This document shows positions 1 to 46,675 of a stretch of DNA of 46,675 bases, piece by piece; the first letter of the stretch is position 1; each line of letters starts with the position of its first letter. Both the position numbers and the translations under genes were made by a program. A model generated the notes under the pieces. That model was not told where the DNA came from. It worked only from the letters and a program-made list of their open reading frames with translations, and made no database searches. Source of the DNA: Chloroflexota bacterium (GTDB taxonomy: Bacteria > Chloroflexota > Anaerolineae > DTLA01); NCBI GenBank assembly GCA_014874485.1, contig JADBJK010000001.1, forward strand, positions 1 to 46,675, written 5' to 3'.

Positions 1-749
1 CCCGCCTCCCTGCCCAGCTTGAGAATGCCCTTGCGGGCCAGATCGTCAATGGGCAGGGCCACCAGGAGCAGGTCATCCGGCTCGGCGGCCTCGAAGGCCG
101 CGGTCATGGCCAGGTTGGCCGCTGCTTCGGCCTTGGCCGCCTGCGAGGCGCTGGGATCATTCATCACCCGCAGGCTCTGGTAGCTGTCCCAAGCCGTCCA
201 GCCCCAGTCAACGACCTTCAGGGCAATCATGCCTCCGGCAATGAGAATGGGGATAATGGGCAGGTGGCCATCATCATCTATGTAGGTCAGCGGGTTGTTA
301 CGTCCGTAAGAGTAGCGATTCAGCGCCTGGGGGTTCCCCGGCTCCGGCACCAGGGTGTCGGGCTGGGTGAAGCGGCCCAGGGCGGGGTCATACCATCTGG
401 CGTTGTAAAAGTACAGCCCGATTTTACTCTCTTCCCGCTGACCTGTAAAGCGGTAGGGGGTGGGGAGTTCGGTTGTGCTGCGCCGCGCGCCCCACGGGAA
501 GTAGCGCTGGGTTGCCGTGTTGGGGCTGGTGGTGTTGGTGGCGGAGCCCAGGTGGTCGCCGTAGATGTGGGTAACGCCGTCGGATGTCCGCATGGCGACG
601 CGGCGGCCCGCGAAGTAGTAGTACTTCGTCTCCGCCAGGCCGGTCTTCTCGTACCAGTTGCCGATGTAGTAGGTACCGGTGCCGCTGAAGTCCGCCTTCA
701 CCCGATTGCCATCGCCCTCGTAGACGAGAGCAAGACAGCTATCGCCCAC
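1..749 (-). CDS. Rhs repeat-associated core/C-terminal fragment (partial)
   Basis: The minus strand encodes the end of an Rhs/YD-repeat polypeptide: a stretch with IYGDHLGSA, then the Rhs core signature YRFTGQREESKIGLYFYNARWYDPALGRF, split here as YRFTGQREES and ARWYDPALGRF, followed by NRYSYGRNNPLTYID. After the core comes a divergent, hydrophobic and then Ala-rich tail, as expected for a variable C-terminal region. The C-terminus lies beyond position 1. Upstream the frame is closed by a stop at 789-791 and there is no proper N-terminal Rhs barrel. The first possible start is a GTG at 749, immediately after the stop of the small membrane protein gene. It is therefore a displaced cassette or a decayed gene rather than a full Rhs. 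Rhs proteins normally enclose and deliver a C-terminal toxin; whether this fragment is expressed is unknown. Confidence 0.75.
   Translation of the reverse strand, partial: MGDSCLALVYEGDGNRVKADFSGTGTYYIGNWYEKTGLAETKYYYFAGRRVAMRTSDGVTHIYGDHLGSATNTTSPNTATQRYFPWGARRSTTELPTPYRFTGQREESKIGLYFYNARWYDPALGRFTQPDTLVPEPGNPQALNRYSYGRNNPLTYIDDDGHLPIIPILIAGGMIALKVVDWGWTAWDSYQSLRVMNDPSASQAAKAEAAANLAMTAAFEAAEPDDLLLVALPIDDLARKGILKLGREA
319..490 (-). repeat. Rhs core repeat, long copy A
   Basis: About 172 bp nearly identical to 37039-37210, with roughly a dozen scattered substitutions by eye. The repeat lies within Rhs core coding sequence and could be a substrate for homologous recombination between cassettes. 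Confidence 0.85.
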
Positions 750-750
750 C

Positions 751-1128
751 TCATCTGCGTCGCCGCTCTCGCCGGTTGGCCCACTCCGTTAGAATAAACC
801 AAAACACGGTGGCAACTGCAAAGACCAAGAAAACAAGGGCAGGTCGTAAGTGAAACTCCACACCAAAAACCATAAGCAGAGGCCCACCTACTAACCAAAT
901 CAACCCCAGTAGTTGCATCCCTCCATCTCCCAGGTCGATCAGACCGTCCCTCCTGGGATTGCCGCAAAGCCAAGCTACAAACCGAGGTGGACGGAAAATG
1001 ACGGACCGATGCCCACCGCTTCGTTGGATCACGTATCCTCCAAGCCAAAGAGCGATGCCTATGCCCAGAAAGCCCACCAGTTGCCAGAAGTCCCGTCCCA
1101 TCTTCTCCTCCCATTCTCCCCCTACCAT
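751..1128 (-). CDS. Small membrane protein, possible Rhs immunity partner
   Basis: This encodes 125 residues with three hydrophobic segments (about residues 14-36, 73-92 and 96-116) and a basic Arg-rich C-terminus. Its ATG overlaps the stop of the preceding Rhs C-terminal gene by 7 bp, which suggests translational coupling. An alternative start at the internal Met10 has a GGGAGGAG motif only a few bases before it. I do not recognise a family. Position directly behind an Rhs C-terminal region is where immunity genes usually sit, so an immunity role is the favoured inference, but there is no sequence match behind it. It could also be an unrelated integral membrane protein. Confidence 0.55.
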   Translation of the reverse strand: MVGGEWEEKMGRDFWQLVGFLGIGIALWLGGYVIQRSGGHRSVIFRPPRFVAWLCGNPRRDGLIDLGDGGMQLLGLIWLVGGPLLMVFGVEFHLRPALVFLVFAVATVFWFILTEWANRRERRRR

Positions 1129-2039
1129 GGTATTGGCCCACCGACAGGCACATAAATGATTTCTGTGCTCCCGGTAGATGAGGTAGGAGGAGAAATGATA
1201 GGTTCCACCAAGGTCGGCAATGTGTTGGCGGCAAAGCTGCCACCTGCTGAACGGACTAAGGTTCCCAGCCCTAGCCGCACATCTTCCCAGAGGATTTGCC
1301 GGCTGATCTCCTTGTAGAACCGAGGGGCAACCATCCTGGCTCCTGCCAGGTCCACGCTAGCGCGCAAAGCGTTCGCAGTATAGGGGCCAGCAACAGCCCC
1401 TCCAACAGCTCCGGCCCCGGCATTGATAGCTGCATCTCGGATACTCAATGGTTGTCCGTGGACCACCTGGGTGAGGGCGTATTGCGCCACGTTTGCCGCA
1501 GCTCCCAGAGCCACCGCCCCTACCGCATTGACAGCCACGACAGGCGTAAGGGCCCCAGCGACGAATCCTACGCCAGTCGCTACCGCAAAGCTCTTAACGT
1601 TAAACTCCTGTCCGGTCAGCGCCACCGATGCGATATAGCCTAACCCGCTGGCCGCAGCCCCAATGAGCCCGGGCACGAGCAAAGCAACGAAGGCGATGTG
1701 TCCATCGGGGTCCACGTAGGCCACTGGGTTGTTGCGGGCGTAAGTATAGCGATTCAGGAACTGCGGGGCAAGGACCGTCGGCGTGCTAGGGGCCTGGGCT
1801 TCAGGCTGCAGGCGTGCCCGCTGGATCTGGTTCCACTGCTCCAGAATCCTGGGGTTGGCGTAGGACACGACCAGAGGTAAGTACGGCGTAGGGTCCTTGC
1901 CTGCGCTCTGTACCACCGTGTCGGCCTGCACGAACCGCCCCAGCATAGGGTCGTACCAACGCGCGTTGTGAAAGTACAGGCCGATTTTACTCTCTTCCCG
2001 CTGGCCTGTAAAGCGGTAGGGGGTGCAGGGCAATTGCAT
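1122..2039 (-). CDS. Orphan Rhs core plus C-terminal region
   Basis: This encodes 305 residues. The first 110 or so are the end of an Rhs core: PYRFTGQREESKIGLYF, ARWYDPMLGRFVQADT, then NRYTYARNNPVAYVDPDGH, the usual boundary where variable C-terminal domains begin. The rest is a Gly/Ala-rich hydrophobic stretch (about residues 115-215) resembling pre-toxin segments, then about 90 residues ending in PVGGPIPW with no toxin motif I recognise. A complete Rhs protein is well over 1000 residues; here everything before the core is missing, so this is an orphan C-terminal cassette. The core segment differs from the other two Rhs fragments in the window by an insertion between VQADT and NRYTY. It overlaps the downstream small membrane protein gene. 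Confidence 0.75.
   Translation of the reverse strand: MQLPCTPYRFTGQREESKIGLYFHNARWYDPMLGRFVQADTVVQSAGKDPTPYLPLVVSYANPRILEQWNQIQRARLQPEAQAPSTPTVLAPQFLNRYTYARNNPVAYVDPDGHIAFVALLVPGLIGAAASGLGYIASVALTGQEFNVKSFAVATGVGFVAGALTPVVAVNAVGAVALGAAANVAQYALTQVVHGQPLSIRDAAINAGAGAVGGAVAGPYTANALRASVDLAGARMVAPRFYKEISRQILWEDVRLGLGTLVRSAGGSFAANTLPTLVEPIISPPTSSTGSTEIIYVPVGGPIPW
1948..2025 (-). repeat. Rhs core repeat, short copy B
   Basis: About 78 bp that match 37108-37185 at nearly every base. Both encode the Rhs core segment around YDPxLGRF to YRFTGQ. A longer version of the same repeat is at 319-490. Confidence 0.8.
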
Positions 2040-2371
2040 TTACTTCGTTGGCGGCCCATAGGCCCGGAATTCCGCACGTGCGTGGCGCGCGTCCCCCATG
2101 AAAGGGGCATGGAGAGCCGTGGAGTGGGGCGGTCCTCGGAAAACCGGACAAATGCAAGTGCCCTGACCGATGTGAGGTGGGCTTGACACTTGAGGGGATC
2201 ATGCTATCATCCTTGCTGAATCCGGCAGGGCGAACCTCCCCCTTACGCTCAACACTACAACGGTCGTCGGCCGGGCAGGGGCCCTGCATTCGGGTAACGT
2301 ACTGGTCATCGCAGCCGTCATCGCAGACAGGGCTCGACCTCGAGAATCATCCAGTAAGAGGAGGGGTTGCG
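2040..2371. other. Divergent intergenic region
   Basis: About 330 bp between the Rhs cassette on the minus strand and the SPFH gene on the plus strand. It contains the promoter at 2183-2210 and a leader of about 155 nt. The open frame running through part of it continues into the SPFH gene but lacks a ribosome binding site at its upstream start. I see no other gene. Confidence 0.6.
2183..2210 (+). promoter_or_regulatory. Sigma70-type promoter for the SPFH gene
   Basis: TTGACA at 2183-2188, a 16-nt spacer and TATCAT at 2205-2210. The -35 is a perfect consensus hexamer and the -10 matches at four to five positions. The next gene starts at 2372. Confidence 0.7.
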
Positions 2372-3433
2372 ATGATGCGGTTCCGACTGAGGCCGGTGCT
2401 GAGCGTGGTGGTGCTCTTGGTCATCGTGGGCGGTACTCTGTGGGCCTTCGGTGTGTGGGCGGCGTTGTGCGGGGTCGCAGCCGCAGCCACGGTCTTCTTC
2501 GCGTCGGCGCTCGCCTACACGGAGTTCTACGGCGACGCCTGGACCGCCATCCGCTACCACTGGAGTATCCTGGTAGGGACGACGCGCGGCTTCCACAAGA
2601 TTGAGGATGGCGCGACCTCGCTCCCCAGAGATGCCAGGGGGCCTGTGCTCGGGCCCAGGTTGGTTATCGTGGCCCCGTACAACGCCGTGGTGCTGGAACA
2701 AGGGTCCAGGCAGACGGCAATTCGGGGGCCGGAGGTGTTTCGGACGCGGCCTTTTGAGTTTGTGAAGCGCATCTACGACCTGCGGCCACGACAGCGGGCG
2801 ATGGAATTCCGGGATGTCCTGACCAAGGATGGGCTACTCACGGCGGTGGCGCTGTCGGCCACGTACAGCATCGCAATCGCCCCTGCGGTCAAAATCGGGC
2901 AGCGAAAGATGACGGCTTCAGACCGGGGCATCTTGCAGGCGATTGACATGCGCACGCCCGACTGGGAAGAGAGTGTTCGCAGCGCCATTGAGCGGAGTGT
3001 GCGCGATGTCGTCCGGGCGATGGAACTCTCCAACTTGATGGGAGTGCCCAATCTAGACGGCTTAGGACAGATCGTCCTGGAACAAGCGCGACAACGCCTA
3101 GTGCCATCGGGTATTCACCTAGATCAGTTGCGAATAGAGAGCGTACAGCCGACCTCCGACGTAACCGAAGCGAGCACTGACCTGTGGGTTGCGGCAGTGG
3201 AGCAGCAGATCCAGGCGATCCGCATGAGATCGTTGGCGAGTTGGGTTGATACCATGGCCAACGCCCTGAGCGCCGCCGCGCAGAAGGGTCTCTCGCAAGA
3301 AGCGCTATACAAAGAAGCGTGGTGCCGCGCCATTGAGCGCATGAGCAGGAACATCCCTGAGGGTCTCATCCTGGAGCCAGAAGTGGAGAAGTCCCTGATC
3401 ACATTGCGGAGATCGGCCGGTCTTGCACCGTAG
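2372..3433 (+). CDS. SPFH/band-7 domain membrane protein
   Basis: A 353-residue protein. Two adjacent hydrophobic segments (about residues 6-28 and 30-50) anchor it, followed by a band-7-like region. That region includes PRLVIVAPYNAVVLEQGSRQ, FEFVKRIYDLRPRQRAMEF, VLTKDGLLTAVALSATY and a charged helical region with ERSVRDVVRAMELSNLMG. These are typical of stomatin/prohibitin/HflK-like proteins, which oligomerise on membranes and often scaffold proteases or channels. I chose the ATG at 2372 because AGAGGAGGGG lies about 8 nt upstream; the reading frame is open further upstream but without a site. It ends 22 bp before the convergent small gene. A functional link with the ATPase genes that follow is only suggested by proximity. 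Confidence 0.8.
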   Translation: MMRFRLRPVLSVVVLLVIVGGTLWAFGVWAALCGVAAAATVFFASALAYTEFYGDAWTAIRYHWSILVGTTRGFHKIEDGATSLPRDARGPVLGPRLVIVAPYNAVVLEQGSRQTAIRGPEVFRTRPFEFVKRIYDLRPRQRAMEFRDVLTKDGLLTAVALSATYSIAIAPAVKIGQRKMTASDRGILQAIDMRTPDWEESVRSAIERSVRDVVRAMELSNLMGVPNLDGLGQIVLEQARQRLVPSGIHLDQLRIESVQPTSDVTEASTDLWVAAVEQQIQAIRMRSLASWVDTMANALSAAAQKGLSQEALYKEAWCRAIERMSRNIPEGLILEPEVEKSLITLRRSAGLAP

Positions 3434-3455
3434 AGGCACCTGTAGCCGGGCAGCA

Positions 3456-3707
3456 TCACCCCCCGTCCGGTGGGACGACGGCGCCCGTGGTGACGTCCAG
3501 GATTGGGTGCGGCGCGCGGATATCCAGTCGGACGTCCAGGGCCAGCGCGACCGCCTGGAGCGCCGCGACGAACCCCGCGCGGTATATCGCCACTTGCGAG
3601 GTGGGCAAGTGAACGGCCAGAGCAGCGTTGGCACTATCTATGGCGCGGAGCAGATTCCTGATATCTTCGCGGAAGAATACCTCGTGGCGGATAGTGGGTT
3701 GAGCCAT
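3456..3707 (-). CDS. Small hypothetical protein, 83 aa
   Basis: The ATG at 3707 is preceded by GGGAGG with 8-nt spacing, and a TTGACA/TAGAAC promoter lies upstream, so this is probably a real gene despite its size. The product is a soluble, mostly helical protein starting MAQPTIRHEVFF with an Ala-rich middle and a short Pro/Gly tail. No family recognised. It is transcribed divergently from the membrane-anchored ATPase at 3913 and convergently with the SPFH gene, so it may belong to either unit. Confidence 0.6.
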   Translation of the reverse strand: MAQPTIRHEVFFREDIRNLLRAIDSANAALAVHLPTSQVAIYRAGFVAALQAVALALDVRLDIRAPHPILDVTTGAVVPPDGG

Positions 3708-3754
3708 TTTGTACACCTCCCTATCGTCCTGGGGAACGGAATGAGTCGTCGCTC

Positions 3755-3792
3755 TAGTACATATGTTCTATTCATTTCCCGGACTTTGTCAA
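3755..3792 (-). promoter_or_regulatory. Promoter with overlapping palindrome
   Basis: Reading the minus strand, TTGACA occupies 3792-3787 and TAGAAC 3770-3765 with a 16-nt spacer. A 16-bp near-palindrome, TAGTACATATGTTCTA on the plus strand (3755-3770, 14 of 16 positions symmetric), covers the -10. It is placed like an operator. The regulator is unknown. Confidence 0.5.
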
Positions 3793-3843
3793 ATTCGGGG
3801 GCTGCATTGAAATCGCCACAAGGCACTGAACGAATGCACTCGC

Positions 3844-3872
3844 TTGCATTGTTCCCCACGCTCTGCTATAGT
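3844..3872 (+). promoter_or_regulatory. Extended -10 promoter for the ATPase operon
   Basis: TGCTATAGT gives an extended -10 with TATAGT at 3867-3872. TTGCAT at 3844-3849 stands 17 nt upstream as a weak -35. The start codon is 41 nt downstream. Confidence 0.55.
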
Positions 3873-3912
3873 TTTGGCCGAAGACAGCCTGGGCTGGGCA
3901 GGAGGCTGAGGC

Positions 3913-6294
3913 ATGATGGGAGACGCAGGGAAATCAGCCGCGAAGGCGAAGACCGCATGGCGCGGGCGCGTTGTTGCCTGGATCAAGGACAGATTGAAGC
4001 CCTTTTGCGACCATATCTCCAAGAACTGGTGCTCGCTTGTACTGTGTCTGTTGGCTTGGGGGCTCGCGATCTTAGTGAAAGTGGTGGGTGAAGCGTGGGG
4101 ATGGCCGGTGGGTTGCACGGCGGTCGCGGTTGGTGTGCTGGCAGCGTTTGGGCTGTTGCAGTGGGGGAAGTTCCTCCCAGCGGACTGGTTTCTGGTTTTT
4201 CTCCTCGTTGCAACCGTTGCCTTCTACTTTGTAGCCGTCGGCCATCAGGCAGAGGTACGAGACGACACCGGCCGCGAAGAGAAGTCCATCTACTTCGCGG
4301 GCAACATGCGGGAAAGTACCGCACTGCGAATCTCGTACCCGAAAGCGATACCGCTTGAGGGCGCGGACAGGCCGGGATGGCCTCTGTCCGTGTACTTCCA
4401 GCCGCCTATCGGTGAGTCCGGGGTGGGCGCAACCCAGCCATTCACGTGTATCGTATCTCTCACACCTGCACACCAGAATGTGATTGACTTCACAGACGAG
4501 GACGGCGTGCCACTACCCCCACGGATCACTGTGTCGCCTTACGGTGAGGCCGAACCATCTGCGTTGTACCTGCGCCAGAATGCAACATTCGCGCGGTCAT
4601 TCCCCGTTACCGTAACCGTCGCCCTTACTGTGCACCTCGCCAGCGGCCAGCCCGTTGCCCTCCGGGAGTCGGAGTCGCCGACATTGGAGTTTGCCCTGGA
4701 GGATGCGCGGACCGCTTGGCGGCGACATTTCCTCGCGTTGCTGCTTGGCCCGACGACCCCATTTGTTGCAGTTGCCAGCTCGGTGGTCGCCCTCGCAGTC
4801 TGGTGGTGGCAGGAGGAACAGAAGCGCCAGCGAGAGCGAGAAGAAGCGGAGCGCCAAAGCAGGTTACGTGAGATTGCTTCCGTGCGGGAACTTGTGGAAA
4901 AGTACCGTTCTGCCAAAGACGCGAAAGAAGCCCAGCAGCATTTGGAGCAGGCGGAGCGCGAACTGGACGAGGTCCGCAAGAAATACGAGGCGGTTCCAGA
5001 ACTGAAAGACGAACTGCGTCGGGCGACTGAAGCCGTGCGCCGGGAGCAGTTGGAGCACATTCGCACCACTGTGGCGAAGAATTGGGAAGAAGCACAGCGC
5101 CAGTACAATAAACTGAGAGCAGCGAAGGAAGTGGAGGAGTGGAAGGACGAGGCCCTTCTCTCGCTGTTCGCCAGTACCGGACAGTTGATCAGACTATTGA
5201 CCCCCAAGCCTCGCCCACCGGAGATTCCCGCCGTGGCTGCCTGGCTACAGTCAAAGGGATTGCAGTTCAACCCGTTTGGCCCCGAGAAGGCCGAGGACGA
5301 CCCGTACTTCCACCAGCGCTGCGTGGAACCTCCAGACTGGGACAGAATCAGCCGGTGTGCGCCCACGATCATTACAGGCGCGCCCGGCAGCGGTCGCACG
5401 GCGGCGCGGCTCTACCTGGCACGCTACTGCGAGGAGCACAGCCTCGTCTCCTCTGGGGGCGAGGCCGACACGCTTGTGGTTCCCGTGGAATGGCCATCGG
5501 GAGGTCCAGCCTCGGAGTCTGTCGTGGCCTGGCGTAAGGCTTTGGCAACCGCCATTGCGGAGGCCAATTTGAAGCAACTTGCCCAGAAGCCTGAGCTTCT
5601 TGACCGAACATCGTTTCACCAACAGCGGGCGTTGGCGGTGCTGTTCCGGCTGACCAGGGATGCTATTGGCGATCCTGGAGTGTACCTGGAGCGGCACGGG
5701 CTGAAGCAGAGCCAGGCGAAGGACATGGCTCGTCTTGTGGGACGATTGTCGCGATACGTTGACTTGCCGCCTTACGACGCGGAGAACAAAATCGTGCATC
5801 TCCTGGAGCAGGCGCGGCTGGCTCCGTTCTCCCGATATTTCGTCTGTATAGAGGTCCCTGATGGCGCAGCCGGCGGAGAGCCGAGTGCGGAACTAGAGGC
5901 CCACCTCCAGGCGCTAGGGGCGATGATGACCTCGTTCGCACAGGCCGCCGTCTTTCTCAAAGTCTTCATCCGGCCGGAATGGGCACATCTGCTTCAGACG
6001 CCCGATGGTGCGCCGCATGCGACGTTGACCTGGGTGGAGGCCCCCGTGAGGCAACTCCTTCATCAACGGCTCGCAGCCACAGGCCCAGCAGAGGACATCA
6101 GAAGCCTCTTCCCGAGTATAAAAGGCGACCTGGAAGGCCCACTCATCGCTGCTGCCCTCAAATCACCGGGCGCGCCGCGGGAACTCATCCGGCTCGGCAA
6201 TGCACTGGTGAAGGAAGACGCAACGCAGCCGCCACTCACCTGGGAGAAGGCCCACCAGTTGCTGGGAGCAGAAGGGGAGGGCAGCCATGAGTAG
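3913..6294 (+). CDS. Membrane-anchored coiled-coil P-loop ATPase
   Basis: A 793-residue multidomain protein. Three N-terminal membrane helices (about 40-58, 65-83, 91-109) are followed by an extracytoplasmic beta-rich domain of about 160 residues. A fourth helix (about 273-299) ends in WWWQEEQKRQ, then a charged coiled coil runs from 300 to 420. The cytoplasmic P-loop ATPase has Walker A GAPGSGRT at 489-496 and a candidate Walker B at FVCIEVPDG. The motif before Walker A, NPFGPEKAEDDPYF then VEPPDW, recurs in related form in the ATPase at 7521. SD AGGAGG lies 7 nt before the ATG. The design suggests a sensor with an outside domain coupled to an inside ATPase. No named family recognised. It overlaps the next gene by 8 nt. 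Confidence 0.75.
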   Translation: MMGDAGKSAAKAKTAWRGRVVAWIKDRLKPFCDHISKNWCSLVLCLLAWGLAILVKVVGEAWGWPVGCTAVAVGVLAAFGLLQWGKFLPADWFLVFLLVATVAFYFVAVGHQAEVRDDTGREEKSIYFAGNMRESTALRISYPKAIPLEGADRPGWPLSVYFQPPIGESGVGATQPFTCIVSLTPAHQNVIDFTDEDGVPLPPRITVSPYGEAEPSALYLRQNATFARSFPVTVTVALTVHLASGQPVALRESESPTLEFALEDARTAWRRHFLALLLGPTTPFVAVASSVVALAVWWWQEEQKRQREREEAERQSRLREIASVRELVEKYRSAKDAKEAQQHLEQAERELDEVRKKYEAVPELKDELRRATEAVRREQLEHIRTTVAKNWEEAQRQYNKLRAAKEVEEWKDEALLSLFASTGQLIRLLTPKPRPPEIPAVAAWLQSKGLQFNPFGPEKAEDDPYFHQRCVEPPDWDRISRCAPTIITGAPGSGRTAARLYLARYCEEHSLVSSGGEADTLVVPVEWPSGGPASESVVAWRKALATAIAEANLKQLAQKPELLDRTSFHQQRALAVLFRLTRDAIGDPGVYLERHGLKQSQAKDMARLVGRLSRYVDLPPYDAENKIVHLLEQARLAPFSRYFVCIEVPDGAAGGEPSAELEAHLQALGAMMTSFAQAAVFLKVFIRPEWAHLLQTPDGAPHATLTWVEAPVRQLLHQRLAATGPAEDIRSLFPSIKGDLEGPLIAAALKSPGAPRELIRLGNALVKEDATQPPLTWEKAHQLLGAEGEGSHE

Positions 6295-7528
6295 AGCCAG
6301 GGAAATGGGTGTCAATATACCCGATTACTCCCCGGACCTTTTCGTCAACCGCGAAGTGGCTATTCACCTCGTTGTGGAAAAGGTGCGGAACATCTCCGAA
6401 GGCAACCCCGAGCGCAAGCGGCTCATCGTCTTCTGGGGGTACCGCGGCGCAGGGAAGACCTGGCTCCTGCGACACCTCGCAGAGACAGTACTGCCCCAAA
6501 TACCCGGTGTCTGTCCAGTTTACATCAACCTTGAGAGGTTCACTAACGTTCCCGCAGACGACGCCATCCGGGAGATCGCGGGCAGCATTGGACAAGGCAT
6601 AGACCGGTACCGAAAGGCCGAACTTGGCGACACACTGTCCCTGCCCCCCGCGTTCGCGCCCGCCCATTGGCTCGTGAGGTATCTTGAAGGTGCACTCAAC
6701 ATGGCCTCTGCGACCGGCGTCCTTGTGCTCCTTGTGGACTTCGTGTACGAAGCCGCCCCCGAACTCCTGGACCTTCTAGAAAAGCACGTACTCGGCCCGC
6801 TGGTGGTCAACCCCCGGGTTGTCATCGTCATGGCCGGGCGAGGGCAACCCAACCTGTGGCGAAGCTTCACACTGCGCTCTCAGGTGGAGGACCACGAACT
6901 GAAGCCGTTTGCGCAACCCGACTACACTGAGGCTCAACTGCAGAAGCAGCGCCCGGCTGTCGCCCAACACGCTGCAGACATTCACAGCGCCACCCAGGGT
7001 TACCCCCTGGCCAACGTCATCATCCCGTACCCGCTGGGCCAGGCCACCGCGGACCAAATGCGGGAGATGATAGACCTGCTGCTGGAGCCCATCCAGAACC
7101 CGGACGGGTCCTGGCCCGTTGAGCGCCAGTACCTGGAGGCCCTGTGCGTCCTCCGAACGTTTGACGAGGAGCGAATCCCCGGGCTGCTGAATGCCTACGA
7201 TCCGAGCCTGGCCCCCACGGGCGGCTGGACCCTGGACAAGGCGAGCGAGATCCTGCGCCGGCTCATCCGGACGAATCTCGTGCGATGGAATTCCGAGCGG
7301 TCGGGCTGGTGGATCGTGGACCAGGCGATCCGCCACCTGCTTGAGGAGTACCTGCGGGTGGTGGATCCTAAGCGATGGCGACGCTGCCATGAAGCGGCGA
7401 TCACTCTGTACCGAGACTGGCTGAAGCGCTACCCCGAGGAACGGGAGCGGTGGGAAGAAGAGATCGCGTATCACAAAAGCCGCCTCTCGGGAGGCGGTCT
7501 CCGTAAGGATTCAGACTCACGTGAGTAG
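6287..7528 (+). CDS. AAA/STAND-type ATPase (paralogue 1)
   Basis: A 413-residue soluble ATPase. Walker A GYRGAGKT is at 51-58, Walker B VLVLLVDFV at about 145-153, and a sensor-1-like VVIVMAGRG at about 178. A helical C-terminal half with winged-helix character follows (ASEILRRLIRTNLVRWN, then WWIVDQAIRHLLEEYL). This resembles STAND/Orc-like ATPases, which act as nucleotide-dependent switches. It is closely related to the protein at 10449 over most of its length, at DNA level too. Its start overlaps the previous stop in ATGAGTAG with GGGGAGGG upstream; its own stop overlaps the next start in GTGAGTAG. A hairpin near its end corresponds to the terminator of the paralogue but lacks the T-run. 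Confidence 0.75.
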   Translation: MSRAREMGVNIPDYSPDLFVNREVAIHLVVEKVRNISEGNPERKRLIVFWGYRGAGKTWLLRHLAETVLPQIPGVCPVYINLERFTNVPADDAIREIAGSIGQGIDRYRKAELGDTLSLPPAFAPAHWLVRYLEGALNMASATGVLVLLVDFVYEAAPELLDLLEKHVLGPLVVNPRVVIVMAGRGQPNLWRSFTLRSQVEDHELKPFAQPDYTEAQLQKQRPAVAQHAADIHSATQGYPLANVIIPYPLGQATADQMREMIDLLLEPIQNPDGSWPVERQYLEALCVLRTFDEERIPGLLNAYDPSLAPTGGWTLDKASEILRRLIRTNLVRWNSERSGWWIVDQAIRHLLEEYLRVVDPKRWRRCHEAAITLYRDWLKRYPEERERWEEEIAYHKSRLSGGGLRKDSDSRE

Positions 7529-8918
7529 GGGAAAAGCGCCAACTGAAACCAAAACACGGGAACCCCTGGGTATCGCGGCTTTCGGCAGCCTGCGAGCCGA
7601 GGATGAACCCTGGCTGGCCCAGTGCTACGTAAAGCCGCCGGACTTCGCGCTCATGACCTGCTGGCGGTCCATCCTGGTCTTCGGGGACGAGGGGGCCGGC
7701 AAGACGGCGCTGGGACTGGCGTTGGAGCGAGCGTGGGCGCCCCCAGGCCAGCCGCCCAAGGCGCTCGTGGTACGCTGGCCTTTTGCCATTGTGGAGGATG
7801 AGAGCCTCAAAGGCACGCGATTGGTCGTGGCCTACCGCGACCAGGTGCTGGACGCAGTGGCCAGAGCCGTCGTGGACTACGTGCTTCGGTTCCCGCCCGA
7901 CTGGGGTCAACTGCCTCCCTGGGTCGGGCGTACCCTGGCCTGGTTCTTGCAGCGATTTCTTCGGGGCGACTTGAAGGATCATCTAGAGTCGCTATGGGGT
8001 AAGTTTGGTGAGCAGAGCCCTGGCTGGCTGAGGAACGCGCTCGCCGGTCCGGTGCCCGATGTAGTGTCTCCGTCCGCCCCTCCATCGGAGGTGGCTGGGG
8101 AGATAATCAAGGCGCTCAAAGCCCTTGGCCTTGAAGGGATACGCGTCATCGTGGATAACCTGGAAGCCTGGCACGAGGCAGACCCGACTCTGCTGACCGA
8201 TCACTTGGAGTCGTTCCTGAACGCGCTGACGGAGTTCTGGCACCCGCGCTTTGTGTACGCGTTCATGGCCCCGAGCGAGTTGGACTCCAAAGACTGGTCG
8301 GCGGGTAGCGTGTCGCGGCGCAGGGTGGACGTGTACCGCCTGGAATGGAGGGCCATGGACTTGGAGGCCATGATGGAGCGCCGGTTGGCCCTGGCATTCG
8401 GTGAGGAATCGTTCCCGCTGAGCAAACTGGGGCCGGCAGAGCGGCTGATGAACTGGCTCAGCCGATGCGGAGGCCAGTCGCCGCGTGGGTGGCTGAGGAT
8501 GCTCGCACCGTTTGTTGTGCGATTCTTGAACAAAGCAGCCGAAACAGGGCAGATGACGCCCCTCACGGAGGAGGAGTGCATCGCGATACAGAGCGAATCC
8601 GCGCCGAGGCTGAGCATAGACCCGATGACCGATGCTGTCTTCGTCGGGTGGCGAAAGGTTTCGGATATACAACCGGCAGATCTGGAACTGCTCAAATACC
8701 TATACCAGCGGCGGGGAGAACTTTGCCCACGGTGGGCGGTGTTGCGAGAATATCTGAGCATCACCGGGCAATTGTTTCGCGCAGATGATCCCAAGAGCGA
8801 GCGGCTCCTTGACCAGCCGATATACCGCCTGAAGCAGGCCATTGAACCTGACCCGGATCATCCTGTTTTCATCAAGACGGTGAGGGGAAGGGGTTACCGC
8901 CTGGACAATGCCTGGTAG
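7521..8918 (+). CDS. P-loop ATPase fused to PhoB-type DNA-binding domain
   Basis: A 465-residue protein. A short N-terminus contains AFGSLRAEDEPW and YVKPPDF, then Walker A GDEGAGKT (55-62), Walker B IRVIVDN (about 207-213) and a helical lid. Residues about 364-465 form an OmpR/PhoB-type winged helix: two strands around LSIDPMTDAVFVGWRKV, then ADLELLKYLYQRRGELCPR, IYRLKQAIEPDP and the hallmark hairpin IKTVRGRGYRLD. This fold binds DNA in response regulators. Here it follows an ATPase instead of a receiver domain, so DNA binding may be gated by nucleotide state. The start is a GTG overlapping the previous gene by 8 nt. Last gene of the three-gene ATPase operon. Confidence 0.8.
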   Translation: MSRGKAPTETKTREPLGIAAFGSLRAEDEPWLAQCYVKPPDFALMTCWRSILVFGDEGAGKTALGLALERAWAPPGQPPKALVVRWPFAIVEDESLKGTRLVVAYRDQVLDAVARAVVDYVLRFPPDWGQLPPWVGRTLAWFLQRFLRGDLKDHLESLWGKFGEQSPGWLRNALAGPVPDVVSPSAPPSEVAGEIIKALKALGLEGIRVIVDNLEAWHEADPTLLTDHLESFLNALTEFWHPRFVYAFMAPSELDSKDWSAGSVSRRRVDVYRLEWRAMDLEAMMERRLALAFGEESFPLSKLGPAERLMNWLSRCGGQSPRGWLRMLAPFVVRFLNKAAETGQMTPLTEEECIAIQSESAPRLSIDPMTDAVFVGWRKVSDIQPADLELLKYLYQRRGELCPRWAVLREYLSITGQLFRADDPKSERLLDQPIYRLKQAIEPDPDHPVFIKTVRGRGYRLDNAW

Positions 8919-8974
8919 TGAGTTTGCGGTTAGGTACAGATGAGCCAATTGCGAGCGAACCGAGAGGGAAAATG

Positions 8975-8983
8975 TGCTATACT
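8975..8983 (+). promoter_or_regulatory. Extended -10 promoter
   Basis: TGCTATACT in the gap after the wHTH-ATPase gene forms an extended -10 (TATACT at 8978-8983). No good -35 is seen. It would start transcription of the ATPase gene at 9110. Confidence 0.45.
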
Positions 8984-9109
8984 AGATGTTGTTGAAACAT
9001 CCCGGCAGAAGAAACGGGGGAGGCTATTGGCTCGCTTCACGCAACTTGGGTACCACCGGCGGCGTGTGTCCCTGAAATTCTGTTGCTAGAAGGGGGTGCG
9101 ACTGTCAGT

Positions 9110-10321
9110 GTGACTGAACTGGGGGTCGGCTCGGGCACGTTCGCGCCCCAAGAGGAACAGGATGAAGGGGCGACGGCAGCAGAGAGGCTGCTTCGGGCTG
9201 TTGAGGCGCTGGATGCGAGCGCGGATGCTCAGTTGCCAGAGTATCTCGTCGCGCATGACACGTTTGAAGCCATCTGGCGCGACGAGGTGTCTTTTCTTTT
9301 TGCGCCCGCAGGGGGCGGCAAGTCGGCCTTCCGCGCGCGCCTGGCGCAAGCCTGCCGTGCAGGGGAGGGCGGGCGAAGGGTTTTCCCCATTGTGTACATG
9401 TTGCCCGAAAGCGTTGTGCTGGCCGGCGAATCCGAGCGGCTAGACGCGCATCTCCGAGAAATCCGCCGCGCGGCAGCCTCCGAACTGTTCCTTCACTTGG
9501 CCCATCGGCCCTACGAGTTTCTTGACTTGGACGATGCTGCCAAGCAGACTGTGCGCCGTCTGCTAGAGCAGAGCCTGCCTCAGCCCCTGGACCACCTACT
9601 TGAGCAGTTGGGGCCATATGGCGGTCTGAACCCCGAAGCCAGACTGCGCGCCTTGGCCGAGCCTTACGACCCTGGCGCCGTCTGGCTGAATCCTCCCAGC
9701 GAGGAGAGCCTGGCCAAGTTCCGGACCGCTGTGGCAGAAACCCCTTTGTCAAAGCCTGCGGAAGCGCCCCGCGACTCCCTGGAGCCATGGCTGAACCTTC
9801 TGTTGAGCACGCTGCACTTTGAGGCCGTCTATCTGCTCGTGGATGGCGTTGACGCGTACCCCGAGACCATTAGCAACCCCGGCTATGCATTGGCGCTGAT
9901 CAAGCCGCTCCTGGACCAGGCTGGGCGCTGGAGGGAGCGGCGGCTTTTTGTCAAGGCCTTCTTGCCCATAGAGACGAAATCTGCAATCCAACAGGCTTAT
10001 CCCCTATTGACATCGCGCAAAAACACGGTTATAATACGATGGACGCGCAGTTTGCTGGCCGAACTGCTCAGGCGTCGTGTGGCGGCAGCGACAGGTACGG
10101 AGCCGGCAAGTCTGGACATGATCAGCGAGCCCGGGTTTCGCGGCGTAGACTTGCGGGTGGTGAATGCTGTGGAACCCTTGCCACGCGAGGTCCTCGCATT
10201 CACGAGCAGGATGCTGCATGAAATGCAGCAACGCACAGGGGGCACCGGCAGGTTATCCCGCGAGGACTTTGAGGCGGCTCTGCGCTGGTACCGAAGGGAC
10301 CGCCACAGGGAGCGGTCCTGA
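9110..10321 (+). CDS. P-loop ATPase, unrecognised family
   Basis: A 403-residue soluble ATPase. LPEYLVAHDTFEAIW precedes Walker A APAGGGKS (65-72), echoing the motif before Walker A in the ATPases at 3913 and 7521. Walker B is YLLVDGVDAYPE (about 241-252). The C-terminal part is helical and ends in RWYRRDRHRERS. I chose the GTG at 9110 with GAAGGGGG about 13 nt upstream; a TTG at 9083 in the same frame is possible. It has its own promoter candidate and is closed by a strong terminator at 10361-10411, so it is a separate unit from the operon before it. Function unknown. Confidence 0.65.
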   Translation: MTELGVGSGTFAPQEEQDEGATAAERLLRAVEALDASADAQLPEYLVAHDTFEAIWRDEVSFLFAPAGGGKSAFRARLAQACRAGEGGRRVFPIVYMLPESVVLAGESERLDAHLREIRRAAASELFLHLAHRPYEFLDLDDAAKQTVRRLLEQSLPQPLDHLLEQLGPYGGLNPEARLRALAEPYDPGAVWLNPPSEESLAKFRTAVAETPLSKPAEAPRDSLEPWLNLLLSTLHFEAVYLLVDGVDAYPETISNPGYALALIKPLLDQAGRWRERRLFVKAFLPIETKSAIQQAYPLLTSRKNTVIIRWTRSLLAELLRRRVAAATGTEPASLDMISEPGFRGVDLRVVNAVEPLPREVLAFTSRMLHEMQQRTGGTGRLSREDFEAALRWYRRDRHRERS

Positions 10322-10360
10322 GAAGCCTTCGCTGTTCAAGGAGGCGAACCGTGATGCATC

Positions 10361-10411
10361 GCAGGACACTGTGAGACCGTGATCGGGTCTTTCGGTGTCC
10401 TGCTTTGTTTT
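10361..10411 (+). terminator. Intrinsic terminator
   Basis: An 18-bp imperfect stem (10361-10378 with 10386-10403, three imperfections of which two are G-U) with a 7-nt loop, then TTTGTTTT. It separates the ATPase at 9110 from the next gene. Confidence 0.8.
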
Positions 10412-10448
10412 GCGGCGACGCCTGCCGTCTGCGGATTTGGGAGGCAAC

Positions 10449-11630
10449 ATGGGAAAGAAGAGTCCAGAGGTGCCCGACTACTCCCCGGCCCTTTTTGTCA
10501 ACCGCAAAGAGGCCATTGACCTCGTTGTGGAAAAGGTGCGGAACATCTCCGCAGGCAACCCCGAGCGCAAGCGGGTCATCGTCTTCTGGGGATACCGCGG
10601 CGCAGGGAAGACCTGGCTCCTCCGGCACCTCGCAGAAACAGTGCTCCCGCCGATTTCCGGCGTCTGCGCCGTGTATGTAGATCTTCGGGATTTCAAGGAC
10701 AAGCCCGCGGAGGACGCAGTCCGCGACATCATCGGCAAGATTCTGGAGGCGCTTCAGAGAGCCCGGGGGGAGACGCCTCTGCCCCTAGACCAAGATGCGC
10801 CGTGCCTGACGCGAGCGCTTGAGAATACCAACCTTGTCCTGGTTCTCCTTGTGGACTTCGTGTACGAAGCCGCCCCCGAACTCCTGCACCTTCTAGAAAA
10901 GCACGTACTCGGCCCGCTGGTGGTCAACCCTCAGGTTGTCATCGTCATGGCCGGGCGAGGGCAAGCCAACCCGTGGCGAAGCCCCACACTGCGCCTCCAG
11001 GCGGAGGACCGCGAACTGAAGCCGTTTGCGCAACCCGACTACACTGAGGCCCAACTGCGGAAGCAGCGCCCGGCTGTCGCCGGGCATGCCATGGACATTC
11101 ACAGCGCCACCCAGGGTTACCCCCTGGCCAACGTCGTCATCCCGTACCCGCTGGACAAGGCCAAGCCCGCCCAGATGCGCGAGATGATAGACCTCCTGCT
11201 GGAGCCCATCCACAACCCCGATGGGTCGTGGCCCGTTGAGCGCCAGTACCTGGAGGCCCTGTGTGTCCTCCGGACGTTTGACGAGGAGCGAATCCCCGCG
11301 CTGCTGAATGCCTACGGTCCGAGCCTGGCCCCAGCAGGCGGCTGGACGCTGGTCAAGGCGAGTGAGATCCTGCGCCGGCTCATCAAGACGAGTCTCGTGC
11401 GATGGAATTCCGAGCAGGCGGGCTGGTGGATCGTGGACCAGGCGATCCGCCACCTGCTTGAGGAGTACCTGCGGGTGGTGGATCCTCAACGATGGAGACG
11501 CTGCCATGAAGCGGCGATCACTCTGTACCGTGACTGGCTGAAGCGCTACCCCGAGGAACGGGAGCGGTGGGAAGAAGAGATCCCGTATCACAAAAGCCGC
11601 CTCTCGGGAGGCGGCTTTGCCACGCCTTGA
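10449..11630 (+). CDS. AAA/STAND-type ATPase (paralogue 2)
   Basis: A 393-residue near-duplicate of the protein at 6287. Walker A GYRGAGKT is at 48-55 and Walker B at VLVLLVDFV. The first 80 or so residues and everything after Walker B are nearly the same. The block between them (from VYVDLRDFKDK to LTRALENTN) has diverged in sequence and length. The ATG at 10449 follows GGGAGG by 4 nt; an upstream extension lacks a ribosome binding site and would run through the terminator. The C-terminal SRLSGGGF is encoded by the stem of a terminator that ends just before the stop. It is likely a duplicated switch ATPase with an altered partner or ligand region. Confidence 0.75.
   Translation: MGKKSPEVPDYSPALFVNRKEAIDLVVEKVRNISAGNPERKRVIVFWGYRGAGKTWLLRHLAETVLPPISGVCAVYVDLRDFKDKPAEDAVRDIIGKILEALQRARGETPLPLDQDAPCLTRALENTNLVLVLLVDFVYEAAPELLHLLEKHVLGPLVVNPQVVIVMAGRGQANPWRSPTLRLQAEDRELKPFAQPDYTEAQLRKQRPAVAGHAMDIHSATQGYPLANVVIPYPLDKAKPAQMREMIDLLLEPIHNPDGSWPVERQYLEALCVLRTFDEERIPALLNAYGPSLAPAGGWTLVKASEILRRLIKTSLVRWNSEQAGWWIVDQAIRHLLEEYLRVVDPQRWRRCHEAAITLYRDWLKRYPEERERWEEEIPYHKSRLSGGGFATP
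11593..11618 (+). terminator. Terminator hairpin inside the end of the ATPase gene
   Basis: A perfect 11-bp stem (AAAGCCGCCTC with GAGGCGGCTTT) and TCGG loop, ending 10 bp before the stop codon of the gene at 10449. The same hairpin core in the paralogue (near 7479-7498) lacks the flanking A/T pairs. Confidence 0.65.
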
Positions 11631-11657
11631 AAAAGGGCCCTGCGAGGAGGAAGGACG

Positions 11658-14600
11658 ATGACCGAGTTCGCACATGAGTTCATTCCTGCGCGCGCCGCGC
11701 ACAGCTTGGTTGACCGCGACAGGGAACTGGACATTATCCACAAGGCCATCTTCGGCGCCGGCGAAGAGACAAGGGTGCTCCTCATCACCGGAAGCGGGGG
11801 CATGGGCAAGACGTTCCTTCTCCGCAAAGTACTGGAGATGTGCAGGGAACGCGGGCGATGGCACGAAGCAGGGCGCTTGATCGTTCCGCCAACGCCTGGC
11901 GAGGACCTGGTGGACTTCTTCCACATCCGAACCCACACCGTGGCCGGCTTCACGCGCGAGGTCTGGCAAGTGCTGGGGGCGAAGAAGGCGGGGATGCAAA
12001 CCTTCGCGGACGCGCTGAAACGTTTTGAAGCGGAACGGTTCCACCTGGGCGAGGTGCATCGCGAGTTATCCAAGGCGCAGGACAGACTCGGTGAGAGTTT
12101 GTTGGAGGACCTCAACCGGCTGACCAAAAAGAGTCGTTTGGTTCTCGCGCTGGACACGGCCGAGAAACTCCTGTACGAAGCCGGAAGAATTGAGCGAGAA
12201 CTAAGATTGCCCCCCGAAGAAACGAGCACGCTGTCGAGGTTGAAGGAGACTTTCTTCCCACGGGTGAGAAACGCCACTATTCTGCTCGCAGGGCGGCCGG
12301 AAAGCGATGTCCTCCGTCTGAAAAGCGAGCTGGAGAAGGAACTGGGCGACCGTTTCACCCATGTGGACTTCGGGAACTTTGACGAGGACAGCGCCATCGC
12401 CTACTTTGATGCGGTGGCGGACGCCGTGTACAGGGATGGCGACGTTGCCACCGCGGAAGCGATCCGGAGTATCTCCGAAGATACCCGCAGGGTTGCCTTT
12501 TTCTACACGAACGGCCGCCCCATCCTGTTGTCCCTTTTGATAGACTACATCACGACCCAAGGGCGGCTGATGGATGAGATAAAGGATTCGCTGGAAGAAG
12601 CCAAGGCCAGGGTGGAGAAGCAAGGTTGGGACAATGTCCAAAGCCGCATAGAGAAAGGCTTGCTGACCGGCATTTTGGAACGTGTTGCGCCGGAGGCCGG
12701 CGTGATCCAGTCCCTGGCCTGGGCGCGCAAGGGCCTCACCGCAGAGATGCTTGCGGAACTCCATGAAATGTCGCGCGAAGAGGTGCAAGAACTGCTGAAG
12801 AGACTCCGCGTTCTGTCTTTCATCAAGCAGATAGGCGATACGTATTTCCTACACGATGCGCTCTACGAGATGTTTGAGAAACACGTCCTGCAGCGTGTTC
12901 CACGAGAACGGCGCGAGAAGGAGTACACCACCATCACCAATTGGTACGCGAGGGCCATTGACGAGGCTCGCAAGGCGCTCGGCGACGCTCTCATGAAACC
13001 GCTGGAAGTTCGCGGCGCCGCCGTTGGGCAGGCGCACGCCCGGCTCGCCCGCCTGCTGGTGGACGAGATGCACTACCGGTGGCGGCTCAGCCCCGTTTGG
13101 GGGTTCCAGGCATGGGAAGCCGACCACCAGGAGATGTACTGGGCCAACGATTCGGCCACTCAGATAGAACTGGATGACGATGTCCGCGCCATGCTCCGAG
13201 AAACACCCGAGGAAGACCAACTGAATGGTCTGGCGCGCCTGGAAGTGGAACTGACCCTACTCCTGCACCGGCTCAAGCGGATGCTCCTTCACGCTCAGTA
13301 TGATGAAGTGAGCCGCATTTGCGAGCAAGTCCGGGCACGGTGCGACGGGTTGTCCAAGCCTTCATGCCAACTCGTTGGAGCGCGAATGGACGTGCTACGA
13401 GGCGAAGCACTGGCGCGCAAGGGGGCAGGGCTAGCGGAGGCAGAATCCGCGTTGAAGGGCGCCATAGACTCGCTGCAGAAGCTTGATGTTTCCCCATCCG
13501 AATTTGATACCTGGCGCCGCGACATCACCCTCGCCGAGGCGTGCAACAACCTGGGCTACCTGTACCGTACCATGGGGCGGTACGAGGACGCGGTGGACAC
13601 CTACGGGCAAGCCCTAGCCATGTGGCGTCGCCTGGAGGACGAGGAACCCGAACAGACACGCAAGTTCGGGCTGCGGGCACAGCACGCCAACACGCTGAAC
13701 AACAGAGCCTGGGCGCTGGCCTGGACGGGGCGGTTTGAGCAGGCGCTGCGTGCTTGCCAAGATGCGTTGGAGATGCGCAGGACACTTGGCCCGGAGGGGC
13801 CCGTGGCGTTCAGCCTCAACACGTTCGGCCTGATTCAAACCAAGGCTGACCAGCCGCACCGCGCCGAGCGCGCTTGCCGAGCGGCGCTGAACATCTTCAT
13901 CCGGCTGGAGCAGCCTCGCGGCATCGGTCTGGCCCTGACGGCCCTTTCCGAAGTGTCCCGGCGCAAGGCGGAATTGGAGGCGGTCTACTCTGCGGAAGAG
14001 CAGCGGAAACTCCTGGAGGAAGCCATAGAACACGCCGAGAAGGCAGTGGCGATTTTCAGCGAAGAGGTCAAAGAGTCTGCACAGCACGCGCAGGCGCTGA
14101 TTGAACTCGGCTGCGCACACCGCGACCTTGTCCGCATCTTGAGCGGCGACGAGCGCAACACGCACAGAAACCTGGGCGAGGACGCCCTCAGGAAGGCAAT
14201 GGAAGTCGCCAAGGTAGACCCGAATCTCCGGCACCTGGGGATTGACGCCGAGGTGAACCTCGCCTGGCTCTACCACTATGCCGGGGACGACAAAGCCGCA
14301 GAACAGGCAGCCAAAAGCGCGAGGGAGTCTGCGTGCGGCGCATTAAATCTCGGCGAAAAGGAGATTCCAACGAAGGACAGGCGACTGGATCAGTCCTTTC
14401 TCCTCGTCCAACTGGGCAAGATAGAGCTCCTCCTCGGCGAGATCGCTCTGCAACGGAACGACCTCGTGGCTGCCGGGGAGCACTTTGCGGCATCCCTGGC
14501 GTATGACGAGCGCTATGCGCCCGATTTCCGCGACATGCGCCGGGGCCTGGACAAAATGTACACCCTGCTCAAGGGCCTGAACGCTGACGAGTTCAAGGAA

Positions 14601-14714
14601 ATCCTCAAGGGCGTCAATCAGGCGACGGAGAACTACAAGAACCTGTCCAGTCCGACAAGGATGCATGCTTTCCTTGAAGAGTCCTTCGGGCTGGGGGATG
14701 CAGGAAAGGCGTGA
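11658..14714 (+). CDS. STAND NTPase with TPR repeats
   Basis: A 1018-residue protein of STAND design. A short N-terminal segment holds the LVDRDREL motif before Walker A GSGGMGKT (45-52), then Walker B RLVLALDTAEKL (about 160-171) and sensor ILLAGRPESD (about 208-217). A winged-helix region runs about 370-440. A long helical C-terminus contains several TPR-like units, for example EACNNLGYLYRTMGRYEDAV and TLNNRAWALAWTGRFEQAL. STAND proteins oligomerise on ligand binding sensed by the C-terminal repeats; many act in signalling or anti-phage defence. No N-terminal effector domain is present, so an effector must be supplied elsewhere, possibly by the GNAT or radical SAM protein next door. SD GAGGAAGG precedes the ATG. 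Its stop shares one base with the next start. Confidence 0.8.
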   Translation: MTEFAHEFIPARAAHSLVDRDRELDIIHKAIFGAGEETRVLLITGSGGMGKTFLLRKVLEMCRERGRWHEAGRLIVPPTPGEDLVDFFHIRTHTVAGFTREVWQVLGAKKAGMQTFADALKRFEAERFHLGEVHRELSKAQDRLGESLLEDLNRLTKKSRLVLALDTAEKLLYEAGRIERELRLPPEETSTLSRLKETFFPRVRNATILLAGRPESDVLRLKSELEKELGDRFTHVDFGNFDEDSAIAYFDAVADAVYRDGDVATAEAIRSISEDTRRVAFFYTNGRPILLSLLIDYITTQGRLMDEIKDSLEEAKARVEKQGWDNVQSRIEKGLLTGILERVAPEAGVIQSLAWARKGLTAEMLAELHEMSREEVQELLKRLRVLSFIKQIGDTYFLHDALYEMFEKHVLQRVPRERREKEYTTITNWYARAIDEARKALGDALMKPLEVRGAAVGQAHARLARLLVDEMHYRWRLSPVWGFQAWEADHQEMYWANDSATQIELDDDVRAMLRETPEEDQLNGLARLEVELTLLLHRLKRMLLHAQYDEVSRICEQVRARCDGLSKPSCQLVGARMDVLRGEALARKGAGLAEAESALKGAIDSLQKLDVSPSEFDTWRRDITLAEACNNLGYLYRTMGRYEDAVDTYGQALAMWRRLEDEEPEQTRKFGLRAQHANTLNNRAWALAWTGRFEQALRACQDALEMRRTLGPEGPVAFSLNTFGLIQTKADQPHRAERACRAALNIFIRLEQPRGIGLALTALSEVSRRKAELEAVYSAEEQRKLLEEAIEHAEKAVAIFSEEVKESAQHAQALIELGCAHRDLVRILSGDERNTHRNLGEDALRKAMEVAKVDPNLRHLGIDAEVNLAWLYHYAGDDKAAEQAAKSARESACGALNLGEKEIPTKDRRLDQSFLLVQLGKIELLLGEIALQRNDLVAAGEHFAASLAYDERYAPDFRDMRRGLDKMYTLLKGLNADEFKEILKGVNQATENYKNLSSPTRMHAFLEESFGLGDAGKA

Positions 14715-15205
14715 TGGTTCATCTGCGGCCTTTCGCAGTGGGCGATGGCGAAGGCCTTACCCGCGCTATCAACGCCGTCTGCGCGGAGGGGCGGTGGATG
14801 CGCACGGTGCGCTTTGAGCCCGACGCGGCCTGGGAGCACGCGCTGGCGTACCCCGACTGCCCGTGCCACCTGCTGCTGGTGGCCGAGGACGGCGGCGACA
14901 TCGTGGGCTGGTGTCGTGCGTTTCCGGGGGATGCGGGCGAGGCGGCCGTTACGGTTGGCCTGGGCCTGCGGCCGTCGCACCGGGACCAGGGCATCGGCAC
15001 GGCCATGCTGCGCCAGGCACTGGACTGGGCCCGACGGGTTGGATGCCGACAGGCGCGCCTCACCACGCGCGAGGACAACGCAAGAGCGATTCACGTATTC
15101 CAACGGTGCGGTTTCCGGGTGGCGGGGCGGGCGGACGATGGTCTGCTGAGCATGACCTGCGACCTGGTTGACCTGGGATTTCCCGAGCAAGGAGGGCGAT
15201 CGTGA
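14714..15205 (+). CDS. GNAT family N-acetyltransferase
   Basis: A 163-residue single-domain GNAT protein. The acetyl-CoA binding motif RDQGIGTAML sits after strand VGLGLRPSH, followed by RLTTREDNARAIHVFQRCGF, the typical end of the fold. Such enzymes transfer an acetyl group to amines of small molecules, antibiotics or protein N-termini; the substrate here cannot be told. The ATG overlaps the stop of the STAND gene (TGATG) and its stop overlaps the radical SAM start (GTGA), so the three are probably translated together. That makes a peptide or protein substrate linked with the radical SAM enzyme plausible. Confidence 0.85.
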   Translation: MVHLRPFAVGDGEGLTRAINAVCAEGRWMRTVRFEPDAAWEHALAYPDCPCHLLLVAEDGGDIVGWCRAFPGDAGEAAVTVGLGLRPSHRDQGIGTAMLRQALDWARRVGCRQARLTTREDNARAIHVFQRCGFRVAGRADDGLLSMTCDLVDLGFPEQGGRS

Positions 15206-16677
15206 ACAAACGGGATGCGAGTCAGAAGCCCTTTGTCCTATACGACGCGTCTCGGCTTCTCGCCGAACAGGACTGCGCATGCGCCGGCGATGAGCCCGCG
15301 CCACTTGCGCTGCATTCGGGCGGCCCGGCCAGCGGCGACACCGACTGCGCGTGCGCCGAAGCGAACGCGTCGGCGGTGGCCCTGGAGGCGAGCGGCGTGT
15401 GGAAACAGGCCCCGGTGCTGTACCGTATCCCTCTCGGAGGAGATTGCGAGGCCGTGTTCAACGTCGGGCGGCCGTCCGGCGTTGCGGTGCTGAACCGGCC
15501 CGCAGCCGACGTGCTTCGGACGTTCCGCCAGCCGCGCCCGCTGCAGGGTGAGACCTCTCGCCAACTGGCGATGGCGGGCCTGTTGATTCCCGCCGACGCG
15601 CCCCAGGACACGCGCTGCCCGACCGACGACCCGGCCATGCTCACGGCCTGGCTCCACATCGCTAACGCCTGCAACCTGCGGTGCACCTATTGTTACGTGC
15701 AGAAGGACGGCGCCGCCATGGACGAGGCCACCGGCCGTTCTGCAGTGGAGGCCATCCTCCGATCGGCGGTGCGGCACAGCTTCCGCGCGGTCAAACTGAA
15801 ATACGCCGGGGGTGAACCGACCCTGAACTTCGCCCTGGTACGGCGGCTGCATGCCCATGCCTCCGACCAGGCCGAACAGCAGGGCCTGGCGCTCCGCGAG
15901 ACCCTCATCACCAACGGCGTGAACCTGGCGGATGAGGTCCTCGCATTCGCTGCCGAGCACGGGATTCGCCTTGCCGTGTCCCTGGACATGTGTCCCGGAG
16001 CCCACGACAGCCAGCGAGCCCGTCCCGAGAATGGCATCTACGAGCGGGTGCGCCGGAATATTGAACGCGCCGTGCAGCACGGCCTCCGGCCTCACTTGTC
16101 CATCACCGTAACGGGCGCCGATGATGAGGTTTCCGCGGACGCGGTCCGCTTCGCCCTGGGCATGGGCCTGCCGTTCAACCTCAATTTCGTCCGGCCGCCG
16201 GATGGGCACCTGTCCGACGCGCAGATTGCGGGGGTCATCCGCTCCGTGCGGCTGGCCTTCGCCGAGATGGAGGCCAACCCGCCATCCTGCAGCCTGCTCG
16301 GCGTCCTGGACAGGGCGGACTTCGCCCGCGCTCACAGCCAGGCGTGTGGCGCCGGGCGGTCGTACCTGGTGGTGGACCACCTCGGGCGCGTCAGCCCGTG
16401 CCAGATGCGCATGGGCCGCACGGTGGGCGACGTGGGCATGCCCGACCCGCTGGCCGCCGTGCGCGCGGCCTTCACGAACCCGCCGGTGGACGAGCGCGGC
16501 TCCTGCGCCGAATGCGCATGGCGCTACGCCTGCGGAGGTGGGTGTCCCTTGCTGGGCAAGCCGCTGGCGGGCGGTCGCACCGGTGCCTCGCCGTACTGCG
16601 CCGCGTACCGCACCCTCTATCCCGAACTCATCCGGCTGGAAGGGTTCCGCGTCCTGAAACTCCACGGCCTCTGCTAG
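15202..16677 (+). CDS. Radical SAM/SPASM peptide maturase-like protein
   Basis: A 491-residue protein. Residues 1-65 are low-complexity with two DCACA motifs (24-28 and 48-52). Residues about 70-135 look like a PqqD-like recognition domain (YRIPLGG to VAVLNRPAADVLRTF). The radical SAM core has C157NLRC161TYC164 for the 4Fe-4S cluster and KYAGGEPTLN. A Cys-rich SPASM region (CQMRMG, CAECAWRYACGGGC) would hold auxiliary clusters. SPASM proteins modify ribosomal peptides or active-site residues of enzymes. No clear separate precursor peptide is seen, though a tiny-ORF cluster follows at 17 kb. GTG start overlaps the GNAT stop. A strong terminator follows. Confidence 0.85.
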   Translation: MNKRDASQKPFVLYDASRLLAEQDCACAGDEPAPLALHSGGPASGDTDCACAEANASAVALEASGVWKQAPVLYRIPLGGDCEAVFNVGRPSGVAVLNRPAADVLRTFRQPRPLQGETSRQLAMAGLLIPADAPQDTRCPTDDPAMLTAWLHIANACNLRCTYCYVQKDGAAMDEATGRSAVEAILRSAVRHSFRAVKLKYAGGEPTLNFALVRRLHAHASDQAEQQGLALRETLITNGVNLADEVLAFAAEHGIRLAVSLDMCPGAHDSQRARPENGIYERVRRNIERAVQHGLRPHLSITVTGADDEVSADAVRFALGMGLPFNLNFVRPPDGHLSDAQIAGVIRSVRLAFAEMEANPPSCSLLGVLDRADFARAHSQACGAGRSYLVVDHLGRVSPCQMRMGRTVGDVGMPDPLAAVRAAFTNPPVDERGSCAECAWRYACGGGCPLLGKPLAGGRTGASPYCAAYRTLYPELIRLEGFRVLKLHGLC

Positions 16678-16701
16678 AGCTATCCCTCCGGACCGATCTG
16701 C

Positions 16702-16733
16702 AAGAGAGCGGCAATCCCGCTCTCTTCTTTTTT
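16702..16733 (+). terminator. Intrinsic terminator after the radical SAM gene
   Basis: A perfect 10-bp stem AAGAGAGCGG/CCGCTCTCTT with a CAATC loop, followed by CTTTTTT. Confidence 0.9.
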
Positions 16734-16916
16734 GCCACGCAATTCGCGTTTTTCTCCGACTGGTGAGGTTCGGGTGAGTTACAGGCGAGAACGCGCTCAG
16801 GGTGAGATTAGCATACCGGAAGCGCACACCATCCAGAGTCATTGTATCCTAGAGGCAGAAACAGGATAGCGCAGAACGTGCGCGGCAAGATCCTAGTTCA
16901 GAAGGAGGTGGGTACG

Positions 16917-17108
16917 ATGGAAGTGTTGATTATCCTGATGCAAGTGACGGCCTACATCCTGTTCGCACTGGCGGGATTCCTGACCCTGTGCGGATTCAAA
17001 CTCGGGACCTTTGACAATGCAGAGCGCGCCCTCGTAGCGTTCATAGACTTGGGGCTCGTCGCCTTCGGCAGCGTTCTGCTCATCGGCAGCACCCGCATGG
17101 GAATCTGA
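16917..17108 (+). CDS. Small two-helix membrane protein, 63 aa
   Basis: The ATG follows a near-perfect GAAGGAGGTG by 6 nt. The product has two membrane-spanning stretches (about residues 2-26 and 38-57) linked by a short loop with LGTFDNAERA. No family recognised. It starts a short transcription unit that continues through several tiny ORFs to the terminator at 17374. A TGTATCCT element at about 16841-16848 may be its -10. Because a terminator separates it from the radical SAM gene, co-transcription with that gene is unlikely, but a functional link remains possible. Confidence 0.65.
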   Translation: MEVLIILMQVTAYILFALAGFLTLCGFKLGTFDNAERALVAFIDLGLVAFGSVLLIGSTRMGI

Positions 17109-17127
17109 CAGCACAAGGAGGTGTACC

Positions 17128-17148
17128 ATGATCCGAATCACGCTATAA
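17128..17148 (+). CDS. Six-codon ORF with strong ribosome binding site
   Basis: ATG ATC CGA ATC ACG CTA TAA (MIRITL) preceded by AAGGAGGTG at good spacing. It is far too short for a normal protein; it may be a leader peptide, a frameshifted remnant or a chance ORF behind a conserved ribosome binding site. Confidence 0.35.
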   Translation: MIRITL

Positions 17149-17154
17149 GCAGAG

Positions 17155-17319
17155 ATGACCAAACAGTGGACGGAGACCCGCAGCGATCTCTCACAGACAG
17201 AAAGGAGGTATGCGAACGGCAAGACTCTCAGAGCGAGGCGTGGTATCAAACCGCAGGGCCATCGGCCCCCAGTTGACCAGAAAGGAGGACGAGTAGGGAA
17301 CATTCCTCAACGCAGGTAG
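17155..17319 (+). CDS. Possible 54-aa basic small protein
   Basis: An open frame starting MTKQWTETRSDLSQTERRY, rich in Arg, Lys and Gln, with no Cys. Its own ribosome binding site is weak (GCAGAG). It overlaps another frame at 17210-17296 (28 codons, starting MRTARLSERG) whose AAAGGAGG is too close to its ATG. Neither is convincing; one may be a decayed gene. Confidence 0.25.
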   Translation: MTKQWTETRSDLSQTERRYANGKTLRARRGIKPQGHRPPVDQKGGRVGNIPQRR

Positions 17320-17361
17320 CGGGGGAACCAACGGCGGCAAATCCAACAGGGAGGTGAACAG

Positions 17362-17520
17362 ATGGACAGTCTTGGAGAAGCCTCTTCGGAGGCTTCTCCG
17401 CTTTTCTACGGGCTGTTGGAGTACTGGAATTGCTGGTCTGGTGAGCCTCGGGTTGTCAAGGAAGGTCTTTTGTGCTCACGTATTGGCCATCGCTGTCCTT
17501 GCACTTTGGCTGCTGAATAG
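17362..17520 (+). CDS. Possible 52-aa small protein over a terminator
   Basis: The ATG follows GGGAGGTG with 6-nt spacing. The frame reads MDSLGEASSEASPLFYG and goes on to a Cys-containing tail (GLLCSRIGHRCPC). Codons 5-15 are encoded by the stem of the terminator at 17374-17406, so full-length expression is doubtful. Confidence 0.3.
   Translation: MDSLGEASSEASPLFYGLLEYWNCWSGEPRVVKEGLLCSRIGHRCPCTLAAE
17374..17406 (+). terminator. Intrinsic terminator of the small-ORF unit
   Basis: A perfect 11-bp stem GGAGAAGCCTC/GAGGCTTCTCC with a TTCG tetraloop, followed by GCTTTTCT. Confidence 0.8.
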
Positions 17521-17991
17521 GCAGGCATGACCAACTCTAGGATAATGAGGTTCGCCAAAACCAGAATCCATGTCATTGCTCGCCCCATGCTATACTGGGC
17601 ATCGCTGCCCGATGTGTACCACCTGGCGGCGGATGCGGGCGACAATTGACAAATGGGCTACCGGAACGCATATGGGCATCCCCATATCTGGAAGGAACAA
17701 CCCCAGGAACAGCCTCTGGTGAGACGGGCTGGCATTGGTTACTCACACAATATGGCAAGTGTTGAGCGAGAGAACCGCTTCGCGCGTCGCGCAACGCGGT
17801 GTCGCGGGCTCCAAGGGCCGCGAGAGGCCCACACCGGAGCGTCCCCAAGAGGATTTCCACCGAACTTCAAACCCGCTGTCGAGGTTTTGCTCCCCTGCGG
17901 TTTGTATATAGAATATGTGGTAACCTTTGCGCCAGCCGATGGGAGACTCGTAGATTCTGTGGCCGCTGGCGGCTGCAAGCCAGACAAGGTG
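17521..17991. other. Non-coding stretch before the histidine kinase
   Basis: About 470 bp. Open frames run through it, including an upstream extension of the kinase frame from 17653, but that extension is low in recognisable protein features and lacks a ribosome binding site. It contains the promoter at 17887-17914. Otherwise I see nothing. Confidence 0.5.
17887..17914 (+). promoter_or_regulatory. Candidate promoter of the two-component genes
   Basis: TTGCTC at 17887-17892, a 16-nt spacer and TAGAAT at 17909-17914, within an AT-rich patch (TTTGTATATAGAATATG) that stands out in this GC-rich DNA. Confidence 0.5.
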
Positions 17992-19929
17992 ATGGTAGAC
18001 GTCTCACTTCTTTTCTTCGTCAACGGTTTGGCGTTCTTCGCCACGGGCCTTGCGATTGCTCTGGAAAATCGCAGGGCGATGGCTGCGTTTCCCGCTGGCC
18101 GACTCAACTTCTTGGCGGCGTGGGCCTTTCTGGGAAGCGCCTCCAACTTCCTGCAGATGCTCGTCAATTGGCAGGGTCTGGCCGCGTCGGACTTGCTCTT
18201 GTTGAACCTCGCAGCGGCGAAGTCGCTACTGATCGCGATAGGCCCCATCCTCCTTCTGCTGTTTGGGACCGAACTGGTGAGGACCGCCACTGGCCTTCAC
18301 CGCCTGCGCCTGCTCCCCATCGGGCTTGTCGTGGCGTGGCTTCTCCTCCTGTTGATGCGATTGCCCGCGTCGGGTCTTGGCCTCGCTTGGATGGCCGCGG
18401 CTGAGACGGCAGCACGCTGCCTCCTCTACCTTCCCGCCCTTGGGCTATCCGCGGCCGGCATGGCGCTGCATGCACGGCGATTTGCCAGTTCGGGCATGCC
18501 GCAGATCGGGCGGGCGAGCGCCTGGGGAGCGGCTGCGTTCGGCCTGAAGGCGGTGGTGTCTGGCGCCATAGGGTTGCCGTCTCCGGCGATGGACACTGCC
18601 AATGCAACCGGTGCCTCTCTGGTGTGGGCTTGCGTGGCGTCGGTCCAGGGTGCGCGAACCCTCACTACGGTAGCCATTGCCTGGTTCGTGGTGCGGATGA
18701 TGCGGCTTGTGGCTCTGGAGCAGCAACGTCAACTGCATGCGACTGTCCAGGGGAGTCTGCAAACCCAGCAGGAGGCGCGGGATCGGGTTGAACGGTGGAG
18801 CGTGGGCCTGGGCCGACTGATGTCCGCGGTTTCCTCGGCGACGAGCAGCAGCAATATGACCCTTACGGATATTCTCCACGTCGCGCTGCACGAAGTCCTG
18901 AACCTGACGCAGTTTGAAGCAGGCGAGGTCTTCTTGCTTGACGGAGAGCGCGGCTTGCTCAGGCTCGTAACCCAGGAAGGTATGCCGGATTCCATGGCGG
19001 ATTGCGTGAGGGCGCACCTGGCAGCCGAAGGCAAGGGGATTGTGGCGCCGACGGAACTGGAGATCGTGCCGTCAATTCAGGAAGCCCCCGAGTTGCGCGG
19101 GATGCCATGCCAGAAAGCCGGATTCAATGTGGTTGTGCGGGTTCCACTGAAGCACCGAGGAACGGTTCTCGGCACACTGAACCTGTTCGCCCGAGGCGAG
19201 CGCATGCCCGATGCCGATGTGCTCGCCGTTCTCGCGGCTGTTGGTCAGCAGGTTGCCGTTGCCGTTGAGAACACCCGCCTTTACGCCGAGATGCAGCGCA
19301 TGGCGGTCCTGGAGGAGCGAACCCGGCTAAGCCGCGAACTCCATGACGGGCTTGCCCAGGTCTTGGGGTATGTCCATCTCAAGAGCAGGGTTCTGCAGCA
19401 GCATCTGGCCTCGGGCGATGTGGCCCGCGCCCAGGCTGAGGCTGACGAGATTCGCGACACGGCAGGCCGCGCCTACGAAGACGTGCGCGAGTCCATCCTC
19501 GGGCTGCGAAGCACAATCACCCCAGGCGGTGGCCTGGTCGCGGCTCTCAAGGAGTACATCCGGCGATTCAGCGAGCAGAGCGGGATAGTGGTGAATCTCA
19601 TGGTGTCGGAGCAGGCCAGGGTAACCTTCGCGCCCGACATTGAGGTGCAATTGCTGCGAATCATCCAAGAGGCCCTCACCAATGCTCGGAAGCATTCGGG
19701 CGCACGCAGAATCTGGGTGCGTTTTGAGTGCGACGGGGTTACGGACAGCGTCGTCATAGAGGACGACGGTCGCGGCTTTGACGTGCGGGCAGCGGAGCAG
19801 CAGGGAACCCCTCACTTCGGGCTCCAGACCATGGCGGAAAGAGCGCAGGCCGCGGGCGGCCGCCTCATGATCTACAGTGAACCCGGCCAGGGCACCATGG
19901 TGGTGGTGGAACTCCCCCGTGGCGGATAA
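17992..19929 (+). CDS. NarL-type sensor histidine kinase (7TM-GAF-HisKA_3)
   Basis: A 645-residue kinase. Seven predicted membrane helices occupy the first 245 residues, then a short helix and a GAF domain (about 275-430). The HisKA_3 dimerisation domain has the phospho-acceptor in RLSRELHDGLAQVLGYVHL, and the HATPase domain has IQEALTNARKHSGA (N box) and IEDDGRGFD (G1 box). This is the NarX/DegS/LiaS class that pairs with LuxR-type regulators. The start is ATG 17992 (or GTG 17989); the frame is open further up but the extension looks non-coding. The cognate regulator begins 11 bp downstream. The signal is unknown; the position before a molybdoenzyme operon suggests redox or substrate sensing. 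Confidence 0.85.
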   Translation: MVDVSLLFFVNGLAFFATGLAIALENRRAMAAFPAGRLNFLAAWAFLGSASNFLQMLVNWQGLAASDLLLLNLAAAKSLLIAIGPILLLLFGTELVRTATGLHRLRLLPIGLVVAWLLLLLMRLPASGLGLAWMAAAETAARCLLYLPALGLSAAGMALHARRFASSGMPQIGRASAWGAAAFGLKAVVSGAIGLPSPAMDTANATGASLVWACVASVQGARTLTTVAIAWFVVRMMRLVALEQQRQLHATVQGSLQTQQEARDRVERWSVGLGRLMSAVSSATSSSNMTLTDILHVALHEVLNLTQFEAGEVFLLDGERGLLRLVTQEGMPDSMADCVRAHLAAEGKGIVAPTELEIVPSIQEAPELRGMPCQKAGFNVVVRVPLKHRGTVLGTLNLFARGERMPDADVLAVLAAVGQQVAVAVENTRLYAEMQRMAVLEERTRLSRELHDGLAQVLGYVHLKSRVLQQHLASGDVARAQAEADEIRDTAGRAYEDVRESILGLRSTITPGGGLVAALKEYIRRFSEQSGIVVNLMVSEQARVTFAPDIEVQLLRIIQEALTNARKHSGARRIWVRFECDGVTDSVVIEDDGRGFDVRAAEQQGTPHFGLQTMAERAQAAGGRLMIYSEPGQGTMVVVELPRGG

Positions 19930-19940
19930 GGAGGCTGGGT

Positions 19941-20612
19941 ATGGAAACGACGCGGGTACTTCTTGTGGATGATCATGTCCTGTTTCGGAAGGGCCTGGCG
20001 TCCCTCATCTCGGGTCGCCCCGGCTTTGAGGTCGTGGGCGAGGCTGGCAACGGGTTGGAGGCGCAGGAAAGGGCGCGCGAGACGAAGCCCGATGTCATCC
20101 TGATGGACATCCACATGCCGGGATGCAGCGGGCTGGAGGCTGTGGGCGCGATCAAGCGGGAGATGCCCAACGTTGGAATCATCATGCTCACCGTTTCGGA
20201 AGACGAGGATGATCTCTTTGCGGCGATCAAGAACGGGGCTCAAGGGTATTTGCTGAAGAACCTGAATCCCGACGACCTGTTCAAGATGATAGAGACGGTC
20301 CGCAAGGGTGAGGCAGGCTTGAGTCCCGCGATGATGGCCAGGATTCTGGACGAGTTCCGCAAGCCCACTCGGAGCACGGAAGAACCCGAAAGCGTGCGCG
20401 AGGAGTTGACACCGCGGGAATTGGAAGTGCTGCAACTGGTGGCGCAGGGGGCCAGCAACAGGGAAATCGCGGAGGCCCTTGTGATTTCGGAAAACACGGT
20501 CAAGATTCACCTGCGGAGTATCCTGGCCAAACTTCACCTGCAGAACCGCATCCAGGCCGCGACCTACGCATTGCGAGAAGGGTTGGTCAATCGTCCCCCG
20601 GAAACCACATAG
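19941..20612 (+). CDS. NarL/LuxR-family response regulator
   Basis: 223 residues. The receiver domain has the acidic pair D10-D11, the phospho-acceptor D56 in LMDIHMPG, T84 and K106. The C-terminal LuxR-type helix-turn-helix (ELTPRELEVLQLVAQGASNREIAEAL split as ELTPRELEVLQL and GASNREIAEAL, then ENTVKIHLRSIL) binds DNA. It is the partner of the kinase just upstream. All residues needed for phosphorylation are present. It likely controls the molybdoenzyme genes that follow. Its stop codon lies within a set of TAGCCC inverted repeats. Confidence 0.9.
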   Translation: METTRVLLVDDHVLFRKGLASLISGRPGFEVVGEAGNGLEAQERARETKPDVILMDIHMPGCSGLEAVGAIKREMPNVGIIMLTVSEDEDDLFAAIKNGAQGYLLKNLNPDDLFKMIETVRKGEAGLSPAMMARILDEFRKPTRSTEEPESVREELTPRELEVLQLVAQGASNREIAEALVISENTVKIHLRSILAKLHLQNRIQAATYALREGLVNRPPETT

Positions 20613-20639
20613 CCCGAATGGGCTAATCCAGTCGGGCTA
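20610..20639. repeat. TAGCCCGA inverted repeats
   Basis: TAGCCCGA (20610-20617) is perfectly complementary to TCGGGCTA (20632-20639), and also forms a shorter local hairpin with GGGCTA (20620-20625). Further TAGCCC/GGGCTA copies lie in the terminator just downstream and at 20703. Alternative RNA foldings or a DNA-binding site are both possible. Confidence 0.5.
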
Positions 20640-20663
20640 GGCATTACCCCAGAATCACCCTCG

Positions 20664-20691
20664 CGGGCTATCCAAAAGATAGCCCGTTTTT
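20664..20691 (+). terminator. Intrinsic terminator of the two-component operon
   Basis: A perfect 9-bp stem CGGGCTATC/GATAGCCCG with a CAAAA loop and a TTTTT tract. Confidence 0.9.
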
Positions 20692-20740
20692 GCGCCCGCA
20701 AATAGCCCTTCCGGGTGTATCGCGAAGCGGCACTGCCCTG

Positions 20741-20746
20741 TATACT
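20741..20746 (+). promoter_or_regulatory. -10 element of a possibly leaderless gene
   Basis: TATACT ends 6 nt before the GTG at 20753, so a normal start point would fall on or next to the first codon. No clear -35. Confidence 0.45.
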
Positions 20747-20752
20747 GGGATT

Positions 20753-21154
20753 GTGATAAACGGAGCGAATTTGTCGGCAGGGAGCCGCATACTCATCGTG
20801 TCCGCGCACCCGCTCTTCGGGCAGGGCGTAGGCCGCCTGTTGTGCCAGGACGCCGGCCTCTCCGTTGTGGGCATTGAGGGCGATGTCCCCACGGCCCAGG
20901 AGCGCATCCGCGAACTGAAGCCTGACATCGTGATTCTGGATACCAACGATCCCCAGTGCGACCCGACTCCCATCCTGGCGCAGGTTCTGCGTGCGAAGCA
21001 GGACGTAGTGCTTATTGGCCTGAACCTATCGGACAACGTCGCGTGCGTGTGCGGGATTGTCCACAGGATGGTTGGCGACGTGAGCGACCTGCTGGCGATT
21101 GTGCGTCCAGCGGTGCCTGCATTGCAATCGGAACGTGACGAAGACTGTGCGTGA
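20753..21154 (+). CDS. Stand-alone degenerate receiver-like protein
   Basis: About 133 residues with a receiver-like fold: strand ILIVSAHPLFG, helix GQGVGRLLCQDA, strand and acceptor position in DIVILDTNDP, then VVLIGLNLSD. The acidic pair that binds magnesium in true receivers is replaced by Ala-His, and the usual Lys is not evident, so phosphorylation is doubtful. No output domain. The start may be GTG 20753 (leaderless) or TTG 20771 with GGAG 7 nt upstream. It lies between the two-component genes and the molybdoenzyme operon and could act as an adaptor or decoy in that pathway. Confidence 0.6.
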   Translation: MINGANLSAGSRILIVSAHPLFGQGVGRLLCQDAGLSVVGIEGDVPTAQERIRELKPDIVILDTNDPQCDPTPILAQVLRAKQDVVLIGLNLSDNVACVCGIVHRMVGDVSDLLAIVRPAVPALQSERDEDCA

Positions 21155-21263
21155 TGAGGTTCTTGTTCGCAAGGAAGGAGGTAAGAAGCAGGAGAAAACC
21201 CCACATATTGAGCACGCGAAGATACTACCCGGGTTTGATACAGGAACTTGAGGAGGAAGCGTT

Positions 21264-23573
21264 ATGAGTGAAGAGACCGGATTCATCAATCGGAAGTTCA
21301 GCCGGCGAACGTTCCTGAAGGCCACAGGCGCGCTGGGCGCAGCGGTGGCTCTCAGCGGCGCGCACGACACGCTGCTGCAGAAGAACGTCGCCAAGGCCGC
21401 GGCCGCGGCTCCGGCGGAAGAGAAGTTGATCCCCACATTCTGCGCCATGTGCGGGCCGAGCGCCGGTTGCGGCATCCTCGCCAAGGTGGTGGACGGCAAG
21501 TTCGTGGGCATTGAGCCGATGCCCGAGTGCCCGCTCAACAACGGCAAGAATTGCCCGAAGGCGCACGCGGCCCCGCAGTGGGTGTACTCGCCGGAGCGGT
21601 TGAAGTACCCCATGAAGCGCGTTGGCAAGAAGGGCGAGGGCAAGTTCCAGCGCATCACTTGGGATGAAGCGATCAAACTCATCGCCGACAAACTGCTGGA
21701 ACTGAAGGCGAAGTACGGGCCGGAAAGCCTGGGCACCGTGTCACCGGCGCGGAGGTCGTACTCTGAGTACATTTACCGCTTCCTGATGACGCACGGCAGC
21801 CCCAACTACGGCCACAGTGGCATCTGCGCGGTGCAGAGGATGTTTGTTCTCTCCTACACGGTAGGCGCTGTTCCTTCCGCCGACTGGGCCAATGCAGACC
21901 TCATCCTGCTATGGGGGAAGCAGCCCATTTATTCTGGGTCGTCAAAGGGCGGCGTGCAGAGTTTTCTCGCAGCGAAAGAGAGGGGGGCGAAGATCATCGC
22001 CATCAAGCCCACCGTGGAATCCGATGTTGCCAAGTCGGACATCTGGGTTCCGCTTCGCCCTGGCACCGACGCGGCGCTTGGTCTCGCCATGATCAACGTG
22101 ATCATCAACGAGAAACTGTATGACGCGAAGTTCGTGGAGGAGTGGTGCTACGGCTTTGACCAACTGAAAGCACACATTCAGCAGTATCCGCCTGAGTGGG
22201 CCGAACCCATCACGGGCGTGCCGGCGGAGCAGATCAAGACCGTGGCGCGGATGTACGCCACGACGCCGAAAGCCGCCATTGATGTCAGCAACGGCCCCGA
22301 GCACGCACGGGCTGCCAACGACGCAATCCGTTGCATCGGAATCCTGATGGCCATCACGGGGCATTTGGACAAGAAAGGCTGCAACGTCTGGCCCTCCGCG
22401 AGCACAATGCCGTCACCCAGGGGTGTGCATCTGTTTGATCGGTACACCCAGGAGTGGGTGGACAAACTGCTGGGATACGAGTTGCCGCCGCAGTTTCAGC
22501 CGTTCATTGAAGGCACGTCCTGCTCGCTGTACCGCTTGTGGAACAGCGTCCTGGGCGGGGAAAAGTATCCGGTTCGGGCCATTATCGCTCCCGGTAGCCA
22601 GTCTGTGGCCAGCACCCGCGGCACCAAGCGCATCCTCCAGGCGCTGGAAAAGCTGGAGTTCTTTGTGATTGTGGACGTAACGCGCACGTCCGACATGCCC
22701 TGGGCCGACGTCGTGATTCCCGTGTGCACGATGTACGAGACCGACCATCCGTTTGAGGTCTCGGGCAACTGGATCATGGCTCGGAACCGGGTCATTGAAC
22801 CGCTTGGGGACTACAAGTCGGACTACGAGTTCTGGCTGGACCTGGGGACGGCCTGCGGGTACGGCGCGGACTGGTGGAACGGCGATATCAAGGCGCACAT
22901 GGACTGGCGACTGGAGCCGCTCGGGATGACCTACGAGGAACTTCGGACCAAGTATCCGAGGGGTCGGAAGTATGATCCGAAACCGCCGGAGTACGAGCAG
23001 TATGCCAAGCGGTTCGCCGCAAAGAGCACCCGCATTGACAAGGGGCCGTACCTCCCGCAGGGCAAGGTCGCGCTCTACAACACGCTGTTTGAGGCGGCGG
23101 GCTTCACGCCCATGCCCGTATGGCGCGAACTCCCCGAGGGGCCCACGGCGACTCCGGAACTTCTGGAGAAGTACCCACTGTTGATGTCGGACTATCACAC
23201 ATCCAGAACGTACAATGCGGCCTGGCTTCGCCATGTCCCATACCTGCGCGAGATTGAGCCTTACCCGTACCTCCAGATTCATCCGGATACGGCGAAGGCG
23301 CGCGGCATCAACGATGGGGACTGGGTGAAGGTGGAAAGTCCACACGGCTGGATCAAGATGAAAGCGCAGTATTATCCTGGCATTCGGCCGGATGTCGTGT
23401 TTGCCCTTCACGGCTGGTGGCAGGGATGCAAGGAACTGGGCTTTGAGGACTTCCCGCTGGGGGACGGTGGGGCGAACACGAACAACATGTACACCACCGA
23501 TCCGGAGAAGATGTACGATCCCATCATCACCGCCATGACCAGCCAAACGCTGGTCCAGGTTACAAAGATCTAG
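21264..23573 (+). CDS. Tat-exported molybdopterin oxidoreductase, catalytic subunit 1
   Basis: 769 residues of the DMSO reductase (CISM) superfamily. Tat signal SRRTFLKATGALGAAVAL is at 13-30. The N-terminal cluster site is C60-x2-C63-x5-C69-x27-C97; the middle spacing is longer than the usual x3. C188 in HSGICAVQR is the likely Mo ligand, as in PsrA/PhsA-type enzymes. The C-terminal domain carries VKVESPHGWIKMKA, the molydopterin-dinucleotide binding fold. The enzyme should act in the periplasm or outside the membrane with an iron-sulfur subunit and the NrfD anchor. Polysulfide, thiosulfate, tetrathionate or arsenic compounds are candidate substrates; sequence alone does not decide. SD GAGGAGG precedes the ATG. 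Confidence 0.88.
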   Translation: MSEETGFINRKFSRRTFLKATGALGAAVALSGAHDTLLQKNVAKAAAAAPAEEKLIPTFCAMCGPSAGCGILAKVVDGKFVGIEPMPECPLNNGKNCPKAHAAPQWVYSPERLKYPMKRVGKKGEGKFQRITWDEAIKLIADKLLELKAKYGPESLGTVSPARRSYSEYIYRFLMTHGSPNYGHSGICAVQRMFVLSYTVGAVPSADWANADLILLWGKQPIYSGSSKGGVQSFLAAKERGAKIIAIKPTVESDVAKSDIWVPLRPGTDAALGLAMINVIINEKLYDAKFVEEWCYGFDQLKAHIQQYPPEWAEPITGVPAEQIKTVARMYATTPKAAIDVSNGPEHARAANDAIRCIGILMAITGHLDKKGCNVWPSASTMPSPRGVHLFDRYTQEWVDKLLGYELPPQFQPFIEGTSCSLYRLWNSVLGGEKYPVRAIIAPGSQSVASTRGTKRILQALEKLEFFVIVDVTRTSDMPWADVVIPVCTMYETDHPFEVSGNWIMARNRVIEPLGDYKSDYEFWLDLGTACGYGADWWNGDIKAHMDWRLEPLGMTYEELRTKYPRGRKYDPKPPEYEQYAKRFAAKSTRIDKGPYLPQGKVALYNTLFEAAGFTPMPVWRELPEGPTATPELLEKYPLLMSDYHTSRTYNAAWLRHVPYLREIEPYPYLQIHPDTAKARGINDGDWVKVESPHGWIKMKAQYYPGIRPDVVFALHGWWQGCKELGFEDFPLGDGGANTNNMYTTDPEKMYDPIITAMTSQTLVQVTKI

Positions 23574-23598
23574 GCGCGGGAATGAAGGAGTGATAACG

Positions 23599-24123
23599 AT
23601 GGCGAAGCAATACGGTTTCTGGATTGAGATAGACCGGTGCGTAGAGTGCTACGCCTGCGAGGTTGCCTGCAAGGCTGAGCACAACGTGGATTTGGGCATC
23701 AAGTGGCGGCGCGTGACCAATGTGTGGAGCGGGTCGTTCCCCAATGTAACCTTCAAGACCATCTCTCTGTCGTGTATGCACTGCGAGAAACCTGCGTGCG
23801 AGGCTGTCTGCCCAACGGGCGCCATCAAGAAACAGCCGGACACCGGCGCCGTTACCGTGGATCAGACGAAGTGCATCGGCTGCCACTACTGCTTTTTCGC
23901 GTGCCCGTTCGGCGTGCCACAGTACGGCAAGAGCGGCGCTATGGAGAAGTGCAACCTCTGCGTAGAGCGCCTGGCGAAGGGGCAGGAGCCGAAATGCGTG
24001 AGCACATGCCCAGGGAACGCATTGCACTTTGGCACGATGGAGGAACTCTCCAAGATGGCCCAGGAGAAGGCGGCGAAGAAGTTGGCCGCCTCCACGCAGC
24101 CGTCGGTGATCGTCTCCAAGTAG
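23599..24123 (+). CDS. DmsB-like 4Fe-4S electron transfer subunit 1
   Basis: 174 residues with four Cys-rich cluster motifs: CVECYACEVAC, CMHCEKPACEAVCP, CIGCHYCFFACP and CNLCVER with CVSTCPGNAL. This is the standard pattern of DmsB/PsrB/NrfC subunits that carry electrons between the Mo subunit and the membrane anchor. The C-terminus GTMEELSKMAQEK and STQPSVIVSK is nearly repeated in the second copy at 26619. ATG at 23599 follows AAGGAG. It has no signal peptide, as expected for export together with the Tat-tagged partner. Confidence 0.92.
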   Translation: MAKQYGFWIEIDRCVECYACEVACKAEHNVDLGIKWRRVTNVWSGSFPNVTFKTISLSCMHCEKPACEAVCPTGAIKKQPDTGAVTVDQTKCIGCHYCFFACPFGVPQYGKSGAMEKCNLCVERLAKGQEPKCVSTCPGNALHFGTMEELSKMAQEKAAKKLAASTQPSVIVSK

Positions 24124-24141
24124 TGGAGACCAGGATGCAAA

Positions 24142-24180
24142 CGGGCTGCGCTTCGCCGGCGTTCCGCGGAGCGCGGCCCG
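24142..24180 (+). promoter_or_regulatory. Intercistronic hairpin
   Basis: An 11-bp stem CGGGCTGCGCT/AGCGCGGCCCG (one G-U pair) with no T-run, between the first iron-sulfur subunit and the second catalytic subunit. It may protect the upstream mRNA or tune expression ratios. Confidence 0.55.
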
Positions 24181-24232
24181 GTTGAGTGAGTCGTGCAGAG
24201 CAGAGTTTTGCCAAAGGAGAGGAGTGAGCAAT

Positions 24233-26608
24233 ATGACCGACCTGAGAATGACCCGACGCACGTTCTTGAAGGCCACGGGCGCGCTGGGCACAGTGGCAGC
24301 CGTGGGCGTTGGTGGGCGCAGGCTGCTCCAGAGCCAGCCGCTGGCCAAGGCCCTGGCGGCACAGGCGGAAGAAGTTAAGATCATCCCAACCTATTGCCAT
24401 GGCTGTGCAGCCACGGCTGTAAACTGTGCGGTCCTTGTCCATGTCAAAGACGGGAAGATGGTGCGCATTGAGGGCAATCCAGACGCTGGCAACAACTGGG
24501 GCGTTGGATCCACTTCACTGTGCGCCAAAGCCCATACGGCTGTGCAGTATGAGTACTCTCCGAACCGCATTCTCTATCCTATGAAGAGGACGGGAGCAAA
24601 GGGAGAGGGCAAATTCGTGCGCATCACCTGGGAAGAGGCGATGAGCACGATCGTGAGCAAGTTGAAGGAGGCCAAGGAGAAATACGGACCTGAGTCGTAC
24701 TGCCATCTAGTCTCCGAGTTCTACCCTCCCCGTGACCAGGTAGCCCGCCGATTCCTGAACCTGTATGGTACGCCAAACTACTGCGAGTGCTGCCTGTGCC
24801 ATGGGCCTAGGTACCTTGCCGCTACGGTGACCATCGGTTTCTGCAGCGAGTCGACAGATGACTGGAACAATTCAAAACTGATCGTGAACTGGGGCTCCAA
24901 TTGCGAGAACTCAGCTGTGAACCAAGGGCAGCCCCATGCTCTACTGAACGCGATTGCGAACGGGGTGAAGTATGTGGACATTCGCCCCATGATGGATCCC
25001 CTAGCATCCAAGGCAGATCAGTGGATTCCGATCAGACCTGGCACAGACTGTGCTCTTGCCCTGGCAATCCTGAACGTGATCATTGGCGAGGGTTTGTACG
25101 ATGCGGATTTCGTCCGAGATTGGTGCTACGGTTTTGACAGACTCGCCGAGCATGTGAAACAGTATACGCCTGAATGGGCAGCGCCCATTACAGGCATACC
25201 GGCGGATGTCATTGCCAATCTAGCCCGCGAGATGGCCACCACGAAACCTATGGTGATCAAGACTGGCAACGGTGTGGGTGACCAGCAGCGCGACGGGACT
25301 TCCGCGATGGCAGCTATCTGCTTGATTGAGGCAATCACGGGGAACCTCGATGTGCCTGGCGGCAACTATGCCGGCGACAACATGCCGAGCATGATACCGC
25401 TCAGGAATTTCATGGTTGAGACGCTCTTGGACAGGCTTCCAAGCGACGCGTATGACAAACTGCTGGCGCCGTCGTACCCGAGGTTTTTGCAGAAGATGCC
25501 GCAGGTCATCTCCCCAGTGGGCTTTCATACCCCGCAGTCGGCGAGCTACAAAGTACTGGAAGCGGTGCTGACGGGCAAACCATATACCCCCAGGGTGATC
25601 AGTGCGCAGCAGACGAGCGTGCTCTCACAATTGCGGAATCCGAAGATGGTGAGCGAGGCGCTGAAGAAGGTAGATTTCTTCTTCGTGATGGATCAATACT
25701 GGTCGCCCGCTGTGGATTATGCTGACATTGTGCTCCCGGCTTGCAGTCTTTACGAGCACGGCCACAACTCGTTCTTCCTAGGTGTCAAGAACCGTCCCGA
25801 TGGCACCTGGATCGGGATGCGGAACAAGGTTGTGGAACCAATGGGTGAGTCGCGGTCAGACTGGGAATTCTGGCTGGACTTGGGCGCCAGGATGGGCTTC
25901 GCAGCGGATATGTGGGGTGGTGACATAGAGAGGTTCATGCAGGAGCAGCTGGAGCCTGCGGGGATCAAGCTAGAAGATCTGCGGAATAGCCCGAGGGGCA
26001 TCTTCGTCAAGAGGACCGAACCGTTGCCGCCTCGCGAGTACCGGAGATACGCACAGCTGTTCAAGAATCTCCCCCATGGTAAGGTGCAGTGCTATAATGA
26101 ACTGATAGGAGGCAAGCCCGACGCTGACGAAACGGGCACCCTCCCGTACATGCCGGAATACAAGGGCCCTCCTGAAGGTATTGCCCAGACTCCGGACCTT
26201 GCCAAGGAGTACCCGCTCATTTTCAGCGATGTGCATGCGTACCGTCTGGACCAGCACAGCAGTTACACCGGTCTCCCCTACCTGCGCGAGTTGCAACCGT
26301 ACCCGTGGGTCAAGATCAATCCCGAGACCGCGAAGAAGTATGGCATCGGTAACGGCGAGTGGATGAAGGTTGAATCGCCGCACGGGTGGGTGAAGATGGT
26401 TGCGGAGTACTTTGAAGGGATACCGCCGGATGTGTTGATGTCAAAACGCGGTTGGTGGCAGAAGTGTGACGAGCTTGGCCTGCCTGGGTATTCGTGCCTA
26501 GACGGTGGTAGCGAGGTCAACGTCCTGTACAACGGCGACCGAGAGAAGTTTGATAAGTGCAGTTGCCAGATGGCCAAGCAAACCCTTGTCAGGATCAGCA
26601 AGTTGTAG
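24233..26608 (+). CDS. Tat-exported molybdopterin oxidoreductase, catalytic subunit 2
   Basis: 791 residues, homologous to the product of 21264 along its length. Tat signal TRRTFLKATGALG is at 7-19. The cluster site is C55-x2-C58-x6-C65-x31-C97, again with unusual spacing. The Mo-ligand position falls in NYCECCLCHGPRYLA, where C189 aligns with C188 of the first enzyme; three extra Cys (184, 186, 187) sit beside it. The C-terminal pterin-binding domain is present (MKVESPHGWVKM). ATG at 24233 follows GGAGAGGAGTG. The base composition is slightly less GC-rich than in the first copy, so the pair may not come from a simple recent tandem duplication. Confidence 0.88.
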   Translation: MTDLRMTRRTFLKATGALGTVAAVGVGGRRLLQSQPLAKALAAQAEEVKIIPTYCHGCAATAVNCAVLVHVKDGKMVRIEGNPDAGNNWGVGSTSLCAKAHTAVQYEYSPNRILYPMKRTGAKGEGKFVRITWEEAMSTIVSKLKEAKEKYGPESYCHLVSEFYPPRDQVARRFLNLYGTPNYCECCLCHGPRYLAATVTIGFCSESTDDWNNSKLIVNWGSNCENSAVNQGQPHALLNAIANGVKYVDIRPMMDPLASKADQWIPIRPGTDCALALAILNVIIGEGLYDADFVRDWCYGFDRLAEHVKQYTPEWAAPITGIPADVIANLAREMATTKPMVIKTGNGVGDQQRDGTSAMAAICLIEAITGNLDVPGGNYAGDNMPSMIPLRNFMVETLLDRLPSDAYDKLLAPSYPRFLQKMPQVISPVGFHTPQSASYKVLEAVLTGKPYTPRVISAQQTSVLSQLRNPKMVSEALKKVDFFFVMDQYWSPAVDYADIVLPACSLYEHGHNSFFLGVKNRPDGTWIGMRNKVVEPMGESRSDWEFWLDLGARMGFAADMWGGDIERFMQEQLEPAGIKLEDLRNSPRGIFVKRTEPLPPREYRRYAQLFKNLPHGKVQCYNELIGGKPDADETGTLPYMPEYKGPPEGIAQTPDLAKEYPLIFSDVHAYRLDQHSSYTGLPYLRELQPYPWVKINPETAKKYGIGNGEWMKVESPHGWVKMVAEYFEGIPPDVLMSKRGWWQKCDELGLPGYSCLDGGSEVNVLYNGDREKFDKCSCQMAKQTLVRISKL

Positions 26609-26618
26609 GAGGGGACCG

Positions 26619-27140
26619 ATGAAACGACAGTACGGATTCTACGTTGAGCTAGAGCGGTGCATCAAGTGCTGGTCTTGTGAAGTGGCCTGCAAGGCTTGGA
26701 AAGGAATAGACGCTGGCACCGTATCCCTGCGTCGCGTGATTGAGATTACAAGCGGCGAGTTCCCTGCGGTGAAACGCACATTCCTATCTATGTCCTGTAT
26801 GCATTGCGAAAAGCCGGCCTGCGAAGCCGTGTGTCCCACCGGTGCGATCTCCAAGCGGCCAGAGGACGGCGTTGTGGTTGTGGACCAGACGAAGTGCATT
26901 GGCTGCCGCTACTGCTTCTTCGCATGCCCGTTCGGCGTGCCGCAGTACGATAAGACCATGCAGAAGTGCGACATGTGCTTGGACCGGCTCGCCGAAGGAA
27001 AAGAACCCGCCTGCGTGGCTACGTGCCCAACGCGCGCTTTGCACTTTGGCACAATGGAGGAACTCTCCAAGATTGCACAGGAGAAAGTAGCCAAGAGACT
27101 GGCTGGGTCCACGCAGCCGTCGGTGCTGGTGTCCAAGTAG
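26619..27140 (+). CDS. DmsB-like 4Fe-4S electron transfer subunit 2
   Basis: 173 residues, a close paralogue of the product of 23599. Cluster motifs are CIKCWSCEVAC, CMHCEKPACEAVCP, CIGCRYCFFACP and CDMCLDR with CVATCPTRAL. It presumably pairs with the second catalytic subunit. ATG at 26619 follows AGGAGGGG, only 10 bp after the previous stop. No second NrfD gene follows the first A-B pair, so both pairs may use the one anchor at 27223. Confidence 0.92.
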   Translation: MKRQYGFYVELERCIKCWSCEVACKAWKGIDAGTVSLRRVIEITSGEFPAVKRTFLSMSCMHCEKPACEAVCPTGAISKRPEDGVVVVDQTKCIGCRYCFFACPFGVPQYDKTMQKCDMCLDRLAEGKEPACVATCPTRALHFGTMEELSKIAQEKVAKRLAGSTQPSVLVSK

Positions 27141-27156
27141 GCGCAGTATGACACTC

Positions 27157-27216
27157 GGGGCCGTGCGCCGGAGCGCTTCGCTCCATCCGGGTCTCCGGCG
27201 CGGCCCCCTTCGGGGG
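27157..27216 (+). promoter_or_regulatory. Two mutually exclusive hairpins before nrfD-like gene
   Basis: A long stem pairs GGGGCCGTGCGCCGGAG (27157-27173) with 27193-27207, with a 2-nt bulge. A second hairpin CCCCC-TTC-GGGGG (27204-27216) uses the same CCCC and lies on the GGGGGTGA that would serve as the ribosome binding site of the next gene. The two cannot form together. Confidence 0.5.
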
Positions 27217-27222
27217 TGAAAT

Positions 27223-28191
27223 ATGACGATACAGAACACATGGGGCTGGCTGGTGGCCGTTTACCTGTTCCTGGGCGGACTGGGCGCAGGGGCGTTTGTC
27301 GCGGTGGCGGTGATCTCGCTGGCCACGGGCGAGCGGTTCAAGTCCACAGTGCGCTTCGGGGCCTGGGCCAGCGCCATCGCCATCGGCGTGGGGACGCTGT
27401 GCCTCCTGATTGACGTGGGGAAGCCGCTCCGAGCGCTGGTGCTGTTCCGCAGTTTCGTGCACTTTGGTTCGTGGATGACCATCGGCGCGTGGCTGCTGTT
27501 CGGCGCGATTCTCTTTGACGGGCTATTCGCGTTGTTCTGGACGGAGCCCGTGCTGCAGTGGGTGGGAGCGCGGTGGAAGTTCCCGGTGGAGCAGCGCAAA
27601 GCGTTCCGCGTCATCCTGGCCGTGCTGGGCATCTTCATCAACCTGGGAGTGGCGGTGTACACCGGCGTGCTCCTGGGCGCGCCGCAGTTTCGGCCCTTCT
27701 GGCACACGTGGTGGCTGCCCGCGCTGTTCACGGCGTCGGCGCTGGATACGGGCGTGGGGCTGGTAACCGGGTATGCCACGCTGGGCGAGCGCTCTGAGAA
27801 GGCCTATGCTCTGAGGAACGTGCTGGAAGGCTGCATCATCGTGCTGATCCTAATTGAGGCCAGCGTGCTCTACCTGTACCTGAGCCATATGCTGAAGGCC
27901 TCGCCAGACGCGGTTCGCTCGGCTGAACTCCTGACGAGCGGTGCGCTTAGGGTACCGTTCTGGCTCGTGGTGGTGGGGCTGGGACTGGCAGTGCCGCTGA
28001 TCGTGTGCGTGACGCAACTGGGTGGCCTGCTGAGGAAGCGCGCGGCGGTCGTGGTCCCGCTCATCGGGCTGGTGTCCTGCCTCATCGGCGGCTGGACGCT
28101 GCGCTACCTCGTGCTTTCTGCGGGACTGCCACAGATGCTGGCCAGCCCGGCCCTGGAGCAGATTCTACAAGGCGTGAAATTCATACCCTAA
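27223..28191 (+). CDS. NrfD/PsrC-type membrane anchor subunit
   Basis: 322 residues with about eight to nine membrane helices. The N-terminus WGWLVAVYLFLGGLGAGAF matches the start of NrfD/PsrC proteins, with LLIDVGKPLRALVLF in the second helix region and VAVYTGVLLGA further on. These subunits exchange electrons with the quinone pool and hold the iron-sulfur and Mo subunits at the membrane. It is the only anchor for two A-B pairs. Translation may be limited by the hairpin over its ribosome binding site. Confidence 0.88.
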   Translation: MTIQNTWGWLVAVYLFLGGLGAGAFVAVAVISLATGERFKSTVRFGAWASAIAIGVGTLCLLIDVGKPLRALVLFRSFVHFGSWMTIGAWLLFGAILFDGLFALFWTEPVLQWVGARWKFPVEQRKAFRVILAVLGIFINLGVAVYTGVLLGAPQFRPFWHTWWLPALFTASALDTGVGLVTGYATLGERSEKAYALRNVLEGCIIVLILIEASVLYLYLSHMLKASPDAVRSAELLTSGALRVPFWLVVVGLGLAVPLIVCVTQLGGLLRKRAAVVVPLIGLVSCLIGGWTLRYLVLSAGLPQMLASPALEQILQGVKFIP

Positions 28192-28206
28192 GGATGTGAA
28201 AACCTA

Positions 28207-28884
28207 ATGACGGAACCGTTGAGCAAGTCGCAGGTGTTGGAGATTCTACAGAGCCGTGCTTCCACGTACAGTTTCCTGTCGCGGGTGTACCGTGAGGAAC
28301 TGACCCCCGCCCTGCTGGCCGAACTGGTGCAGCAAATGGCGGGCGAGGCCACAGACGAAGCCGAAAGCGAGGGCTATCGGACGCTCCGCGAGTACGCTGC
28401 TAAATTCAACCTACAGGACTTGGAGAGCGAAGCCACGGACCTTGCGGCGGAGTACGCGGCGCTGTTTCTGAACATGAGCGAGCATCCGGTCTTCCCGTTT
28501 GAGTCCGTGTACACAAGCCCCGAGCGATTGCTCATGCAGGAAGCGCGGGACCAGGTCGTGGCCGAATACCGCGAGGAGGGCCTGGACCGAACTGCGGAGT
28601 TTCGCGAGCCGGAGGACCACCTTGCCATTGAGTTGGAGTTCATGGCGTACCTGTGTGAGCGGGCCGCAGAGGCGGTGGAGGCGGGCGACCGAGTTGCTGC
28701 CGCAAAGTATCTGGAGAAACAGAGGAACTTCTTGCAGAAGCACCTGCTGGTCTGGTTGCCTGAGTTCTGCCAGGATTTGCAGCGAGCAGCCGGAAAAGGC
28801 TTCTACAAGGGCGTGGCGCATATCACCGAGGAGTATCTGGCCACCGAGGATGAGACGATAGCCGAACTGCTGGGTGCACTGTAG
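28207..28884 (+). CDS. TorD/DmsD-family molybdoenzyme chaperone
   Basis: 225 residues, all helical, with the family pattern FPFESVYTSPERLLMQEARD and EPEDHLAIELEFMAYLCE. TorD-type chaperones bind the Tat signal of a molybdoenzyme and hold it until cofactor is inserted. One chaperone is encoded for two catalytic subunits whose Tat signals are almost the same (RRTFLKATGALG), so it may serve both. The ATG lies 15 bp after the anchor gene with AAGGATGTG upstream. Confidence 0.88.
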   Translation: MTEPLSKSQVLEILQSRASTYSFLSRVYREELTPALLAELVQQMAGEATDEAESEGYRTLREYAAKFNLQDLESEATDLAAEYAALFLNMSEHPVFPFESVYTSPERLLMQEARDQVVAEYREEGLDRTAEFREPEDHLAIELEFMAYLCERAAEAVEAGDRVAAAKYLEKQRNFLQKHLLVWLPEFCQDLQRAAGKGFYKGVAHITEEYLATEDETIAELLGAL

Positions 28885-28981
28885 GTGCAGGGTTTTCAGG
28901 TGGGGCAGGTGGGGCTGCGCCGGGATACGTATGGAGCAGGCGCGGCCCCACAAGCCCGAATCTTGCGAGGAGGAAACCGAA

Positions 28982-29173
28982 GTGCCACACTTGGGGCCAT
29001 TGGAACTGGCGATTATTCTGGTCATTGTGATCATGATTTTCGGGGTTGGAAAGTTGCCGGAGGTGGGTTCGGCAATGGGGAAAGCCATTCGCGGCTTCCG
29101 TCAGGCTTCTGCCGGTGTTGAGGAAGAGATCAAGCGAGAGGCAAAAGAAGAACTCCCGAAAGGTTCGGCATAA
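28982..29173 (+). CDS. tatA: Twin-arginine translocase subunit TatA
   Basis: 63 residues: a single N-terminal membrane helix (LELAIILVIVIMIFG), the FGVGKLPEVG motif at the hinge, an amphipathic helix (AMGKAIRGFRQ) and a charged tail. This is the TatA/E pattern. TatA forms the Tat pore in the cytoplasmic membrane. The GTG at 28982 follows GAGGAGG; an upstream in-frame ATG would overlap the chaperone gene and lacks a site. A dedicated TatA in the operon fits the two Tat-tagged subunits. No tatC is in the window. Confidence 0.9.
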   Translation: MPHLGPLELAIILVIVIMIFGVGKLPEVGSAMGKAIRGFRQASAGVEEEIKREAKEELPKGSA

Positions 29174-29182
29174 GGAGCAGGC

Positions 29183-30328
29183 ATGGCACTGGTGGGACTT
29201 CCCGAACTGATGGAGATTCTGAGCCGCCTGGGAGGGCAGGCGGTGCAAGTACACACAGAACGGTGCGCGCGGGGCCGCCATCGGAAGTCCACGTGCACGC
29301 GCTGTGCGGATGTCTGTCCGACAGGGGCCATCTCGTGGGCCGAGGGTCTGGCCGTGGATCCCGACAAGTGCACGGGGTGCGGGGCATGTGCGGCAATCTG
29401 CCCTACCGGGGCGCTGGAGGCTTCCTCGCCCGCAGACGGCGAGCTGCTGGCGCGGGCCCGTCAGGTGGCGCAAACGAGGAAGACGGTGGCGTTCGCCTGC
29501 CCGCGCTACGTAGAAGCGGGGCCTGGTGCCAGGGCTGCGTGCGTAGAAGTATCTTGCATTGGACGGCTGCATGAGGCGGTGCTGGTGGGCGCAGTGGCGA
29601 CAGGGGCGCAGTGGGTGCTGCTGCTGGACGGTGCCTGCGAGGGCTGTCCCTCGGCGAAGGCTCACGAGGTTGCCGAGCGGATGGTGGCTCGTGCGAATGG
29701 GCTGCTCCAGGCTTTCGGCGTGTCGTCCCGCGTTTCCCTGGGCCCGCAGCTCCCTGCAAGCCTATTGGCGGGCGGTGGGGATTCGGCCGAGGGGCTGTCG
29801 CGCCGGGGGTTCTTCACCTTGCTGGCGCGGGAGACCGTGCGTCTGGGCGCGGTAACCGTGGACACGGTGCTGTCTGGCCGCGAGCGTGTGGAGAAGGCTG
29901 AGCCCACGCGGGGGGAACTGCCCGCGGACGTGCCGGCGAAGCGTGCGTTGTTGTTGGCGTCGCTCAAGCGGTTGGGCGAGCCTGCTGTCGCCCGGCTTGA
30001 AACGGAGGGCTGGGCCACATTCGGACATACCGAGTCGTGCACGGGGTGCCAGATGTGCGCCTTCTTCTGCCTGACCGGGGCGCTCACGAAAGTAGAAGGC
30101 GAGGGCAAGGTCGGTGTTGCATTTCGGGCATCGGCGTGCACGGCCTGCGGGTTGTGCGTGGATATCTGCTATCAGGACGCGGTAACGCTGGCCGCGGGAG
30201 CCGACGTCCGCAAGGTGCTGAGCGACGAGGCCGAGGCGCACTGGATGCGTGGCTCGGATGAGGCACCGTGGCAGCAGCCCGCGACCGACAGGATTGCCAA
30301 GAGCATTTGGGAGACGTTGGAACTCTGA
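29183..30328 (+). CDS. Multi-cluster ferredoxin-like protein
   Basis: 381 residues. Two 4Fe-4S motifs near the N-terminus (CTRCADVCPTGA, CTGCGACAAICPTGA) and two near the C-terminus (CTGCQMCAFFCLTGA, CTACGLCVDICYQDA) flank a middle domain. The middle part has a Cys-bearing stretch (FACPRYV, CVEVSCIGRL, GACEGCPSA) recalling MvhD-type hydrogenase iron-sulfur subunits, then LSRRGFFTLLARE. No signal peptide or membrane segment, so it probably acts in the cytoplasm, as a maturation factor or an electron carrier like NapF. The exact role is not known. SD AAGGAG lies just before the ATG, 9 bp after tatA. Confidence 0.75.
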   Translation: MALVGLPELMEILSRLGGQAVQVHTERCARGRHRKSTCTRCADVCPTGAISWAEGLAVDPDKCTGCGACAAICPTGALEASSPADGELLARARQVAQTRKTVAFACPRYVEAGPGARAACVEVSCIGRLHEAVLVGAVATGAQWVLLLDGACEGCPSAKAHEVAERMVARANGLLQAFGVSSRVSLGPQLPASLLAGGGDSAEGLSRRGFFTLLARETVRLGAVTVDTVLSGRERVEKAEPTRGELPADVPAKRALLLASLKRLGEPAVARLETEGWATFGHTESCTGCQMCAFFCLTGALTKVEGEGKVGVAFRASACTACGLCVDICYQDAVTLAAGADVRKVLSDEAEAHWMRGSDEAPWQQPATDRIAKSIWETLEL

Positions 30329-30349
30329 CGGGGACTCTGACAAGTGCAT

Positions 30350-30505
30350 ACGTAGGTTCTCCGAGCCGCCGAGCCTAAAGCCTGCGCCATGGCTCAGGTG
30401 GCCGTACTCCGGGGCCGTCCCTGGGGGACACCGGCAGTTGCGGTGTCGTGGGTGGGCGCGGAAACGCGATCGCCTCCTCGTGTTTGGAAAGGAGAACGGG
30501 ACAAC
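30350..30505 (+). promoter_or_regulatory. Structured leader, candidate Moco riboswitch
   Basis: Between the ferredoxin gene and moeA lies an RNA with several helices. GTTCTCC (30355-30361) pairs with GGAGAAC further down, closing the whole. Inside are GAGCC/GGCTC, a GTCCC/GGGAC hairpin, GACACCG/CGGTGTC and CGCG-GAAA-CGCG with a GNRA loop, then GATCGCCTCC. Motifs CTCCGAGCCGCC and ATGGCTCAGGTGGCC recall the Moco RNA family as I remember it. The position before moeA-mobB-mobA fits control by molybdenum cofactor. I could not score it against the family model. Confidence 0.6.
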
Positions 30506-30533
30506 AGACGCCAGGGTATGGGCCTGTATGCTG

Positions 30534-30572
30534 TCGCCGGTCTTCTTTGCGAGGAGGCCGGCGATTCTGTTT
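30534..30572 (+). terminator. Possible expression-platform terminator
   Basis: TCGCCGG (30534-30540) pairs with CCGGCGA (30558-30564), followed by TTCTGTTT. It lies between the structured leader and moeA, where a riboswitch could control it. Confidence 0.45.
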
Positions 30573-30587
30573 GATCTGAAGGCAAGG

Positions 30588-31814
30588 ATGCGCGAGGAAT
30601 CCAGCAAGATGATCGGGTACAAGGAAGCCTTGGAGCAGACATTGCAGGCCGTTCGGCCTCTGGATGCGGAAGTTGTGCCGCTGATGCAGTTGGTGGGGCG
30701 CGTGGCAGCCGAGGGCATCTATGCTACGGTGGACTCGCCCTCGGTGGATGCGTCGTTCAAGGATGGGTACGCAGTGCGGTCAGCAGATGTGGCGGGAGCG
30801 AGGCCTGAGTCTCCGGTGCGGCTGCGGCTCATCGGCACGGTGCCGGCCGGGGGCACGTTTGACGGGGTGGTTACTCCTGGGACGGCGGTGCGTATCCTGA
30901 GCGGCGCGCGCATTCCGGAGGGGGCAGAGGCCGTGCTGGCCGACGAGTTTGCGTCGGACGACGGTCAGTTCGTGGTGGCCGTGAACGACGCGGAGCCCGG
31001 CCGAAATATCCTACGCAGGGGCTGTGATGTGCGCAATGGCGACCTGCTGGTTGCCGCCGGCACGGTGCTGAGGCCAGCGCAGGTAGGGCTTCTGGCTGCG
31101 GCAGGGCTACGCGAGGCGCGTGTGGTGCGGAGGCCGCGCGTTGCGATCATCGCGACGGGCGACGAGGTGGTAGCGCCCGGCGGCAGCCTGCGCGAGGGCC
31201 AACTGTTTGCCAGCAACTTGGTTACGCTGGCGAGTTGGTGCGCATACTTCGGCATGGCGACGACGCTGGACGTGGTCAGCGATGACCCGGACGCGATCCG
31301 GGCGCGGGTACTGGAGGCGATTCGGGCAGGCGATGCCGTGCTAACGAGCGGCGGTGCCTGGAACGGCGAGCGGGACTTCGTCGTGGCCTTGCTTCACCAG
31401 TTGGGCTGGCGGGAGATCTATCACCGGGTGAGGATGGGGCCTGGGAAGGCCGTGGGCTTCGGGCTGTTGGAAGGGAAACCGGTCTTCTGCCTTCCCGGCG
31501 GGCCGCCGTCCAACCAGATGGCGTTTGTGCAACTGGCACTGCCAGGGCTGCTGAGGCTAGGCGGCCGGTGGGATACCGGACTCCCGCAGATGAGCGTTAC
31601 GCTGGCCGAAAGCGTGGCGGGTCAAGAGGACTGGACACAGTTCATTGAGGGACGGCTGGAGTACGCCGATGGAGAGGCCTTGTTTCACCCGTTCCGCATG
31701 GGAAGCCGGCTCCGCCCGATGGCGCGATCCGACGGTATCCTGCAGGTTCCCGAGGGCGTGAGTGCCATTCCGGCAGGCAGCCGCGTGCGAATCCAGGTGT
31801 TGCCCTGCGCATAG
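30588..31814 (+). CDS. moeA: Molybdopterin molybdenumtransferase MoeA
   Basis: 408 residues, the usual MoeA length. Hallmarks: SPSVDASFKDGYAVRSAD, GGTFDGVVTPGTAVRILSGARIPEGAEAVL (seen as AVRILSGARIPEGA), VAIIATGDEVV, then a MoaB-like domain with VLTSGGA and KPVFCLPGGPPSN. MoeA inserts molybdate into adenylylated molybdopterin. ATG 30588 has GAAGG just upstream; ATG 30609 is an alternative. The frame is open far upstream but that part overlaps the structured leader. It heads a cofactor unit with mobB and mobA, matching the demand of the two molybdoenzymes. Confidence 0.92.
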   Translation: MREESSKMIGYKEALEQTLQAVRPLDAEVVPLMQLVGRVAAEGIYATVDSPSVDASFKDGYAVRSADVAGARPESPVRLRLIGTVPAGGTFDGVVTPGTAVRILSGARIPEGAEAVLADEFASDDGQFVVAVNDAEPGRNILRRGCDVRNGDLLVAAGTVLRPAQVGLLAAAGLREARVVRRPRVAIIATGDEVVAPGGSLREGQLFASNLVTLASWCAYFGMATTLDVVSDDPDAIRARVLEAIRAGDAVLTSGGAWNGERDFVVALLHQLGWREIYHRVRMGPGKAVGFGLLEGKPVFCLPGGPPSNQMAFVQLALPGLLRLGGRWDTGLPQMSVTLAESVAGQEDWTQFIEGRLEYADGEALFHPFRMGSRLRPMARSDGILQVPEGVSAIPAGSRVRIQVLPCA

Positions 31815-31838
31815 CAGATTTCAAAATAGGAGAAGAAC

Positions 31839-32330
31839 ATGGTTCCGATCATTTCCGTAGTGGGTAAGTCTGGGGCAGGCAAGACGACGTTTCTGGAGAA
31901 ACTGGTTCGGGAACTGAAGCGGCGAGGGATACGGGTGGCCGTGATCAAGCACGACACCCATGGGTTTGACATTGACAAGCCGGGGAAAGACACCTGGCGC
32001 ATGGCGCAGGCCGGGAGCGACGCGGTGGTCATCTCCTCGCCCTTCAAGATGGCGCTCATCAAGACCGTGGATCACGACATGACGCCGGACGAGATCGCGG
32101 TGTACCTGGACGGCGACGTGGACATCATCCTCACGGAAGGGTACAAACGCGGCGACAAGCCGAAGATAGAGGTTTCGCGGTCGGAGGTCAGCCACGAACT
32201 GCTCTGTTCAGAGGAGGAACTGGTGGCGTTGGTTACCGATCAGCAGTTCAACATGGCCGTGCCGCAGTTCGGACTGGACGATGTAGCGGGTGTGGCAAGC
32301 CTGCTGGAGCGGCACATCTTGCATCGGTAG
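31839..32330 (+). CDS. mobB: Molybdopterin-guanine dinucleotide adaptor MobB
   Basis: 163 residues. Walker A GKSGAGKTT is at 9-17, then VAVIKHDTHGFDIDKPGKDT and DIILTEGYKR, both characteristic of MobB. It binds GTP and assists MobA in attaching GMP to the pterin. AGGAG precedes the ATG, 24 bp after moeA. The adjacent mobA begins 10 bp after its stop. Confidence 0.92.
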   Translation: MVPIISVVGKSGAGKTTFLEKLVRELKRRGIRVAVIKHDTHGFDIDKPGKDTWRMAQAGSDAVVISSPFKMALIKTVDHDMTPDEIAVYLDGDVDIILTEGYKRGDKPKIEVSRSEVSHELLCSEEELVALVTDQQFNMAVPQFGLDDVAGVASLLERHILHR

Positions 32331-32340
32331 GAGGTTGGCT

Positions 32341-32976
32341 GTGCGAGAGCCGATCAGTGGGATTGTGCTGGCGGGGGGCAAGAGCAGACGAATGGGGCAG
32401 GACAAGACCCAAATACGGCTGGATTCGGGTCTCAGCCTGCTGGAACATGCCGTAGCACGGGTGGCCGAGGTGGCCGATGAGGTCGTTGTTGTTACGGCGG
32501 GCTCGCGCGGGAATCTGCCGAACGTCCGCTGGGCGAACGACGTGTACCCGGGGGCCGGCCCGCTCGGCGGCATCTACGCAGGGCTTCTCGCGTGCGCCTG
32601 GGACCACGCGCTGGTCGTCGCCTGCGATATGCCGTTTCTGAGCGTGGATTTGCTGCGGTACATGGTGGAATTGCCGCGAGACTACGATGTACTGCTGCCA
32701 AGCCTTCCGCGGGGCGTTGAGCCGTTGCACGCCGTGTACGGCAGAAGGTGCCTGGAACCCGCGCGGGAACTGCTTGAGGCGGGCGAGTACTGCATCCTGG
32801 ACCTCTACGAAAGGGTCAGGGTGCGGTACGTGGGTCCTGAGGAGATCGCCATATATGATCCGGACGGCCGCTCGTTCTTCAACATCAACACGCCGGACCA
32901 GTTGCGGCAGGCGCGGAATATGAGCCGCCGAATCCTGGAACGCCGGGGTGCCACGATCAGCGGCAGGGAGGGCTAG
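32341..32976 (+). CDS. mobA: Molybdenum cofactor guanylyltransferase MobA
   Basis: 211 residues. The nucleotide-binding signature LAGGKSRRMGQDK is at the N-terminus, then GPLGGIYAGL and VVACDMPFL with the metal-binding Asp, and FFNINTPDQL at the end. MobA makes the bis-MGD form of Moco used by DMSO-reductase-type enzymes, so it directly serves the two catalytic subunits upstream. Start GTG 32341 follows TAGGAGGTT. It ends 3 bp before the ECF ATPase gene, suggesting one transcript. Confidence 0.93.
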   Translation: MREPISGIVLAGGKSRRMGQDKTQIRLDSGLSLLEHAVARVAEVADEVVVVTAGSRGNLPNVRWANDVYPGAGPLGGIYAGLLACAWDHALVVACDMPFLSVDLLRYMVELPRDYDVLLPSLPRGVEPLHAVYGRRCLEPARELLEAGEYCILDLYERVRVRYVGPEEIAIYDPDGRSFFNINTPDQLRQARNMSRRILERRGATISGREG

Positions 32977-32979
32977 AGC

Positions 32980-34464
32980 GTGCAACAGGGTGTGGCTGTC
33001 GCAGCAGGTTTGCATCGTTTACCGGCCGTTGAGCCGCAGGCCGTGGTACGGGTTGAGGACCTGACGGTAGCGTATGGGGGCGAAGCGGCGCTACGCAACG
33101 TTACCCTTACTGTGCGTGAGGGGGAGTTCGTGCTGGTAACCGGCGCGTCGGGGTGTGGCAAGACGACCCTGGCCCGGTGCCTGAACGGGCTGATCCCTCA
33201 CCTCATTCCCGCGCGTGTCGCCGGGAGGATAGAGGTCGCGGGCCTGAACCCGCTGGAGTGCGAGGTGCGAGACATGGCGTCGCGCGTGGGCATGGTGTTC
33301 CAGGTGCCCGAGACGCAGTTGTTCAACCTCACGGTGGAGGAGGAGGTGGCCTTTGGCTGTCGCAATCTTGGGTTGCCGCACGAAGAGGTGGCGCGGCGTA
33401 CCGATTTCGCCCTTGCTGGGGTGGGGCTGGAAGCGCTGCGCAGGCGCGCGCTGCACCAGTTGTCGGGCGGAGAGAAGCAGTTGACCGCCATCGCCTCGGT
33501 GCTGGCGATGCAGCCGCGGGTCATGGTCTTGGACGAACCGCTGTCCAGTGTGGACATGCACGGCGTGCGGCGTGTCATGAATGTGCTGGCCCACCTGAAC
33601 AGGGCTATGGGTATGACGGTGATCCTGATTGAGCACCGGACGCATCAGGCGGCGGAGTTCGCGAGCCGCGTTTTGGTGCTGGACAAGGGGGAAGTTGTTC
33701 TGGATGGCGGGCCGGAGGTGCTGTGGGAACAGGGGGCCTTTCTGGCAAGCCTGGGCGTTCGCGTACCCGGGGAGACTGCTAGACCCGCCGTGCCGTTTGG
33801 CCACGCGGCTGCCAAGAGCGGCGAGGTCGTCGTCTCGGTGCGCGACGTGCAGTTCGCGTACCGAGACCGGCCTGTGCTTCAGGGAGTTTCCCTGGACGTG
33901 CGGCGCGGCGAGTTCCTGGCGCTGGTGGGCGACAGCGGGGCCGGGAAGACCACGCTCGCGCACGTGATCGCCGGGGTACTGAAACCGGCTGGCGGGACCG
34001 TTCGCGTCAACGGCCACAACGGCGGCGGGCACAACGGGAACAAGGTGGGACTCCTCCTCCAGAACCCCATTGAGCATCTGTTCTGCGACAGGGTTGAAGA
34101 AGAAATCCGTTTCGGCCCCGAGAACTTCGGCTGGCGGGCAGAGGACCTGGTAGAGGAAACCCTTGAGCGCACCAACCTTCGGGATGTGAGGGACAGGGAG
34201 GTGCACCGTCTGAGCCGAGGACAGCAGCAACGGTTGTCGCTTGCCACGGTGTTGGTGCTGAGGCCGGAGGTGCTGATTCTGGACGAGCCGACCCTCGGGC
34301 AGGATTGGGGGAACCTCACGCGCTTCATGGGTTTCGTCAAGGAATTGCAGGCCGGAGGCTGCACGGTGATCCTCATCACGCACGACTACGACATCGCCGC
34401 GAGATATGCAGATCGCACGGTGCGCCTTTGCGATGGTCGCATCGTAACACAAACAGGAGGATGA
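32980..34464 (+). CDS. ECF transporter, fused double ATPase
   Basis: 494 residues with two complete ABC ATPase domains. The first has Walker A GASGCGKT, signature LSGGEKQ and Walker B VMVLDEP; the second has GDSGAGKT, LSRGQQQR and VLILDEP. The Q-loop stretches FQVPETQLFNLTVEEEV and LLQNPIEHLFCDRVEEEI are typical of energy-coupling factor (EcfA/CbiO) ATPases. The fusion resembles YkoD of YkoEDC-type transporters. It powers the S and T components encoded next. GTG start with GGGAGGG upstream. Confidence 0.88.
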   Translation: MQQGVAVAAGLHRLPAVEPQAVVRVEDLTVAYGGEAALRNVTLTVREGEFVLVTGASGCGKTTLARCLNGLIPHLIPARVAGRIEVAGLNPLECEVRDMASRVGMVFQVPETQLFNLTVEEEVAFGCRNLGLPHEEVARRTDFALAGVGLEALRRRALHQLSGGEKQLTAIASVLAMQPRVMVLDEPLSSVDMHGVRRVMNVLAHLNRAMGMTVILIEHRTHQAAEFASRVLVLDKGEVVLDGGPEVLWEQGAFLASLGVRVPGETARPAVPFGHAAAKSGEVVVSVRDVQFAYRDRPVLQGVSLDVRRGEFLALVGDSGAGKTTLAHVIAGVLKPAGGTVRVNGHNGGGHNGNKVGLLLQNPIEHLFCDRVEEEIRFGPENFGWRAEDLVEETLERTNLRDVRDREVHRLSRGQQQRLSLATVLVLRPEVLILDEPTLGQDWGNLTRFMGFVKELQAGGCTVILITHDYDIAARYADRTVRLCDGRIVTQTGG

Positions 34465-34465
34465 G

Positions 34466-35095
34466 ATGAAATATCGCACGCAGGAATTGGTGTATATCGC
34501 CGTCTTCGGGACGATCTGGGGTGTGGTGGAGATGACCCTGGGATCGTACCTGCACGTGCTGAACGTGCCGCAGTCTGGGACGTTGCTCGCGGGCATGGGG
34601 ATGGCGGTACTGGTGGTGGGGCGGACGTTCGTGCCCAAGCGGGGCGCCACGCTTCTGATGGGAGTGGTGGCGATGTTCATCAAGATGTTCTCGCTGGGCG
34701 GGATCGTCATTAACCCGATGTTGGGCATCTTCATGGAGGCACTGCTCGCAGAAGTGGGGTTTGGATGGGGGATGCCGACGCGGTGGCGGGCCATGCTGGG
34801 TGGCGCGCTAGGTGTGTCGTGGATCATCGTACATCCGTTCATCACCCAGGGTATCGCTGCAGGATGGGGCATCGTGCGGGTGTACACCTGGCTGGTGGAG
34901 ACGGGTGCGCGGCTGTTTGGGATTTCCACGCGGGCGGCTTTGCTGATCTTTGTCTTGTTGTGCCTCACCAAGCCGGTTACGGGAGCGGTTGGCGGGTGGC
35001 TTGGATGGGAGATGACCGCAGCGGTGCGCAGGCGGCTGGGACGAGGCCCGCTCGCTGCGGAAGCGAAAACTATTCTACCGGAGGGGAAGCAATGA
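34466..35095 (+). CDS. ECF transporter S component (substrate-binding membrane subunit)
   Basis: 209 residues, about six hydrophobic helices, with the N-terminal pattern ELVYIAVFGTIWGVVEMTLG, GMAVLVVGRTFVPKRGATLLMG and PMLGIFMEALLAEVGFG. The size and pattern fit ECF S components, which bind vitamins or metals. The substrate is not evident: it is not clearly a known vitamin S component. Location behind mobA and under the candidate Moco leader suggests a link to molybdate, tungstate or a pterin, but this is inference. ATG follows AGGAGG, 1 bp after the ATPase gene. Confidence 0.75.
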   Translation: MKYRTQELVYIAVFGTIWGVVEMTLGSYLHVLNVPQSGTLLAGMGMAVLVVGRTFVPKRGATLLMGVVAMFIKMFSLGGIVINPMLGIFMEALLAEVGFGWGMPTRWRAMLGGALGVSWIIVHPFITQGIAAGWGIVRVYTWLVETGARLFGISTRAALLIFVLLCLTKPVTGAVGGWLGWEMTAAVRRRLGRGPLAAEAKTILPEGKQ

Positions 35096-35553
35096 GGAAG
35101 GCGTTCGTAGTCGGATTGGTTCTGGCAGTTTTGCTTGCCGGATGCGAGGCCGGCTCTGGAACGAGCGGCACTTCGGATTGGAGCGTTACGGTTACCTCGG
35201 CTGCCGGGACGAAAGCGCTGACGCTGGCGCACCTGAAGGCGTTGCCGCAGACGGAGGTGGAGTTCTTGTCCAAGGAGACCGGGACGACCAACAAGTACAA
35301 AGGCCCTGCGTTGAAGGAGGTCCTCGAGGCAGCGGGTGTGGACCTGTCGTCGGTGCAGGCGGTGGACGTGGAGGCTGAGGACGGGTTCTTCGCCACGTTC
35401 AGCCGGGACCTGGCGCTGAGGGATAACGTAATCCTGGCCGTGCAGATGGACGGCGGCGCATTGCCTGCCGAGATGGGCACGGCTCGCACGATTGCTCCGG
35501 GCGAAGGTACCAAGTTCCAGGTCAAGTATGTCAAGCGCATCACCGTGAAGTGA
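35092..35553 (+). CDS. Sulfite-oxidase-fold lipoprotein within the ECF operon
   Basis: 153 residues. A signal peptide ends in a lipobox LLAGC18, so the mature protein is lipid-anchored outside the cell membrane. The rest matches the molybdopterin-binding oxidoreductase fold in short form: LTLAHLKALPQTEVEF, KYKGPALKEVLEAAGVDL, VEAEDGFFATFSRDLAL, NVILAVQMDGG. There is no Cys after the lipobox, so the catalytic Mo-ligand Cys of sulfite oxidases is missing and enzyme activity is unlikely; a binding role is more plausible. ATG overlaps the previous stop (ATGA) and its stop overlaps the next start (GTGA). Confidence 0.75.
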   Translation: MRKAFVVGLVLAVLLAGCEAGSGTSGTSDWSVTVTSAAGTKALTLAHLKALPQTEVEFLSKETGTTNKYKGPALKEVLEAAGVDLSSVQAVDVEAEDGFFATFSRDLALRDNVILAVQMDGGALPAEMGTARTIAPGEGTKFQVKYVKRITVK

Positions 35554-36302
35554 AAGGCAGGTTGCGGATGGAGAACGCAGAGGCGCGTCCTCGGGTGGGG
35601 CTCGGCGACTGGAGCATCTGGGGGTCGGTGTTCTTCCTGGTGTCCTCTCTTGCGGCAACCATGGCTCTGCGGGGAGGCTGGGCATTGCTGGGGCTGGCGT
35701 ACGTGGCGGCGTGGGCAAGCCTGATGTCGCCGACGGCCGTGCACAGCCTGAAGAGGCGGCGCTTCTGGTTCTTTCTGGTGTCCGTAACGGTGATTAGCGT
35801 GTTGGCGATGGGAGGAGAGGAGACCGTCGCAATTGCGGGGCTGAACCTATCCAAGGTGGGGTTGTCCGCAGGGTTCGGTATGGCGGTGCGGGCGACGACG
35901 ATCATCTTGGCGACGACGGCGTTCGCCCGCACGGCCTCCATCGGGGGACTCTCCGCGTTGTTCGCTCGGCTCGGCGTAACCGAGATTGGGTTCCTCCTCG
36001 GGATTGCCGTGAACCTGGTTCCGCTGATTCAGCGTACCGCGTCTAGCGCATTGGTGGCGATGCAACTGCGGGGTGGGTTCAGGCGCAAGCGGCTGGAGGC
36101 CGTGAAGCGGCTGGTGGTAACGATTCTCGTCAACACGCTGCGCCACAGCGAGGATATTGTGTGCGCGGCCGAGGCGCGGGCCTTTGGCGGTGCTCCGCCT
36201 TCCGTGGAGCCGGTAGCCCTGACCCGCGCAGACCGTGTGCTCATGATCGCTTCCGTTGTTTTCTACGGAGTGGTGGTGTTGTTGCAGGTGGCAACAGCGT
36301 AA
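35550..36302 (+). CDS. ecfT: ECF transporter T component (EcfT/CbiQ family)
   Basis: 250 residues from the GTG at 35550 or 244 from ATG 35568. Five or so membrane helices, and cytoplasmic coupling motifs typical of EcfT: ALVAMQLRGGFRRKR and ICAAEARAFG-like (CAAEARAFGG). It links the ATPase dimer to the S component. It completes the A-S-lipoprotein-T set and ends the plus-strand run that began at 21 kb. Confidence 0.85.
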   Translation: MKGRLRMENAEARPRVGLGDWSIWGSVFFLVSSLAATMALRGGWALLGLAYVAAWASLMSPTAVHSLKRRRFWFFLVSVTVISVLAMGGEETVAIAGLNLSKVGLSAGFGMAVRATTIILATTAFARTASIGGLSALFARLGVTEIGFLLGIAVNLVPLIQRTASSALVAMQLRGGFRRKRLEAVKRLVVTILVNTLRHSEDIVCAAEARAFGGAPPSVEPVALTRADRVLMIASVVFYGVVVLLQVATA

Positions 36303-36537
36303 CAGGCGGGATGTGCTCCGGGCCAAATCTGGGATAAGAGCCGACCTACAACTGCGAACGGCCGCACGCTGCGACAGGGCTGTTCCGACACTCAGTGGCT
36401 GCGCGGCGCAAAGGGTGCGGTCTACGGAGTGGGGATATAAGCAGGATCGCGCTTCTCTGTAGGAACCGGCCTGTATCTCCATGAGCAGATTGTTGGGGTT
36501 TCCTGGGAAGCACGGCCCTAGAATCCCAGCGCCGCTC
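36303..36537. other. Convergent intergenic gap
   Basis: 235 bp between the ends of the ECF operon and the minus-strand gene at 36538. No terminator hairpin with a T-run, promoter or gene seen. Confidence 0.5.
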
Positions 36538-36951
36538 CTAGAGAATCCGCACCACCACCTGCGGCGCTCGCGGACTCATCTCCTTCCTCGCATCTCGCGC
36601 CTCCGCAAGCGAGGCTACCAACTTCTCCGCCCTCTGCCGCAGAGCAAGCAGATGTCCTCTCAAAGTCTCCTCGGGCTGATCTGCAATCCGCTCATAGAAT
36701 GGATCGTCCGGCGTCGGCCGCAGCCCCTCGGCAGATACCAGTCCCAGCAGCGGCGCGAACGGATAGCCGTGCCGCTTGAGGTTGTCAACCGCGTCCTCGG
36801 TGAACGCAGCCGGCATGGCCTCGTCCCTGAACATGCCTGTTTGCTGCGCCATCGCCAGTTCTACCAGAGCCGCCTGGACCAGCACGCGGAGCGCCTGGAA
36901 TGACGGGCAACCGCGACGTGGAAACGGCTTGACCCTGCAAATCACGGACAT
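36538..36951 (-). CDS. Hypothetical protein, 137 aa
   Basis: Starts MSVICRVKPFPRRGC; a later start at MAQQTG is possible. The body reads as a soluble helical protein (FTEDAVDNLKRHGYPFAPLLG, then a charged helix LLALRQRAEKLVASLAEARDA). Codon use is GC-rich at third positions, like the neighbours, so it is probably a real gene or a recent remnant. No family recognised. It lies downstream of the Rhs remnant, separated by a hairpin, in the same order as the small gene behind the Rhs cassette at 1.1 kb. It has no membrane helices, so it is not the same protein. Confidence 0.5.
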   Translation of the reverse strand: MSVICRVKPFPRRGCPSFQALRVLVQAALVELAMAQQTGMFRDEAMPAAFTEDAVDNLKRHGYPFAPLLGLVSAEGLRPTPDDPFYERIADQPEETLRGHLLALRQRAEKLVASLAEARDARKEMSPRAPQVVVRIL

Positions 36952-36955
36952 CGCA

Positions 36956-36985
36956 AAAGAACCGCGAGCCTCCTCGCGGTTCTTT
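36956..36985. terminator. Strong hairpin with T-runs
   Basis: A perfect 13-bp stem AAAGAACCGCGAG/CTCGCGGTTCTTT with a 4-nt loop; GTTTTG follows on the plus strand and GCGA on the minus. It could end transcription of the minus-strand glycosidase operon after the Rhs remnant, or lie in the leader of the gene at 36951. Confidence 0.7.
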
Positions 36986-37025
36986 GTTTTGTGCGGGGAG
37001 CGGGTGTCGGCACGCGCGGTACCGG

Positions 37026-37211
37026 TTACGCATACCGGTTCAGCGCCTGGGGGTTGCCCGGCTCCGGTACTAGGGTGTCGGGCTGGGTGAAGCGGCCCAG
37101 GGTCGGGTCGTACCAACGCGCGTTGTAAAAGTACAGCCCGATTTTACTCTCTTCCCGCTGGCCTGTAAAGCGGTAGGGGGTGGGGAGTTCGGTTGTGCTG
37201 CGCTGCGCGCA
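37026..37211 (-). pseudogene. Rhs core remnant
   Basis: About 60 codons of Rhs core (TPYRFTGQREES, YNARWYDPTLGRFTQPDT, GNPQALNRYA) ending in a stop at 37026. No N-terminal part and no C-terminal domain are present. Nearly identical at DNA level to 319-490. It begins 17 bp after the GH3 stop. Clearly a broken piece left by rearrangement or insertion. Confidence 0.85.
37039..37210 (-). repeat. Rhs core repeat, long copy C
   Basis: The partner of the repeat at 319-490, about 36.7 kb away in the same orientation; the part at 37108-37185 also matches 1948-2025. Confidence 0.85.
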
Positions 37212-37227
37212 GCAACCCGGCCGGCTC

Positions 37228-39339
37228 CTACAGCGCAAACTCGCCCCGCAGCCCGCCCTGGCTATGGGGGACAATCCACACGTGGAAGTTCCCCGGCTCC
37301 ACGCCCCGCGTGCCGTCGGCGCGCGTGAATGCGAGCATGTCCTCGGTGATGGTGAAGGTAACTTTGCGGGTCTCCCCCGGGCGCAAATCCACCGCCTGAA
37401 AGTCCTTCAACTCCCGCACCGGTCGGGTGAGCGATCCGACCAGGTCGCGCACGTAGAGTTGCACCACCTCGCGACCGGCGCGCGGGCCCGTGTTCGTGAT
37501 TTCCGCGCTCACCGTGATCCTGTTGCGCAACGTGGCGTCGCTGACGCGCAGGTTGTTGTATCGGAACGTGGTGTAGGTGAGCCCGTACCCGAACGGGTAC
37601 AGCGGACCGGATGGCAGGTCTATGTACCGGGTTCGGAATGCGCCGTCGGCTACGATGGGGCGGCCCGAGTTCTTGTGGTTGTAGTAGATGGGCACCTGGC
37701 CGGTTGCCCGCGGGAAGGTGATGGGCAGCCGCCCGCTCGGGGCCTCGTACCCGAACAGGATTTCGGCCAGCGCCGCGCCGCCCTCTATCCCCGGATGCCA
37801 GGCGTAGAGCAGGGCGTGCACCTGGGCGACCTGGCGCGTGAGTGCCAGCGGGCGTCCCGCGAATACCACCAGGACGGTCGGTTTGCCCAGGGCCGCCATG
37901 GCCTCCACGAACTCGGCCTGGCCCGCCGGGAGCGTCAGGTCGCTGACGTTGGCGTTCTCGCCCGAACGGCTGGGGTGCTCGCCAAGCACCAGGACCACGG
38001 CGTCCGCGTGGTGCGCCACGTGCAGGGCCAGGTCAACGTGCGTCTCAAACATCAGTTCCACGTCCCTGGGCGCTGCTTGCCGGAGCGCCTCGCTCAGCGG
38101 GACGGCGTCCTCGGCGCGCCCGTCCAGCGTCCACGTGCCGAACAGTTCGCCGCGGGCGTGGGCGAAGTTCCCCGTGACCAGAATCCTGCGGAACCCCTGG
38201 AGTGGCAGGAGACCGTCCTCATTCTTCAGCAGCACCATGCACTGGCGGGCGAACCTTCGCGCCAGTTGACGCGACTCGGCCGTCGGCTGGCTGTGCGCGG
38301 CCCGCTGCGGGTCGGCGTAAGGGTGGCTGAAAAGCCCCGCGCGGTGCTTGATGCGCAGGACGCGGCGCACCGCCTCATCAATCTCGTCCACGGGGACCTT
38401 GCCATCGCGCACGCTGGCTGCCAGGGTCTCCAGATATGCCCGGCTGACCATGTCCATGTCCACGCCGGCATGGAGGGCGATGCGGGCGGCCTCGGCCCTG
38501 TCTTCGGCCACGCCGTGCTGGATGAGTTCCGCGACCGAATCCCAGTCCGAGACCACGAAGCCGTCAAAGCCCCACTCGCCGCGCAGAATATCGGTCAGCA
38601 GATGTCGGTTCGCCGTGGCGGGCGTGCCGTTGAGGTCCACGAAAGCCGACATGAGCGTGCCGACGCCAGCGCGGACGGCGCTCTCAAACGGGGGCAGGTA
38701 GATGTCGCGCAGGGTGGGCTCGGAGATTTCGCTGTTCTCGTAGTCGCGCCCGCCCTCGGCAGCGCCGTACCCCGCGTAGTGTTTGGCGCAGGCAACGAGC
38801 GTGTCGGGGCGCGACAGGTCTTCGCCCTGGAACCCGCGGACGACGGCGGCCGCCATGCGGCTGGCCAGCGTCGGGTCTTCGCCGAATCCCTCGGCCACGC
38901 GGCCCCAGCGCGGGTCTCGCGCGATGTCCACCGCGGGGGCAAAGGTCCAGTGCACCCCTTCGGCGCTGGCTTCGCGGGCGGCCACCGACGCGGCCTCTTC
39001 GGCCAGGGCGGGGTCAAACGCCGCCGCCTGGGCCAGCGGAATCGGGAAGACGGTGCGGTGCCCGTGAATGACGTCCCGCCCGAAGATGAGCGGAATCTTC
39101 AGCCGCGATTGCAGGGCCAGTTGCTGCAGGTAGTTGGCGGTTTCGGCCCTGGTTGTCGTTCGCGCTCCCTGCTCGGTCAGCACCCCTGACGACCCGTTGA
39201 GGATGGAACCCACCTTGCCCTGACGGAGCATGTCGGGGTCAAAGTCGGGGCCCACGGTGATCTGATTGAGTTGCCCGATCTTCTCGTCTAGCGTCATCTG
39301 TGAGAGCAGGTGCTCGGTGAAACTCTCGGTGTCTGGCAT
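37228..39339 (-). CDS. Glycoside hydrolase family 3 beta-glycosidase
   Basis: 703 residues of BglX-like design: GH3 TIM-barrel (residues about 1-330), alpha/beta sandwich (about 350-560) and fibronectin-III-like C-terminal domain (about 600-695). Catalytic nucleophile D265 is in GFVVSDWDS; KHY at 186-188 and GRDVIHGH at 87-94 line the sugar pocket. No signal peptide, so it probably acts on imported oligosaccharides in the cytoplasm. AGAGGAG precedes the ATG. Last glycosidase of the operon. Beta-glucosidase is most likely, but xylosidase or other activities are possible. Confidence 0.9.
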   Translation of the reverse strand: MPDTESFTEHLLSQMTLDEKIGQLNQITVGPDFDPDMLRQGKVGSILNGSSGVLTEQGARTTTRAETANYLQQLALQSRLKIPLIFGRDVIHGHRTVFPIPLAQAAAFDPALAEEAASVAAREASAEGVHWTFAPAVDIARDPRWGRVAEGFGEDPTLASRMAAAVVRGFQGEDLSRPDTLVACAKHYAGYGAAEGGRDYENSEISEPTLRDIYLPPFESAVRAGVGTLMSAFVDLNGTPATANRHLLTDILRGEWGFDGFVVSDWDSVAELIQHGVAEDRAEAARIALHAGVDMDMVSRAYLETLAASVRDGKVPVDEIDEAVRRVLRIKHRAGLFSHPYADPQRAAHSQPTAESRQLARRFARQCMVLLKNEDGLLPLQGFRRILVTGNFAHARGELFGTWTLDGRAEDAVPLSEALRQAAPRDVELMFETHVDLALHVAHHADAVVLVLGEHPSRSGENANVSDLTLPAGQAEFVEAMAALGKPTVLVVFAGRPLALTRQVAQVHALLYAWHPGIEGGAALAEILFGYEAPSGRLPITFPRATGQVPIYYNHKNSGRPIVADGAFRTRYIDLPSGPLYPFGYGLTYTTFRYNNLRVSDATLRNRITVSAEITNTGPRAGREVVQLYVRDLVGSLTRPVRELKDFQAVDLRPGETRKVTFTITEDMLAFTRADGTRGVEPGNFHVWIVPHSQGGLRGEFAL

Positions 39340-39394
39340 GTTGTGCTCCTCTGGAATGATTTAGGGATGGAATGGCCGCGATGGGAGCAGCGCG

Positions 39395-41734
39395 CTATAG
39401 GGTTGCCCACGAGGGCGGAGTCGCCTTCCTCAGGTGGATGCGCCCCTCGGTACCGCGCAGGCGGATGCGGCAGGTCTGGCCCGACTGCTCCACGGTCTCG
39501 CCGCCGTCGCACTCCCAGCCGTCAAGGAGCAATTCGGCGGCGAACTCCCGCTGCGCGGTCTCCAGCGTGATGGATGCCGCCTCGCGGGCGACCTGGATGA
39601 CCTCTGCCGTGAGGTAGCGCACCACCGCGCCCGCGTCCACGCGCCAGTCCAGCGGCAGGATGGCCCCCTGGCGCGCGGGCAGGCTGATGGCGTTCCCGCC
39701 GAACAGGGGCGCGCCATTCCAGGAGATGCGGGTCTCCATGGGATCGTCCTGGTAGTTGTTGACGAACAGGAAACTGCCTTGCGTTCCCTGGCACAGGCGG
39801 ACATCCGCCCAGTCGCTCAGCGTGAAGGCGGGCGCGCAGCCCATCTTCAGCGCCATCTGGTGGACGATGTCCAGGTCATCAAGGGCGCGGATGGGCAGGG
39901 CCGCGCCGAACATGAGTACCTGGCCTTTCCCCACGGTCTTCACGAACCCGACTGGCTCGCCCTGCCGTGTGGCGATGACCTCGTCAAAATCGCCGCGATA
40001 GGTCTCCACGAACGACACGGGCACGTCGTGGTAGCCGAAGGCGTCAATGGCGCTCGGCGTGAACGGGGCATCGCTGCGGATGTCCGTCAGGCCGAGGGCG
40101 TCCTTGAGCAGGGTGCAGCCCTGGTGATCGGAATCCTCCATGCACATGCGGCCAGCGAGGATCAATCGCCCCCCTTGGCGAACATACGCGACCAGTTTCC
40201 GCTGGATCGCGGCGTCGCACTCCCTGTCCATCATCATCCACAGGAGCGGGATGCGCGAAGCATCCAACTGGGCGCGTGCCACGTCCACCGCGTCAAAGGG
40301 CCTGTGCGTGAGGGCCAGCCCGCGCGCGATCATGTCAAACAGGATGGTCTCGCGCTGATGGGTCAGGATGTCGGTGCGGGGCTGGGAAAGGCGATTGTTG
40401 ACCTCGGTCATGAAGTCGTCCAAGCAGAAGCCGACGGTGGTTACCGTGTGCGGGCGGGCGCGGATCAGGGCCTCGCCGTAGGCCGCCAGCGCCCGCGACA
40501 GTTTCGGATAGCGGAAGTAGTGCCGGCGCAGACTGCCGTCCTTGCGAACCGGATGGCCCCAGTCGTGGCGCTTGACCGGACTGAGCAGGGGGTCGTTCTC
40601 GCCGTCAAAGAACAGGTAATGATTGATCGCGCGCATCCCCACGGAGATACACAGTCGGCTGTGCAGGTCATACAGCGACGACTGGCTATCGCTGAAGTCA
40701 TTGTTGCCGCCGGCCTGGAACTCAATGGAGAACAGCGGCTGGGCAGGGTTCTGCACCGCTTTGGTCATCTCGTTGACCAGCAGCAACTGGTGGAAGTTGC
40801 CCTCGCCGATATGTCCGGGATAGACATCGGTCGCGCTGATCATGTCCGGGATGCGCAGGACGTCCACCAGTTGCGACAGCCCGATGGGGAAGGTCTTGCC
40901 GCCGTTGGCGAAGCCGTGAATGTTGGCGACGGGCGGGACTTCCATGCCGTTCGCCTTCGCCTCGGCCCACAGGAACGAGGCGTATTCGCGCAGGTAGGAG
41001 CGGTAGAACCGACGATAATCCTCCACGACGCGGGCCCCGTGCGGCTCCTGGGGAGCCAGCAGGCTGTCGCGCAGGAACTCGGTCAGGGAATCGGTGGGGT
41101 AGCGCTGGGCGAGTCGCTCGCCGAAGGTGCGCCGCAGATGCTCGGCAAAACGCGCCAGCGTGTCGGGGTTGGTGTCCAGGATGTTCCGAACCCATTGGAT
41201 CATCCCCATTTCGTTGTCCAACTGGATGAGGACAATCCGACCTCCCCGCGTGATCTGGCGCGGCGTCAGCACCTGAAAGACGGCGCGGTACCACTTGGAG
41301 ACGCAGGCCAGGAAGTCGGGGTGCAGGTAACTGACGACGTTCTGGGCGCGGTTGTGCTGGTCCACGAACGCCACCTGCGGATAGCGGTCAAACACCCATG
41401 AAGGAATCCCCTCGTTGATGGTCTCGGCCATGATGTACGGGCCGGGGCGGGCGATGATCCACAGGCCCATCGCCGCGGCCAGGTCCAGGAACCCGGCCAG
41501 GTCGCGCATGGGGTGGCTGTGCCCGTCAAAGTCCGACACGTCCTCCTCCACCTGGTGCCAGCGCCAGGGGATGTACGACGCGACGGCGTTGAACCCCGCC
41601 TGCTTCAGCAAGTTCAGGCGATGCGGCCACTGGTCGGGCGGGGTGCGGAAGTAGTGGAACTCGCCCGCCTGCAAGAAGACGGGTTCTCCGCCCAGCCAGA
41701 ACAGGCCGTCTTTGACGGTGAAATCGGCGCTCAC
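39395..41734 (-). CDS. Beta-galactosidase-like glycosidase (GH35 type)
   Basis: 779 residues. The N-terminal barrel has GEFHYFRTPPDQWPHRL, IARPGPYIMAE and QLDNEMG with the acid/base E175; the nucleophile is likely E338 in PLFSIEFQAG. These are GH35 patterns, though the acid/base motif differs from the common QVENEYG. A middle domain from about 560 has a glutamine-amidotransferase-like look (GGRLILAGRMCMED), then beta-rich C-terminal domains. No signal peptide. The GTG start overlaps the previous stop (GTGA) and follows AGGAGG. It likely removes terminal galactose or a related sugar from imported glycan; linkage unknown. Confidence 0.82.
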   Translation of the reverse strand: MSADFTVKDGLFWLGGEPVFLQAGEFHYFRTPPDQWPHRLNLLKQAGFNAVASYIPWRWHQVEEDVSDFDGHSHPMRDLAGFLDLAAAMGLWIIARPGPYIMAETINEGIPSWVFDRYPQVAFVDQHNRAQNVVSYLHPDFLACVSKWYRAVFQVLTPRQITRGGRIVLIQLDNEMGMIQWVRNILDTNPDTLARFAEHLRRTFGERLAQRYPTDSLTEFLRDSLLAPQEPHGARVVEDYRRFYRSYLREYASFLWAEAKANGMEVPPVANIHGFANGGKTFPIGLSQLVDVLRIPDMISATDVYPGHIGEGNFHQLLLVNEMTKAVQNPAQPLFSIEFQAGGNNDFSDSQSSLYDLHSRLCISVGMRAINHYLFFDGENDPLLSPVKRHDWGHPVRKDGSLRRHYFRYPKLSRALAAYGEALIRARPHTVTTVGFCLDDFMTEVNNRLSQPRTDILTHQRETILFDMIARGLALTHRPFDAVDVARAQLDASRIPLLWMMMDRECDAAIQRKLVAYVRQGGRLILAGRMCMEDSDHQGCTLLKDALGLTDIRSDAPFTPSAIDAFGYHDVPVSFVETYRGDFDEVIATRQGEPVGFVKTVGKGQVLMFGAALPIRALDDLDIVHQMALKMGCAPAFTLSDWADVRLCQGTQGSFLFVNNYQDDPMETRISWNGAPLFGGNAISLPARQGAILPLDWRVDAGAVVRYLTAEVIQVAREAASITLETAQREFAAELLLDGWECDGGETVEQSGQTCRIRLRGTEGRIHLRKATPPSWATL

Positions 41735-42975
41735 GCTGAACCTCCTGTGCGTGCCCTGAAGCCGAGGACACGCAGCGACTTCTGGATGTAGGGGCTGTTG
41801 GTGTAGGTTTCCCAGACCAGTCGGGTGAGATGGTTCTCAATCATGATCATGGAGCATCCCTTGTCAATGGCATAGATCGCCTGGCTGTACCAGGCGGGGG
41901 CGACATCCAGGTTGTACGCGTCCACGAACCCGTACTGTCCCCAAGTCTGCGGGTGGTGCGCGTACAGGTAGTCCATCATCGCAAGCGAGAGGTCGGGGAC
42001 AAACGGCAGCGCGGCGATGGCGGCGTAGATGGAGACCGTCCCGTTGTGGTGTGGCTCGCCCAGGCAGGGCGTGCTGCCAAAGACGGCATAACCCGACGGG
42101 CTGTCGCCCGCGCTCAACCCCCAACTGTTGGCGTGGTATGTCTTGAAGCGGTCGGAGTTCTCCATGCAGAAACTGCGGTTGGCCAGGGTGGCCAGGCGCG
42201 TGTTGTTGAACCAGTCCACGCCGTCGGGGTCGCGGTAGCGGGCCGTGTCAAGCCAGGCCTCAGTGAACTGGTACGCGAACAGGGTGCCTCCCGGGTTGAT
42301 GATGATGGGCTGGCCCTCGTAGTAGCCGATGTCGCGCGAGAAGCCGCGGTAGAGGCTGACCGCCAGGGCGGGGTCTATCCGCGCGGCGGCCTGCAGGTAC
42401 ATCATCTTCTGCTCGGCGGCCATGTCCCACTGGCCGATGAAGCCGGGCTCGCCCGTTACGTAGTCGCCGCCCCGGTCCGGGTTGTAGGCCATGCGGAACA
42501 GGGTCTTGTCGCCCCGCGTGAAGACGATGAAGTGCCAGTCCACGCGCTCCAGAAGTTGTTGGGCCAGGTCTGCGACCTCCGCGTCCTGGTCAAAATAGGC
42601 GGCGGCAGTGATGACCCCGTTCAGGCAGAGGGCGGTGTCTATCGTGGAATACTCGCATTTGCGGAACCGCTCGCCGCTCTGCATGTGCAGGAAGTGGGCG
42701 AAGAAGCCGCGATGGTGGGCGGCGGTCTCGCACAGCGTGCGGAGCGTCCCGCGCACGATGGCGCGCGCATCGGCTGTGGGCAGGAAGCCGCGCTCGCAGG
42801 CGATGACCCACGCGGTCAGCGCGAAGCCCACCGCCGCGATGGATGCGACGCCCGGCCGCTTGGTGGAGTCCGCCGTCAGCCCGAAGCCGGGGCTGTCGGG
42901 GGCCAGATTGGTGTAGTCCAGGAAGAATTGGAGGGAGCCCCTCAATTCCTTGTCAAGAAGCGTCGGGGCCTTCAT
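41731..42975 (-). CDS. GH144-like glycan hydrolase, cytoplasmic
   Basis: 414 residues of the glycoamylase-like (alpha/alpha) family that includes GH144 endo-beta-1,2-glucanases. Family patterns: SIAAVGFALTAWV, GFFAHFLHMQSG, EYSTIDTALCLNG, NSWGLSAGDSPSGY, DAYNLDVAPAW and YAIDKGCSMIMIENH. No signal peptide, unlike its homologue at 43970. It overlaps the LacI gene by 23 bp and the GH35 gene by 4 bp. Probably an exo- or endo-acting hydrolase on imported oligosaccharides; beta-1,2-glucan is one candidate substrate. Confidence 0.75.
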   Translation of the reverse strand: MKAPTLLDKELRGSLQFFLDYTNLAPDSPGFGLTADSTKRPGVASIAAVGFALTAWVIACERGFLPTADARAIVRGTLRTLCETAAHHRGFFAHFLHMQSGERFRKCEYSTIDTALCLNGVITAAAYFDQDAEVADLAQQLLERVDWHFIVFTRGDKTLFRMAYNPDRGGDYVTGEPGFIGQWDMAAEQKMMYLQAAARIDPALAVSLYRGFSRDIGYYEGQPIIINPGGTLFAYQFTEAWLDTARYRDPDGVDWFNNTRLATLANRSFCMENSDRFKTYHANSWGLSAGDSPSGYAVFGSTPCLGEPHHNGTVSIYAAIAALPFVPDLSLAMMDYLYAHHPQTWGQYGFVDAYNLDVAPAWYSQAIYAIDKGCSMIMIENHLTRLVWETYTNSPYIQKSLRVLGFRARTGGSA

Positions 42976-43963
42976 GTCTCACCGGATGCACTGCGAGATT
43001 TCGGGTGGAAGACTGGCGCTGAATGAACTCGGCCGGAATACGGCGGGTGTCAAGGGGAGTCCCGTTCTCCAGGAAGTCAATCAGCCGCGCGGCGGCGGCG
43101 GATCCCCATCCGACGCGCGAGACGCGCACCGTGGACAGGGGCGGCTGCATGTACCGGGCGATGGGAATGTCATCAAAGCCGACGACGGCCACATCGTCGG
43201 GCACGCGAATGCGGTGCTCTTTCAACGCCTCAATGAACCCGATGGCCATCTGGTCGTTGGCGCAGAAGATGGCCTCTGGTAAATTGCCGGACGCAATCGC
43301 CTCCTGGGCGGCCTCGTAGCCGGACGGCTGGGTGAAATTCCCCTCGTAGCACACGACCGAGAGGCCGTTCCTCTCCGCCTGTTCCAGGAAGGTGGTCCGC
43401 CGCTCGGCATTGTCAAACGAGTCGGCGGCGCCGGACACAAAGGCGAGCCGCCGCGCCCCCTGCTCGTAGAGGTGGCGGAACACTTCCCGCGTGCCGGTGG
43501 GGTTATCCACCAGCACCGGAAAGACGAAGTCGGCCTCCATGTAGCGATCCAGCGTGATGATGGGGAATCGCTTCCAGGCCAGCCGCGCGATGAGGTCGCT
43601 GGAAATCTTCGTGTCAAACACGATCGCGCCGTCCACCTGGCGGTAGGTCAGGATACGGCGCGTGGTGCGCGTCTCGGGGCAAATGAGGAGTTCGTAGTCG
43701 GTTTGCAAGATGACGTTGTGGATGCCCTCCAGAACCTCCTCGTAGAACAGGCCGCCCAGTCGGGTGATGAAGACCCCGATGGTACGCGTTCGGCGCTTCT
43801 TGAGGTGCCGCGCAAAGGCGTTCGGGTGGTAGTTGAGTTCCTCGGCTGCCGCCAGAACGCGCTGGCGGGTGGCTTCGCTGATGTTCCCCTTGCCGTTCAG
43901 CGCGTAGGACGCGGTGGTGATGCTGACACCAGCCCTCTTGGCGACGTCTTTGATGGTGATCAT
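42953..43963 (-). CDS. LacI-family transcriptional regulator
   Basis: 336 residues. N-terminal helix-turn-helix TIKDVAKRAGVSITTASYALNG, hinge helix ATRQRVLAAAEELNYHPNAFAR, then a periplasmic-binding-protein-like effector domain (IGVFITRLGGLFYEEVLEGI to FDDIPIARYMQPPLSTVRV). The recognition helix has TTASYALN where most members have TVSRVLN. It lies inside the operon it probably controls, 6 bp after the lipoprotein gene, giving feedback control by sugar. Confidence 0.92.
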   Translation of the reverse strand: MITIKDVAKRAGVSITTASYALNGKGNISEATRQRVLAAAEELNYHPNAFARHLKKRRTRTIGVFITRLGGLFYEEVLEGIHNVILQTDYELLICPETRTTRRILTYRQVDGAIVFDTKISSDLIARLAWKRFPIITLDRYMEADFVFPVLVDNPTGTREVFRHLYEQGARRLAFVSGAADSFDNAERRTTFLEQAERNGLSVVCYEGNFTQPSGYEAAQEAIASGNLPEAIFCANDQMAIGFIEALKEHRIRVPDDVAVVGFDDIPIARYMQPPLSTVRVSRVGWGSAAAARLIDFLENGTPLDTRRIPAEFIQRQSSTRNLAVHPVRHEGPDAS

Positions 43964-43969
43964 CGGCGC

Positions 43970-45346
43970 TTACTCTGCTCGCTTCGTGAATTGAAGGCGC
44001 TCCAGGCCCTTCTGAATGTGCGCGTTCCGCATCGTGATGGTGTAGATGAAATCGCTCTGGTAATTCGCCAGCATGAGCAGGGAGATGCCCTTGTCTATGC
44101 CGATCACATCGGTCGCGAACCAGCCTCTGCTCAAGTTGAACGCATCCTGGAACCCGTAGGGGCCTTTGAGCCGCTCAAACGAGTAATAGTACAGCATAGC
44201 CTGTTCGGCCTGTTTCGGCAAGAACACGATGGAGCCAATGGCGCCGGCCGGCGGCACCGTGTCGTCAACGTAGTGCGCCTTGTAGTCGTAGCCCGACGGC
44301 GGCGCGCCGTAGCGGCCCTCGTACCCATCGGGGCCGTCGCATGCCGTCAGCCCCCAGGCCAGGGGGCCGATGGTCTGGTACTTGTCGTCCACGGCCACGG
44401 CGAAATTGTAGTGCGCCAGCGAGGCCTCAACCGAGTTGTCAAACCAGTTGACCCCGTCCCGGTCGTAGTAGTCCCTGAAGTCTATCCACGCGTGGCTGAA
44501 CTGGTAGGTGAAGATGGAGCCGAACCACGAGTGGATGAACGGTTTGCCGTCCCCGTACTTGGCGCGGTGTCTTGTGAACGCGTAGTACACGGCGGGGTCA
44601 ACGGGATGGGTATCCGAACCGGCGGCGAGGATGTAGAGCATCAACTGCTCGGCGTAGAAATCCCAGTGTCCCTCAAACCCCTTTTCGGGCCTATAGGCCA
44701 TGTAGAACATGTTGCGCGACTTGTCCACGAACCACGGCCAGTTGACCTCATCGTAGATGCGCTGGGCCTTGGCCCCAATGTCGCCGCCGAAGTACTCGCC
44801 GACCGACAGGACTCCCATCAGGAGAATGGCCGTGTCAATGCTGGAGACCTCGCTGTTCCAGGCCCGCTTGCCGCTGCGCATGTCCAGGAAATGGTAGTAG
44901 AACCCGTTGACGCGCTCCAGCGAGAGCAGCGTGTCCAGCGTCCCGCTGACCCGCTCGTACACCTCCTGTTGGGAGACGTAGCCCTTCTGGATGCCGACGA
45001 GGTAAGCCGTCAGCCCGAAGCCCACCGACGCGATGCTGGAAATCCCAGGCGAGCCCGGATAGCGGTCGCGGATGAGTCCGTAGCCCGGGCTGCCCGCGTC
45101 GGTGTTGGCCTGCTCCCAGAAGAATCGGAATGCCCCCGACATCTCAAACTCAATCACGTCGCCCACGGGCACCGGCGTCGGCGTGGCCGTTGGCGTCGCC
45201 GTCGGCTTGGGTGTGGCCGACGGGGTCGCGGTGGCTACCGGCGTGTCGGTCGCCGGGGGAACGACGGCGGTCGGCGTGGCCGTGGGCGCAGCGCACCCGC
45301 TCACCAGCACCAGCAAGACAAGCGTCAGGGCAAGGTATTTATTCAC
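43970..45346 (-). CDS. GH144-like lipoprotein
   Basis: 458 residues from GTG 45346 (TTG 45367 also possible). The lipobox LVSGC anchors it outside the membrane; a Thr/Pro/Ala-rich linker (TPKPTATPTATPTPVPVG) follows, then the same alpha/alpha domain as the product of 41731: SIASVGFGLTAYL, GFYYHFLDMRSGKR, VSSIDTAILLMG, WGLTACDGPDGYEG, DAFNLSRGWFATDV. GTG start overlaps the permease stop by 8 bp. An outside enzyme that cuts polymer before import by the ABC transporter fits the context. Two homologues split between outside and inside. Confidence 0.78.
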   Translation of the reverse strand: MNKYLALTLVLLVLVSGCAAPTATPTAVVPPATDTPVATATPSATPKPTATPTATPTPVPVGDVIEFEMSGAFRFFWEQANTDAGSPGYGLIRDRYPGSPGISSIASVGFGLTAYLVGIQKGYVSQQEVYERVSGTLDTLLSLERVNGFYYHFLDMRSGKRAWNSEVSSIDTAILLMGVLSVGEYFGGDIGAKAQRIYDEVNWPWFVDKSRNMFYMAYRPEKGFEGHWDFYAEQLMLYILAAGSDTHPVDPAVYYAFTRHRAKYGDGKPFIHSWFGSIFTYQFSHAWIDFRDYYDRDGVNWFDNSVEASLAHYNFAVAVDDKYQTIGPLAWGLTACDGPDGYEGRYGAPPSGYDYKAHYVDDTVPPAGAIGSIVFLPKQAEQAMLYYYSFERLKGPYGFQDAFNLSRGWFATDVIGIDKGISLLMLANYQSDFIYTITMRNAHIQKGLERLQFTKRAE

Positions 45347-46346
45347 CGACGATACCCGTCCTTTCAACGGATTCCACGAACCACTTCTGCAGGATGAAGT
45401 ACATGATGAGCAGCGGCAGGATGTTCAGGAACGTGCCGCTCAACTTGACCGCCTCGTTGATGCGGTCAAAGATGTTGACCATCCCCGGCGGGTACAGGTT
45501 TTCGTAGGCCTGGACGAACTTGGACAGTTGCATGGGCAAGGTCTGAATGCCGCCCTCCAGGAAAACGACTGTCAGGTAAGTCTCGTTCCAGTACCAGACG
45601 ACGGAGAAGATGAAGGACACGATGTACGCGGGGATGGCGGTGGGCACGGCGATCTTGAGGAAGACCTTGAGGTCCGAAGCGCCGTCCAGCCGCGCCGCCT
45701 CCTCCAGAACCTTGGGCAGCGACAGGAAGGTCTGGTAGAAGATGAGGATGAAGATCGCACTCCGGAACCCCTGGCCCATGGACGCGGGCAGGATGAGGCA
45801 CAGGATGTTGCCCAGAAGCCCCAACTGCCGGTACGTCAGCATCTGCGGGATGACCGTAGTCTGGGGCGGGATGATGAACGTGGCGAGGATGAGCACGAAC
45901 AGCAGGCTCTTGCCCCAGAACCGGTAGCGCGCGAGGCCGTAGCCGATGACCGAGCACACGATGGTCTGGATCACCGACGGCACGACGCTCACGAGAATGG
46001 AAGCGAGCAGGGTTGACGGGTAGTTCAGGACGCGGAAGGCCTTGACATAATTGCCCCAGTACCATTGGGTCGGCACCCACTGCACCATCGGGTTCAGCAG
46101 GTCGGTGGGACTCTTGAAACTGGTGATGAGCATGAACAGGAGCGGGTACAGGTACACGAACCCAATGGCCACCAGCACGCCGTAGAGCACGACGGTGAGG
46201 ATGAGGCCGCGCCTGGACCGCGTGCCGAAGAGGAAGCCCCGCACGGTGTCCTGATGTCGCCGGACCCACCGCACGGCGTTCGCCAGGTGCGTCGCCACCT
46301 GGCCGAGCCGGTCGTTGTCTCTCAGAGATCGCAGTCGGGATGTCAT
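45339..46346 (-). CDS. Sugar ABC transporter permease (MalG type)
   Basis: 335 residues with six membrane helices and the EAA loop EEAARLDGASDLKVFLKIAVP that docks with the ATPase. An extra hydrophilic N-terminus of about 45 residues is present. ATG 46346 overlaps the stop of the upstream permease (ATGA). Carbohydrate-uptake family 1. Neither the substrate-binding protein nor the ATPase is in the window; they may lie beyond the right edge or elsewhere. Confidence 0.9.
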   Translation of the reverse strand: MTSRLRSLRDNDRLGQVATHLANAVRWVRRHQDTVRGFLFGTRSRRGLILTVVLYGVLVAIGFVYLYPLLFMLITSFKSPTDLLNPMVQWVPTQWYWGNYVKAFRVLNYPSTLLASILVSVVPSVIQTIVCSVIGYGLARYRFWGKSLLFVLILATFIIPPQTTVIPQMLTYRQLGLLGNILCLILPASMGQGFRSAIFILIFYQTFLSLPKVLEEAARLDGASDLKVFLKIAVPTAIPAYIVSFIFSVVWYWNETYLTVVFLEGGIQTLPMQLSKFVQAYENLYPPGMVNIFDRINEAVKLSGTFLNILPLLIMYFILQKWFVESVERTGIVGE

Positions 46347-46675
46347 GCGGACGCCCTCCTGACGCGCGATGCCAGCAGGAGGTAGATGATGACCAGGATG
46401 AGGACAAGGGCTGCGAGGTACAGGAAGGACATGGCGCTGGCGTAGCCGATTCCGCCTCGGATGACATACGTCTGGCTGTAGATGTACTTGACGACTTTGT
46501 TCTCGGAGAAGTGCGACAGCGTGATGACGGTGTAAATCGCCACGACGATGTTGGTTGTGGACAGGGACGGCAGGGTGATTTTCCAGAACGCCTCCCATGC
46601 CGATGCGCCGTCAATCGCCGCCGCTTCGTAGATGCTCTTGTCTATCTTCTGCAGGCTGGCCAGATAGATGAGAAT
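46343..46675 (-). CDS. Sugar ABC transporter permease (MalF type), partial
   Basis: The C-terminal 110 residues of the partner permease. The EAA loop YEAAAIDGASAWEAFWKITLP is visible, then the last two helices (SAMSFLYLAALVLILVIIYLLL). The N-terminus is beyond the window. Confidence 0.88.
   Translation of the reverse strand: MLIYLASLQKIDKSIYEAAAIDGASAWEAFWKITLPSLSTTNIVVAIYTVITLSHFSENKVVKYIYSQTYVIRGGIGYASAMSFLYLAALVLILVIIYLLLASRVRRASA

What the first reader, a model, noticed from the sequence alone, without database searches (positions are those of the whole stretch)
32980..36302. ECF importer with an embedded sulfite-oxidase-fold lipoprotein
ECF transporters usually work without an external binding protein. 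Here a lipoprotein of the molybdopterin-oxidoreductase fold, lacking the Mo-ligand Cys, is encoded between S and T components with overlaps on both sides. Next to mobA it may deliver a pterin, molybdate or tungstate. This would be a new kind of ECF accessory subunit.
Basis: partly seen in the sequence, partly recalled or inferred. Interest (0 to 1): 0.65.

Follow-up and report, generated by a model that had tools for sequence, protein, structure and literature searches.

The report
Cofactor-switched importer with sulfite-oxidase-like lipoprotein
A bacterial nutrient importer of the vitamin-transporter type, switched by an RNA sensor for the molybdenum cofactor, carries an outer lipoprotein with the fold of sulfite oxidase but no metal-binding cysteine, and relatives with the same outer domain suggest a previously undescribed way of acquiring molybdenum, tungsten or their cofactor.

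Summary
32980-36302 encodes a fused EcfA, an ECF S component, a sulfite-oxidase-fold (SUOX) lipoprotein with no cysteine beyond its lipobox, and EcfT, with 4-bp overlaps on both sides of the lipoprotein. In 66 S-family loci, 22 have the lipoprotein in the same S-T slot. The riboswitch heads the cassette in 24 of 44 usable loci, and in 16 of 19 with the lipoprotein. AlphaFold models give a YkoE-like S component and a stand-alone SUOX fold like the pterin-binding protein PruR. Both thiamine-pocket residues of YkoE that could be placed are replaced by a conserved Lys and Glu. Elsewhere in the class, SUOX domains behind Moco riboswitches are fused to an ECF S component, to the tungstate-binding protein TupA, and to a FecCD-type binding protein. 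Best reading: a Moco-responsive ECF importer for Mo/W cofactor supply, with a SUOX-fold extracytoplasmic accessory. The link to Mo/W cofactor metabolism is strong. The substrate (Mo/W oxyanion or complex, or a pterin) and the lipoprotein's ligand are inferred. I found no description of this in the papers I could search.

The parts
30347..30510 (+). Moco riboswitch aptamer (RF01055), with hairpins in the P3 position (the Moco rather than the Tuco type by the rule of Regulski 2008)
   Evidence: 60.3 bits, gathering score 36; P3-region hairpins by folding
30600..31814 (+). moeA, molybdopterin molybdotransferase (metal insertion)
   Evidence: PF03453, PF00994, PF03454
31839..32330 (+). mobB
   Evidence: PF03205 154 bits, TIGR00176 over cut-off
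32356..32976 (+). mobA (Moco guanylyltransferase; exact start unsure)
   Evidence: PF12804
32980..34464 (+). ecfA-A', fused tandem ABC ATPase of the ECF importer
   Evidence: TIGR04520 over cut-off; two Walker A and two signature motifs
34466..35095 (+). ecfS, substrate-binding S component, YkoE-like fold
   Evidence: AlphaFold pLDDT 89.6; best PDB match YkoE 5edl Z 16.1
35092..35553 (+). SUOX-fold lipoprotein without Mo-ligand Cys (lipobox LAGC, Cys18)
   Evidence: PF00174 53.6 bits; AlphaFold pLDDT 88.4; Z 18.1 to sulfite oxidase 3hbg and Z 17.4 to PruR 7kom
35550..36302 (+). ecfT, transmembrane coupling component
   Evidence: PF02361 47.8 bits
24182..30328 (+). upstream molybdoenzyme operon: Mo-bisPGD oxidoreductase (24182-26608), Fe-S subunit, NrfD, TorD-like chaperone, TatA, polyferredoxin; likely user of the cofactor
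   Evidence: Pfam

Best explanation
A group-I ECF importer dedicated to Mo/W-cofactor supply and controlled by a Moco riboswitch. When Moco is scarce, the operon moeA-mobB-mobA-ecfA-S-lipoprotein-T would be expressed (inferred from the riboswitch class; the sign of control was not tested). The membrane-anchored SUOX-fold lipoprotein captures the ligand outside and hands it to the S component. EcfT and the fused EcfA then drive import, and MoeA, MobB and MobA use the product in the cytoplasm. The most likely substrate is a molybdenum or tungsten source (oxyanion or small complex), with a pterin-type Moco precursor second. Shown by computation: the parts, fold, riboswitch, recurrence and fusions. 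Inferred: import, substrate, ligand binding by the lipoprotein, hand-over.
For: Moco riboswitch at the head of the window operon and directly before the first cassette gene in 24 of 44 usable loci, 16 of 19 with the lipoprotein. No TPP, FMN, cobalamin or other riboswitch was reported in the loci scanned. Lipoprotein in the S-T slot in 22 of 66 loci, one lineage by tree. FmdE-MobB, MoeA, MOT1 or NTPase_1 beside the cassette. S is a true ECF S component with YkoE pocket positions Glu77/Gln95 occupied by conserved K73/E91. Moco-riboswitch-linked fusions of the same domain type: S-SUOX-SUOX followed by ecfA and ecfT in G513 and G464; TupA-SUOX in a tupBC operon in G439; SUOX plus two Peripla_BP_2 domains with FecCD in G505.
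Against: No transport, binding or expression data. Of 39 cassette genomes, 25 also carry a TupA and most others a strong ModA/WtpA-type match, so the cassette does not replace known Mo/W importers; the own genome has a riboswitch-linked tupBCA and a MOT1 gene beside a second ECF copy. No ECF importer for an oxyanion is known to me. The only Cys-less stand-alone SUOX protein with a known ligand that I found, PruR, binds pterins. Many cassettes lack the lipoprotein, so it is not essential to transport.
Confidence: 0.5

Rival explanations
1. The importer takes up a pterin: molybdopterin, Moco or a precursor. The SUOX-fold lipoprotein binds the pterin outside, as PruR does, and the ECF salvages it under end-product control by Moco, as YkoEDC does under a TPP riboswitch.
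For: Lipoprotein model superposes on PruR over its whole length (7kom Z 17.4, TM by target 0.79). PruR is Cys-less and binds reduced pterins (PMC13259868). The S fold is closest to vitamin S components. Co-occurrence with other Mo/W importers fits a different substrate. MoaE is not found in the own genome or its two genus mates, although MoaA and MoaC are present in the own genome.
Against: The SUOX domain is also fused to TupA, the tungstate-binding protein. Most lipoprotein-bearing genomes have MoaC and MoaE, so need no salvage. MoaE loss is common in the class and not tied to the cassette. Free Moco is very unstable in air (own knowledge).
Confidence: 0.3
2. The lipoprotein is a sensor, not a delivery subunit: it detects an extracellular pterin or Mo/W state, PruR-like, and modulates the importer.
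For: Same fold as PruR, which works by changing the activity of a membrane partner (PMC13259868); absent from many cassettes.
Against: Fusions to three unrelated binding or transport proteins (S component, TupA, FecCD-type SBP) suggest work on the substrate path.
Confidence: 0.12
3. A thiamine/HMP importer of the YkoEDC kind that merely sits next to Moco genes.
For: Best structural match of S is YkoE; fused EcfA, S and T as in ykoEDC (PMC5037267).
Against: No TPP riboswitch; a Moco riboswitch instead in many genomes. Both thiamine-pocket residues that could be placed, Glu77 and Gln95, are replaced by conserved Lys73 and Glu91.
Confidence: 0.04
4. The lipoprotein is a degenerate molybdoenzyme subunit with no role in transport.
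For: SUOX fold; a molybdoenzyme operon lies upstream.
Against: Conserved position between S and T in 22 loci; no Cys; direct fusions of such domains to transport proteins.
Confidence: 0.04

Closest known systems
YkoEDC group-I ECF thiamine importer (B. subtilis; YkoE PDB 5edl)
   Same: Fused tandem EcfA, one S and one T in one operon; S fold (Z 16.1); riboswitch control by an end-product cofactor
   Different: Moco instead of TPP riboswitch; two thiamine-contact positions replaced by conserved Lys/Glu; lipoprotein embedded between S and T
PruR pterin-binding protein (7kom, 7kos, 7kp2)
   Same: Stand-alone, exported SUOX fold of about 130 residues without Mo-ligand Cys
   Different: Lipid-anchored, encoded with an ECF importer rather than the diguanylate cyclase DcpA; 17-21% identity; ligand unknown
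Sulfite oxidase / YedY family enzymes (PF00174)
   Same: Fold (Z 13-18) and parts of the sequence profile
   Different: No Mo-ligand Cys; in all but one of 24 aligned sequences six residues present in the window protein are missing near where the Mo loop would lie; no second domain
TupABC / ModABC / WtpABC / MolBCA Mo and W importers
   Same: Role in Mo/W supply; TupBC in the same class under the same riboswitch, once with TupA fused to a SUOX domain
   Different: ECF architecture with a membrane S component instead of a classical binding protein
CbiMNQO and NikMN(L)QO group-I ECF metal importers with small extra subunits
   Same: Group-I ECF with an additional extracytoplasmic or membrane accessory
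   Different: Accessory is unrelated in fold; cation substrates (own knowledge)

Membership tests
Group-I ECF transporter | Dedicated A, S and T components encoded together | tested here: met
[quoted passage not shown]
   AlphaFold pLDDT 89.6; best matches YkoE, RibU, ThiT, FolT
Group-I ECF transporter | ATP-driven uptake of a micronutrient | not testable with these tools
   no experiment possible
YkoE thiamine S components (PF09819) | Match over the family's gathering score | tested here: inconclusive
   23.3 bits, cut-off 25.2; 25.1, or 25.4 with neighbours in frame, by genome search
YkoE thiamine S components (PF09819) | Thiamine pocket residues (Glu77, Gln95 of YkoE) | tested here: not met
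   aligned positions are conserved Lys73 and Glu91
YkoE thiamine S components (PF09819) | Control by a TPP riboswitch | tested here: not met
   Moco riboswitch only in the window
SUOX-family molybdoenzymes | SUOX fold | tested here: met
SUOX-family molybdoenzymes | Cys ligand of molybdenum | tested here: not met
   no Cys after the lipobox in the cassette lipoproteins
PruR pterin-binding proteins | Stand-alone exported SUOX fold lacking the Mo-ligand Cys | tested here: met
PruR pterin-binding proteins | Pterin binding | not testable with these tools
   ligand binding not computed
PruR pterin-binding proteins | Gene coupled to dcpA (diguanylate cyclase-phosphodiesterase) | tested here: not met
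   neighbours are ecfS and ecfT
Moco riboswitch regulon | RF01055 aptamer over the gathering score upstream of the operon | tested here: met
   60.3 bits, cut-off 36

The most novel reading that the evidence does not exclude
The ECF importer and its SUOX-fold lipoprotein take up molybdopterin, Moco or another pterin precursor from outside the cell. It would be, as far as I could find, the first bacterial Moco-salvage system, with a cofactor-binding enzyme fold recycled as the external receptor.
Probability: 0.27. Interest if true: 0.9.

Novelty: new variant of a known kind. Interest (0 to 1): 0.7.

Why it matters
Comparative genomics has noted Mo-using organisms without any known Mo/W importer and others with molybdoproteins but an incomplete Moco pathway (PMC6147048). 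A Moco-riboswitch-controlled ECF importer with a SUOX-fold accessory is a concrete candidate for an undescribed Mo, W or Moco uptake route. ECF importers would then extend into Mo/W-cofactor supply. The recurrence of the domain, fused to three unrelated transporter types, gives the Cys-less SUOX fold a testable role and suggests that proteins of this kind annotated as oxidoreductases may be transport accessories. The 2008 riboswitch paper reported two Moco-type RNAs in Syntrophomonas wolfei before 'putative sulphite oxidase' genes (PMC2408646); these may be of the same kind, which I did not check.

Tried and rejected
S component sequence against PDB by phmmer and profile: no meaningful match; only fold comparison worked. 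Cassette as a substitute for known Mo/W importers: rejected, because most cassette genomes have TupA or ModA/WtpA. Cassette as compensation for an absent cPMP pathway: rejected as a general rule, MoaC found in 31 of 40 cassette genomes. MoaE absence as evidence for salvage: weakened, since 33 of 64 riboswitch-positive genomes of the class lack it. Independent recruitment of the window lipoprotein: first suggested by the S tree, not supported by the lipoprotein tree, where all 22 cassette lipoproteins group together (93/89). Survey of a phylum reached through L095 for riboswitch-linked SUOX proteins: only 2 of 195 genomes had the riboswitch, not pursued. PDB phmmer of the SUOX part of the S fusion: no match. 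Literature searches for ECF with Moco or molybdate, and for a Moco importer, found nothing on this system.

Full report
What is there. The window is one whole contig (C112) of a 3.74-Mb draft genome; the nearest named relatives of its S component are in Chloroflexota. A tight plus-strand run holds moeA, mobB, mobA, a fused tandem EcfA, an S component, a lipoprotein and EcfT. S overlaps the lipoprotein by 4 bp and the lipoprotein overlaps T by 4 bp. Family matches confirm each part. The lipoprotein matches Oxidored_molyb (PF00174, 53.6 bits, cut-off 24) and has a single cysteine, in the lipobox. Upstream lies a molybdoenzyme operon with a molybdopterin oxidoreductase, Fe-S subunit, NrfD, TorD-like chaperone, TatA and polyferredoxin.

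Rfam finds one RNA family in the window, the Moco riboswitch (RF01055) at 30347-30510 on the plus strand, 60.3 bits against a gathering score of 36, directly before moeA. Its P3 region folds into hairpins. The riboswitch before the own genome's tungstate-enzyme gene (aldehyde ferredoxin oxidoreductase, contig C58) shows no such stem. By the rule of Regulski et al. (PMC2408646) P3-bearing RNAs go with Moco and P3-less ones with the tungsten cofactor. That rule was not tested here.

Recurrence. A search of 400 genomes of the phylum found the S family in 11. A scan of GTDB species genomes gave 64 loci, mostly Chloroflexota but also MAGs labelled Actinomycetota, Myxococcota, Armatimonadota, Acidobacteriota, Gemmatimonadota and others. 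Across 66 loci (the 64, the window and the own-genome second copy), EcfA was found in 54, T in 55, a gene matching NTPase_1 in up to 45 and FmdE in 13, some of the latter fused to MobB (some of these HMM matches lie on long merged ORFs, so the counts are approximate). The SUOX lipoprotein sits just after S in 22 of 66. Moco riboswitches were found directly before the first cassette gene in 24 of 44 loci with enough upstream sequence: 16 of 19 with the lipoprotein and 8 of 25 without (Fisher p 0.0008, ignoring relatedness). A riboswitch occurs at about one to two per genome in this class, so chance placement is negligible. Trees place 21 lipoprotein loci in one S clade with the window outside it; the lipoproteins themselves form one group including the window (93/89). 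So the lipoprotein was gained once or twice and sometimes lost.

Structure. The lipoprotein model (pLDDT 88.4) is a SUOX fold, Z 18.1 to chicken sulfite oxidase and Z 17.4 to PruR, which it covers end to end. Cassette lipoproteins have no Cys after the lipobox. In 23 of 24 aligned sequences six residues present in the window protein (59-64) are absent. The S model (pLDDT 89.6) matches YkoE best (Z 16.1) and then the RibU, ThiT and FolT S components. In the profile alignment, Lys73 and Glu91 (each 95% conserved) take the places of YkoE Glu77 and Gln95, which hold the pyrimidine of thiamine. This argues against thiamine. The mapping rests on a 91%-probability alignment.

Fusions. Reading what follows Moco riboswitches in the same class gave four informative proteins: a YkoE-like S component (PF09819, 70.4 and 61.5 bits) fused to two extracytoplasmic SUOX-like domains and followed by ecfA and ecfT, in two genomes (G513, G464; the SUOX match is over the Pfam cut-off in G513 only); TupA (PF12849, 166.6 bits) fused to a SUOX domain (27.5 bits, cut-off 24) behind tupB and tupC (G439); and a SUOX-like domain (21.1 bits, just below cut-off) fused to two Peripla_BP_2 domains with FecCD and an ATPase (G505). 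Stand-alone SUOX lipoproteins with one to three domains also follow such riboswitches (G490, G513, G464, G473). So Cys-less SUOX domains recur as an outside module of Moco-riboswitch-linked importers of three unrelated transporter classes. Each fusion is seen in one or two draft genomes only.

Substrate. The riboswitch, the neighbours (moeA, mobA, mobB, FmdE-MobB, MOT1, molybdoenzymes) and the TupA fusion point to Mo/W supply. The PruR-like fold and the vitamin-type S fold point to a pterin. Of 39 cassette genomes, 25 carry TupA and most others a strong ModA/WtpA-type protein, so the cassette adds to rather than replaces known importers. MoaC is present in 31 of 40. MoaE is missing in the own genome and its two genus mates, but also in 33 of 64 riboswitch-positive genomes of the class, so it cannot be read as salvage on its own. 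I put about 0.9 on a role in Mo/W-cofactor supply, about 0.5 on a Mo/W source as substrate and about 0.3 on a pterin.

Novelty. The searched papers (open-licence PMC only) describe no ECF importer tied to Moco riboswitches and no SUOX-fold transport accessory. The architecture is a known kind (group-I ECF), with a new regulatory link and a new accessory fold.

Noticed in passing
own genome and class survey (G000, G434, G462 and 30 others): MoaE, the large subunit of molybdopterin synthase, is not found in 33 of 64 Moco-riboswitch-positive genomes of the class, including all three of the own genus, although the own genome has moaA and moaC. Either an unknown molybdopterin synthase or another source of molybdopterin is implied.
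   Followed up: partly
L025 6604-11565 (own genome contig C91): A second ECF cassette of the same S family without lipoprotein, with a MOT1-type molybdate permease gene between ecfA and ecfS and no Moco riboswitch.
   Followed up: partly
L127 9958-12538 (own genome contig C98): A tupBCA tungstate importer directly behind its own Moco riboswitch.
   Followed up: partly
L128 158-2112 (own genome contig C58): An aldehyde ferredoxin oxidoreductase gene behind a Moco-family riboswitch that folds without a P3 stem, as expected for the tungsten-cofactor type.
   Followed up: partly
L031 6435-8261 and L095 3851-9131: Distant S-family genes without nearby EcfA or EcfT: one next to an NTPase_1-MobA fusion and a molybdoenzyme gene cluster, the other in what looks like a xanthine dehydrogenase operon with a MobA-like gene and an NTPase_1 gene.
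   Followed up: no
L078, L080, L083, L084, L091: S-family proteins of 420-550 residues that seem to be S-T fusions, mostly in MAGs labelled Myxococcales or Proteobacteria, without a nearby ecfA.
   Followed up: no
L099 864-1328; G464:C12 and G439:C565 SUOX domains: A subset of riboswitch-linked SUOX domains carries a CxxC pair away from the lipobox, possibly metal- or redox-related.
   Followed up: no
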